Positions 1-36,932 of a DNA stretch of 36,932 nucleotides are shown in pieces. A program made the translations under genes and the position numbers. The notes under the pieces are model-generated. The model did no database searches. It saw nothing but the letters and a program-made list of their open reading frames with translations, and was not told the DNA's origin. Numbering within the stretch: position 1 is the stretch's first letter; every line of letters begins with the position of its first letter. The stretch covers positions 1 through 36,932 of IMG/VR virus record IMGVR_UViG_3300029258_000936, one strand, 5' to 3'. The stretch comes from a virus.

Positions 1-158
1 TCTTTTTAAAAAAGATAGACGAGGAGCTTGAAAAAAAGGTTGGAGAATTAAAAGTGCTTGAAGATAGACTGAAAAAGATACACGATTTTAGGTATCAATT
101 TGTAAATGAGATGTCTTTTATTGCTAGATTAAAAAAATTCTTTAAACAAGACGCATGA
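1..158 (+). CDS. 3' part of a small coiled-coil protein (gene crosses the window ends)
   Basis: Open reading frame in frame 3 from the left edge to TGA at 156-158. The 51 visible residues are charged, Lys/Glu-rich and heptad-like, so a coiled coil or long helix is likely. Its stop overlaps the next start (ATG at 155, ATGA overlap), which supports real coding. Adding the last base of the window (C at 36932) to the first two bases (TC) makes a Leu codon and joins this frame to the gene starting at 36872, for a 72-residue protein. No function is recognised. Confidence 0.75.
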   Translation, partial: FLKKIDEELEKKVGELKVLEDRLKKIHDFRYQFVNEMSFIARLKKFFKQDA

Positions 159-511
159 GTAAAAAACCAAAAAAAGTGAAAATTGATCTCTTTGAAAAAC
201 GCTATAAAAAGCAACCGTGGGAGGATCAATGGGATAAAATGTTTGGCGAATTGCTTGATGTTACAGCGGTTCAAACGCCAAAATGGGTGCATACCATGAA
301 TGATTTTGCCAAACAGTTTATCAATAGCGAGATAACGAAAGCATGTCAGCGATTGATAAATGAACACAACCTTATTGTGATTGCAAAGGAGAGAAATGCA
401 GCATTGAAAGGGTATACCGGACGTAAGTTTTACGTCGAAAAGCTTATAAAATCATTAGAAGATACCCAAAAGTCGGCTGGGGAACTTATAAAAAAAGCTA
501 AAAAACTATAA
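155..511 (+). CDS. hypothetical phage protein, 118 aa
   Basis: Basic, largely helical 118-residue protein with a Lys-rich N-terminus, a central Trp/Phe-containing segment (around residues 22-55) and a Lys-rich helical tail. It overlaps the upstream gene by ATGA, and its TAA shares one base with the next ATG (TAATG at 509-513), so the three genes are probably translationally coupled. I do not recognise the family. The position between the replication side and the terminase suggests an early or accessory role. Confidence 0.7.
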   Translation: MSKKPKKVKIDLFEKRYKKQPWEDQWDKMFGELLDVTAVQTPKWVHTMNDFAKQFINSEITKACQRLINEHNLIVIAKERNAALKGYTGRKFYVEKLIKSLEDTQKSAGELIKKAKKL

Positions 512-996
512 TGAAAACAGACTTTAAAGCAGAAATTTGTGAATGTTGCGGGCAGACAAAGACATATGCCGTTGCTCTTGATAAAGGATCAGTCTTGATT
601 TTGAAGGCTATTGCTAAATTTATAGGGCAAAAGGGCATAAACTGTGTACACCCACGTAAAGAAATGGAGGGTAGTATGCTGACGTCAAATCAGGTAGGAA
701 ATCTATCACGGCCACGATTGCACGGCCTCATTGCCCATGTAAAAGGAGAACCCGGTAATTACTTACTGACAAAGAAAGGCGCAGCTTTTCTCAGGGGTGT
801 CGATGTACCAAAGATTGCTATTGTTAAAAAAGCGACAAATCAAGAAAAGAAAAGGAATATCGGTTACTGGAGAGAGGAAGAAGTACGCTGTACGATTGAT
901 GATTTTCATGATGAGGTGTATTGGGAAGGTATCAATTACGATATACACGAGGGTCGTATCGTGTACGACGAGGCTCAGCAGAAATCAATGTTTTAG
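511..996 (+). CDS. zinc-motif protein with winged-helix-like body, 161 aa
   Basis: Residues 10-14 form CECCG followed by Q-T-K, a zinc-binding-like CxxC at the N-terminus. The central part has the segment RPRLHGLIAHV and then GEPGNYLLTKKGAAFLRG (about residues 68-95), which looks like the wing and recognition region of a small DNA-binding or zinc-ribbon phage protein. The C-terminal 50 residues are acidic and aromatic (YWEGINYDIHEGR). The overall pattern seems familiar from uncharacterised phage proteins, but I cannot assign a function. It is coupled to the preceding gene and ends just before the terminase promoter. Confidence 0.75.
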   Translation: MKTDFKAEICECCGQTKTYAVALDKGSVLILKAIAKFIGQKGINCVHPRKEMEGSMLTSNQVGNLSRPRLHGLIAHVKGEPGNYLLTKKGAAFLRGVDVPKIAIVKKATNQEKKRNIGYWREEEVRCTIDDFHDEVYWEGINYDIHEGRIVYDEAQQKSMF

Positions 997-1010
997 CCTG
1001 TGGAAAACTA

Positions 1011-1039
1011 TTGAGAAAAAGTCAAAATCATTGTATAAT
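1011..1039 (+). promoter_or_regulatory. sigma70-type promoter for the terminase/accessory operon
   Basis: TTGAGA at 1011-1016, a 17-nt spacer, then TATAAT at 1034-1039. The expected start is near 1046, giving a leader of about 19 nt before ATG at 1065. That leader contains AATTCGCCTTAAC (1051-1063), which recurs on the opposite strand near 13875 and partly before the gene at 15762. This is the best complete -35/-10 pair in the window. Confidence 0.7.
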
Positions 1040-1064
1040 AATTATACGTTAATTCGCCTTAACT

Positions 1065-1667
1065 ATGCCTACAAAAAAGAAAACAACCAAAAAGAAAACA
1101 ACAAAGAAGACCGCTACTAAGAGGGGAACTAAAGGTAGTAAGGGTAAGAAATTAAACCTCAAAGAGGAGTTGTTTTGTCAGTTATACGCTGGTGGAAAGG
1201 TACCAGAGTTGTTTGGTAATGCTACGCAGTGTTATATGCATGCGTACAAGAAGCATGATGATATTGATAAAATTGATAAACAGATTGATAAGGTAAGATC
1301 AGATGGTAAACTTGGTTATGAGAAAGAGGTTCATAGATTAGAAAGTAAGAAGAAATCTGTATATAACGTATCTCGTACTAATGCATGGAGGTTGTTGACA
1401 AATGCTGACATTTCTAGTCGTTGTGATGAATTGATGGATCAACATATCAATGATCATGTAGTAGACCGTGAGTTACAATATGTTATTACACAACGCAAAG
1501 ACCTATCATCTAAAGTCCGGGCTGTTGATCAATACAACAAGGTACGTAATCGTCTACAACCTGATAAGCATATTCACCTTGAAGCTGGAGACTTACGAAA
1601 CCTATCAGACGAAGAATTGCAAGAGGAAATTGACAAGATGGAAAAGTTTTTTACCAAAGAAGACTAA
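1065..1667 (+). CDS. terminase small subunit
   Basis: 200 residues. A very Lys/Thr-rich basic tail (1-30) is followed by a DNA-packaging small-subunit pattern: LNLKEELFCQLYAG, then FGNATQCYMHAY, then NAWRLLTNADISSRCDEL, a two-helix DNA-recognition arrangement seen in Terminase_2-like small subunits. An acidic C-terminal tail (residues 175-200) would contact the large subunit. Small subunits recognise the packaging site on concatemeric DNA and load the large subunit. A 20-residue charged insertion (HDDIDKIDKQIDKV) sits between the two halves. It has its own promoter at 1011-1039. The large subunit lies 4 kb downstream rather than adjacent. Confidence 0.85.
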   Translation: MPTKKKTTKKKTTKKTATKRGTKGSKGKKLNLKEELFCQLYAGGKVPELFGNATQCYMHAYKKHDDIDKIDKQIDKVRSDGKLGYEKEVHRLESKKKSVYNVSRTNAWRLLTNADISSRCDELMDQHINDHVVDRELQYVITQRKDLSSKVRAVDQYNKVRNRLQPDKHIHLEAGDLRNLSDEELQEEIDKMEKFFTKED

Positions 1668-1684
1668 TAACAATAAAAATCGCC

Positions 1685-2053
1685 ATGAATAAACAAGAAA
1701 AAATAACCGCCATAGAGGCAAAGATACGAGAGTTAGTGCCAAGCACCGCAAAATGGTCTATTGCTTCTTCAAATAATGGAAAGATAGATGGCTATGCGAG
1801 CCAACCAACATTGCACCTTGAGCATGTGCTTCTGGCTATCGAGCAATCAGTTGAAAACTTTGAAAAGTACGCAGATATTGAATTTTGGTTTGGAAACGAA
1901 AAAGAAGATGCAAACATGTTGGCTTTCCATACACCAATGACTGCATGGCATAATCATGACGTTTTGTGGTACAACCTCACAAAATCATTCCACGAAAATC
2001 TAAAAGAAAACCAAGAGCTAGTCGAGTTCTTGTATAATGTATTGGAGGTATGA
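1685..2053 (+). CDS. hypothetical phage protein, 122 aa
   Basis: Compact, soluble protein with many Trp, Phe and His residues in the second half (FWFGNEKED, HTPMTAWHNHDVLWYNL). The start ATG directly follows the leader AATCGCC. The stop TGA overlaps the next ATG (2050-2053), so translation is probably coupled. The layout resembles small early phage proteins of unknown role, and no motif is diagnostic. Confidence 0.7.
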   Translation: MNKQEKITAIEAKIRELVPSTAKWSIASSNNGKIDGYASQPTLHLEHVLLAIEQSVENFEKYADIEFWFGNEKEDANMLAFHTPMTAWHNHDVLWYNLTKSFHENLKENQELVEFLYNVLEV

Positions 2054-2505
2054 ATTACTTAACAAACAAATACAACATGACCGATTTAATAAAAGATGAG
2101 ATATCAAAAAACTTCAAGCCAGTTGAGTATTTGAGAATCGAAGAAGCCTTATTTCAAGAAAGACAATACACAAAAGAGTATTCTGTTAGATATTTTGCTT
2201 TAACCCAAAGTAAAGACAAGGTTGTACACGAACATAAACGTCCTGTATTGAATGTTTTAATTCGTTTTACTGACAATACTGCTTTCAATATGACATTGTT
2301 GCCAGAAGATTATTTGGGAAAAGTTTACGAAAAAGAGAGCGAGGTTGTAGATTGGCTGCCGCATGGATTAGATGTTAATAATTCAATAGTAAACTTTGAA
2401 CGGAACTACGACTATGAAAAAGTATTGAACACAATAGTCTCAACCTTACAAGGAAAAAAACAGTACAACCCAACATTTGAAACACTTGATTTTATTACCA
2501 ACTAA
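2050..2505 (+). CDS. hypothetical phage protein, 151 aa
   Basis: Mixed alpha/beta soluble protein. It starts with ATG overlapping the upstream TGA. A second possible start at 2077 (MTDLIKDE) would remove nine residues. The body carries alternating hydrophobic strands (PVLNVLIRFTDNTAFNMTLLP) and a C-terminal aromatic stretch. The family is not recognised. It sits in the accessory block between the two terminase genes. Confidence 0.7.
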   Translation: MNYLTNKYNMTDLIKDEISKNFKPVEYLRIEEALFQERQYTKEYSVRYFALTQSKDKVVHEHKRPVLNVLIRFTDNTAFNMTLLPEDYLGKVYEKESEVVDWLPHGLDVNNSIVNFERNYDYEKVLNTIVSTLQGKKQYNPTFETLDFITN

Positions 2506-2517
2506 CCCATTAAACAT

Positions 2518-2994
2518 ATGAGTGAAGAAAAGAAAGAAATACTTGATGTATGTTGCGGTTCGAGAATGTTCTATTTCGACAAAGAAAACCCTAGTGTTTT
2601 GTTTTGTGATATTAGGGAGTTTGAAGATACTTTATGTGATGGACGAAAATTGGAAGTAAAGCCTGATGTCATTGCAGATTTTCGAGATCTACCATTTGAA
2701 GACAATATATTTTCATTAGTTGTTTTCGACCCACCACACATGAAAACACTTGGTAAAAACTCTTGGATGGCCAAGAAATATGGCGTATTAGGAGACACTT
2801 GGGAGGATGACATAAAACAAGGTTTTTCAGAATGTTTTAGGGTTTTGAAAGCTGGATCTGTACTTGTTTTCAAGTGGAACAGTGTTGAAATACCTGTATC
2901 GCAAATACTAAAACTCACGAACAAAAAACCGCTTCTCGGGCATAAAAGCGGGAAGCGACAAGACACACATTGGATTTTATTCATTAACCAATAA
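2518..2994 (+). CDS. SAM-dependent methyltransferase, DPPH type
   Basis: 158 residues, a minimal class I methyltransferase. Motif I is ILDVCCGSRMFYFD (about residues 8-21), the SAM-binding loop. CDIRE follows as the acidic end of beta2. The catalytic tetrapeptide DPPH is at residues 71-74 (DNA 2728-2739), the variant of the N6-adenine/N4-cytosine DPPY motif used by a group of small phage methyltransferases. There is no target-recognition domain, so the substrate (DNA base or other) cannot be told from sequence, and no restriction partner is nearby. Self-modification against host restriction is a reasonable inference. A 9-bp imperfect stem near the 3' end (about 2925-2955) lies inside the coding region. 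Confidence 0.8.
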   Translation: MSEEKKEILDVCCGSRMFYFDKENPSVLFCDIREFEDTLCDGRKLEVKPDVIADFRDLPFEDNIFSLVVFDPPHMKTLGKNSWMAKKYGVLGDTWEDDIKQGFSECFRVLKAGSVLVFKWNSVEIPVSQILKLTNKKPLLGHKSGKRQDTHWILFINQ

Positions 2995-2998
2995 CCCT

Positions 2999-3259
2999 AT
3001 GAAAACACCACAACAAGAGGAGATAGAAAAACTATATCAATCATATAAATGCGGAGATACAAATAGCGTTGTCTTGAGTGAGCTGATTTTCAAAACAATG
3101 TTGGAAAATGTTATCTCCCAAGCCCAACAACAAGCACAAGAGGAAACATTGAGTGAAGTCTTAAAGCATGAATATCTTGAAGCGGAAGGACACTACGCAG
3201 GAAGACATATTGTTTTAGTTGACGATATTAAAAAATTACAAGCCCTTAACAACAAGTAG
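2999..3259 (+). CDS. hypothetical phage protein, 86 aa
   Basis: Helical, Gln/Glu-rich protein with a central run of Ala/Gln (SQAQQQAQEE) suggesting a coiled coil, and a C-terminal HIVLVDDIKKL segment. It starts 5 nt after the methyltransferase stop with no Shine-Dalgarno sequence. No family assigned. Confidence 0.65.
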   Translation: MKTPQQEEIEKLYQSYKCGDTNSVVLSELIFKTMLENVISQAQQQAQEETLSEVLKHEYLEAEGHYAGRHIVLVDDIKKLQALNNK

Positions 3260-3274
3260 CCACCCCATCAGTCA

Positions 3275-3562
3275 ATGGTGTGGAATAAGATAGATGTTAT
3301 TATGAGACATTCAAAACAATCACATAAGGTTTATAAAATTACTTACGGAACTCTTCAGATAGAAGATGACTTACGGAAAAAAGCACCTAACGTTGAAATT
3401 TTAGACTGCTATTCAGTAAAAGTTTTAGCAACAGACGTTTTTGACGCTGTATTAAAAACAGAGGGATATGTTAAACAACTTGAAAAAGAGGAAAAGAAAG
3501 AAAGGTTTGAAGTATTTACACAAAGCATAGAATTATTAGAGGTTATTGATGTTGTTGGATAA
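3275..3562 (+). CDS. hypothetical phage protein, 95 aa
   Basis: Small, basic then acidic soluble protein. Starts at 3275 (MVWNKIDVIM) and at 3302 (MRHSKQSHKV) are both possible; neither has a Shine-Dalgarno. Predicted alternating strands and helices, with a charged Lys/Glu stretch around residues 70-80. No family assigned. Confidence 0.6.
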   Translation: MVWNKIDVIMRHSKQSHKVYKITYGTLQIEDDLRKKAPNVEILDCYSVKVLATDVFDAVLKTEGYVKQLEKEEKKERFEVFTQSIELLEVIDVVG

Positions 3563-3587
3563 CCCCCACCTAGTCGTTTAGTAGTAT

Positions 3588-3806
3588 ATGAGTTATAGTA
3601 AACAACTGATATTTTGGATATTTATTTTTATCGTTATTTTTGCGACTCTTTATTGGTATAGCGGAACAGAAGCATATAAAAAAGAATCATTGGAGAATCA
3701 AGCAATTCAAGAGTCTATGGAATGCAAGAGTTCGGTAAAAAATAATGCAGAAACATACCAAAGCAGATTCCATTACAAAATGGCGAAGAAGGCATGTTTT
3801 TATTAA
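3588..3806 (+). CDS. small single-pass membrane protein, 72 aa
   Basis: Residues 6-24 form a hydrophobic helix (LIFWIFIFIVIFATLYWY), followed by a polar C-terminal part of about 45 residues with two Cys. The short MSYSKQ N-terminus with one Lys makes an N-in anchor likely. One of four small membrane proteins in the accessory block between the terminase genes. The role is unknown. Confidence 0.65.
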   Translation: MSYSKQLIFWIFIFIVIFATLYWYSGTEAYKKESLENQAIQESMECKSSVKNNAETYQSRFHYKMAKKACFY

Positions 3807-3828
3807 CATTTTAACCCCACCAATTATT

Positions 3829-4131
3829 ATGGACGATTACCCCACAGAAAAAGAGTTAAAAACAATAGAGAATTGGGAGATACATACAAATGCTGATCTC
3901 TTTGCCCTTGTTGAGTATGTTCAATTACTTTGGCACTGGGGAGAAGACTATTGCCCTCTCAAGGAAGTAAAAGGAGAAGACTATAAGTTTTGGCGTCTTG
4001 TTACCGGAGGCTGGAGCGGCAATGAGGATCTGGTTTGTGCATTACGACGTAATGTAAAGTTTTGGGTATTTTGTTGGCAAGCTTCGCATCGAGGCGGATT
4101 GCATACTTTTCATATAAAAAATCTTAGATAA
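3829..4131 (+). CDS. hypothetical Trp-rich protein, 100 aa
   Basis: The open frame extends upstream to 3745, inside the preceding gene, but the start at 3829 (MDDYPTEKE) follows the AT-rich leader typical of this genome (TTAACCCCACCAATTATT) and leaves a clean gap. The protein has eight Trp (for example LLWHWGEDYC, GGWSG, FWVFCWQ) and a His-rich end, suggesting a compact fold. No family assigned. Confidence 0.65.
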   Translation: MDDYPTEKELKTIENWEIHTNADLFALVEYVQLLWHWGEDYCPLKEVKGEDYKFWRLVTGGWSGNEDLVCALRRNVKFWVFCWQASHRGGLHTFHIKNLR

Positions 4132-4133
4132 TC

Positions 4134-4460
4134 ATGAGCTATCAAGCATACAACATAAAAACAAGAGAGTATCACACAAACTTTAGAGCATTGCCAGGAG
4201 GTGTTGTTGAGACTCTATTTGAAACACAAGACGGGTCTGCTATGGAGTGGCGACATAATCCTGACGTGAAGCTTGTATTTCATGATGAAGGATTTACAAA
4301 ACGCTTTATCGTTGGCTTTATTCTTGCTGCTATTATAAATTTTGCATTGGTAAGCACGATCATTACACTGTCTGACAATCAATGGTTGTTGTTTGGTGTA
4401 GGTATTATCGCTTTTGTATTTTTAGTAAACGTATCAATCATGTTACATCGCAAGATGTGA
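4134..4460 (+). CDS. two-pass membrane protein, 108 aa
   Basis: The N-terminal 60 residues are soluble, with a strand-rich segment (LPGGVVETLFETQDGSAMEW). Residues 62-81 and 88-104 are two hydrophobic helices (FILAAIINFALVSTII and LLFGVGIIAFVFLVNVSIML) ending in HRKM. Both helices are near the C-terminus, so the soluble part is probably cytoplasmic. Its TGA overlaps the extended -10 of the next gene. Function unknown. Confidence 0.7.
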   Translation: MSYQAYNIKTREYHTNFRALPGGVVETLFETQDGSAMEWRHNPDVKLVFHDEGFTKRFIVGFILAAIINFALVSTIITLSDNQWLLFGVGIIAFVFLVNVSIMLHRKM

Positions 4461-4466
4461 TATAAT
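4458..4466 (+). promoter_or_regulatory. extended -10 promoter, leaderless gene
   Basis: TGATATAAT; the -10 hexamer is 4461-4466. Six nt separate it from ATG at 4473, so a start seven nt downstream of the hexamer falls on the A of ATG. No -35 is visible at 17 nt spacing. Confidence 0.65.
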
Positions 4467-4472
4467 ATATTT

Positions 4473-4691
4473 ATGGAAAAGCTACAGTGGTACAAGTTAA
4501 AAGAGAACAAATGTCCTAAATTAAAGTGTCGTGGGTCTATTGGAGTACTTGACCAAAAGACGTTAAAGTGTTCAAATAGTAAGTGTGATTTTAAAATATC
4601 TGTAGAGAAGTTTCAGAAAATATGCGTTGAAACGCAAGAGAAGATTTTAAAGAAACAACGCACTGAGTCTCTATCACTACTTGAAGAATAA
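4473..4691 (+). CDS. zinc-ribbon-like small protein, 72 aa
   Basis: Two Cys pairs, CPKLKC (from residue 14) and CSNSKC (from about residue 35), with a RGSIGVL turn between them, form a plausible Cys4 zinc ribbon. A 35-residue charged helical tail follows. It is preceded by an extended -10 exactly 6 nt before ATG and probably makes a leaderless mRNA. Small zinc ribbons in phages often bind nucleic acid or host polymerase, but nothing here specifies the partner. Confidence 0.7.
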   Translation: MEKLQWYKLKENKCPKLKCRGSIGVLDQKTLKCSNSKCDFKISVEKFQKICVETQEKILKKQRTESLSLLEE

Positions 4692-4693
4692 TT

Positions 4694-4948
4694 ATGAGAA
4701 AATTCGCCAATATAAAATTTAATATACTGATGTGGATCATGGAGCGACTACTTGTTGTTGAGGCATATATTTTTCTCATACGTGACCGCCTAGTACACAG
4801 TGGTTGGTTTTATACCGGAGAGTTTATGTTGCTTTTCAATCTACCTTTCAAGGTAATTCGTTATCCTATAGCCTATCTCATATCGAGAGATAGTTATGTG
4901 AGAGATGAGTTTGAAAAGATTAGAAAAGAAAAATTAAAAGCTAAATAA
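4694..4948 (+). CDS. small membrane-associated protein, 84 aa
   Basis: Hydrophobic and aromatic protein with two moderately hydrophobic stretches (residues about 8-28, LMWIMERLLVVEAYIFLI, and 36-58, FYTGEFMLLFNLPFKVIRYPI) and a Lys-rich tail. It starts two nt after the zinc-ribbon stop, so it is in the same transcript. Family not recognised. Confidence 0.6.
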   Translation: MRKFANIKFNILMWIMERLLVVEAYIFLIRDRLVHSGWFYTGEFMLLFNLPFKVIRYPIAYLISRDSYVRDEFEKIRKEKLKAK

Positions 4949-4953
4949 TTCGT

Positions 4954-5559
4954 ATGTTTGAACTAATAAAATTACACAACAAAACATCTCGCAATGTAAA
5001 GAAATGGTCTGAGATCGCTAAAACAGCAAAGGCTATGGTTAAGTGGCTTGATGATACTAACGGTGAGTTTAAAGGGCAACATAATTCTGCCTATGCTGTC
5101 CACCACACACAAGTCAGTGAAGAACCATACAATTTCTTTGTCGTGGCCGAGCAAATGTGTCAAAAGCCTGATGAGAAGAAAAACATTACAGAAGAAAACT
5201 ATGTATTTCCGGCACGCATCATAATCAATCCAAAGGTTGTAAAGAAAGAAAAGGTTTTGATGAGTAAAGAACCTAATAAGATAAAGAAGATTGACGAGGA
5301 GACAGGCAAAGAGTACGTTGATATTGAATGGAAAGATAAGGAAGTGAAGAATAAGATTACAGTCAAAGAAGGCTGTATGTCATTTCCACACCGTAAATCA
5401 AAGAATGTACAGAGGTACTACCGAGTTACTGTACGATATCAAATAAAGACATTGATTGGTCTCAAAGAGGTCGAGGAGACCATAGAAGGCGTGAAAGCAC
5501 ACATTTTCCAACATGAGTGTGATCATGCTAAAGGTAACAACATTTTTTATGACAAGTAA
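4954..5559 (+). CDS. def: divergent peptide deformylase
   Basis: Peptide deformylase removes the formyl group from the initiator Met of nascent proteins and uses a metal held by one Cys and two His. Motif 2, EGCMS, is at residues 139-143 (metal Cys141). Motif 3, HECDH, is at 187-191 (both metal His and catalytic Glu188). Motif 1 (GxGxAAxQ in the family) is degenerate here: HNSAYAVHHTQ around residues 43-53 keeps the Ala and Gln but has lost the glycines. A Lys/Glu-rich insertion (about 90-130) lengthens the usual 150-170 aa core to 201. Phage deformylases are known. The next gene starts inside its last codons. Confidence 0.82.
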   Translation: MFELIKLHNKTSRNVKKWSEIAKTAKAMVKWLDDTNGEFKGQHNSAYAVHHTQVSEEPYNFFVVAEQMCQKPDEKKNITEENYVFPARIIINPKVVKKEKVLMSKEPNKIKKIDEETGKEYVDIEWKDKEVKNKITVKEGCMSFPHRKSKNVQRYYRVTVRYQIKTLIGLKEVEETIEGVKAHIFQHECDHAKGNNIFYDK

Positions 5560-5776
5560 AAAAGAAAGAATCAATCTTGCACTGTTCATCATTTCTGTGA
5601 TTGCTCTTGCTGTAAGTTTTGTATACTTTGGTTTTGCTATAAAGAAAAACGCACAAGCAAATACATTGGTACAATCTGCAAAAGAATTTCACAATGATGC
5701 ACATATTCGCCTAGTTCAAGCTGAATCTCAATTAGACAAAATGATCTATGAGTGCAGAACAGGGCAACAATACTAA
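5549..5776 (+). CDS. small membrane protein with coiled-coil tail, 75 aa
   Basis: The open frame reaches 5513, but ATG at 5549 (MTSKKERINLAL) overlaps the deformylase end by only 11 nt and puts a basic segment directly before the membrane helix (about residues 8-30, NLALFIISVIALAVSFVYFGF). The remaining 45 residues are helical and amphipathic. Topology is probably N-in. The last 29 nt overlap the start of the terminase large subunit, so coupling is likely. The role is unknown. Confidence 0.6.
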   Translation: MTSKKERINLALFIISVIALAVSFVYFGFAIKKNAQANTLVQSAKEFHNDAHIRLVQAESQLDKMIYECRTGQQY

Positions 5777-7262
5777 TAAAGCTCGTAAAGTAAACGAGGA
5801 GTACCTACGTAGGCTCAAGCACGAGAAGTATCGGTACTATGAGCCTTCTGGTATCGGTGAGGAGTTTATTGACGCATATGCGTGTGGCGATTACTTTATC
5901 GTGCTTTTTTCTGCTGCAAACGGTGTAGGTAAAACTGCCACTGGAGCTAATATCCTAGCTCATCAGTTTTGGAATACGGGAGAGAACGAGTTTTTTAATG
6001 GCAAGTTGTTTAAAGATTTTCCATATAAGAAGCAAGGACGTATCGTATCTGACCCGACAAACGTATCTAAGAACATCGTACCTGAGTTAAAAAGTTGGTT
6101 TCCTAAAGGTAGATACACTACAAGCAAAGGAGGTAAGCACTATGAGAGCCTGTGGGAGACTGATACAGGTTGGGGATTTGATATTATGACCTACGAGCAA
6201 GATCCTCGAGAGTTTGAGGGTGTTACGCTTGGCTGGGCTTGGTTTGATGAACCGCCTCCCGAAAATATATTTAAAGCTATGGTTTCTCGTATGCGTAAGG
6301 GTGGTATTATTTTTATTACTGCTACCCCTATTAACGCTGACTCAGCATATATGTATGACGCCTTTGCGCGTGGTACATACGAAATGGAGATCGAAGACGT
6401 AAACGGAAACATAGTAAAGTATGAGCGTAAGGTAAAGTATCTTACTGCTGACATCGAATCTGTGTGTAAAGAACACGGTGTACGCGGACATTTGAAGCAT
6501 GATGATATCATGAGAATGATTGCAGAGTATGACCCTGATGAAAGACAGGCGCGTATTCATGGTAAGTTCCAGCACCTTATCGGTATGGTGTTTAAAGGTT
6601 GGGATACGAATGTGCATGTCATTGAGCCTTTTGATGTTAATCCTCGTGATTTCAGTGTTGTGCAATTTCTTGATCCTCACCCACGCGTAGAAGACGCCAT
6701 GCTTTGGGTTGCTGTTGATAAATACGGTACAAAGTATGTTGTTGATGAGCTATTTCATAATCCAAAAGATACAGCAGACCTTGCGTATCGCATAAAACAA
6801 AAAGACTCTCAGTTCCGGGTGTTGTTTAGACGCGCTGACCCATCGCTATTTCTTGTGAACCAACACGAGAACGAGGGAAAGAGTCTTGCTGAAAAACTTG
6901 ATGAACACGGATTACACTACGAACCCGCTAGTAAGCAGCGTGCTATGGCTGATAGGCGTATTAAAGATGCTTTAGCCTTTAGAAAGGCAGCAGACCGCGT
7001 AATTAAGGCCCCTGAGCTATATGTATTCAGTAGCTGTAAGCGCACTATATGGGAGATTGAGCATTATCGTTGGGATAACTGGGTAGGTAAAGCTGCTGAT
7101 CGTCGTACACCAAAACCAAAACCTGTTGACAAAGATGACCATATGATCGAAAACTTAGGCCGCGCATTGCTTGCTGAACCTGTGTTTGAACCGATGGTTG
7201 AACATAATAGTTATAGAGATGCTGAGGTTATTTCAGATGATGACCTTGATCCATATGAATAA
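5748..7262 (+). CDS. terminase large subunit (packaging ATPase and nuclease)
   Basis: 504 residues. N-terminal ATPase: Walker A AANGVGKTA with G59-T63 (DNA 5922-5936), Walker B WFDEPPP with D167-E168, and the coupling motif ITATP some 25 residues later. C-terminal RNase H-like nuclease: FLDPHPR with D309 as first acidic residue, then VVDELFH and a late KDDHMIENLGRAL. This protein pumps DNA into the prohead and cuts the concatemer. It starts within the preceding gene in another frame. The sequence style (adjacent FDEPPP and TATP) fits the group used by podoviruses and siphoviruses. The gap of 4 kb to the small subunit is unusual. Confidence 0.93.
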   Translation: MSAEQGNNTNKARKVNEEYLRRLKHEKYRYYEPSGIGEEFIDAYACGDYFIVLFSAANGVGKTATGANILAHQFWNTGENEFFNGKLFKDFPYKKQGRIVSDPTNVSKNIVPELKSWFPKGRYTTSKGGKHYESLWETDTGWGFDIMTYEQDPREFEGVTLGWAWFDEPPPENIFKAMVSRMRKGGIIFITATPINADSAYMYDAFARGTYEMEIEDVNGNIVKYERKVKYLTADIESVCKEHGVRGHLKHDDIMRMIAEYDPDERQARIHGKFQHLIGMVFKGWDTNVHVIEPFDVNPRDFSVVQFLDPHPRVEDAMLWVAVDKYGTKYVVDELFHNPKDTADLAYRIKQKDSQFRVLFRRADPSLFLVNQHENEGKSLAEKLDEHGLHYEPASKQRAMADRRIKDALAFRKAADRVIKAPELYVFSSCKRTIWEIEHYRWDNWVGKAADRRTPKPKPVDKDDHMIENLGRALLAEPVFEPMVEHNSYRDAEVISDDDLDPYE

Positions 7263-7306
7263 AGTTTTCCACAGAATTAACAAGTTTATTAACTTGCACC
7301 TTTGTG

Positions 7307-7320
7307 TGCTATAATATAAT
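7307..7320 (+). promoter_or_regulatory. overlapping -10 elements, leaderless gene
   Basis: TGCTATAAT (hexamer 7310-7315) overlaps a second TATAAT at 7315-7320. The second is exactly 6 nt before ATG at 7327, giving a predicted start on the A of ATG; the first would give a leader of about 5 nt. Confidence 0.65.
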
Positions 7321-7326
7321 AAGAAT

Positions 7327-7575
7327 ATGACAAAAAGTTATATCGTTTTGAAAAGAGAAAATTACCGTGACCACTGGATCTATATAAGACAATATGGTTC
7401 TGTATTTGAATACTTAGTAGCAATCAAAGGCGAGATTTACTCACATCATGTGATTATCAAGCCTGACTTTTTCCGTCTTTTTAGAAAAAATAAGTATAGT
7501 GACGAAACAATAAAAGATGTCGTCGGTATGCTCAAAACCGCAGCCATAGAAGTTATTGAAAAAGTTTTAGAATAG
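7327..7575 (+). CDS. hypothetical protein, 82 aa
   Basis: Small basic, aromatic protein (YIVLKRENYRDHWIYIRQYG) with alternating strands and a C-terminal amphipathic helix. Transcribed from its own probable leaderless promoter between the large terminase and the surface-protein genes. No family recognised. Confidence 0.65.
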   Translation: MTKSYIVLKRENYRDHWIYIRQYGSVFEYLVAIKGEIYSHHVIIKPDFFRLFRKNKYSDETIKDVVGMLKTAAIEVIEKVLE

Positions 7576-7590
7576 ACCAGTAAAAATTCG

Positions 7591-7607
7591 CCAAACATTA
7601 TTAACCA
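7591..7607 (+). repeat. leader repeat copy 1
   Basis: CCAAACATTATTAACCA occurs here and identically at 32702-32718, each time in the untranslated leader 10-20 nt before a start codon. A near copy lies at 32195-32210. The function is unknown; it may act in translation initiation or RNA stability in place of a Shine-Dalgarno. Confidence 0.6.
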
Positions 7608-7621
7608 ATTATTTTAATGTC

Positions 7622-7657
7622 ATGGCGAAAAACAAAGGTAAAAAGAAATACAAATAA
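7622..7657 (+). CDS. possible micro-peptide MAKNKGKKKYK
   Basis: Eleven-residue, nearly all-Lys open frame that directly follows the leader repeat and is followed by a hairpin. An overlapping frame from 7617 (27 residues) is an alternative. The evidence is the position alone; an RNA-binding peptide or no product at all are both possible. Confidence 0.3.
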   Translation: MAKNKGKKKYK

Positions 7658-7662
7658 AACAC

Positions 7663-7682
7663 AGTCAGCTATCATGCTGGCT
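7663..7682 (+). terminator. hairpin, possible attenuator
   Basis: Seven-bp stem AGTCAGC / GCTGGCT (one G-U pair) with loop TATCAT, followed by ATTTCTCGTT. The uridine tract is weak, so full termination is uncertain. Confidence 0.4.
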
Positions 7683-7711
7683 ATTTCTCGTTATAAATAA
7701 CTTTTAAAATT

Positions 7712-8281
7712 ATGTCACAATCAATACAACAAGTTTATGCAGATGGATTTAGAGCAGTACCAGCGTACGGCTTGGTATATGATCCTATTGTAAAAGGATA
7801 CGATACTAATTTCTGGGCAACTATTGCAGGAACACCTGCTGTAGCAAGTAATAAATTGCGCCTCAATGCAGACACTATCGCATCTCTAGCTCAATTTCGC
7901 TATGGACGCCTCAAAATGGCTATTAACGTGCCTGTAGCACCAACATCTAGTCAAGATAAACGATTCGGATTCTATAATCCGGGAACTGATAGCGGTATTT
8001 TCTTTGATATTACTGACGCAGTATTTACTGTGCAAGTAGTACTAAAAGGTTCTAGCTTATACTTAGAGACTGGAACATGGGCTGGGCATACCACAGAACA
8101 AGTATTTGAGATTGAGTGGCACAAAGAGGGTGTTGTATTCTTGCGTGCAGGAAATGTTGTTGGATCATTTGCTTTTGATGACGGTGTGGATGAGGCTTTA
8201 GGTATTTACTCAAGCAATGCAAACGCAGACAATATGGACGTTGGGTACTATCACGTTAGTAGAGTAGGTAACATTGGATAA
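7712..8281 (+). CDS. predicted concanavalin/LamG-like virion protein, 189 aa
   Basis: All-beta sequence: repeated short strands with FYNPGTDSGIFFDITDAVFTVQVVLKGSSLYLETG and FEIEWHKEGVVFLRAGNVVGSF (given here as motif regions at about residues 92-126 and 137-158). That order of strands with an aromatic/acidic centre is typical of jelly-roll lectin-like domains that carry glycan binding in phage tails. It starts the surface-protein block and lies 4 nt before the large signal-peptide protein. A capsid decoration role is possible. Domain call is by pattern only. Confidence 0.55.
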   Translation: MSQSIQQVYADGFRAVPAYGLVYDPIVKGYDTNFWATIAGTPAVASNKLRLNADTIASLAQFRYGRLKMAINVPVAPTSSQDKRFGFYNPGTDSGIFFDITDAVFTVQVVLKGSSLYLETGTWAGHTTEQVFEIEWHKEGVVFLRAGNVVGSFAFDDGVDEALGIYSSNANADNMDVGYYHVSRVGNIG

Positions 8282-8285
8282 AGAT

Positions 8286-10460
8286 ATGAATACATTTTTG
8301 AAAAAATTTATGAAGAAAGCAGGACTTGTAGTCTTTTTGTTGGCTCTTGTATTAGCAACTCCTGTATCAACGCACGCACAGTCGCTCTTACAGCGTAGTA
8401 ATAACTCTCTATTACAGACTATCGGTGCTGGTGGAGGTGTAACTATTGGAGAGGCTGTATCAGGGGGTACAGCAAACGAGGTTTTGTACACTGATCCTTC
8501 AGGAAACGTCGGTAGTGATGACGGATTTACCCGCATTGATGACTCTAGTTTTATTGCCGATGCAACAAGTGATACAAACGCATTACCGTTACAACTTATT
8601 GTTGATGATTCTTTCACACTTGGAGGTGCATTGCCTGTTGAGGGTCTTGCAATGATTCTTGAAGACGGAAATGATACATATTACAACGGGGTATTTGATG
8701 TGCCAGCTTTTGCACTAAGGACTGTATTTAATGGATTTTTTAATGGTTCTACTGGTGAAGAATATGCTATACAGCTTGGAGACGGGTTTATTCAGCAGAA
8801 ATGGGACGACGGAACAGACGAGCTTACAGCTATTTTAAATACGAATGGATTTGTTGTTACTGGTAAAGGAACAGGTGGTGCGGAGGCATTTGCTGTAAAA
8901 AACGGTTCAGGTACAGATATTTTTCAAATAGATGATGACGGTGTTATTACTTTCAATGCTGGATCAAACAGCTTCACACCACCCAATGACCGTGGGGCAA
9001 ACGGTGAAGTCTTTACTTCTAATGGATCAGGCGGTAGTTCTTGGCAGACACCAGCAACAACAACACCGGCAGGTTCAAACACAGAGATTCAGTTTAATAA
9101 CTCAGGATCGTTCGGCGCACAACAAGACCTTGCATATCTTTCAAGTGGTGGAGCTTCTACTCTTTCAGTTGGGTCAAGTGGTGGAGATAATGGTGTTGTT
9201 GCAATCTTTGACAACACTGGAGCAAAAGTAAATCTTGGTTATACAGGCGGACTATTTAGTGCGGATAATGTTGAGAAATTTACCGTTGCTCGTACGATGA
9301 TTTCAGACTTAACTAATTCAAGCGATGCAAACATATATATTACTGATGCAGGTACTGTTATTCCAACAACTGTTACAGGTAATAGAAATGTAGGTATCGG
9401 AGTAAACCCATTCAAGGCACTTATAGGAGGTTCACAAAACACAGGTATCGGAGGCGATGGAGCATCAAGTGACGGGCCTCTATACGAACTAACTAGTGGT
9501 AACTTTAATGTTGCTCTTGGAGCGATTGCAGGTAAAGGAATTACTTCTGGTAGTAGCAATACATTTATTGGCTCTAACACAGAAGCTGATGTAAATGTTT
9601 CAGAAAGTATAGCCTTAGGAGAAGGTACTATCGTAACTGCAAGCAATCAGTTTGCTATGGGATCAAACGGCTCACCAATAACTGAAATGTATCTCGGTGC
9701 TGGAGTTATCCGAGGGGTTCAAACAGACCTACTGATGACTGTTACAGGACGACAAGGAACAGACTTTGACGGTGGAACGTTTACTATTGCAGCTCCAAAA
9801 GGAACTGGAGCAGGTGATCCTGGAAGTATTGAGTTTCAAATTCCACAAATTGGAACAACAGGAACAACCCTACAATCACTTGATACAATTGGTAAATTTG
9901 ATGGCGTTAATAAATCATTTATTGCTGGTGAATATGGAGACGGAACAGTTACTGTAAATGGTACATCACGAGCTGTACGAGCAATGTCTACAAGCGATGA
10001 AACAGATACGCATGCTGGTTGGTGGACTATACGAAATGCAGATAGTTGCCCGCTTGGTTGTGGCTATTTTGGATTTCGATCGCGTGGAGATAGCGGAACA
10101 CCTACAATCGTACAAGACGGAGATGCAATTATTACATACGGAGGAGCTGGATATGACGGTACAGATTACGCACAAGCAGGTCGCTTAACTCTCGAGGTGG
10201 ACGGAACACCTGGATCAAACGACATGCCAGGAGCTTGGGTAATGAGTGTGTCACCAGACGGATCGCAGTCTCCGTCAGAGGCATTGCGTGTAGACAGCAA
10301 TAAAACGACAATCACAGACGTAATGAATATAGCACCTCGATCAGCAGCACCTGGGTCAGCAGTGGAGGGAGACATTTATGTAGATAGCGATACAAACGAA
10401 CTTTGTTTTTATGACGGCTCATCATGGACCGGATTAAAAGCAGGGGGAGCTTGTTCATAA
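8286..10460 (+). CDS. secreted fibre-like protein with Sec signal peptide, 724 aa
   Basis: The frame opens at a TTG (8274), but ATG at 8286 is preferred because it starts a clean signal peptide: basic MNTFLKKFMKKAG, hydrophobic core 14-24, then THA before Q32. The mature part is a long beta-rich fibre: NDRGANGEVFTSNGSGG, NTEIQFNNSGSFGA and GNRNVGIGVNP are collagen- or head-of-trimer-like repeats common in phage fibres and bacterial surface proteins. The C-terminal 30 residues (YVDSDTNELCFYDGSSW) match the usual fibre end, with two Cys near the tail. A Sec signal on a virion-type fibre is unusual; it may be displayed by the infected cell rather than packaged. The neighbouring genes are also envelope-type. 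Confidence 0.75.
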   Translation: MNTFLKKFMKKAGLVVFLLALVLATPVSTHAQSLLQRSNNSLLQTIGAGGGVTIGEAVSGGTANEVLYTDPSGNVGSDDGFTRIDDSSFIADATSDTNALPLQLIVDDSFTLGGALPVEGLAMILEDGNDTYYNGVFDVPAFALRTVFNGFFNGSTGEEYAIQLGDGFIQQKWDDGTDELTAILNTNGFVVTGKGTGGAEAFAVKNGSGTDIFQIDDDGVITFNAGSNSFTPPNDRGANGEVFTSNGSGGSSWQTPATTTPAGSNTEIQFNNSGSFGAQQDLAYLSSGGASTLSVGSSGGDNGVVAIFDNTGAKVNLGYTGGLFSADNVEKFTVARTMISDLTNSSDANIYITDAGTVIPTTVTGNRNVGIGVNPFKALIGGSQNTGIGGDGASSDGPLYELTSGNFNVALGAIAGKGITSGSSNTFIGSNTEADVNVSESIALGEGTIVTASNQFAMGSNGSPITEMYLGAGVIRGVQTDLLMTVTGRQGTDFDGGTFTIAAPKGTGAGDPGSIEFQIPQIGTTGTTLQSLDTIGKFDGVNKSFIAGEYGDGTVTVNGTSRAVRAMSTSDETDTHAGWWTIRNADSCPLGCGYFGFRSRGDSGTPTIVQDGDAIITYGGAGYDGTDYAQAGRLTLEVDGTPGSNDMPGAWVMSVSPDGSQSPSEALRVDSNKTTITDVMNIAPRSAAPGSAVEGDIYVDSDTNELCFYDGSSWTGLKAGGACS

Positions 10461-10490
10461 AATTATTTATTAACTTATCATTAACTTATT

Positions 10491-10835
10491 ATGACTATTT
10501 CATTTAAAAAAATCGCACTAATCGTATTAGCAGTAGTTTTCATTGGTAGTATTGCCTTTGTTGCAAACGCTCAGTCAGCACCGCTTGATCTTGCAAAAGC
10601 AACACTAAAACTTGAAGCAAAGAGTACACAGTACCGCCTCAAGAGTGCAGGAGAGCGTGTAAAGCCTCAAATGAAACGAGAGTATGAGATTGTTACTACT
10701 GTTGAGCAAACAGAAGTTGTTACTCTTGAGCAAGTAAATGCAAAGATTACATCATTGCAGGCACAAAAAACATCTATTGAAAATCAAATTTCACGATTAC
10801 AAACCGTTAAAGCTGAACTTGAATCAGTGAAGTAA
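10491..10835 (+). CDS. exported coiled-coil protein with signal peptide, 114 aa
   Basis: Signal peptide: basic FKK, hydrophobic residues 8-24, and ANA before Q28, the same A-QS style as the preceding gene. The mature 87 residues are helical with a C-terminal coiled coil (VNAKITSLQAQKTSIENQ). A soluble periplasmic or surface-associated product is predicted. It could be a spanin-like or assembly partner of the secreted fibre. The leader is AT-rich without a Shine-Dalgarno. Confidence 0.65.
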   Translation: MTISFKKIALIVLAVVFIGSIAFVANAQSAPLDLAKATLKLEAKSTQYRLKSAGERVKPQMKREYEIVTTVEQTEVVTLEQVNAKITSLQAQKTSIENQISRLQTVKAELESVK

Positions 10836-10842
10836 CCTAGTT

Positions 10843-11097
10843 ATGAGCAAAGAAAGCGAAACATTTAACCTACTGTCAGTGCTACCAAAATGGATACCAG
10901 CCATGACTATTATCTTCTCTCTGCTCATTTCATGGGGTGGTGCCATTGTAAAATTCTCTAACCTACAGTCTCAGGTAAAGACACTTGAGGCAAAGATTGA
11001 GAAAAACGATGAGATCATGGTTACTTTACAAATTGATCTAAGGGAGATCAAAACAAGCCTCAAGTTTATTGAGGAAAAAGTCGCAGATAATCGCTAA
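10843..11097 (+). CDS. membrane-anchored coiled-coil protein, 84 aa
   Basis: One hydrophobic helix at residues 19-38 (PAMTIIFSLLISWGGAIV) is followed by a long amphipathic coiled coil (LQSQVKTLEAKIEKNDEIM). The layout is the mirror image of XhlA-type phage proteins, in which the coil precedes the helix, so a lysis- or envelope-associated role is possible but not shown. It starts 8 nt after the exported coiled-coil gene. Confidence 0.6.
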   Translation: MSKESETFNLLSVLPKWIPAMTIIFSLLISWGGAIVKFSNLQSQVKTLEAKIEKNDEIMVTLQIDLREIKTSLKFIEEKVADNR

Positions 11098-11108
11098 TCA
11101 AAAAAAAC

Positions 11109-11393
11109 ATGCCTGATATTAAAACAACAATGAAAGAGCTTGAGGAGTCAGAATATAACTTTGAGCATGAGTTTTCTTTTACCGACGAAGAACTGGAAGA
11201 AATTGAGGGCTGGAAGGTGGGAGAAAAGTATCATTTTGTCATTCAAGCAAAACAGGTAGGTATGCACATGGAGGGTGGAAAGCGACGTGCAAGATTTAGA
11301 ATAAAGAAAGTGGCTGTTATTGATGTTGAAGAAACAAAGTATGATGAGATGCAGCGTATTAACAAAGAATTAAACGACACAGACGATGCCTAG
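11109..11393 (+). CDS. hypothetical protein upstream of portal, 94 aa
   Basis: Acidic N-terminal half (EESEYNFEHEFSFTDEELEEIEGW) and a beta-rich basic second half (YHFVIQAKQVGMHMEGGKRRARFRIKKVAV). Its last codons overlap the portal start by 8 nt, so translation is coupled. Location suggests a head or packaging accessory. No family assigned. Confidence 0.65.
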   Translation: MPDIKTTMKELEESEYNFEHEFSFTDEELEEIEGWKVGEKYHFVIQAKQVGMHMEGGKRRARFRIKKVAVIDVEETKYDEMQRINKELNDTDDA

Positions 11394-13395
11394 CATTAAA
11401 GACCAACAAGTAACAAAAGCACAGCAAGCCATGCAAGCAAGCAGGGCTATGTCTGATGCCGATGATGCTAAAGGTAAAGGCAAAAAGAATCCTCTCGAAA
11501 CAAAACAAGAAAAAGAACTACTGAGTCAGTTAAAAAGTGAATATAAAATATCAGAAGACTTTATGCGTCCAAAATGGAAAGAATGGGCCGTACGCTTGAA
11601 GATATATAACAATCAAAAACGGAATAAAGAAGATATCGGAGATCCTCTATTGTTTACAGTTATGCAGACAGTTATTGCATCTTTGTATGAAGATCGTATG
11701 CTTATTACCTTTGAAGGCCGTGAGCAGGGAGATATCAACGTTGCTGAGAACATCACAAATGTTGCTGATTATGACTACTCAGCTATGGGTAAAGATGAGA
11801 CTGATTATTCTTGGATATGGGATACTGGATTTTTTGGCCGAGGACTCTTGTGTGTTGCAGAGTTTGACCGTGATCAAATGATGCCATTACCTGAGGTTTG
11901 GGATCCGATGACGGTATTGCGTGACCCTAAAGCTACCTCAGTAAACGGAGACGTACGAGGCAGAGGGGCTGCACGCTGGATAGGACGACAAGTGCGTCTT
12001 TCTATGTACGACATGAAAAAAGATGGTATTTACTTTAATCTCGATAAGCTGGAGGGAAAATCAGAAGACTCTATTGATCAAACAAATCCTGTTGACTTTG
12101 CTAAAGAAACACGCAACACAGCTCGTGGATATACTAATCAGGTAAACAAAGAGACTCTTAAAGGAGAAAACCGCACACATGTATTTGTTGAATGGTTTAC
12201 ACGTTTTGACGGTAAGCTTGTACTTGTAACCTCAGATAGTGAATTTAAACATATTTTCCGTTATACAGAAGTACCTTATAACTATATTCCTATTATTGAC
12301 CGTGTTTTATTTGCAACATCTCATGATTGGGATAACGTATCAATCCCCGACATTGTTGAAGACAAGCAACGTGCAAGAGCTGTATTGGCAAACTTGAGCC
12401 TGCGCGCAGCTAAAGCAAATGTACACCCACGATACCTTTATAATAAAAATAAAATCCGTAACAAGGGCGATCTTGCAGTCAAATTGAATAAACATATTGG
12501 CGTTGATGGTGATCCAAATAATGCACTAATTCCTGTTCAGAAGGACGGAGTACGCTCAGAGGTTAGTTACATCATGGATCTTCTTGATCAATCAGCGCAG
12601 AGAGCTACAGCGACACCAGAGCTACAGCAAGGCATAACAGCGTCAGAAAGCCGTACAGCTACTGAATTGAACCTAGTTAGCAAAGGAGTAGGCACACGGT
12701 TCTCTCTAGCATCTCGTATCTTTGGATGGAGTGAGAAACGTTTTTGGAGACACTGGTATCTCATGTACAAAGAGTATCTTGATGCCAAGACAGATGAAAA
12801 AGTTGTACGTATTTCAGGTGCATTAGGTGCAACATGGCGTAAATTCGCTAAAAATGATCTCGTTGCTACTGTAGATCCCGATGTTCGTGTAAAGAGCCGT
12901 GCGGTATCAGAAGCAGAGAAATTTAATGAACTAGGTCTATTTAAAACATGGCTTGATATGATTTCTCAAGATCCAAACGCTAACGTACGTTCAGCATTGC
13001 GATATATGGGTAAATTGACAGGACACAAGCACGATCAAATCGAGATATTCTATCCTGACAACATTGAAGAAATGCGTGCTAAAGAAGAAAATGACAAGTT
13101 ATCAGACGATAAACCAGTCATTGTAAGCCCTACAGATGATCATATTGCACATATTGAGATACATAACCGATTACCTGATACCGCTGCAAAATTTGCTCAT
13201 ATTCGGGCCCACAAGCGAGCTATGCTATTGCAACGACAAGCACCTGAATTGTTTGAAGGTTCACCTCAAAGTGGCGTAAATCCTACAGGAGGTCACGGGT
13301 TTAAACAGACAGAGGCTGTCCGGCCTGTGCCAACAAAAAATAATGAATTACCAAGTAATAGTAATGCAAGCCCAACGGGTGAGCCAACACAATAA
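11386..13395 (+). CDS. portal protein
   Basis: 669 residues. N-terminal charged region, then a P22-type portal pattern: FMRPKWKEWAVRLKIYNN, GDPLLFTVMQTVIASLYED, DYSWIWDTGFFGRGLLCVAEFD and EVWDPMTVLRDPKAT, followed by the middle helical core and QSAQRATATPELQQG with the SRTATELNLVSKG element near residue 420. The portal is the dodecameric channel through which DNA enters and leaves the head and the platform for the neck proteins. The C-terminus is long and polar. It follows a short acidic gene and precedes the capsid operon. Confidence 0.88.
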   Translation: MPSIKDQQVTKAQQAMQASRAMSDADDAKGKGKKNPLETKQEKELLSQLKSEYKISEDFMRPKWKEWAVRLKIYNNQKRNKEDIGDPLLFTVMQTVIASLYEDRMLITFEGREQGDINVAENITNVADYDYSAMGKDETDYSWIWDTGFFGRGLLCVAEFDRDQMMPLPEVWDPMTVLRDPKATSVNGDVRGRGAARWIGRQVRLSMYDMKKDGIYFNLDKLEGKSEDSIDQTNPVDFAKETRNTARGYTNQVNKETLKGENRTHVFVEWFTRFDGKLVLVTSDSEFKHIFRYTEVPYNYIPIIDRVLFATSHDWDNVSIPDIVEDKQRARAVLANLSLRAAKANVHPRYLYNKNKIRNKGDLAVKLNKHIGVDGDPNNALIPVQKDGVRSEVSYIMDLLDQSAQRATATPELQQGITASESRTATELNLVSKGVGTRFSLASRIFGWSEKRFWRHWYLMYKEYLDAKTDEKVVRISGALGATWRKFAKNDLVATVDPDVRVKSRAVSEAEKFNELGLFKTWLDMISQDPNANVRSALRYMGKLTGHKHDQIEIFYPDNIEEMRAKEENDKLSDDKPVIVSPTDDHIAHIEIHNRLPDTAAKFAHIRAHKRAMLLQRQAPELFEGSPQSGVNPTGGHGFKQTEAVRPVPTKNNELPSNSNASPTGEPTQ

Positions 13396-13397
13396 TT

Positions 13398-13820
13398 ATG
13401 CCAGCAAAAAAAGCCAAAACTAAAAAGAAGGTTCTCAAAAAGACTAAAGAAATGAAAGTAACGGAAGGAGTAAAACTGTATCAGAATCTTGATCTTGTAG
13501 ACCCAACACCGGAAGCACAACAGATTATCTATGATGCAATGAAAACATTACAACACTCAGGAGGTTGGATTTTACTGAAACGTATTATTTCCTCAAATGC
13601 AGAGTTGTTGAAAGAACAGATCGTGCGCAAATTAGATCCTGCCGGAAACACACTTACAGATGCACAAGTTGATGATTTACGCAAAGAGCTTGATTTTTAT
13701 GAAGAAACGATTGATAAGCCAGATAAGATATTGCAGGACATCGCAAGCGAAGCAGGTATTGAGATTGACTATGATGACCCGTATGAGACCGTTGATGAGT
13801 TGTATCCTGAGGATAAATAA
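13398..13820 (+). CDS. basic-then-acidic head-associated protein, 140 aa
   Basis: Very Lys-rich first 22 residues (MPAKKAKTKKKVLKKTKEM), a helical core with NAELLKEQIVRKL and an acidic end (DYDDPYETVDELYPEDK). The placement right after the portal and before the scaffold suggests a portal or prohead accessory. The charge layout would fit binding to nucleic acid or to the packaged DNA entry region. Family not recognised. Confidence 0.6.
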   Translation: MPAKKAKTKKKVLKKTKEMKVTEGVKLYQNLDLVDPTPEAQQIIYDAMKTLQHSGGWILLKRIISSNAELLKEQIVRKLDPAGNTLTDAQVDDLRKELDFYEETIDKPDKILQDIASEAGIEIDYDDPYETVDELYPEDK

Positions 13821-13847
13821 AGAACATTGAAAACAAAATAGTTGTCG

Positions 13848-13861
13848 ATCCCACGTGGGAT
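13848..13861. promoter_or_regulatory. palindromic operator candidate 1
   Basis: Perfect 14-bp palindrome ATCCCACGTGGGAT in the 199-bp gap before the scaffold gene. The core CCCACGTGGG is repeated at 13901-13910, 51 bp away (about five helical turns), so a dimeric regulator could bind both on one DNA face. I see no other copy in the window. Confidence 0.55.
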
Positions 13862-13900
13862 ATTGTAGAAGGTTAAGGCGAATTTCCTTGCTGGCAGTAT

Positions 13901-13910
13901 CCCACGTGGG
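13901..13910. promoter_or_regulatory. palindromic operator candidate 2
   Basis: CCCACGTGGG, second copy of the core at 13850-13859. The flanks differ (TAT before, GTTGG after). It lies 38 bp upstream of the -10 at 13948. Confidence 0.5.
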
Positions 13911-13933
13911 GTTGGCAACAATCCTTATCTAGT

Positions 13934-13953
13934 CTAGTCGGACTAGGTATAAT
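13934..13953 (+). promoter_or_regulatory. late head-gene promoter with adjacent inverted repeat
   Basis: CTAGTC (13934-13939), one base, GACTAG (13941-13946) forms an inverted repeat directly against TATAAT at 13948-13953. The predicted start is near 13960, giving a 60-nt leader to ATG at 14020. No good -35 is visible, consistent with activator- or operator-dependent use. The 13 bases AATTCGC after the -10 recall the leader at 1051. Confidence 0.5.
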
Positions 13954-14019
13954 AATTCGCTATTTCCGTTATATGAATTTAAACCGTTTATCATATAGCG
14001 TGTTCTAGCCACAATCATC

Positions 14020-14703
14020 ATGGCTGATGAAAACGAGACCGGTAACAATACACCTGCTGGAGGTGATGTTGCTGAGGGGAGCAATCCTGCCGATTCTGCT
14101 TCCAATCCGCAAGACGGAGAAAACAAAGGAGGTGGGGGAGATCCGGGAGACGGAGACGACGACAAAGGGGGAGACCCCGATGACGACGATCCTGACGACG
14201 GCTCTTTACCAGCAAATCGTCGAGACTGGAGCAGTTCTGACTGGGCTAAGCACCGTATTAACCAAAAGGATAATAAAGGTGACGATAAACCCGATGAAGA
14301 AAAACCTCCTGTTAAAGACGAAAAGCCTAATGACGATGAAAGTAAACTTGATCGCTTTCTTCGCGAACAGGCTGAAAAGGAAGACAAGCAAGCCCTTGCG
14401 AGTTTCCTAGACAAAAACGAAGAATTTAAACCTTTCGAGAAAAAAATTCAGCGTTTTATGTCTGACCCTTCACGTAATCATTTGCCGATAGAGACAGTCG
14501 CTCTTGAGGCAGTTGGTTTAGACAATTTGTTTAAAATTGCTGGAAAACGTAAGCAGGTAGCCGATGAAAAAGCTGACGACATGAAAATGGGCGGAGGCAA
14601 TAATCGTGATACTGGCGATGGTAAAAAAGACGACGTATGGGGCATGAGTTCTGAGGAATTTGCTCAGAAACAAAAAGAGATCATGCGTGGTAAGAAAGGG
14701 TAA
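14020..14703 (+). CDS. scaffolding protein (head assembly)
   Basis: 227 residues, low complexity and strongly acidic for the first 70 (Asp/Gly/Pro/Glu rich), then mixed-charge helices (residues 90-190) and a short Lys/Gly-rich C-terminal tail (GGGNNRDTGDGKK then MRGKKG). This charge pattern, length and location between portal and major capsid fit a phage scaffold, which guides capsid assembly and is then removed. No protease domain is visible. It is the first gene after the tandem operator and promoter region. Confidence 0.75.
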   Translation: MADENETGNNTPAGGDVAEGSNPADSASNPQDGENKGGGGDPGDGDDDKGGDPDDDDPDDGSLPANRRDWSSSDWAKHRINQKDNKGDDKPDEEKPPVKDEKPNDDESKLDRFLREQAEKEDKQALASFLDKNEEFKPFEKKIQRFMSDPSRNHLPIETVALEAVGLDNLFKIAGKRKQVADEKADDMKMGGGNNRDTGDGKKDDVWGMSSEEFAQKQKEIMRGKKG

Positions 14704-14736
14704 GCAATTATTTATTAGCACTAAGGTTTTATTACT

Positions 14737-15705
14737 ATGTCCATTACTGACACAAGTGTAATTCCAGCAGAGGTAAACAACTTTTACTCTCGAGCATTGC
14801 TTGAGCGTGCCGTTCCGTTGTTTACTTACGCAAAATTCGCTCAAATCCGGGATATTGAACGTAATTCCGGTACAACCGTTGCAAAATTCCGTCGTTACGG
14901 AAACCTTGCAGCGGCAACTACGCCTCTTACAGAAGGTGTTACACCTTCTGGTAGCCAGCTCTCTACCACAGAGATTACTGCTGAGGCTCTTGAATATGGT
15001 GACTTTATCACCATGTCAAACACACTTCTTTATCAAACAATCGACCCAATCTTGCTTGAAACAGCACGTATTTTGGGAGATCAAATGTCTGATACTATTG
15101 ATCAGCTAACACGTGACGTACTTGCAGCAGGTACAAGCGTACTCTACGGAGGTAACGCTACAGCACGTGCTAACGTCGATGCTACTGACTTGATTGATGC
15201 TACTGTCTTGCGAAAAGCTAATCGTTTGTTGAAAAACAACAAAGCTCGTCGCATTACAGAAATGATTGATGCCACAACTGGTATTGATACTACGCCAGTA
15301 GCACCTGCATACATTGCATTTGTAAGTCCTAACACAGAATTTACATTGCGTACTATCACAGGTTACACACCTGTTGAAAAGTATTCTATGACAGGAAAAC
15401 TTTATGAGGGAGAAATTGGTAAATTTGAAGATATCCGTTTCATTGAAACCACAAACGCGAAAGTGTTTACTGGGGCAGGTGCAGCAGGTATTGATGTTTA
15501 CGCTACGATTATTATCGGTGCAAACGCATACGGTATTACTCGAATTTCAGGAGAGGAGGTTTCTAACATTGTTAAACCTCTTGGATCAGCAGGTACTGCC
15601 GACCCATTGAACCAGCGTGCAACCTCAGGGTGGTTGATCACACACGTTGCGAAAATCTTGAACAACGATTTCATGACTCGTATCGAACACGCTGTAGCGT
15701 CTTAA
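14737..15705 (+). CDS. major capsid protein, N4-gp56-like
   Basis: 322 residues with the N4-gp56 family pattern: MSITDTSVIPAEVNNFYSRALLERAVPLFTYAKFAQIRDIERN at the start, a glycine-rich central strand region (AATTPLTEGVTPSG), LEYGDFITMSNTLL and the long helix LLETARILGDQMSDTIDQLT, and the late HAKI-like ends near VAKILNNDF. It is an HK97-fold capsid subunit. The upstream neighbour is the scaffold and the downstream ones are small head proteins, the usual order. A short hairpin follows the stop. Confidence 0.85.
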   Translation: MSITDTSVIPAEVNNFYSRALLERAVPLFTYAKFAQIRDIERNSGTTVAKFRRYGNLAAATTPLTEGVTPSGSQLSTTEITAEALEYGDFITMSNTLLYQTIDPILLETARILGDQMSDTIDQLTRDVLAAGTSVLYGGNATARANVDATDLIDATVLRKANRLLKNNKARRITEMIDATTGIDTTPVAPAYIAFVSPNTEFTLRTITGYTPVEKYSMTGKLYEGEIGKFEDIRFIETTNAKVFTGAGAAGIDVYATIIIGANAYGITRISGEEVSNIVKPLGSAGTADPLNQRATSGWLITHVAKILNNDFMTRIEHAVAS

Positions 15706-15718
15706 TAGACTGGCTTTT

Positions 15719-15741
15719 GGGGCTATTTAGTCGATAGCCCC
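15719..15741 (+). terminator. hairpin after the major capsid gene
   Basis: GGGGCTAT, loop TTAGTCG, ATAGCCCC: an 8-bp GC-rich stem 14 nt after the capsid stop. Only a few T residues follow, so it is probably a partial attenuator that lets the capsid message outnumber the downstream one. Confidence 0.5.
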
Positions 15742-15761
15742 CGCCTTAACCTTAAATCACT

Positions 15762-16262
15762 ATGCCTAAAAAAGGAGAAAAGAAAACACCTCTAAGCAAA
15801 AAGTCTAAAAAGGACGAAGTAGTAGATGAGGTAGTAGAGACTACCGATGCAGAAGCTGATGAACAGGACGAAGTAGTTGAGGAAAAAACCTCAGCGAAAA
15901 AGCCTGTAAAGAAAGCAGAAGCAGAGGAGGGAGCAATGAGGGTTGAACCTTTGCAAGGTTTCCACATTGCAAAAGAGCAAGCTTTTCTAGCTGGAGCTAA
16001 AAAGTTCTACAATGAAAATCTTGCAAAGCAACCACGTATACGCATGTATTTCCCTAAGACCAAAGGTGTTATGGAACGAGAACCGGTAACCATTGAAGGA
16101 TACCGATATCTTGTAGACATGGGTACTACTGTTGTTATCCCGGAACAAGTAATGCAAATTTTGAGCGAATACTTTGGTATTCATGACAAAATCGGCAAAA
16201 TTGATGGGAAGGAATATCGTATCGACAAGCTCGACGATAAGAGTCGCGAGGCTCTAGCCTAA
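15762..16262 (+). CDS. head accessory protein, 166 aa
   Basis: The first 60 residues are alternating Lys and acidic (EVVDEVVETTDAEADEQDEVVEEK, positions about 20-45), and the last 110 form a folded domain: PRIRMYFPKTKGVMEREPVTIEGYRYLVDMGTTVVIPEQVMQIL. I read that domain as a common phage head or connector accessory fold, but I cannot name it. It starts after CGCCTTAAC (15742-15750), the short leader element also seen before the terminase small subunit. Confidence 0.6.
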   Translation: MPKKGEKKTPLSKKSKKDEVVDEVVETTDAEADEQDEVVEEKTSAKKPVKKAEAEEGAMRVEPLQGFHIAKEQAFLAGAKKFYNENLAKQPRIRMYFPKTKGVMEREPVTIEGYRYLVDMGTTVVIPEQVMQILSEYFGIHDKIGKIDGKEYRIDKLDDKSREALA

Positions 16263-16298
16263 TCATCATTATTATCAGATTCTTAACATATTATTGTT

Positions 16299-16778
16299 AT
16301 GAGCAATCCATTTGACTTTAACTACCGAGACGCAATCGAGGTAGGACACGACACTCTCGCACAAGAGCAATATCTCGAACGAATCGGGCAAGTTGCTACT
16401 GTAGAGGTAAGCTCAGCAGAAATTCTTGATTTGAACAGCACAGAGAAAGAATTGATCGCTGCTCCTGGTGCTGGTAAAGCTATTGTTATTGACGAAGTTG
16501 TGGCTTTCCACGACTACGGCACAGCAACATACGCTTTCAGTGGCGATGCGGATATCCGCTACACTGACAACTCAGGAGACAAAGCTGCTGACTCATTGGC
16601 ACACGTTGCCTTTGGTGAAGCTACAGCCGATGCTTATCAAGTGTCTAAGGGATTGACTGTTGCACCCGTTGCAAACGCTCCTGTAGTGTTGCACGCAGCA
16701 TCAGCAGACCCTACAACCGGAGACGGAACATTCACACTGTACATTCGCTACCGTGTGTTGGATCTCTCACTGGCGTAA
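16299..16778 (+). CDS. head decoration- or fibre-like protein, 159 aa
   Basis: Beta-rich sequence with a common phage pattern: VATVEVSSAEILDLNSTEKELIAAPGAGKAIVID, a YAFSGDADIRYTDNS core and a final TFTLYIRYRVLDLSLA strand. It is probably a capsid-surface decoration or head-associated protein. It precedes a long hairpin and the next promoter, so it ends the capsid transcript. Confidence 0.6.
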   Translation: MSNPFDFNYRDAIEVGHDTLAQEQYLERIGQVATVEVSSAEILDLNSTEKELIAAPGAGKAIVIDEVVAFHDYGTATYAFSGDADIRYTDNSGDKAADSLAHVAFGEATADAYQVSKGLTVAPVANAPVVLHAASADPTTGDGTFTLYIRYRVLDLSLA

Positions 16779-16786
16779 GCCTAGGA

Positions 16787-16839
16787 GTTTTCCCTCTCTC
16801 GTGCCTCTTATACACAGGAGGCACGGATAGGGGGGAAAC
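16787..16839 (+). terminator. long imperfect stem-loop between capsid and tail modules
   Basis: The left arm (16787-16807, GTTTTCCCTCTC then TCGTGCCTC) and the right arm (16818-16839, GAGGCACGGATAGGGGGGAAAC) pair almost fully, with small bulges near 16799 and 16828. No uridine tract follows. It may stabilise the 3' end of the upstream mRNA or insulate the next promoter at 16846. Confidence 0.5.
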
Positions 16840-16845
16840 CATAAA

Positions 16846-16854
16846 TGATATAGT
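16846..16854 (+). promoter_or_regulatory. extended -10, leaderless adaptor gene
   Basis: TGATATAGT with hexamer 16849-16854 and six nt before ATG at 16861, so the predicted transcription start is the A of ATG. No -35 is visible. Confidence 0.6.
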
Positions 16855-16860
16855 ATATAT

Positions 16861-17586
16861 ATGAGATACGATAAATTTTTCAAGTTAATACGTCACAAAA
16901 CACGCACTAATACGAGTACGTTTACTACTGACGATATTATTGATGTAGCTAATCTTATTAAAGATGAGATTGTACAAGCGGTAATTAAACAAGATGAGGA
17001 TTACTTTGTAATGCCTTTCTTGCGTGATCTTCGTGCAGGGCAAAAGGAATACTACTTGCCTAATCGTATGCTTGCGAACATTAAACAGCTTGAAATTGAT
17101 ATCGACGGAGACGGAAAGTACTCAGAGGGTACTGAGGTTGATCTCAATATGCAGAAAAGACACTATATCCGTACTGATGACTCAGAATTTCAGGAGATTG
17201 ATGCAGGAGACAAGGTTGCATATCGTCTATCTCGAGACAGTCTTATTCTTGTTACGAACGAGACTATTATAGATGTATATGACGGTTTGCGACTACACTG
17301 TCTTGCGTATCCTAAAGATCTTGAATCAGGAGACGAGGCTAAAACGATTGATATGTCTGTCGATCCGACTTCTACTGAGTTTGGTATCCCACGAGCGATA
17401 CACGGTATTTGGCTTCGCAAAGTGACAAAGTGGTACAAGGAGAGTAGAGAAAAACCTATACCACTTGATGAAGACGAAAAAATGGTTGACCAAAAATTTG
17501 AAGACTTTTTGGCGACGCTTTCACCACAGAATTTAGATCGAGAAGATGTGGGAGAAGTACCGTATGATGACGGTACAAATTATTAG
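16861..17586 (+). CDS. head-tail adaptor (P22 gp4 / T7 gp11-like)
   Basis: 241 residues: N-terminal helix bundle (RYDKFFKLIRHKTRT to NLIKDEIVQAVIKQDEDYF), a beta region with FLRDLRAGQKEYYLPNRM and the acidic stretch DIDGDGKYSEG, then IPRAIHGIWLRKVTKWYKESREK near the end. This is the common shape of adaptors that sit below the portal in podoviruses. The location next to the leaderless promoter and before fibre and nozzle genes agrees. The call is by pattern, not by a specific residue signature. Confidence 0.6.
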   Translation: MRYDKFFKLIRHKTRTNTSTFTTDDIIDVANLIKDEIVQAVIKQDEDYFVMPFLRDLRAGQKEYYLPNRMLANIKQLEIDIDGDGKYSEGTEVDLNMQKRHYIRTDDSEFQEIDAGDKVAYRLSRDSLILVTNETIIDVYDGLRLHCLAYPKDLESGDEAKTIDMSVDPTSTEFGIPRAIHGIWLRKVTKWYKESREKPIPLDEDEKMVDQKFEDFLATLSPQNLDREDVGEVPYDDGTNY

Positions 17587-17591
17587 TATTA

Positions 17592-17600
17592 TGATATAAT
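17592..17600 (+). promoter_or_regulatory. extended -10, leaderless virion gene
   Basis: TGATATAAT, hexamer 17595-17600, exactly six nt before ATG at 17607. No -35 is visible. Confidence 0.65.
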
Positions 17601-17606
17601 TAGAGT

Positions 17607-18032
17607 ATGGGAGTAGTATATAACGACATTAAACTCAATGGATATGACGGAGCAGGCATTGACTTGATCAATGATGATATTAAAGTTGCTTTGCTTGCCG
17701 ATACATATACACCTGACATTGACAGCGATGATAATTTTGATGATGTTTCAGGCGATGAAGTTTCAGGATCAGGATATTCAGCAGGCGGTCAATCTTTGGC
17801 AAATAAATCTTATTCTGTTGATACAACAAATGACCGAGCTGTTTTGACTGCCGATGATATTACATGGGCAGGTGCAACGCTAACTGCAAGATATGCAGTT
17901 CTTTATAAAGATACGGGTACACCGGGTACAAGTAAATTGATTGGATACATTGACTTTGGGTCAAATCAATCAGTTTCAGGTTCTAACTTCGTTATTCAAT
18001 GGGGTTCAGTTGGTGTTCTAACGGTAAGTTAA
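17607..18032 (+). CDS. conserved tailed-phage virion protein, 141 aa
   Basis: Single beta domain, recognised by its pattern as widespread in phages: NDDIKVALLADTYTPDID, then FDDVSGDEVSGSGYSAGG, TADDITWAGATLTARYAVLYKD and LIGYIDFGSN. The exact role is unsettled; a head or tail surface protein is the usual placement. It has its own leaderless promoter and lies 7 nt before the large fibre gene. Confidence 0.65.
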   Translation: MGVVYNDIKLNGYDGAGIDLINDDIKVALLADTYTPDIDSDDNFDDVSGDEVSGSGYSAGGQSLANKSYSVDTTNDRAVLTADDITWAGATLTARYAVLYKDTGTPGTSKLIGYIDFGSNQSVSGSNFVIQWGSVGVLTVS

Positions 18033-18039
18033 TAAAATT

Positions 18040-19992
18040 ATGGCAGATCCTACAAAAAACTTTGGAAAAGTTACAGTAAGCACAACCTACGGTTCTGGTG
18101 ATACTAGTATTGTTTTGTCATCAGGTAACGGTGCAAAATTACCCGATCCAGCAGTTGACGGTGCATATAATCTTGTTTGGTGGAATAGCACTGACTATGA
18201 CGATCCTGCTGACGATCCTAATGTTGAGATTGTACGTGTTACGGTACGCTCTACAGATACTCTAACCGTTACTCGAGCTCAAGAGGGAACATCAGCAAGT
18301 GCAAAAAATACCTCAGGAAAAACATACAAAATGTTGCGTGCTTTTACCAAAAAAGACTACGATGATCTCGTTGCACAGATTGTTGGAAACGGTGGGAATA
18401 AAATTGAGACGAATATCAGTCAGGTCACAAAAACAAACAGCACGACATCAGAACAGACTATTTATACAACGACTATACCGGCTAATGTTCTTGGAAGCAA
18501 CGAGGGTATTGAATTAAAGATACCATTTAAATACACATCTAGTATCGCAGGAAACACGCTGAGGCTAAAACTTGGCTCAGCAACTATGGCGACTGTTGCA
18601 CTTCCCGACAACTCAAATGTAACAAAGACGGGTATAATTCGTGGGTATATTGCAAACAATGATTCTACTCAAGCTCAAAAAGGAGTATTGCAAGCAATGA
18701 CTGTGGACGGAGCATCAATTATTGAAACAGGAACAGCAACAGAAGACACAACAACAGACCTTACACTTTCTGTAACTATCCAATACTCTACTACTGGATC
18801 ATCTGCATCAATTCAAGCAGAGGCATTTTTCGTATCAAAAGTAAGTTCAGCGTTGGGTGTTAACGGTCTTGCCGACGGAAACCTTGTCTCTATCGACTCA
18901 TCACAGCAGACAACTGGTACATTGTATTCTATACCTATCCCTGCTGGAACACTTGGAGATTCAAATGGTATCAGGTTTACTTTGCCACTTTCAGTAATAA
19001 CACTGGCGAATAGTACAGCGGGTGGTGTTCAGGTTGCATTGAAATATGGAACTACAACACTTGCTACGGCACAACTTAAGGAGGGAGCAGGCAACGGCTC
19101 GTATACAGGCAAGAATGGATTTGTCACAGGTATGCTATATGCAAACGCCTCAGAGAACGCTCAGAAAGGGTTTATTGTATTTTCATCAGAAGATGAAGAA
19201 GTCTCAAGAGACTCAAACCCATACGGAGGAACGAATACAAAATATGGATCTTCGTCAGAAGATAGCTCAACTGATCTTAACCTTGAAATTGTTGTAACTC
19301 TTGCAGCAAGTTGTGGTATTACCGCAGAGGGTATTATTGTTGAAAAAATAACTGACACATTAAATGGACTTGGGTCTCTTGATGAAAAATTTGTCGGCGT
19401 TGGTTCAAGAAATCAAACATATTGGACTAAAGACTTTCCATTCGGGGCAGTATATGATTCAGGTGGTGGATCAATCGTTGAGAGTTGGTCTTTTGCAAAC
19501 GTAAACCCCTCTTATGAGTCTTTGGCTTTTAGTGGATCAGGTGCAGCAGGTAGTACAGCTAGTCTTGCATTAACTCTTCCTGAAAACTCAAAAGAAGTAA
19601 TTATGCAAATAGTTTGTCAAACTGACACATCTACATCGCCAGCCGGTGCTATATCATTTATTGGATTTGCTCCCGCTGAACCTACAAAGGCAGGAAATGA
19701 AGAAAGTATCGGTTTCTTGATTAACACAAACGGAGATTGGTATATCCGTGCAGCAGACGGATCAGGGAACACAGAGACAGCAATTTCTTCTCCCACAAAT
19801 AGTGCTCGACACGTATTTAGGGTTGAAGCAGACTTTGACAATAGTGTAGCTCGATATTATATCGACGGGGTATTAGTCGGAACAATCTCTACAGACTTAC
19901 CAACAACAGCAGACGAGCTTTGGATTGGTAATGGAGACTCAGATGAGTATGTTGAAATCGCGTGGACGCCGTCAGTCGCAACTAAATTATAA
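18040..19992 (+). CDS. receptor-binding fibre protein with duplicated domain, 650 aa
   Basis: The N-terminal 105 residues carry the common phage attachment domain (FGKVTVSTTYGSGDTSIVLSSGNGA, VEIVRVT, TLTVTRAQEGT). Two copies of a jelly-roll-like unit of about 145-160 residues follow (about 125-270 and 275-440): each starts with T(T)SEQTIYTTTIPANVLG or TTGTLYSIPIPAGTLGD, has L..KLG..TMATVAL or VALKYGTTTLATAQL, and ends in (S/T)(T/S)TDL.L.VT. The final part (about 470-650) is LamG/concanavalin-like with FRVEADFDNSVARYYIDGVL. The second copy carries an insert (SSEDEEVSRDSNPYGG). Probably a trimeric tail fibre. Confidence 0.6.
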   Translation: MADPTKNFGKVTVSTTYGSGDTSIVLSSGNGAKLPDPAVDGAYNLVWWNSTDYDDPADDPNVEIVRVTVRSTDTLTVTRAQEGTSASAKNTSGKTYKMLRAFTKKDYDDLVAQIVGNGGNKIETNISQVTKTNSTTSEQTIYTTTIPANVLGSNEGIELKIPFKYTSSIAGNTLRLKLGSATMATVALPDNSNVTKTGIIRGYIANNDSTQAQKGVLQAMTVDGASIIETGTATEDTTTDLTLSVTIQYSTTGSSASIQAEAFFVSKVSSALGVNGLADGNLVSIDSSQQTTGTLYSIPIPAGTLGDSNGIRFTLPLSVITLANSTAGGVQVALKYGTTTLATAQLKEGAGNGSYTGKNGFVTGMLYANASENAQKGFIVFSSEDEEVSRDSNPYGGTNTKYGSSSEDSSTDLNLEIVVTLAASCGITAEGIIVEKITDTLNGLGSLDEKFVGVGSRNQTYWTKDFPFGAVYDSGGGSIVESWSFANVNPSYESLAFSGSGAAGSTASLALTLPENSKEVIMQIVCQTDTSTSPAGAISFIGFAPAEPTKAGNEESIGFLINTNGDWYIRAADGSGNTETAISSPTNSARHVFRVEADFDNSVARYYIDGVLVGTISTDLPTTADELWIGNGDSDEYVEIAWTPSVATKL

Positions 19993-20008
19993 ACTAACTT
20001 TATAAACT

Positions 20009-20284
20009 ATGTCATTTGGCTCACACTCTTTCGGCTCAAGTTCATACGGAGGTAGAGTATCCGGCGGTGGTGGAGGAGGCGGTGGAGGTACAGTAACTAT
20101 CACGCCGTCAGGAACAACATCAGGTGCTCACTTTGATATCATACTCGGTCTTGCTGCTGGCGTTGCAGTAAATGCTTTGGTGGTTTCTGTAGGAAATGCT
20201 AATCAAGCTGCTTTTGATATAGTTCTAGCTATTCAAGAGACATTTAGAGTGGGTGCTATTTGGCGACCACAACCTAGAACATAA
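20009..20284 (+). CDS. Gly-rich small virion protein, 91 aa
   Basis: The first 33 residues are Ser/Gly with a polyglycine run, followed by an amphipathic or weakly hydrophobic part (GLAAGVAVNALVVSVG and AAFDIVLAIQ). A linker to another virion protein or a small head/tail component is possible. No family recognised. It sits between fibre and nozzle genes. Confidence 0.6.
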   Translation: MSFGSHSFGSSSYGGRVSGGGGGGGGGTVTITPSGTTSGAHFDIILGLAAGVAVNALVVSVGNANQAAFDIVLAIQETFRVGAIWRPQPRT

Positions 20285-20294
20285 TCTATGAAAT

Positions 20295-21932
20295 ATGCCA
20301 ATAGTAGAAACAAAAAACATAAATCAGGGAGGAATCGCAGATAGCGATTATTTGGGTATTAAAAGCTCAGCATCAGAAATTGTTGCGTGCAATGTACACG
20401 AAGAACCCGGAGTAATTAAAGTTAATCAAAAGCTCACGTCAGTCGATGTTGAGCAAATTGTTGATGACTTTATTAAATGTTCAGTATCTTCATCAGACGG
20501 CAATCAGTATTTCTTTGGATCTACGAATGGTAAAGTATGGAAGTATAACGGTACAGTCTTGAGTCTTGAGACAACCATTTCTCCTGCTGCTGGGGGTGCT
20601 GGTGTGCTTGGTGCATCAGAGTACCAAAACTACATTTACTATGCGACAGAGAGCCGTTTAGGGCGTGTAGCAGTAGGATCACCTACTAACTGGGCTTCGC
20701 GTGACGATGACTGGCGTACATTTGCTAATACAGACCCTGATTTTCACCCTTTCAAAGAAATAAACCTTGTGCTTTATATTGGTGACGCTCATTATGTTGC
20801 TCAGGTTGATTCATCTCTTGTCACAATAAATTATACAGGACTTTCAGGTACGTTTGTAGGTGGTGAAACAGTCACAGGTGGTACGTCCGGTGCTACAGGT
20901 ATTATAGAGTTTGACGACGGATCAGGAACAATGCAAGTAAAAGGCGTTGTTGGTGTATTTGCAACAAGCGAGACTATTACCGGTGGTACATCAGGTGCAA
21001 CAGCTACAACATCGACAGTTGAAGATGCTGCCTTTTCTGATAACGCTCTTGATATCAAACAGCCTTTGCGAATTAAATGTCTTGGTCAGCTAAGCACTAG
21101 CTTGCTCATCGGTACATTTGTTGCAGAGAACATTGTACGGGCAGAAATTCTTGAGTGGAATACATGGTCTCCGTCATTTACATCAAGCGATCCTATACCT
21201 GAGTCAGGAATCAATGCGTTTATTGACATGGATAACTTTGTGTTAGTTAATGCTGGCGTAAAGGGCAATATGTATCTCTATAATGGTTCACAGCTTGAGC
21301 TATATAAAAAAATCAAAGGATTGTGGTCTGAGGGGCAAGAGGCGGTAGTACACCCTAACGCATTTCTTAATTACAACGGTATCCCTTTGTTTGGTTTATC
21401 ACAAAAGGCAGGAAATCCCACCAAGCTAGGCGTTTACAGCATGGCTCGACACAGTAGAAACTATCCGTATGTGTACGTTATTGAGTATCTTATCTCACGA
21501 TTAAACACATACAACATTGAGATTGGCTCATTTGCAAGCCGTGGTGGTGGTCAATTCTTGGTGACTTGGACTGATAGAAATGCAGGCGGTAGGTCTTTTG
21601 GTATTGATATCCTTGATCTTAGTGCAAAAGCACCTACAGCATACATCACGACACGTCTTATAAACATTGACCGTTTTGTTTTTGATAATCACGGGCTGGC
21701 TCTTGTTGCTTATAGAAAACTACCTGTAGATACTGATATAAATTTCTATACAAAAATTAACCATGCTCCTACATTCAGCTCAGCACTTGAAAAAGTTAAT
21801 GACGATATGCGAAAAATTGTCTATACAAAAGAAAAAATCGGAGAAATTGCAACAATGCAATTAAAGGTTGAGATGACATCAAGCGGGAATGAAGCACCTG
21901 AGGTAGAAGTTATTAGGCAAGAAATTACATAA
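20295..21932 (+). CDS. tail nozzle-like beta-propeller protein, 545 aa
   Basis: Multiple repeating beta units of 50-70 residues with FFGSTNGKVWKYNG, IYYATESRLGRVAVG, IGDAHYVAQVD and MYLYNGSQLELYKKIKGLW, the look of a propeller such as T7 gp12 or P22 gp10. A beta insertion around residues 180-245 contains a tandem ETVTGGTSGATG / ETITGGTSGAT pair, which is a separate, common phage decoration unit. The C-terminal 60 residues are helical with DDMRKIVYTKEK. It would close the short tail. Its stop shares bases with the next ATG. Confidence 0.65.
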   Translation: MPIVETKNINQGGIADSDYLGIKSSASEIVACNVHEEPGVIKVNQKLTSVDVEQIVDDFIKCSVSSSDGNQYFFGSTNGKVWKYNGTVLSLETTISPAAGGAGVLGASEYQNYIYYATESRLGRVAVGSPTNWASRDDDWRTFANTDPDFHPFKEINLVLYIGDAHYVAQVDSSLVTINYTGLSGTFVGGETVTGGTSGATGIIEFDDGSGTMQVKGVVGVFATSETITGGTSGATATTSTVEDAAFSDNALDIKQPLRIKCLGQLSTSLLIGTFVAENIVRAEILEWNTWSPSFTSSDPIPESGINAFIDMDNFVLVNAGVKGNMYLYNGSQLELYKKIKGLWSEGQEAVVHPNAFLNYNGIPLFGLSQKAGNPTKLGVYSMARHSRNYPYVYVIEYLISRLNTYNIEIGSFASRGGGQFLVTWTDRNAGGRSFGIDILDLSAKAPTAYITTRLINIDRFVFDNHGLALVAYRKLPVDTDINFYTKINHAPTFSSALEKVNDDMRKIVYTKEKIGEIATMQLKVEMTSSGNEAPEVEVIRQEIT

Positions 21933-22663
21933 TGGCTAAAGACAAGAACAAAATCATAGACCCTTTTGATAACGTCAGCAATAATGAGCCTATTCTTGAG
22001 GAGTACGTGCAAAAATACGGTAAATCTTACTTGAAAAAAGTTGAGGAGCTACAGGTTGGTTTTGTTGGCAAAGATAGTACACTCAATCCTCGTGTAATGC
22101 GTGCGAATTTTCAAGGTATGTGGCTTGGGGCTAATAAATTTGGGGCTACTATCGTAGACGCTTTCCCCTCTCCTGCATCACTTCCTACAAACGCAGCACC
22201 ATTTCGTGTTGATATGTTGGGTAATATAATTGCTACAGCATTGTTTATTGACGGTAGACGTAGTGGCTCTATAGGTTTTTATGATGAAAATAACGACTTA
22301 TCAGGTAGTATTTTTGGTCTCGGAGATGACCTTGTTTTAGAGGGTACGCAATCAGGTAGTAGTGTATTTTTCAGAACAGGTGGTGTGCTTGCTGGCGGAC
22401 TTTTTCCGGGTGGGTCAATGGTTCTCGTAAAGACTGCTGCTAGTTATTTTGCTCCCAGCGACGGTGCTTTTGTTTTTAACTATGGTACTCCTTTGCAAAT
22501 TTTTAGTGACGTCGCAAATAGTGTCACACTATCGCCCGGTGCGGTATTTCGTTTAGCACCTGCTGCATCTGATCCTGCTGGTACAGCAGACGGTTCTATG
22601 TACTACAACACAACCAGCTCAAAAGCTCGTGTTAAAGAGGGTGGTGTGTGGAGAGATATATAA
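21932..22663 (+). CDS. tail fibre or spike protein, 243 aa
   Basis: Starts with a charged 60-residue helical part (EPILEEYVQKYGKSYLKKVEEL) that could attach to the tail, followed by beta repeats: GMWLGANKFG, PFRVDMLGNIIATALFIDGRRSGSIGFYDENNDLSG and a C-terminal AASDPAGTADGSMYYNTTSSKARVKEGGVW end typical of phage fibres. It overlaps the previous gene by one base. The promoter of the next gene lies just after its stop. Confidence 0.65.
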   Translation: MAKDKNKIIDPFDNVSNNEPILEEYVQKYGKSYLKKVEELQVGFVGKDSTLNPRVMRANFQGMWLGANKFGATIVDAFPSPASLPTNAAPFRVDMLGNIIATALFIDGRRSGSIGFYDENNDLSGSIFGLGDDLVLEGTQSGSSVFFRTGGVLAGGLFPGGSMVLVKTAASYFAPSDGAFVFNYGTPLQIFSDVANSVTLSPGAVFRLAPAASDPAGTADGSMYYNTTSSKARVKEGGVWRDI

Positions 22664-22667
22664 TATA

Positions 22668-22676
22668 TGCTATAAT
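22668..22676 (+). promoter_or_regulatory. extended -10, leaderless ejection-type gene
   Basis: TGCTATAAT with hexamer 22671-22676, six nt before ATG at 22683. This also favours 22683 over an upstream in-frame start at 22629 for the next gene. Confidence 0.65.
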
Positions 22677-22682
22677 TTTATT

Positions 22683-24215
22683 ATGAAGAAAGCTAAATCT
22701 GTCAAGAGAAAATTGAGCAACGAAGAACGTAAAAAGAAGTTTTTTGAAGCTAAGAAAAGACTGCTAGATCGTCACGGTTTTGTTGAGCTACCGGCAATTT
22801 CTTTTCCTGAGAAAGCAAGAGTGCCGTTTTTATCGAAAATTGCAATGAGTATTATTAAACATGCTGGCATTACTGGATTTTCGTCGGGCAATCCTGATCT
22901 TATTCGTCCAGGAGAAGTTTTGACTATTGGCGGTGGCACTACTGGAGAGACGAGTACACCAGCACCTACAAGTACGCCTGATGTAGGAGGATCTGACGTT
23001 GCTACACGCATCATTAACGAAGGGCAACAAGATGATATGTCTGCTTTTAACCAGCAAGATTCACCAAAAACACGTGAGTCATTTTCGCTATTAAATTCAT
23101 TGAGCGATTTATCAGATACAGAAGCACCAGAAGCCCCTAGTTTTACTGACCGATATTTTGAGTTGCGTGAAGACCAGGGCCTTAATGACTTGGAGCAACG
23201 CCTCAGCTCTTTAGATAACGAAGAAAAAACATTACAGGCACAGAAGCGTAAATCTATTGGAGCGGAAACAGGCAAACCTGTAGCTCTTAATGTTATTCAA
23301 GGCCGGGTTACTGAGCAAGAGCGAAACTTTAATGAGCGACTTGATACTATCCAACGAGAAAAAGATTATCTTGCGAATCAAATACAGACACGTAATTCTC
23401 TCATTGAAACAGTTATGGATCTTGAGGATACAGACTACCAAAATGCAAAATCTACATATGAGACAAAGTTTAATCAGGCTCTTGATATAATTAAAACAAC
23501 CAACACTGTAAATAACGCTGTGCAAGACAATGCGCGCGCAAATGCTAGCGTAATTGTTGACTTAATGAGTGAGCGTGGTCTTGTATATAGTCAGCTTACA
23601 CCAAAAACACAAACGCAACTTACAAAATTGAGTCTTGAGGCAGGATTTGGATCAGGTCTTTTTGCAGAAGTATTAAACAGATCACAAGCCGTAAAACATA
23701 TTTCTATTACAAAGAGCAAAGATGGTTCGCAAGCATCAGTTATTTATCAAAACCCTGACGGAACATATGGGTCGTACACGCTACCTACTGGTCTTAAAAA
23801 TACCGTTACGCCAGGAAATAAAGGATTTTCTGATGATTTTATTAAAGCAAGTCAATTTATCCAGCAAAACCCTACAGCAAGTTCTTCAGAGCTACGCACA
23901 ACTATTCTTGCACAGACTGATCTTTCAGTGAGCGAAGCAAACGCCCTCATAGAATCAGGGGGTGAGCTACTAGATTTTGCACCTGAGGACGACGGTCTTG
24001 CAACCTTTGATACTAACACTCTTATTGAAACCTTTACTGATGAACAGCTTGCAACCTTTGCAAAGAAACTCAATGTTGTAAATAACATTAACTTGAGAAG
24101 TGAAGAATATAAAAAAGACGCCTTTATCACTTACTTTATTGATGAAAAACTACCTCAGTTACAGGAGGAGGGATATAACAACACTGAAATTTTAGATTAC
24201 CTACTAACACTTTAA
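22683..24215 (+). CDS. long helical ejection or tail-internal protein, 510 aa
   Basis: Begins MKKAKSVKRKLSNEERKKKF at the leaderless start. A basic head (1-55), then a Gly/Thr/Pro linker with poly-Gly-Thr (85-100) and a long helical, Gln/Asn-rich middle (residues 130-260: SLDNEEKTLQAQKRKS, RDTIQREKDYLANQ). The end has short helices (FSDDFIKASQFIQQNP, DEQLATFAKKLNVV). The gene before the giant protein, with coiled coils and no membrane segments, suits an internal/ejected virion protein. No family match seen. Confidence 0.6.
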   Translation: MKKAKSVKRKLSNEERKKKFFEAKKRLLDRHGFVELPAISFPEKARVPFLSKIAMSIIKHAGITGFSSGNPDLIRPGEVLTIGGGTTGETSTPAPTSTPDVGGSDVATRIINEGQQDDMSAFNQQDSPKTRESFSLLNSLSDLSDTEAPEAPSFTDRYFELREDQGLNDLEQRLSSLDNEEKTLQAQKRKSIGAETGKPVALNVIQGRVTEQERNFNERLDTIQREKDYLANQIQTRNSLIETVMDLEDTDYQNAKSTYETKFNQALDIIKTTNTVNNAVQDNARANASVIVDLMSERGLVYSQLTPKTQTQLTKLSLEAGFGSGLFAEVLNRSQAVKHISITKSKDGSQASVIYQNPDGTYGSYTLPTGLKNTVTPGNKGFSDDFIKASQFIQQNPTASSSELRTTILAQTDLSVSEANALIESGGELLDFAPEDDGLATFDTNTLIETFTDEQLATFAKKLNVVNNINLRSEEYKKDAFITYFIDEKLPQLQEEGYNNTEILDYLLTL

Positions 24216-24221
24216 TATCAT

Positions 24222-27200
24222 ATGGTACTTAACCTCTCAGCTTTCGGAATACAACAAAAAGAAGATGAGGAAAAGAAGCGTGATAGTAAAACTACTACGC
24301 TTGATTTGAGTGCTTTTCAGTCAGGAGAAAGCCTTAGTCAAGATCAAACTCAAGAGGTTCTTGATCAAGGCGGAGAAGTATTACAACCAGCAAGTGCTGT
24401 AGATACCTCAAATGTGCGTGGTCGTTTTTTGCGAAGATTTAGGTCACGTGTGAAAGATGCTTTTACGCCTGATGATGTAGAGACACGTCGTCGTGCAGGC
24501 ATTAAACGAGAAGAAACGAGAGCTATTGAGCGTGGTACAGCAAGTCCACTTATCATTGCCGGACAGCCTGTTGCAGTAGCCCCTAGCAACATTTTTTCAG
24601 AAACGTCAAAAGACTTTATCGAAACGCCTGAGCGTGTTGTGCGTGGTATTGCTGATGTGTTTCATAAACCTACAGAAAAAGAAATTGAGCAACGTATTCG
24701 TGACCCTTACAAAGTAAAGACATACCTTGATATTAAAAAGCTTTTTCAAGATGATGTGAGTGCTAATGGACTTAACGATAGTGAGGCAAACATTCTTTCG
24801 TCAATATACGCAGGTAGCTTGGCCGTTCTCGATGTTGCTTTTATTGGAGGTATTGTTGATGACATTACTAAATCAGCACGAAACCTTGATGCCGTAGCAC
24901 CAAACGACGTTACACATGTTGATGCCTGGCAGGCTTTGGGTCGCCCACAAACAGTAGACGATGCTGTCAAAAACGCACGAGATATACAAAAAATCGTACA
25001 CCCCGATATACCTGTAACTGGAAACACGCAAATGAGTGCCGTAACTAACGATGCTCTTTCTATTATTCGTAAAAAAGGTATCCCGAGCAGTAGTGCTACT
25101 AAAAATACACGCAGTCTTGCCGATATTTTGCAATCAGAAGTTGATGTTGAAACACTATTACGTAACCCTTTTGAGGCTATTAAACCGCCTGCACAAAAAG
25201 CACCTGTAGCTCAGTTTAGAAAAGCATTACCCGGAACAGTTGAAACGCCCGGACAAGGTATGCCTTTTGGTCTTTCTATTAGACAGGTTGAGCGTGTTGG
25301 TGGTCAGAAAGTTGCACAAAAATTTGCACAAGCAAGTACAGCAGATGATTTTGCAAAGTCATTGAGCCGATCAGAAAAGTCAAGCATAAAAAATGCTGGA
25401 TATACAGCAAAGGCATTGTATGAACTTGGAAAGTCGGCAGAAGATGTGCCTGAGGTTCTATTTAAAGAAGCTCAAAAATTTGATAATCCTGATGAGTTTA
25501 TTGATAAAGTTAGAGGCAGTGCAACACAGTATGGAGAATATACACCTGAAATTAGGTTAGGAGGTTCATATCCTGATCAAAAAAGACTTGATGAGCTTGG
25601 TGTCGACCCTGAAGAATTTGTTACTATATACAGAGGTATTGATGATTTTGAAAACAAAATTACTGATAAAAAAATAAATAATGGTGACTTTGTAACTACT
25701 GATTTTGATTCGGCCCTATCTTACACTGATAGTCCTGATAATGTAGTTAGTAAAGAAGTCTTGGCAAAAGATCTTATTCTTGAATCAGATGAAAGAGATT
25801 TTTTAGAAGAACCATTTTTTATTGGATCTGAGTATATTTATAGTGAGAGTAAGAATCCAATAATGACATTTTCTGATGAAGGCTTGAGATCAATATGGGA
25901 AAATGCCAGAAAACCTGTAGACACTACTCCTAAAGTACGCAAAATGACTCGATCAAAAGAGATTCCGTCTCTTGAAGAAACGGCACGTCAAGTATTGTCA
26001 GGAGAGAAAGGAGAAGCACTTGCTGCACTAGACGAGTCTATCGTCGCATATGAGCTTGAAAATTCTTTCACAAAAGAGTTTCTTGACCAAAACCCAGCAA
26101 AAGCATTGACAAAATATGCACATACTCGAGGAGAATTTAAAGGCAGGTTGCCGGAAGTTACCGGAGATCCTGATGCAACAAGTAGATTTGCACGACAAGG
26201 AGACGATATTGCAGGAGAACTTGGGTTTGATGATTCTGAGGAGGCACGGCAAGCATATGAGGACTACCGAGAACGCAAGGAGGAATATGATGCTAGTGTT
26301 GAGTATATAAAAGATCTTAAACGGCAGCGTAAAGTACTGAGCAGTGAACTGAAAACAGGAGAGAATCTTGCACGTAAGTCTCTTGGTGTAGGAGCAAATC
26401 TTATGCCTAAAACACCTGAGGCTACAAAAGCAGCTATCGGAATACTTGAAAACATGGGAGCAAAAGAGCTTACAACAAAAGCGGCAGGACTTGGTGCCGG
26501 ATCAAAATTACCGTTTACAAGCAAGATAAAGGCGACAGAAGAATATCAAAAATGGGTTGGTTACGTGGAAGAAAATATCATACGTGATATAAAACCAGCC
26601 GTTTTGACACGTCATGTCACAATGACAGCAGAACGTGTTGCTGAATTTCTTGACAATGACGAGATTGCGGGTGAAGTATATCGACAGATTATCAAACCTG
26701 TTTATGACAAAGCGGAGGAACTAAAACTTGAAGCTAATAACTTGAAGCAAGAAATTGATAGCTTTAACATTGTAGAGGGAACTACTGATGCACGTGACGC
26801 ATCTCTATACGCACAAGGTAAGCTCGAGACAGAGCCGTCTGATCAAGTAAAAGCAATGGCAGAATATGCACGAAATAAGTATGATGAGTATCTTGACCGA
26901 TTGAATGAAATACGAGAACGCCTTGATGTTGCGCCTATACCAAAACGAAAAGACTATGTGACTCATTTAAACGAATTGCGTGTCATGTCTGAGCTTTACG
27001 GTGGTATTGATCGTGACTATATAGCACAACGTATATCAGACCTAAAGCAAGAGCTAGTACCTGAAATACGTACAAAAAACCCTGATTGGAGCGACGATAA
27101 AGTTAGTCAAGTTGCTTTTGAGCGTGCAAAAAAACAAGTTGAGGGAACACAAGGTATCGAGATGTTCGTTGATAGACGACAGCCTGTATTTAAATTTGCT

Positions 27201-28877
27201 AAAGAACGTTTTGATGACTACGAAGCAAACCCTGATATTATTGCGTCATTACGTGCATATAGTCAGGACGCACTACGATATATCTATCAAGCTGATAATG
27301 TAGCAAGAAATAAAGCATTTATTGATCCTTTGCCTGCAAATGCAAAAACATTCTTGAAGACTTGGAACTCTACTCAAGTTGCCGGAGGCCGTCACCAAAG
27401 CATCATTGATCCTGTTTCTCGTCGTATCATTACAGCAATACGAAATACGCTAGGATCTAATACCATTATGGGTAACGTTGCTACTATGGCAATGCAGCTC
27501 ACTTCTTTCCCTGCTGTATTTGCTATGGCTGGTGTAAGAAATACCGTCTATGGAATAACAAAACGTCTTGTTTCTTATGTCAATGACAAAAAAGACTTGT
27601 ATCAGTACTCACGAACTCGCACTATGCGTAACCTTAATACTGATATCGGTGTTGGGGAAAGCCTTGTGGATAGCCTGCTTAAACAAGTCGGTAAGATTGA
27701 GCGTGCGAAAAATCCTGCTGCACGGACACGACAAGCTATCCAATTTGGACGTACAATCTTGTCAGAACTCATGGAAAAAGCCGACGCCTTTACTGTTGGA
27801 GCAACATACGAATCATTTTATAGAAAAGCTACTCTTGACGGACTTGCGCCCACAGAAGCACGGGAATATGCCGATATTATGACTGGTAAGACTCAGGCTA
27901 ATTACTTTCCTGAGGGCAAACCACTATTTCTTGATAAGCTTGAAGGGCAGATACTCGGTCAATTTGGTACCTATGGGTTCAATCAATGGCAGATGTTTAA
28001 AAGAGATTTTGGTAAAGACTTTAAATTTAATGCAAAGTCAGAACGCAGTGCTAAAGAAATGATGAAGCAGTTTATTAAATTCTTGGTGGCGTCTTATTTG
28101 ATTGATACGTTTTCAGAGTACAGTTTTGGCCGACAGCCTTTTGAGGTCAAAGATCTTGTTGACACTGGAATTGAAGTATTTACAGAAGATCGCCCGGTGT
28201 CGGCACTTACGGGTCAAACTCGTGATACGGTTCTTAACTATGTACCTTTCCTATCAAGCGTTAAATTTAACTCGCTACCGCCTGTACTAGAGCTTGGAAA
28301 AGACATATTGCAAGCGACACTTGGAACAGGCACAGAAGCAGAACGTGCAAGAGAAAACATGTTGAGTAAGTGGTCTTTCAATATCTTTCTGCCATACGCA
28401 GGAAACCAGCTACGCAAGAGCCTCGAGGGTACTGAGAGCGTGACAGGAATCAATTTGCCGGTTGTTAATTCTACAGCAAGTGATAAATTTGAAATTCAAG
28501 GAGGATTTGAGCAAACAAAAGCCGTGGTATTTGGCCCGTGGTCTACACAACCAGCACAAGAATACTTTGAGCAAAAAGAACGAAAAGACGAGATTAAGAA
28601 AAAATACGGCATTGCAGGCAACATAACCGCAGATGAAAACATTGAGGCCTTGAAAGAGATGACTAATAAAGAGTATTCTTTGTACATTCAAAATTATGCA
28701 ACATCGACAAAGGAGAGTATTCAACAAAAAACAGGACGGAAAATACGAGGTCTCGGTCAAGAGATTATGCAGGAACGTATGAAAGAAAAGCAAGAAGAAA
28801 TACTTGAGCGAACTGGAACAGAGGAATCACCAACCACCTCATCACGGAGGTCTATTGATGAAATCCTGAGACAATAG
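24222..28877 (+). CDS. giant ejection-type protein with J-domain-like and ART-like segments
   Basis: 1551 residues. Residues about 231-285 look like a J-domain: helix before HPD (DDAVKNARDIQKIV), HPD at 260-262 (DNA 24999-25007), and a following helix with VTNDALSIIRK. Residues about 460-550 look like a mono-ADP-ribosyltransferase: YRG at 470-472 (R471), GDFVTTDF with T492-T493, and SEYIYSES with E537. The middle and C-terminal parts are long helices with a poorly hydrophobic patch (NTIMGNVATMAMQLTSFPAVFAMAGV) and FGTYGFNQWQMFKRDF, the style of large polyvalent or ejection proteins. I infer that it is injected with DNA and acts early on the host. Both domain calls need structural confirmation. 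Confidence 0.6.
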   Translation: MVLNLSAFGIQQKEDEEKKRDSKTTTLDLSAFQSGESLSQDQTQEVLDQGGEVLQPASAVDTSNVRGRFLRRFRSRVKDAFTPDDVETRRRAGIKREETRAIERGTASPLIIAGQPVAVAPSNIFSETSKDFIETPERVVRGIADVFHKPTEKEIEQRIRDPYKVKTYLDIKKLFQDDVSANGLNDSEANILSSIYAGSLAVLDVAFIGGIVDDITKSARNLDAVAPNDVTHVDAWQALGRPQTVDDAVKNARDIQKIVHPDIPVTGNTQMSAVTNDALSIIRKKGIPSSSATKNTRSLADILQSEVDVETLLRNPFEAIKPPAQKAPVAQFRKALPGTVETPGQGMPFGLSIRQVERVGGQKVAQKFAQASTADDFAKSLSRSEKSSIKNAGYTAKALYELGKSAEDVPEVLFKEAQKFDNPDEFIDKVRGSATQYGEYTPEIRLGGSYPDQKRLDELGVDPEEFVTIYRGIDDFENKITDKKINNGDFVTTDFDSALSYTDSPDNVVSKEVLAKDLILESDERDFLEEPFFIGSEYIYSESKNPIMTFSDEGLRSIWENARKPVDTTPKVRKMTRSKEIPSLEETARQVLSGEKGEALAALDESIVAYELENSFTKEFLDQNPAKALTKYAHTRGEFKGRLPEVTGDPDATSRFARQGDDIAGELGFDDSEEARQAYEDYRERKEEYDASVEYIKDLKRQRKVLSSELKTGENLARKSLGVGANLMPKTPEATKAAIGILENMGAKELTTKAAGLGAGSKLPFTSKIKATEEYQKWVGYVEENIIRDIKPAVLTRHVTMTAERVAEFLDNDEIAGEVYRQIIKPVYDKAEELKLEANNLKQEIDSFNIVEGTTDARDASLYAQGKLETEPSDQVKAMAEYARNKYDEYLDRLNEIRERLDVAPIPKRKDYVTHLNELRVMSELYGGIDRDYIAQRISDLKQELVPEIRTKNPDWSDDKVSQVAFERAKKQVEGTQGIEMFVDRRQPVFKFAKERFDDYEANPDIIASLRAYSQDALRYIYQADNVARNKAFIDPLPANAKTFLKTWNSTQVAGGRHQSIIDPVSRRIITAIRNTLGSNTIMGNVATMAMQLTSFPAVFAMAGVRNTVYGITKRLVSYVNDKKDLYQYSRTRTMRNLNTDIGVGESLVDSLLKQVGKIERAKNPAARTRQAIQFGRTILSELMEKADAFTVGATYESFYRKATLDGLAPTEAREYADIMTGKTQANYFPEGKPLFLDKLEGQILGQFGTYGFNQWQMFKRDFGKDFKFNAKSERSAKEMMKQFIKFLVASYLIDTFSEYSFGRQPFEVKDLVDTGIEVFTEDRPVSALTGQTRDTVLNYVPFLSSVKFNSLPPVLELGKDILQATLGTGTEAERARENMLSKWSFNIFLPYAGNQLRKSLEGTESVTGINLPVVNSTASDKFEIQGGFEQTKAVVFGPWSTQPAQEYFEQKERKDEIKKKYGIAGNITADENIEALKEMTNKEYSLYIQNYATSTKESIQQKTGRKIRGLGQEIMQERMKEKQEEILERTGTEESPTTSSRRSIDEILRQ

Positions 28878-28926
28878 TTGACATATAAAATGTAGTGTTG
28901 CATAGCAGTTATTCTTGTGTTTTTCT

Positions 28927-28935
28927 TGGTACAAT
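28927..28935 (+). promoter_or_regulatory. extended -10 promoter for the lysis genes
   Basis: TGGTACAAT, hexamer 28930-28935, 8 nt before ATG at 28944, which gives a leader of about two nt. A TTGACA at 28878-28883 lies too far upstream to pair with it. Confidence 0.5.
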
Positions 28936-28943
28936 AATTACAT

Positions 28944-29408
28944 ATGAAACGACATCACAGGCGTATGCTTGCGTGGACTATATTTTTTGTAGTCATGTTT
29001 GTTATAAATCTTTTTGCTTTTCCATATACAGGGAATAAAGAAAAGCAGGCTGAGAAAGTGCGACAATTTCCTGAGACTGTTGAAGTAAAAGAAGATTGGG
29101 AATATCTATTGCCTGAACTTGTTGCTGTATGTGCATGTGAAAGCATGGGAGATCCAAATGCTACCCCTCAGCAATGGAATAAAGACGGCACAATTAAATA
29201 CTACAAAGGAAATTACGGTATGTGTCAGATAAATAAATTGGCTCATGATAAGAGAACCAAAGAGCTTGGCCTTGATGTATACAAAAGTGCTAAAGATAAT
29301 GCTTTATATGCAAATATGCTGTTTGAGGAAAGCGGTTACGCACCGTGGCATACGTGGAGCGGGCATTGTTGGGAAAACAATGAATCAATAGATAAATCTA
29401 TGCTATAA
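28944..29408 (+). CDS. membrane-anchored lysozyme/transglycosylase-like protein, 154 aa
   Basis: Residues 9-28 are a membrane helix preceded by MKRHHRR (positive-inside, N-in). The outside domain has CACESMGDPN with Glu66 as the catalytic candidate, then KGNYGMCQINKLAHDKR, a lysozyme-type GxMQIN equivalent, and a final YAPWHTWSGHCW. The set of short motifs (ACESxG, GxxQIN, PWxxWS-CW) is that of small lysozyme-like proteins I associate with Patescibacteria and their phages. It would cut the glycan strand. The stop codon is inside the -10 of the next gene. Confidence 0.7.
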   Translation: MKRHHRRMLAWTIFFVVMFVINLFAFPYTGNKEKQAEKVRQFPETVEVKEDWEYLLPELVAVCACESMGDPNATPQQWNKDGTIKYYKGNYGMCQINKLAHDKRTKELGLDVYKSAKDNALYANMLFEESGYAPWHTWSGHCWENNESIDKSML

Positions 29409-29409
29409 T
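29401..29409 (+). promoter_or_regulatory. extended -10 inside the upstream stop
   Basis: TGCTATAAT, hexamer 29404-29409; the TAA stop of the lysozyme gene is 29406-29408. Eight nt separate it from ATG at 29418, so the predicted leader is two nt or none. Confidence 0.55.
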
Positions 29410-29417
29410 TTTGATAT

Positions 29418-30044
29418 ATGATCAAGTTACTACTCGATAAAAAATATCCTAATTTAAATCCTGATCTTGCTATTGTTCTGCATGTTTCTCTCGGAGATAA
29501 ACAACGTACGGTAAATCACCTGAGCCTAAAGAGTACAAAATCAAGCTATCATGACTTCATACCAAAAGATGGTGAGACTATACGTTTTGTTGAATTAAAG
29601 GACGGAGCATGGCACGCAGGCCGTTATAACAAGCCTTTGACGTGGGTGACAGAGCTTTTACGTGGAAGAAATCCTAATAAATGTACTATCGGTATTTGTT
29701 ATGAAGGAGAACCTGTGGATAAATACGGCAATGTTACTTATGATTGGGATAAAGTTGTTGACGGAGAGAAGGCTACGGAAAAACAGATTGATGACGCTGT
29801 TATGTTGATTAAAACATACCCTAAATCAGCACAAGAACACTTTATTGCACATACAGAAATTGCAGACGATAAGCCTGATTGTGTGCTTGATTTTAAACAC
29901 AGAGTGATTGATAGGCTTGAAGAAAAAGAGGTTAGTGAGGAGTACAAAGGTTGCTCTGTTTCGATACAACAAAAACTTGAAAAGGAGAATAGCCTGCTCA
30001 AGCATTTGTTGAAATTATTAGTTAATAAATTTCTAGGAAAATGA
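29418..30044 (+). CDS. N-acetylmuramoyl-L-alanine amidase (endolysin)
   Basis: Amidase_2/PGRP fold (T7 lysozyme-like). Zinc ligands: His22 in LHVS, His145 in AHTE, Cys155 in KPDC, where Cys replaces the Asp of AmpD-type amidases as it does in T7 lysozyme. YHDFIP, ELKDGAWHAGRYN and IGICYEG give the other core strands, and TEKQIDDAVMLIK is the following helix. It cleaves the lactyl-peptide bond of peptidoglycan. The C-terminal 45 residues (after 165) are coiled-coil-like without a recognised binding domain. The ATG of the holin overlaps its stop (ATGA). Confidence 0.85.
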   Translation: MIKLLLDKKYPNLNPDLAIVLHVSLGDKQRTVNHLSLKSTKSSYHDFIPKDGETIRFVELKDGAWHAGRYNKPLTWVTELLRGRNPNKCTIGICYEGEPVDKYGNVTYDWDKVVDGEKATEKQIDDAVMLIKTYPKSAQEHFIAHTEIADDKPDCVLDFKHRVIDRLEEKEVSEEYKGCSVSIQQKLEKENSLLKHLLKLLVNKFLGK

Positions 30045-30325
30045 GTTTTATATCTACATTGATACTGGCTCTTTCACCAGTTGCTGTAACATTGCTAACG
30101 CAATTTACAAAGAATTTACCGGTTGTTGATAGCCTACCTCAAGGTTTTCGTAAGTCAGCTATCCGGCTTATTGCAGCAGGATTCTCAGTGCTTGGTGCTT
30201 TTGGAGCATATATGAGCGGAGGAGATCTTGACCATGCTGTTATTGAACAGTTTGTTGCAGCAGCAGGTGTATTTGCCTCTACGCAAGTACCTTACCTTAT
30301 CGGTAAGTTAAAAAAGAATAAGTAA
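30041..30325 (+). CDS. holin-like membrane protein, 94 aa
   Basis: Two hydrophobic segments: about residues 3-21 (FISTLILALSPVAVTLL) and 40-60 (SAIRLIAAGFSVLGAFGAYM); a third weaker one lies at about 69-87. A short positively charged end follows (GKLKKNK). Size, segments and the overlap with the amidase fit a holin that lets the endolysin reach the wall. Its TAA shares an A with the next ATG. Confidence 0.7.
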   Translation: MSFISTLILALSPVAVTLLTQFTKNLPVVDSLPQGFRKSAIRLIAAGFSVLGAFGAYMSGGDLDHAVIEQFVAAAGVFASTQVPYLIGKLKKNK

Positions 30326-30402
30326 TGACCAGCTTCCAGTTTTGGTTTTTTGGGTTTCTGATTGGTATTGGTGTCGCATTATTCTTTCGCTCTTTTCTTT
30401 AG
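30325..30402 (+). CDS. 25-residue single-pass membrane peptide
   Basis: ATG at 30325-30327 shares the last A of the holin stop. The product (MTSFQFWFFGFLIGIGVALFFR then SFL) is one hydrophobic helix with one Arg. The coupling with the holin and the length suggest a lysis regulator or antiholin-like peptide, but short hydrophobic frames can occur by chance. Confidence 0.4.
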   Translation: MTSFQFWFFGFLIGIGVALFFRSFL

Positions 30403-30404
30403 AG

Positions 30405-30413
30405 TGATACAAT
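30405..30413 (+). promoter_or_regulatory. extended -10 promoter of the candidate small RNA
   Basis: TGATACAAT, hexamer 30408-30413. Predicted start near 30420, in a 160-bp stretch without a convincing open frame. Confidence 0.45.
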
Positions 30414-30419
30414 GAATAT

Positions 30420-30523
30420 ACGGCAGTGTGGCGACTGAGATCTATGCTTTACACGGTAAAGTTATACCTCGACTGACTGTGCTGTTCGCGTTTACACAGA
30501 CTACTTGCGCTAGTCTGTGTTTC
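30420..30523 (+). ncRNA. candidate structured small RNA, about 104 nt
   Basis: Between the promoter at 30405 and the terminator ending near 30523 there is no good open frame (longest only about ten codons). Internal hairpin CTTTAC-ACG-GTAAAG at 30447-30461, extended by TAT/ATA and GAG/CTC, gives a stem of about 13 pairs with bulges. The 3' end is a 10-bp hairpin. No known RNA family is recognised. A phage-encoded regulatory RNA acting on lysis or the repressor is possible, as it lies between the two. Confidence 0.4.
30494..30523 (+). terminator. intrinsic terminator
   Basis: ACACAGACTA (30494-30503), loop CTTGCGC, TAGTCTGTGT (30511-30520), followed by TTC. Perfect 10-bp stem, weak uridine tract. 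It ends the lysis transcript and the candidate RNA and lies just upstream of the next -10. Confidence 0.6.
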
Positions 30524-30527
30524 GTTG

Positions 30528-30536
30528 TGCTATAAT
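30528..30536 (+). promoter_or_regulatory. extended -10 promoter of the repressor region
   Basis: TGCTATAAT, hexamer 30531-30536. The predicted start near 30543 leaves a 19-nt leader before ATG at 30562. No -35 at 17 nt spacing. Confidence 0.55.
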
Positions 30537-30561
30537 GTGTATAGAACCTTAAAAACATCAT

Positions 30562-30732
30562 ATGGAACACCTAGCAGACACTATTTCAACATGGATAATC
30601 TTCATCGTTATTTTTTACGGATTAAAAGCACGTTATGAACAAGACAAAGCTCGCAAAGAAACTCGGAGTATCGAGACAAGCAGTGATAAGTTGGTACAAA
30701 GGAGAACACATGCCGAGTCGCATCAGTCTTAA
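30562..30732 (+). CDS. 56-residue single-pass membrane peptide overlapping the repressor gene
   Basis: MEHLADTISTWIIFIVIFYG then a Lys/Arg-rich tail. Residues 8-21 form the membrane helix. The last 98 nt overlap the repressor gene at 30635 in a different frame, so the tail may be read by chance. It is the first start after the promoter at 30531. The function is unknown. Confidence 0.45.
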   Translation: MEHLADTISTWIIFIVIFYGLKARYEQDKARKETRSIETSSDKLVQRRTHAESHQS

Positions 30733-30814
30733 AAAACTTGCCGAACATTACGATGCATCATTTGATGACGTATATAAACATTTCAAAAACAAGGAGAAGT
30801 CATGCAACTCGTAG
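30635..30814 (+). CDS. Cro/CI-type helix-turn-helix repressor, 59 aa
   Basis: Residues 5-24 (KLAKKLGVSRQAVISWYKGE) are a canonical helix-turn-helix, then MPSRISLKKLAEHYDASFDDVYKHF completes the XRE-type bundle. This size suits a Cro-like regulator. It is too short for the protease-like dimerisation domain of CI proteins. A natural partner is the inverted repeat on the promoter at 32144-32175. The start lacks a Shine-Dalgarno and is read from within the overlapping gene. Confidence 0.75.
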   Translation: MNKTKLAKKLGVSRQAVISWYKGEHMPSRISLKKLAEHYDASFDDVYKHFKNKEKSCNS

Positions 30815-30900
30815 GAGCAGTATTCGCAATAGTTATTTTATGGACTTTCGGTGCGTTAGTTATAAAGCTAATACGCTGGATTAAAAACAGGAGGAACTAA
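30802..30900 (+). CDS. 32-residue membrane peptide
   Basis: MQLVGAVFAIVILWTFGALV then KLIRWIKNRRN: a single hydrophobic helix with a strongly basic end. Strong Shine-Dalgarno AAGGAG ends about 6 nt before ATG. It overlaps the repressor stop. One of only two genes with a canonical Shine-Dalgarno. Confidence 0.55.
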   Translation: MQLVGAVFAIVILWTFGALVIKLIRWIKNRRN

Positions 30901-31223
30901 TGGAAACATTTTGTAGAACGTGGTATTGCCAAGAGTGTTTTGCACGAGGTGATCCACACAAAGGAAATCAAGCGGTTTTATTTGGGCGAACACATCAATG
31001 CTTTTTTACTACTTCTGTGAATGGTGGTGTGCGTGGATTTACTCCACATATCATCTCTTTTATAAACAGAATTGGTGGAAATGTCTTAATTGATGTTCAA
31101 TGTGGTGTGTGTGGCTTTGATGAAAAAATGAATTGTATCAGTAAGAGCAATTTTATTTGGATGCCGGATAATCATTTTGAAGCTCTTATTAAAAGACCTG
31201 ATCTTGGTTATAAGATAGACTGA
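30901..31223 (+). CDS. two-CxxC zinc-ribbon-like protein, 107 aa
   Basis: CQEC (residues 10-13) and CGVC (about 69-72) are two Cys pairs that could bind one zinc. The body is beta-rich with GFTPHIISFINRIGGNVLIDVQ and an acidic C-terminus. Shine-Dalgarno AGGAGG is at 30889-30894, six nt before ATG. It ends on the first base pair of a strong terminator stem (31222). The role is unknown; a transcription-related function is possible. Confidence 0.65.
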
Positions 31224-31252
31224 GAGCTGTGCCTTATGCACGGCTCTCTTTT
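31222..31252 (+). terminator. intrinsic terminator
   Basis: GAGAGCTGTGC (31222-31232), loop CTTAT, GCACGGCTCTC (31238-31248) with one G-U pair, followed by TTTT. 11-bp stem; the strongest terminator in the window, closing the repressor-region transcript. Confidence 0.8.
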
Positions 31253-31260
31253 ACACTGTT

Positions 31261-31314
31261 GAGTTCCAGGTCATTTTACATCGCTACCGGGAAACGTAAA
31301 ATTACATGGAACTC
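31261..31314. repeat. 19-nt near-perfect inverted repeat
   Basis: GAGTTCCAGGTCATTTTAC (31261-31279), a 16-nt spacer, then GTAAAATTACATGGAACTC (31296-31314): 17 of 19 positions pair. It lies between the terminator at 31222 and the extended -10 at 31320, so it ends 5 nt before the -10. It could be an operator, a recombination site or an RNA hairpin. Confidence 0.65.
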
Positions 31315-31319
31315 AAATA

Positions 31320-31328
31320 TGATATTAT
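31320..31328 (+). promoter_or_regulatory. extended -10, leaderless gene
   Basis: TGATATTAT, hexamer 31323-31328, six nt before ATG at 31335. The long inverted repeat at 31261-31314 occupies the -35 region. Confidence 0.6.
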
Positions 31329-31334
31329 ATAAAT

Positions 31335-31721
31335 ATGAAAAAACGAGTAAAAAAGTACTTGAAAGGAGATGAGTTACTTGTTGAAAAATACGCCTCGCAA
31401 AAAGTCCGTGATGCCGTGTGGCAATTTGTTGTCGATCATGCACGAAGAAATAAAAATGGGCTGTATGTTTCTTTCGGAACAAGCTCAAAGCAGGACTTTT
31501 GGCTGCGTGTAGAGGGCCGTATTTTGGGCTATAAGCGTGTTTACGTTGATGAATTAGAGAAACACCTTAAAGAGGTTCATCACTACCACAAGAAGCTTAC
31601 TAAAGAGCCTAAGAGGATTGCTAAAATTAACTATAATATATGGAAAAAAGGTAGTAAAAAGCAAAAAATAGCTTTATGGATTTACAAAAAGTTGCATAAA
31701 TTTTTATATGAGAATAATTAA
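31335..31721 (+). CDS. basic hypothetical protein, 128 aa
   Basis: Lys-rich, with helix VDHARRNKNG and strand GLYVSFGTSSKQDFWLRVEGRILG in the middle and a Lys-rich helical end. A nucleic-acid-binding role is suggested by charge and by its place before RusA (overlapping by 14 nt), but no motif is diagnostic. It is read from its own leaderless promoter. Confidence 0.65.
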   Translation: MKKRVKKYLKGDELLVEKYASQKVRDAVWQFVVDHARRNKNGLYVSFGTSSKQDFWLRVEGRILGYKRVYVDELEKHLKEVHHYHKKLTKEPKRIAKINYNIWKKGSKKQKIALWIYKKLHKFLYENN

Positions 31722-32103
31722 AAAGACAATACCTATAACACCTGTATCAGCATCACGTCCGCGTGTGGCAAGAGGTCGTGTATTTTATAAAGAAGCGTAT
31801 GAGGAATTTCGCAATGACTTTGATAAATGGCTTACAACACAGAAACGTGATCAAATAACCGGAATGGTTGAGGTTTATCTTGAGTTTTATATAGCAATGC
31901 CAAAATCTTTTTCAAAGAAAAAAGCTAGTGAGCTAGACGGAGAATACTGTGATAAAAATCTTGATATTGATAATCTTGAAAAGGCTGTATATGACAAAAT
32001 AAGTAACTTTTTTATTGAAGATGATAGGTACATTGTACGCAATGCAAATGTAAAAAAATGGTCAAGCAATCCACGTATTGAAATGGAAATAAGCACTGTA
32101 TAG
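31708..32103 (+). CDS. rusA: RusA-type Holliday junction resolvase
   Basis: 131 residues. SRPRVARGRVFYKEAYEEF at the start matches the RusA N-terminal DNA-contact region, and KNLDIDNLEKAVYDKISNFF then EDDRYIVR gives the conserved acidic Mg2+ site (D, D, D/E pattern of RusA: DIDNL and DD). RusA homodimers cut four-way junctions. It overlaps the upstream gene, and the start of a repressed promoter region follows. Confidence 0.85.
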   Translation: MRIIKKTIPITPVSASRPRVARGRVFYKEAYEEFRNDFDKWLTTQKRDQITGMVEVYLEFYIAMPKSFSKKKASELDGEYCDKNLDIDNLEKAVYDKISNFFIEDDRYIVRNANVKKWSSNPRIEMEISTV

Positions 32104-32143
32104 CAACAAAATAAATACTTTTCCCCATGAGTATTTATGCAAC

Positions 32144-32175
32144 CCCTTGCATACATTTATGCAAGGGTGTATACT
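32144..32175 (+). promoter_or_regulatory. promoter with operator over the -35
   Basis: TTGCAT (32147-32152), 17-nt spacer, TATACT (32170-32175). The inverted repeat CCCTTGCATA (32144-32153), loop CATT, TATGCAAGGG (32158-32167) is perfect and covers the -35 and most of the spacer, an ideal repressor site. The start is near 32182, giving a leader of about 42 nt with the near copy of the leader repeat. Confidence 0.65.
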
Positions 32176-32194
32176 GTGTTACAAAGGTCGATAA

Positions 32195-32210
32195 AAACAT
32201 TACTAACCAA
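32195..32210 (+). repeat. leader repeat near-copy
   Basis: AAACATTACTAACCAA, one mismatch from the 17-bp repeat at 7591 and 32702 over the shared part. It is in the 5' leader of the 32224 gene and followed by ATTCGCCT before ATG. Confidence 0.5.
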
Positions 32211-32223
32211 TAATTATTCGCCT

Positions 32224-32406
32224 ATGTTAAACACTTTGACACGGATCGCAGGAATAGCCCTTGCATGTTATATCATGTTACTTGCAGTATGGGGATTCTT
32301 GATAATAGGTTGTGTATCAGCAAGCGGTGACGCTTGGCAACAATGCGGAGACAATGTACTCACAGACGTTGTACGCACAATATATCCGTGGGATCTAATG
32401 CTATGA
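32224..32406 (+). CDS. small membrane protein or lipoprotein, 60 aa
   Basis: The frame is open from 32137, but ATG at 32224 follows the promoter at 32170 and the leader. The first hydrophobic stretch (9-30, GIALACYIMLLAVWGFLIIGC) is followed by a Cys, so a lipobox-like LIIGC is possible, then a polar segment with a further Cys. Early gene position. Function unknown. Confidence 0.6.
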   Translation: MLNTLTRIAGIALACYIMLLAVWGFLIIGCVSASGDAWQQCGDNVLTDVVRTIYPWDLML

Positions 32407-32549
32407 AACAGAAAGAAATAATTGATGCACGAGAATCAGGCAGTAAAGGAGGAAACACCACAAAACAAAAGTACGGAACATCACACTATTCTAAGATTGC
32501 AAAAGAGAGGTGGATCAAACAAAAAAAGGCAAAGCAGAAAAATGGATAA
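32403..32549 (+). CDS. KGG-like basic protein, 48 aa
   Basis: MKQKEIIDARESGSKGGNTTKQKYGTSHYSKIAKERW then Lys/Gln-rich. The segment SKGGNTTKQKYGTSHYSKIA resembles the KGG-type Gly-Gly-Lys-Tyr-Gly motif of small stress-related and phage proteins. It overlaps the upstream stop (ATGA) and the next start by 8 nt. Confidence 0.55.
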   Translation: MKQKEIIDARESGSKGGNTTKQKYGTSHYSKIAKERWIKQKKAKQKNG

Positions 32550-32685
32550 TTTACCAAACATTAAATTCCATAGCAGCCAAAGCGTATGTACACATTCTCC
32601 GTGGTGTGAAGACGGAGAAGTATGTCGATGTGACAAGTACGCTAAGTTTGAGGAAGAAGAAAATAAAAACACCGCACAAGATTAG
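32542..32685 (+). CDS. Cys-rich small protein, 47 aa
   Basis: Start at 32542 rather than the upstream in-frame TTG, because the former overlaps the preceding stop. Cys at about residues 16, 22, 28 and 30 (VCTHSPWC and VCRC), then an acidic Lys/Glu tail: a possible zinc knuckle. Early gene, function unknown. Confidence 0.55.
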   Translation: MDNLPNIKFHSSQSVCTHSPWCEDGEVCRCDKYAKFEEEENKNTAQD

Positions 32686-32701
32686 TGCGATGTCTTTAAA
32701 C

Positions 32702-32718
32702 CCAAACATTATTAACCA
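32702..32718 (+). repeat. leader repeat copy 2
   Basis: CCAAACATTATTAACCA, identical to 7591-7607, 20 nt upstream of the annealase start at 32738. Confidence 0.6.
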
Positions 32719-32737
32719 CTAAAATTATATAACACTT

Positions 32738-33475
32738 ATGTCAGAGAGTAAACCTATTGTTGTTGAAATCAATAATGAGATCAATGCTCAGCTCAAAACA
32801 GAAGCAGTAAAAAGGGCATTACTTGCTACGACATTTAAGAAGTTTGACGACAAGTTAATGCGACAAGCACTTACTGAGGGAATGTTGCGCGGCTTTACGT
32901 TTAAAAATTTCTTGCAAAAAGATATCTACGCTATCAAATATGGCGACGGATATAGTCTCATGACATCTATTGATTATGCACGAAAAATAGGTATGAGAAA
33001 TAGTGTTGTTGGATCTTGTAAACCTGAGTATGAAACAGAAAAAGACGATGAAGGAAACAAAAAAATTATCTCATGTACTGTTACAGTCAAAAGAAAAATC
33101 GACGAATATGTCGGAGAATACACAGCTACAGTGTATTTTGATGAGTATTACAAGCCCGGCAAGACATGGAATGGTAAGTACACACCTAATTTATGGGATA
33201 CAAAACCACGAACAATGATCGCAAAAGTTGCAGAGATGCACGCACTGCGTAAAGCATGTCCTGAGGATCTATCTCAGATTTATGTTGAGGAAGAATTTGA
33301 AAAAGAAGCATACGTGGTCGAAGAAAAAGAAAATCGCTATCGTGAAGCAAACGATACTAGCGAATCATTAAAAATGGGTAACTTAGAACAAAAAGATGCC
33401 GACAAAAACAGCAAAAAAGCCAAAGAAGATAAAGCCAAAAATGACGCTGCCGAAAGTGAACAGGGTAGTGACTAA
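32738..33475 (+). CDS. RecT/Bet-like single-strand annealing protein
   Basis: 245 residues. Core motifs: KDIYAIKYGDGYSLMTSIDYARKIGMRN (about 58-90), and NLWDTKPRTMIAKVAEMHALRKACPEDL (about 148-178), the W..KPR.M..K.AE..ALR pattern of the Bet/RecT superfamily. It binds single-stranded DNA and anneals homologous strands. The C-terminal 50 residues are Lys/Glu-rich and disordered, and their code overlaps the start of the nuclease-FtsK gene. It is paired with a nuclease as in the lambda Red operon. The leader has the 17-bp repeat. Confidence 0.82.
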   Translation: MSESKPIVVEINNEINAQLKTEAVKRALLATTFKKFDDKLMRQALTEGMLRGFTFKNFLQKDIYAIKYGDGYSLMTSIDYARKIGMRNSVVGSCKPEYETEKDDEGNKKIISCTVTVKRKIDEYVGEYTATVYFDEYYKPGKTWNGKYTPNLWDTKPRTMIAKVAEMHALRKACPEDLSQIYVEEEFEKEAYVVEEKENRYREANDTSESLKMGNLEQKDADKNSKKAKEDKAKNDAAESEQGSD

Positions 33476-35393
33476 AGAAAAAGGTAAGTTTGCACTAGAT
33501 CATCTATCAGCATCGAGTCTTATCAAGTTTTCTACAAATCCTATTCTATTCAAAATGGAAGCGATGAACGGAGACTATGTTGATACGTTACAACGGTCAA
33601 GCGGCATTCTTGGAAAAGCATATCACCACGCACTATTTGTTTATTACGGAGGTTCTGATGAACATCCTGTATCGAATGAGTCAGAAGCAATCAAAGCAGG
33701 ACTTGAAGCAGGCACGCAATACGTTGAAAACTACAATGAAAATTTTATTGAGTTTACATCTACGTTGCCAAACAAGCAAAAGATTATTGAAAAAGTTGTA
33801 TTTCTATTTCAAGAATACGTAAAACAATATCCTTTTGATCCTAAAAGAGAAAAGATTGTAAGCCTTGAGGAGAGTTACAAAGAATTTATCTCTGTCGAAT
33901 GGAAAGGACAACATATCGTTTTACCTATCCCACTAAAGGCGCGTATCGACAAGATATACGATGATGAGGATCAAGAATTGTGCATTGAAGACTACAAATC
34001 AGTACACAGTTTCTCGAATCCTGACAAGATTGATGGAGCAAAGATCATACAGGCTATCGAGTATTACTTTATTGCGTATGCAGTATATGGAAGGCAACCA
34101 AAAAGTGCAGTAAACGGTGAAGCGGTATTTGTGCCTAATGTTAATGCCTTGTTTGATAACGAGGTTGCCATGATTGCATATATCCACCGCCTCGATGAAC
34201 CTGATGAAGTCGCAAAGGAAATGAAACGCTTGAAGGTCGAAAACATAACTGATCTTTTGAGGGAGAAATTACATAAATCATCATCTATCAAGATGTTTGA
34301 AAAAACCCTTGAGGAGAAGTTTAAAACTTATAAATCTATTGATTATTCTAAAATGAACATTGAAGAAAAAATACAAACAAAGCTCATGGAGTTCGGTATT
34401 CTCGTTAATTTCCATGAAAAGGTTGAGGGTCACTCAGTTACACAATATCGTTACAATCCGTCAATGGGTGTAAAGATGAAGACATTAAACAATCATGTTA
34501 AAGATATCGAGCAAATTACCGGAGTATCTGGTATCCGTATTCTTGCGCCAGTGCCAAACACTACATTTGTAGGTTTTGAAGTGCCAAAGAAAGAACGTAC
34601 TTTTGTTGAAGGAACACCTGAAACTAGCGGTTTTGACATTGCTATCGGAGTTGATCTCATGGGTGCAATACGTCGTTTTGACTTGCGAGAATCACCACAC
34701 ATGCTTATTGCAGGTGCTACAGGGTCAGGAAAATCTGTATTTGTGAACAGCTTAATAACACAGTTGCAACAGGTAAAGAACGCAGAGTTGCACTTATTTG
34801 ATCCAAAGCTTGTTGAGCTTGCCGTATACGAAGGAGGACAGCGCGTGAGAGAGTACGAAACGGACGCTGAGACGATTTACGACTCATTGCGGTCTCTTGT
34901 ATCGGAAATGAACAAAAGATACGACAGAATGAAAGATAAGGGGGTACGCAAGATATCAGACTATACAGGTCGCATGTCTTACAAGTTTGTCTTTATCGAC
35001 GAGTACGGAGATCTTATTGCTGCACAGCATGAGAAAAAAGAATGGGTAAATACTGGTGAGGTATACCAAATAGGAGAGAAAAAGGGTATGCCAAAGCAAA
35101 AACTTGAGGTAACGAATATCTCAAAAGAGATAGAACGTATGGTGCTACTTCTTGCACAAAAAGCAAGAGGTGCTGGTATTCACTTGATTATCTCGACACA
35201 ACGTCCGTCAGTAAACATCTTATCCGGTTCTATTAAAAATAATTTCCCTACAAAAGTAGCATTTCGTATGGCAAATACTACGGATAGTATTGTGGCCATT
35301 GATCAACCTGGAGCTGAGGCACTACTTGGAAAGGGAGATATGCTTTTTATTGCAGACAAAGGAGTCGAGCGTTTGCAGGGATATAACGTATAA
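33396..35393 (+). CDS. fusion of PD-(D/E)XK nuclease and FtsK/SpoIIIE DNA translocase
   Basis: 665 residues if the first ATG is used; another start at 33441 is possible, since the first overlaps the annealase by 80 nt. N-terminal RecB/Cas4-like nuclease: LSASSLIKF, H77-H78 (GKAYHHAL), D185 (ARIDKIYDD), D199-Y-K201 (EDYKS) and Q219-A-I-E-Y-Y223 (QAIEYYFIAY). Residues about 322-410 match the FtsK alpha/beta fold (FGILVNFHEKVEGHSVTQYRY, PSMGVKM, IRILAPVPNTTFVGFEVP). Walker A GATGSGKS is at 440-447, Walker B FIDEYGD with D535-E536, and ISTQRPSVNILSG near 605. No N-terminal membrane part and no gamma domain. I infer a nuclease moved along DNA by a hexameric motor. Confidence 0.85.
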   Translation: MPTKTAKKPKKIKPKMTLPKVNRVVTKEKGKFALDHLSASSLIKFSTNPILFKMEAMNGDYVDTLQRSSGILGKAYHHALFVYYGGSDEHPVSNESEAIKAGLEAGTQYVENYNENFIEFTSTLPNKQKIIEKVVFLFQEYVKQYPFDPKREKIVSLEESYKEFISVEWKGQHIVLPIPLKARIDKIYDDEDQELCIEDYKSVHSFSNPDKIDGAKIIQAIEYYFIAYAVYGRQPKSAVNGEAVFVPNVNALFDNEVAMIAYIHRLDEPDEVAKEMKRLKVENITDLLREKLHKSSSIKMFEKTLEEKFKTYKSIDYSKMNIEEKIQTKLMEFGILVNFHEKVEGHSVTQYRYNPSMGVKMKTLNNHVKDIEQITGVSGIRILAPVPNTTFVGFEVPKKERTFVEGTPETSGFDIAIGVDLMGAIRRFDLRESPHMLIAGATGSGKSVFVNSLITQLQQVKNAELHLFDPKLVELAVYEGGQRVREYETDAETIYDSLRSLVSEMNKRYDRMKDKGVRKISDYTGRMSYKFVFIDEYGDLIAAQHEKKEWVNTGEVYQIGEKKGMPKQKLEVTNISKEIERMVLLLAQKARGAGIHLIISTQRPSVNILSGSIKNNFPTKVAFRMANTTDSIVAIDQPGAEALLGKGDMLFIADKGVERLQGYNV

Positions 35394-35397
35394 CATT

Positions 35398-35736
35398 ATG
35401 GAATTATCATATGAAAAAATGAAAAAGATGCGTATTGAGCTTGATAAGGGTATTAGAGAGTTTATGTTTGAGGCAAAAAAAGATGGAGCATTGAAACCTG
35501 AGCTAGTGACGAGAACAAAAAATCTCATGAAAATTAGCCTTCGTGCGTACGAAAAACCTCTTACCATAAACAACTTGCAGATGATGCGTGAGGGTGTTCT
35601 TGTATCTATCGTCGCTCTTGGACAAGAAACATTCATTGAAGACTCATCACACGCAAAACTAATGATGATACTCGCTGTTATACAGAGTATTATTGACGAA
35701 GAAAAAGAAAAATTAACAAGTAATCTACCCGAATAG
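35398..35736 (+). CDS. helical protein, 112 aa
   Basis: The open frame extends upstream into the fusion gene, but ATG at 35398 starts after the fusion stop (35393). MELSYEKMKKMRIELDKGIREF is followed by several helices and an acidic tail (IIDEEKEKLTSN). No family recognised. It lies between the fusion and endonuclease VII, so a DNA-processing role is possible. Confidence 0.6.
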   Translation: MELSYEKMKKMRIELDKGIREFMFEAKKDGALKPELVTRTKNLMKISLRAYEKPLTINNLQMMREGVLVSIVALGQETFIEDSSHAKLMMILAVIQSIIDEEKEKLTSNLPE

Positions 35737-35737
35737 T

Positions 35738-36130
35738 ATGTCTCGTAGAATGTTTAAAAAATATGACGACACTCTTTATCAAAAGATGAAGAAAGAAAAA
35801 CGAACAATTCACAGGAGAAACTGGTTAGTAAAGAAAAACGGCACTTTATCGTCCGTTAGGTCACTTTCAGAGTTGTCGTCGTATAATTACTTTCTACAGA
35901 AACAAGAAAATTGTTGTGGTATATGTGGCAAAAAGCAAGTTGATGAGGTTAGAGATTTTGCTATAGACCATGACCATGATACAGGTATCGTCAGAGGATT
36001 ATTATGTTTTAAGTGTAATTCTGGTATTGCTTTATTGCAAGAAGACGTAGACATACTGAGATCAGCTATAAAATACCTTGAACTAGACGAATTTGTTATA
36101 AGGGTTAATAACCGATATAGGCATGAATAA
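35738..36130 (+). CDS. endonuclease VII-type HNH resolvase
   Basis: 130 residues: CCGICGKK (zinc Cys pair), DFAIDHDHDTGIVRGLLCFKCNSGIALL (His-Asp-His-Asp beta-beta-alpha metal site, then second Cys pair) and EDVDILRSAIKYL. This is the recombination endonuclease VII (T4 gp49) pattern. It cuts branched DNA and junctions during packaging. A second junction resolvase, RusA, is encoded at 31708. The last 8 nt overlap the replication initiator. Confidence 0.85.
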   Translation: MSRRMFKKYDDTLYQKMKKEKRTIHRRNWLVKKNGTLSSVRSLSELSSYNYFLQKQENCCGICGKKQVDEVRDFAIDHDHDTGIVRGLLCFKCNSGIALLQEDVDILRSAIKYLELDEFVIRVNNRYRHE

Positions 36131-36875
36131 TGGCTGGATAAAACTTCATAGACGGATACTTGAAAACCCTATTGTAAGAAAGCCGAAATATATAACATTG
36201 TGGATTGTGATTCTACTAAAAGCTAATCATAAAGAAAAAGAGATGATATGGAATAATGATGTTATAAGTGTTAAATCTGGTCAATTTATTACCGGAAGAA
36301 AAGAGCTATCTCGTGAGACAGGAATACCTGAGACAACAATCGAAAGAATACTAAAATTTCTAGAAAGTAGACACCAAATCAGACAACACAAAACTACTAA
36401 ATATCGTTTAATTACAATAGTTAATTGGCAAGAGTATCAAATTCTAGACACCAAAACGGACAACAAACGGACAACAAACGGACAACAAACGGACACAAAC
36501 AAGAATGATAATAAAGATAATAAAGAGAAGAAAGAAACGCCCCCTCATGCAAAATTGAGTTATCTTGATAATTTGCCCGAGGATCATCTCAATGAATTTC
36601 ATGTGAAGTACCACGCAAGCAAAGAGAAGATCAAAGAGAAGTCACACGATCTTGCTAATTGGTGTCGTAGTGAGGGTAAGAAAAAGAAGAATTACAGAGC
36701 CTTTTTGTTGAGAATTATGAATAAAGATTTTGAGAAAAGAGATCTTGATTCTTTGAAACGAATTATATTCTCTCGAGAAGAAGTGAAAGAAAACGGTACA
36801 GTTAAATTTAAAAATGTACCAAATGAGCTTTTTGAAGTCGCAAAAAAGCATAAGTTAATACAAAATAAATCATGA
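36123..36875 (+). CDS. winged-helix replication initiator
   Basis: 250 residues. GWIKLHRRILENPIVRKPKYITLWIVILLKANH at the start, and SGQFITGRKELSRETGIPETTIERILKFLESRHQI as a helix-turn-helix with wing: the N-terminal domain of phage replication initiators (DnaD/RepO-like). A low-complexity polar linker (residues 112-140) encodes the iterons, as in lambda gene O. The C-terminal half (150-250) is basic with DHLNEFHVKYHASKEKIK and a Lys-rich end. It should open the origin and load a helicase from the host, as no phage helicase is visible. Confidence 0.75.
   Translation: MNNGWIKLHRRILENPIVRKPKYITLWIVILLKANHKEKEMIWNNDVISVKSGQFITGRKELSRETGIPETTIERILKFLESRHQIRQHKTTKYRLITIVNWQEYQILDTKTDNKRTTNGQQTDTNKNDNKDNKEKKETPPHAKLSYLDNLPEDHLNEFHVKYHASKEKIKEKSHDLANWCRSEGKKKKNYRAFLLRIMNKDFEKRDLDSLKRIIFSREEVKENGTVKFKNVPNELFEVAKKHKLIQNKS
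36457..36537 (+). repeat. iterons and AT-rich stretch, candidate replication origin
   Basis: Three perfect copies of the 11-bp unit CGGACAACAAA at 36457-36467, 36468-36478 and 36479-36489, then CGGACACAAAC, followed by an A/T-rich run (36499-36537) with little GC. It is inside the initiator gene, the same organisation as lambda ori inside gene O, with a probable unwinding region immediately after. Confidence 0.6.
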
Positions 36876-36932
36876 AAATATCAGAAGTAAAAATAGGTGA
36901 GATTGTTCACATTTCACAAAAAAATAAAAAGC
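36872..36932 (+). CDS. 5' part of a small protein (gene crosses the window ends)
   Basis: ATG at 36872 overlaps the initiator stop (ATGA). Twenty codons (MKISEVKIGEIVHISQKNKK) run to the window edge and leave one base; with the first two bases of the window they make Leu and read on in frame to the TGA at 156-158. The joined product has 72 residues with a charged, coiled-coil-like end. Confidence 0.7.
   Translation, partial: MKISEVKIGEIVHISQKNKK

Follow-up and report, generated by a model that had tools for sequence, protein, structure and literature searches.

Outside of the locus described here, the 36,932-nt stretch that was analysed as a whole (IMG/VR record IMGVR_UViG_3300029258_000936, hereafter the window; a 36.9-kb contig) carries the terminase, portal and capsid genes of a tailed phage; it also encodes a peptide deformylase-like protein (4954-5559; PHROG 2890, Pfam Pep_deformylase). 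The features considered below are the following:

31708..32103, + strand: RusA-like Holliday junction resolvase, located upstream within this recombination region (Pfam RusA, 5.9e-24)
32738..33475, + strand: RecT/Bet-like single-strand annealing protein, 245 aa (Pfam RecT, 8.8e-16; PHROG, 2.9e-18)
33396..35393, + strand: nuclease-FtsK fusion gene, 665 aa (domain matches and 54 homologous records)
33396..33475, + strand: 80-nt overlap between the 3' end of recT and the 5' end of the fusion gene (ORF coordinates)
33495..34295, + strand: N-terminal RecB-type PD-(D/E)XK nuclease domain, incomplete in the window copy (PDDEXK_1, invariant residues, Foldseek)
34089..34109, + strand: junction where about 44 residues are absent (alignments with the other full-length members, models)
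34350..34586, + strand: FtsK alpha domain, residues 319-397 (Pfam, 3.5e-13; Foldseek and phmmer matches to FtsK motor structures)
34626..35390, + strand: FtsK/SpoIIIE beta (RecA-like) motor (Pfam, 2.3e-29; phmmer)
35738..36130, + strand: recombination endonuclease VII-like protein, downstream (Pfam Endonuclease_7, 3.3e-20)
36123..36875, + strand: DnaD-like helicase loader, downstream (PHROG 2514, 1e-35)

Two unlike junction-resolving nucleases, one RusA-like and the other endonuclease VII-like, lie on either side of RecT and the fusion in this small phage. The fusion gene reads as 665 codons in a single frame without interruption. Pfam recognizes in its product PDDEXK_1 (residues 36-281, 9.1e-8), FtsK_alpha (319-397) and FtsK_SpoIIIE (411-606), and matches neither a membrane nor a gamma domain, the motor forming the C-terminal end of the chain. 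The initial annotation of this DNA had proposed just such a polypeptide, i.e. a nuclease joined to a complete FtsK/SpoIIIE motor devoid of membrane and gamma domains and encoded after a RecT/Bet-like gene, and its description holds on each of these points. The residues that it named are all found at the positions it gave, with H77, D185, D199-Y-K201 and Q219 in the nuclease, GATGSGKS (440-447) and D535-E536 in the motor, and the gene directly upstream is the recT listed above. The overlap of the two genes suggests that they are translationally coupled. In the closest homologue, L021, a protein of 708 aa, the start codon of the fusion gene lies at the Met equivalent to that of the window protein.

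Beyond the window, the fusion is found in 54 records, of which 52 are IMG/VR contigs and the other 2 MAG contigs. These relatives were reached by a motif scan derived from an alignment that included phage and cellular FtsKs, with matches spanning the whole protein; scans based on an alignment of the nuclease only then added further contigs, including two from Patescibacteria MAGs, and a third MAG contig, whose size (35,898) and fusion match equal those of one IMG/VR contig, was counted once. Scans of IMG/VR and GTDB with a single sequence (the fusion protein P0001 or its nuclease) returned no relatives, because patterns chosen on a lone sequence differ from those that are conserved. As the same architecture recurs in all these records, a fusion by chance or by frameshift is rejected: the nuclease-FtsK fusion is neither fortuitous nor an artefact. 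The initial annotation had named a frameshift or an assembly error, or homologues always split and deprived of active nuclease residues, as findings that would overturn it; the family shows neither, since the fusion is common to the other 54 records, active residues are kept and no split homologue was found in the collections searched. A motor is present in 84 of the 85 ORFs that match the nuclease profile, the sole exception being truncated by a contig end. Candidates for a split or stand-alone form are the BFVD entries A0A8S5RDL0 (nuclease, 400 aa) and I4AZH2 and I4AZH4, which have neighbouring accessions and are nuclease-like and FtsK-like, respectively.

Both halves of the protein are strongly conserved. 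D199 and K201 are invariant (56 of 56 aligned rows), as are H77, E158 and D185 in all rows that cover them, and position 219 is Q in 54 of the 56 rows. PDDEXK_1 is matched by Pfam in 31 of 32 fusion members, and the FtsK alpha and beta domains in 32/32, with Walker A, Walker B and the TQRPS motif present; Walker A, Walker B and the sensor residues are found in every alignment row that reaches them. The motors of the fusion proteins group in a single clade (support 0.988), separate from the motor-only phage FtsKs and cellular FtsKs that were sampled. One clade and one change of architecture indicate that the fusion most likely arose once.

Several observations concern the distribution of these elements. 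Two loci (L100 and L101) carry the fusion and RecT on contigs binned as Patescibacteria, including Candidatus Collierbacteria, which is a possible hint to the host, although the bins may be wrong. The IMG/VR contig 3300035034_001119 (L050, L151 and L152) has parts of the fusion gene at both of its ends, and its map is probably circular. Among annotated phages, only stand-alone FtsKs were found and none bears a nuclease; the search for the fusion in plasmids gave none. INPHARED records matching the motor were left out as relatives, as those opened resemble ordinary cellular FtsK contigs. A cellular-type FtsK, most likely bacterial contamination, is found at loci L002-L009, which come from faecal "Bacteriophage sp." records and Staphylococcus phage SA 1306 Kay.

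The motor of the window protein (Walker A 440-447, Walker B 535-536, DNA loop II R603/K614) is related to that of Pseudomonas aeruginosa FtsK (phmmer against PDB, 1.6e-53, about 30% identity). The basic residues of loop II, R603 and K614, are retained in the window copy, whereas those of pore loop I of P. aeruginosa FtsK, K657 and R661, are replaced by T628 and I632. An AlphaFold2 model of the intact homologue L021 (mean pLDDT 84, pTM 0.50) was compared with known structures by Foldseek and aligns with FtsK motors along some 380-400 columns (E 1e-26); at this pTM the model does not fix how the nuclease is placed relative to the motor. The protein thus has an FtsK motor but, without membrane and gamma domains, is not an FtsK orthologue.

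RecT profiles detect RecT at 81 of the 85 fusion loci within the fetched DNA (some contigs being fetched more than once among these 85), versus 0/47 motor-only viral FtsK loci. The profile was trained in part on the first 30 loci and the contigs fetched later provide an independent confirmation. Pfam by itself names RecT in 30 of the 31 genes located immediately or closely upstream of the fusion gene, including that of the window. Two of the four loci without RecT (L050 and L152) are pieces of a contig whose other end, L151, has one, and a third (L148) is at a contig end. The fourth, L071, is the most divergent fusion locus; where RecT would be expected, it encodes a 376-aa protein (2373-3500) that receives no Pfam or NCBIfam name and looks by eye like a divergent annealase. 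At another locus, a gene located shortly upstream of RecT and the fusion (L032:861-2522) encodes what appears by eye to be a HerA-like ATPase, i.e. a second ATPase of the FtsK-HerA superfamily. The tie between the nuclease-FtsK fusion and an annealase, initially noticed at a single locus, is supported across the family.

This linkage bears on what the motor is for. The FtsK part might segregate, orient or resolve phage DNA (concatemers, entry, packaging), with a nuclease that cuts only occasionally, for example at junctions; such a role would be in keeping with that of cellular FtsK, with the motor-only FtsKs of many phages and with the RusA and endonuclease VII genes found close by. However, the absence of RecT from all 47 motor-only loci sets the context of the fusion apart from that of a DNA mover, the catalytic set of the nuclease is invariant and the phage encodes its own terminase, so that this explanation is considered very unlikely. 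The help in resolving or moving concatemeric DNA that had been suggested initially finds no support in this analysis.

The genes next to RecT in other phages point to another function. The RecT of the window is 53-56% identical to those of L010 and L011, which are followed in the same slot by a YqaJ exonuclease. By comparison, the window and L021 share 62% identity in their fusion proteins and only 21% in their RecTs, which belong to different subfamilies. These data imply that RecT proteins as well as the nucleases that accompany them have been swapped in and out of a single functional slot. Besides, none of the 44 other genes of the window that were scanned was recognized as another known recombination exonuclease. 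The YqaJ in the same slot, together with this lack of any other recognized exonuclease, speaks most strongly for the fusion doing the exonuclease job, and the production of single strands for RecT would fit both the strict RecT linkage and the YqaJ slot of relatives. It is thus proposed, with a probability of roughly 60%, that the members of the fusion family are motor-driven end-resection nucleases serving the phage RecT annealase.

The nuclease of the window itself calls for caution. Its signature is present as a whole (H77, E158, D185, D199-x-K201 and Q219, i.e. the H, E, D, D-x-K, Q set), but alignments show that it misses, after residue 231-237 or so, a block of about 44 residues (about 132 nt, in frame) that is kept by every other full-length member of the family. 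This block includes a near-invariant E-x-K (E in 52 of 54 members, K in 54/54) and, in the L021 model, corresponds to the last core strand (b4), which comes after the Q219 helix, and to the strand and helix that follow it. The complete PD-(D/E)XK core fold, with its strand following the Q helix, is therefore not found in the window copy, whose own model has a pLDDT below 50 at residues 238-270, the very place of the missing block. The block was searched elsewhere in the window and not found, and exact-DNA searches for an undeleted copy of this fusion gene gave no match.

For this particular phage, the odds are about even that the nuclease domain is broken, either through the loss of about 132 nt, which would leave the motor joined to a nuclease that no longer functions, or through a deletion introduced into the record by assembly. 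The block with the conserved E and K is absent from the window only and the confidence of the model drops at the gap; yet the frame is intact and E158, D185, D199, K201 and Q219 are all kept. This conservation makes a long neutral decay unlikely and leaves a recent deletion or an assembly error. If the deletion is real, the nuclease of the window is probably impaired, and since the domain is incomplete its activity should not be assumed from this copy. A broken nuclease would be limited to the window copy and is compatible with the resection role proposed for the family. In intact members, the RecB-type assignment is also that indicated by structure comparison: Dna2, the Cas4-family ACE1 and AdnAB appear lower in the Foldseek list of the L021 model, and we take them as hits to the predicted nuclease domain. 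Comparison of the nuclease profile with PDB sequences gave only weak, non-significant matches, two of them to AdnAB/UvrD-like chains.

The following model can be drawn for resection by these proteins. The alpha-beta part of FtsK is a hexamer from which DNA exits at the alpha ring (PMC7321959). By analogy, the alpha-beta part of the fusion protein would form a hexameric ring pumping double-stranded DNA and the nuclease, being attached at the N-terminal end of the motor, on its alpha side, would sit where the DNA emerges. The motor would then drive the DNA into the RecB-type nuclease fused to it, in the way that HerA supplies NurA (PMC12977600). The surviving single strand would be coated and annealed by RecT during phage recombination and replication, the fusion thereby substituting for the separate exonuclease of the YqaJ, RecE or lambda-exo type of other phages. 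The odds are about even for a more detailed version of this model, namely a single-chain HerA-NurA-like machine in which an FtsK ring pumps double-stranded DNA out at its alpha face and on to the RecB-type nuclease domains that it carries. This would be an ATP-driven replacement for the passive exonuclease of phage annealase systems, which originated in a single fusion and has been kept by a broad range of uncultured phages. The gap of the window copy, the pore-loop I basic residues that are not kept and the pTM of 0.50 count against the proposal.

The HerA-NurA analogy also has another side. In Thermococcus kodakarensis, HerA-NurA degrades both strands and leaves no 3' tails (PMC12977600), so that a motor-nuclease need not give single-stranded DNA. 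The motor could accordingly feed the nuclease in order to fully degrade host or competitor DNA, RecT only protecting or repairing the phage DNA. This would agree with the matches of the PADLOC models SspH and mad8 to the motor and with the occurrence of chains joining a nuclease to HerA/FtsK in defence. The strict recT linkage, with overlapping genes in the window and in many relatives, argues against it, as does the presence of YqaJ exonucleases in the same slot in phages with similar RecTs; moreover, no defence-system genes were recognized next to the fusion in the window. A DNA-destroying enzyme is hence considered unlikely. An identity with DndH or another defence protein is ruled out by the domain content, the PADLOC matches being confined to the motor.

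Resection for RecT by a motor-driven nuclease, the preferred reading, brings the fusion close to several known systems. The first is the module made of RecT or Red-beta and an exonuclease of the YqaJ, DUF3799/RecE or lambda-exo type, in which a PD-(D/E)XK nuclease gene directly follows the RecT gene; in a survey of Firmicutes, YqaJ, DUF3799 and beta-lactamase-fold genes were common neighbours of RecT (PMC8093625). The fusion loci have the defining arrangement of these modules, an annealase gene adjoining a nuclease gene, but their nuclease is RecB/Cas4-like (PDDEXK_1) rather than YqaJ or DUF3799 and is joined to an ATP-driven double-stranded DNA motor. Cellular FtsK/SpoIIIE resemble the fusion in having the alpha and beta domains of the motor, with an identity of about 30%, whereas they carry membrane and gamma domains and the fusion has a nuclease in place of their N-terminal domain. 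RecBCD, AddAB, AdnAB and Dna2, like the fusion, combine a motor with a RecB-family nuclease at DNA ends, but their motors differ from its FtsK-type double-stranded DNA pump, as they are SF1 helicases that unwind DNA.

HerA is not known to possess an FtsK alpha domain, nor NurA to be a nuclease of the PD-(D/E)XK type. Archaeal and bacterial HerA-NurA resemble the fusion by analogy, with a ring of the FtsK-HerA superfamily and a nuclease at the side where DNA exits (PMC12977600), but they are two separate proteins unlinked to RecT, whereas the fusion is a single chain with an FtsK alpha domain. DndH (from the anti-invader system DndFGH) and other HerA/FtsK-capture proteins unite in one chain a restriction-fold nuclease and, behind it, a HerA/FtsK ATPase, and some of them share the FtsK alpha domain with the fusion (PMC10853773). 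DndH differs in being about 1700 aa long, with several further domains and a type II-like restriction endonuclease, and in acting in defence with DndF and DndG, the fusion being a 665-aa protein in a phage RecT context.

The initial annotation knew of no described example, which holds in part. In the open literature searched, no description of a RecT-linked nuclease-FtsK fusion was found, but chains uniting a nuclease and FtsK/HerA are known, and the only described ones found belong to defence, as does DndH (PMC10853773). What is new is therefore, by type, an annealase-nuclease module whose nuclease bears its own FtsK pump, the described phage annealase partners found being stand-alone nucleases. 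The fusion permits a direct test of a double-stranded DNA pump feeding a RecB-type nuclease. If powered by its motor, it could account for end resection over long distances, a compact nuclease-annealase pair for recombineering might follow, and the protein would be, in one polypeptide, a phage-invented FtsK-based counterpart of RecBCD/AddAB or HerA-NurA.
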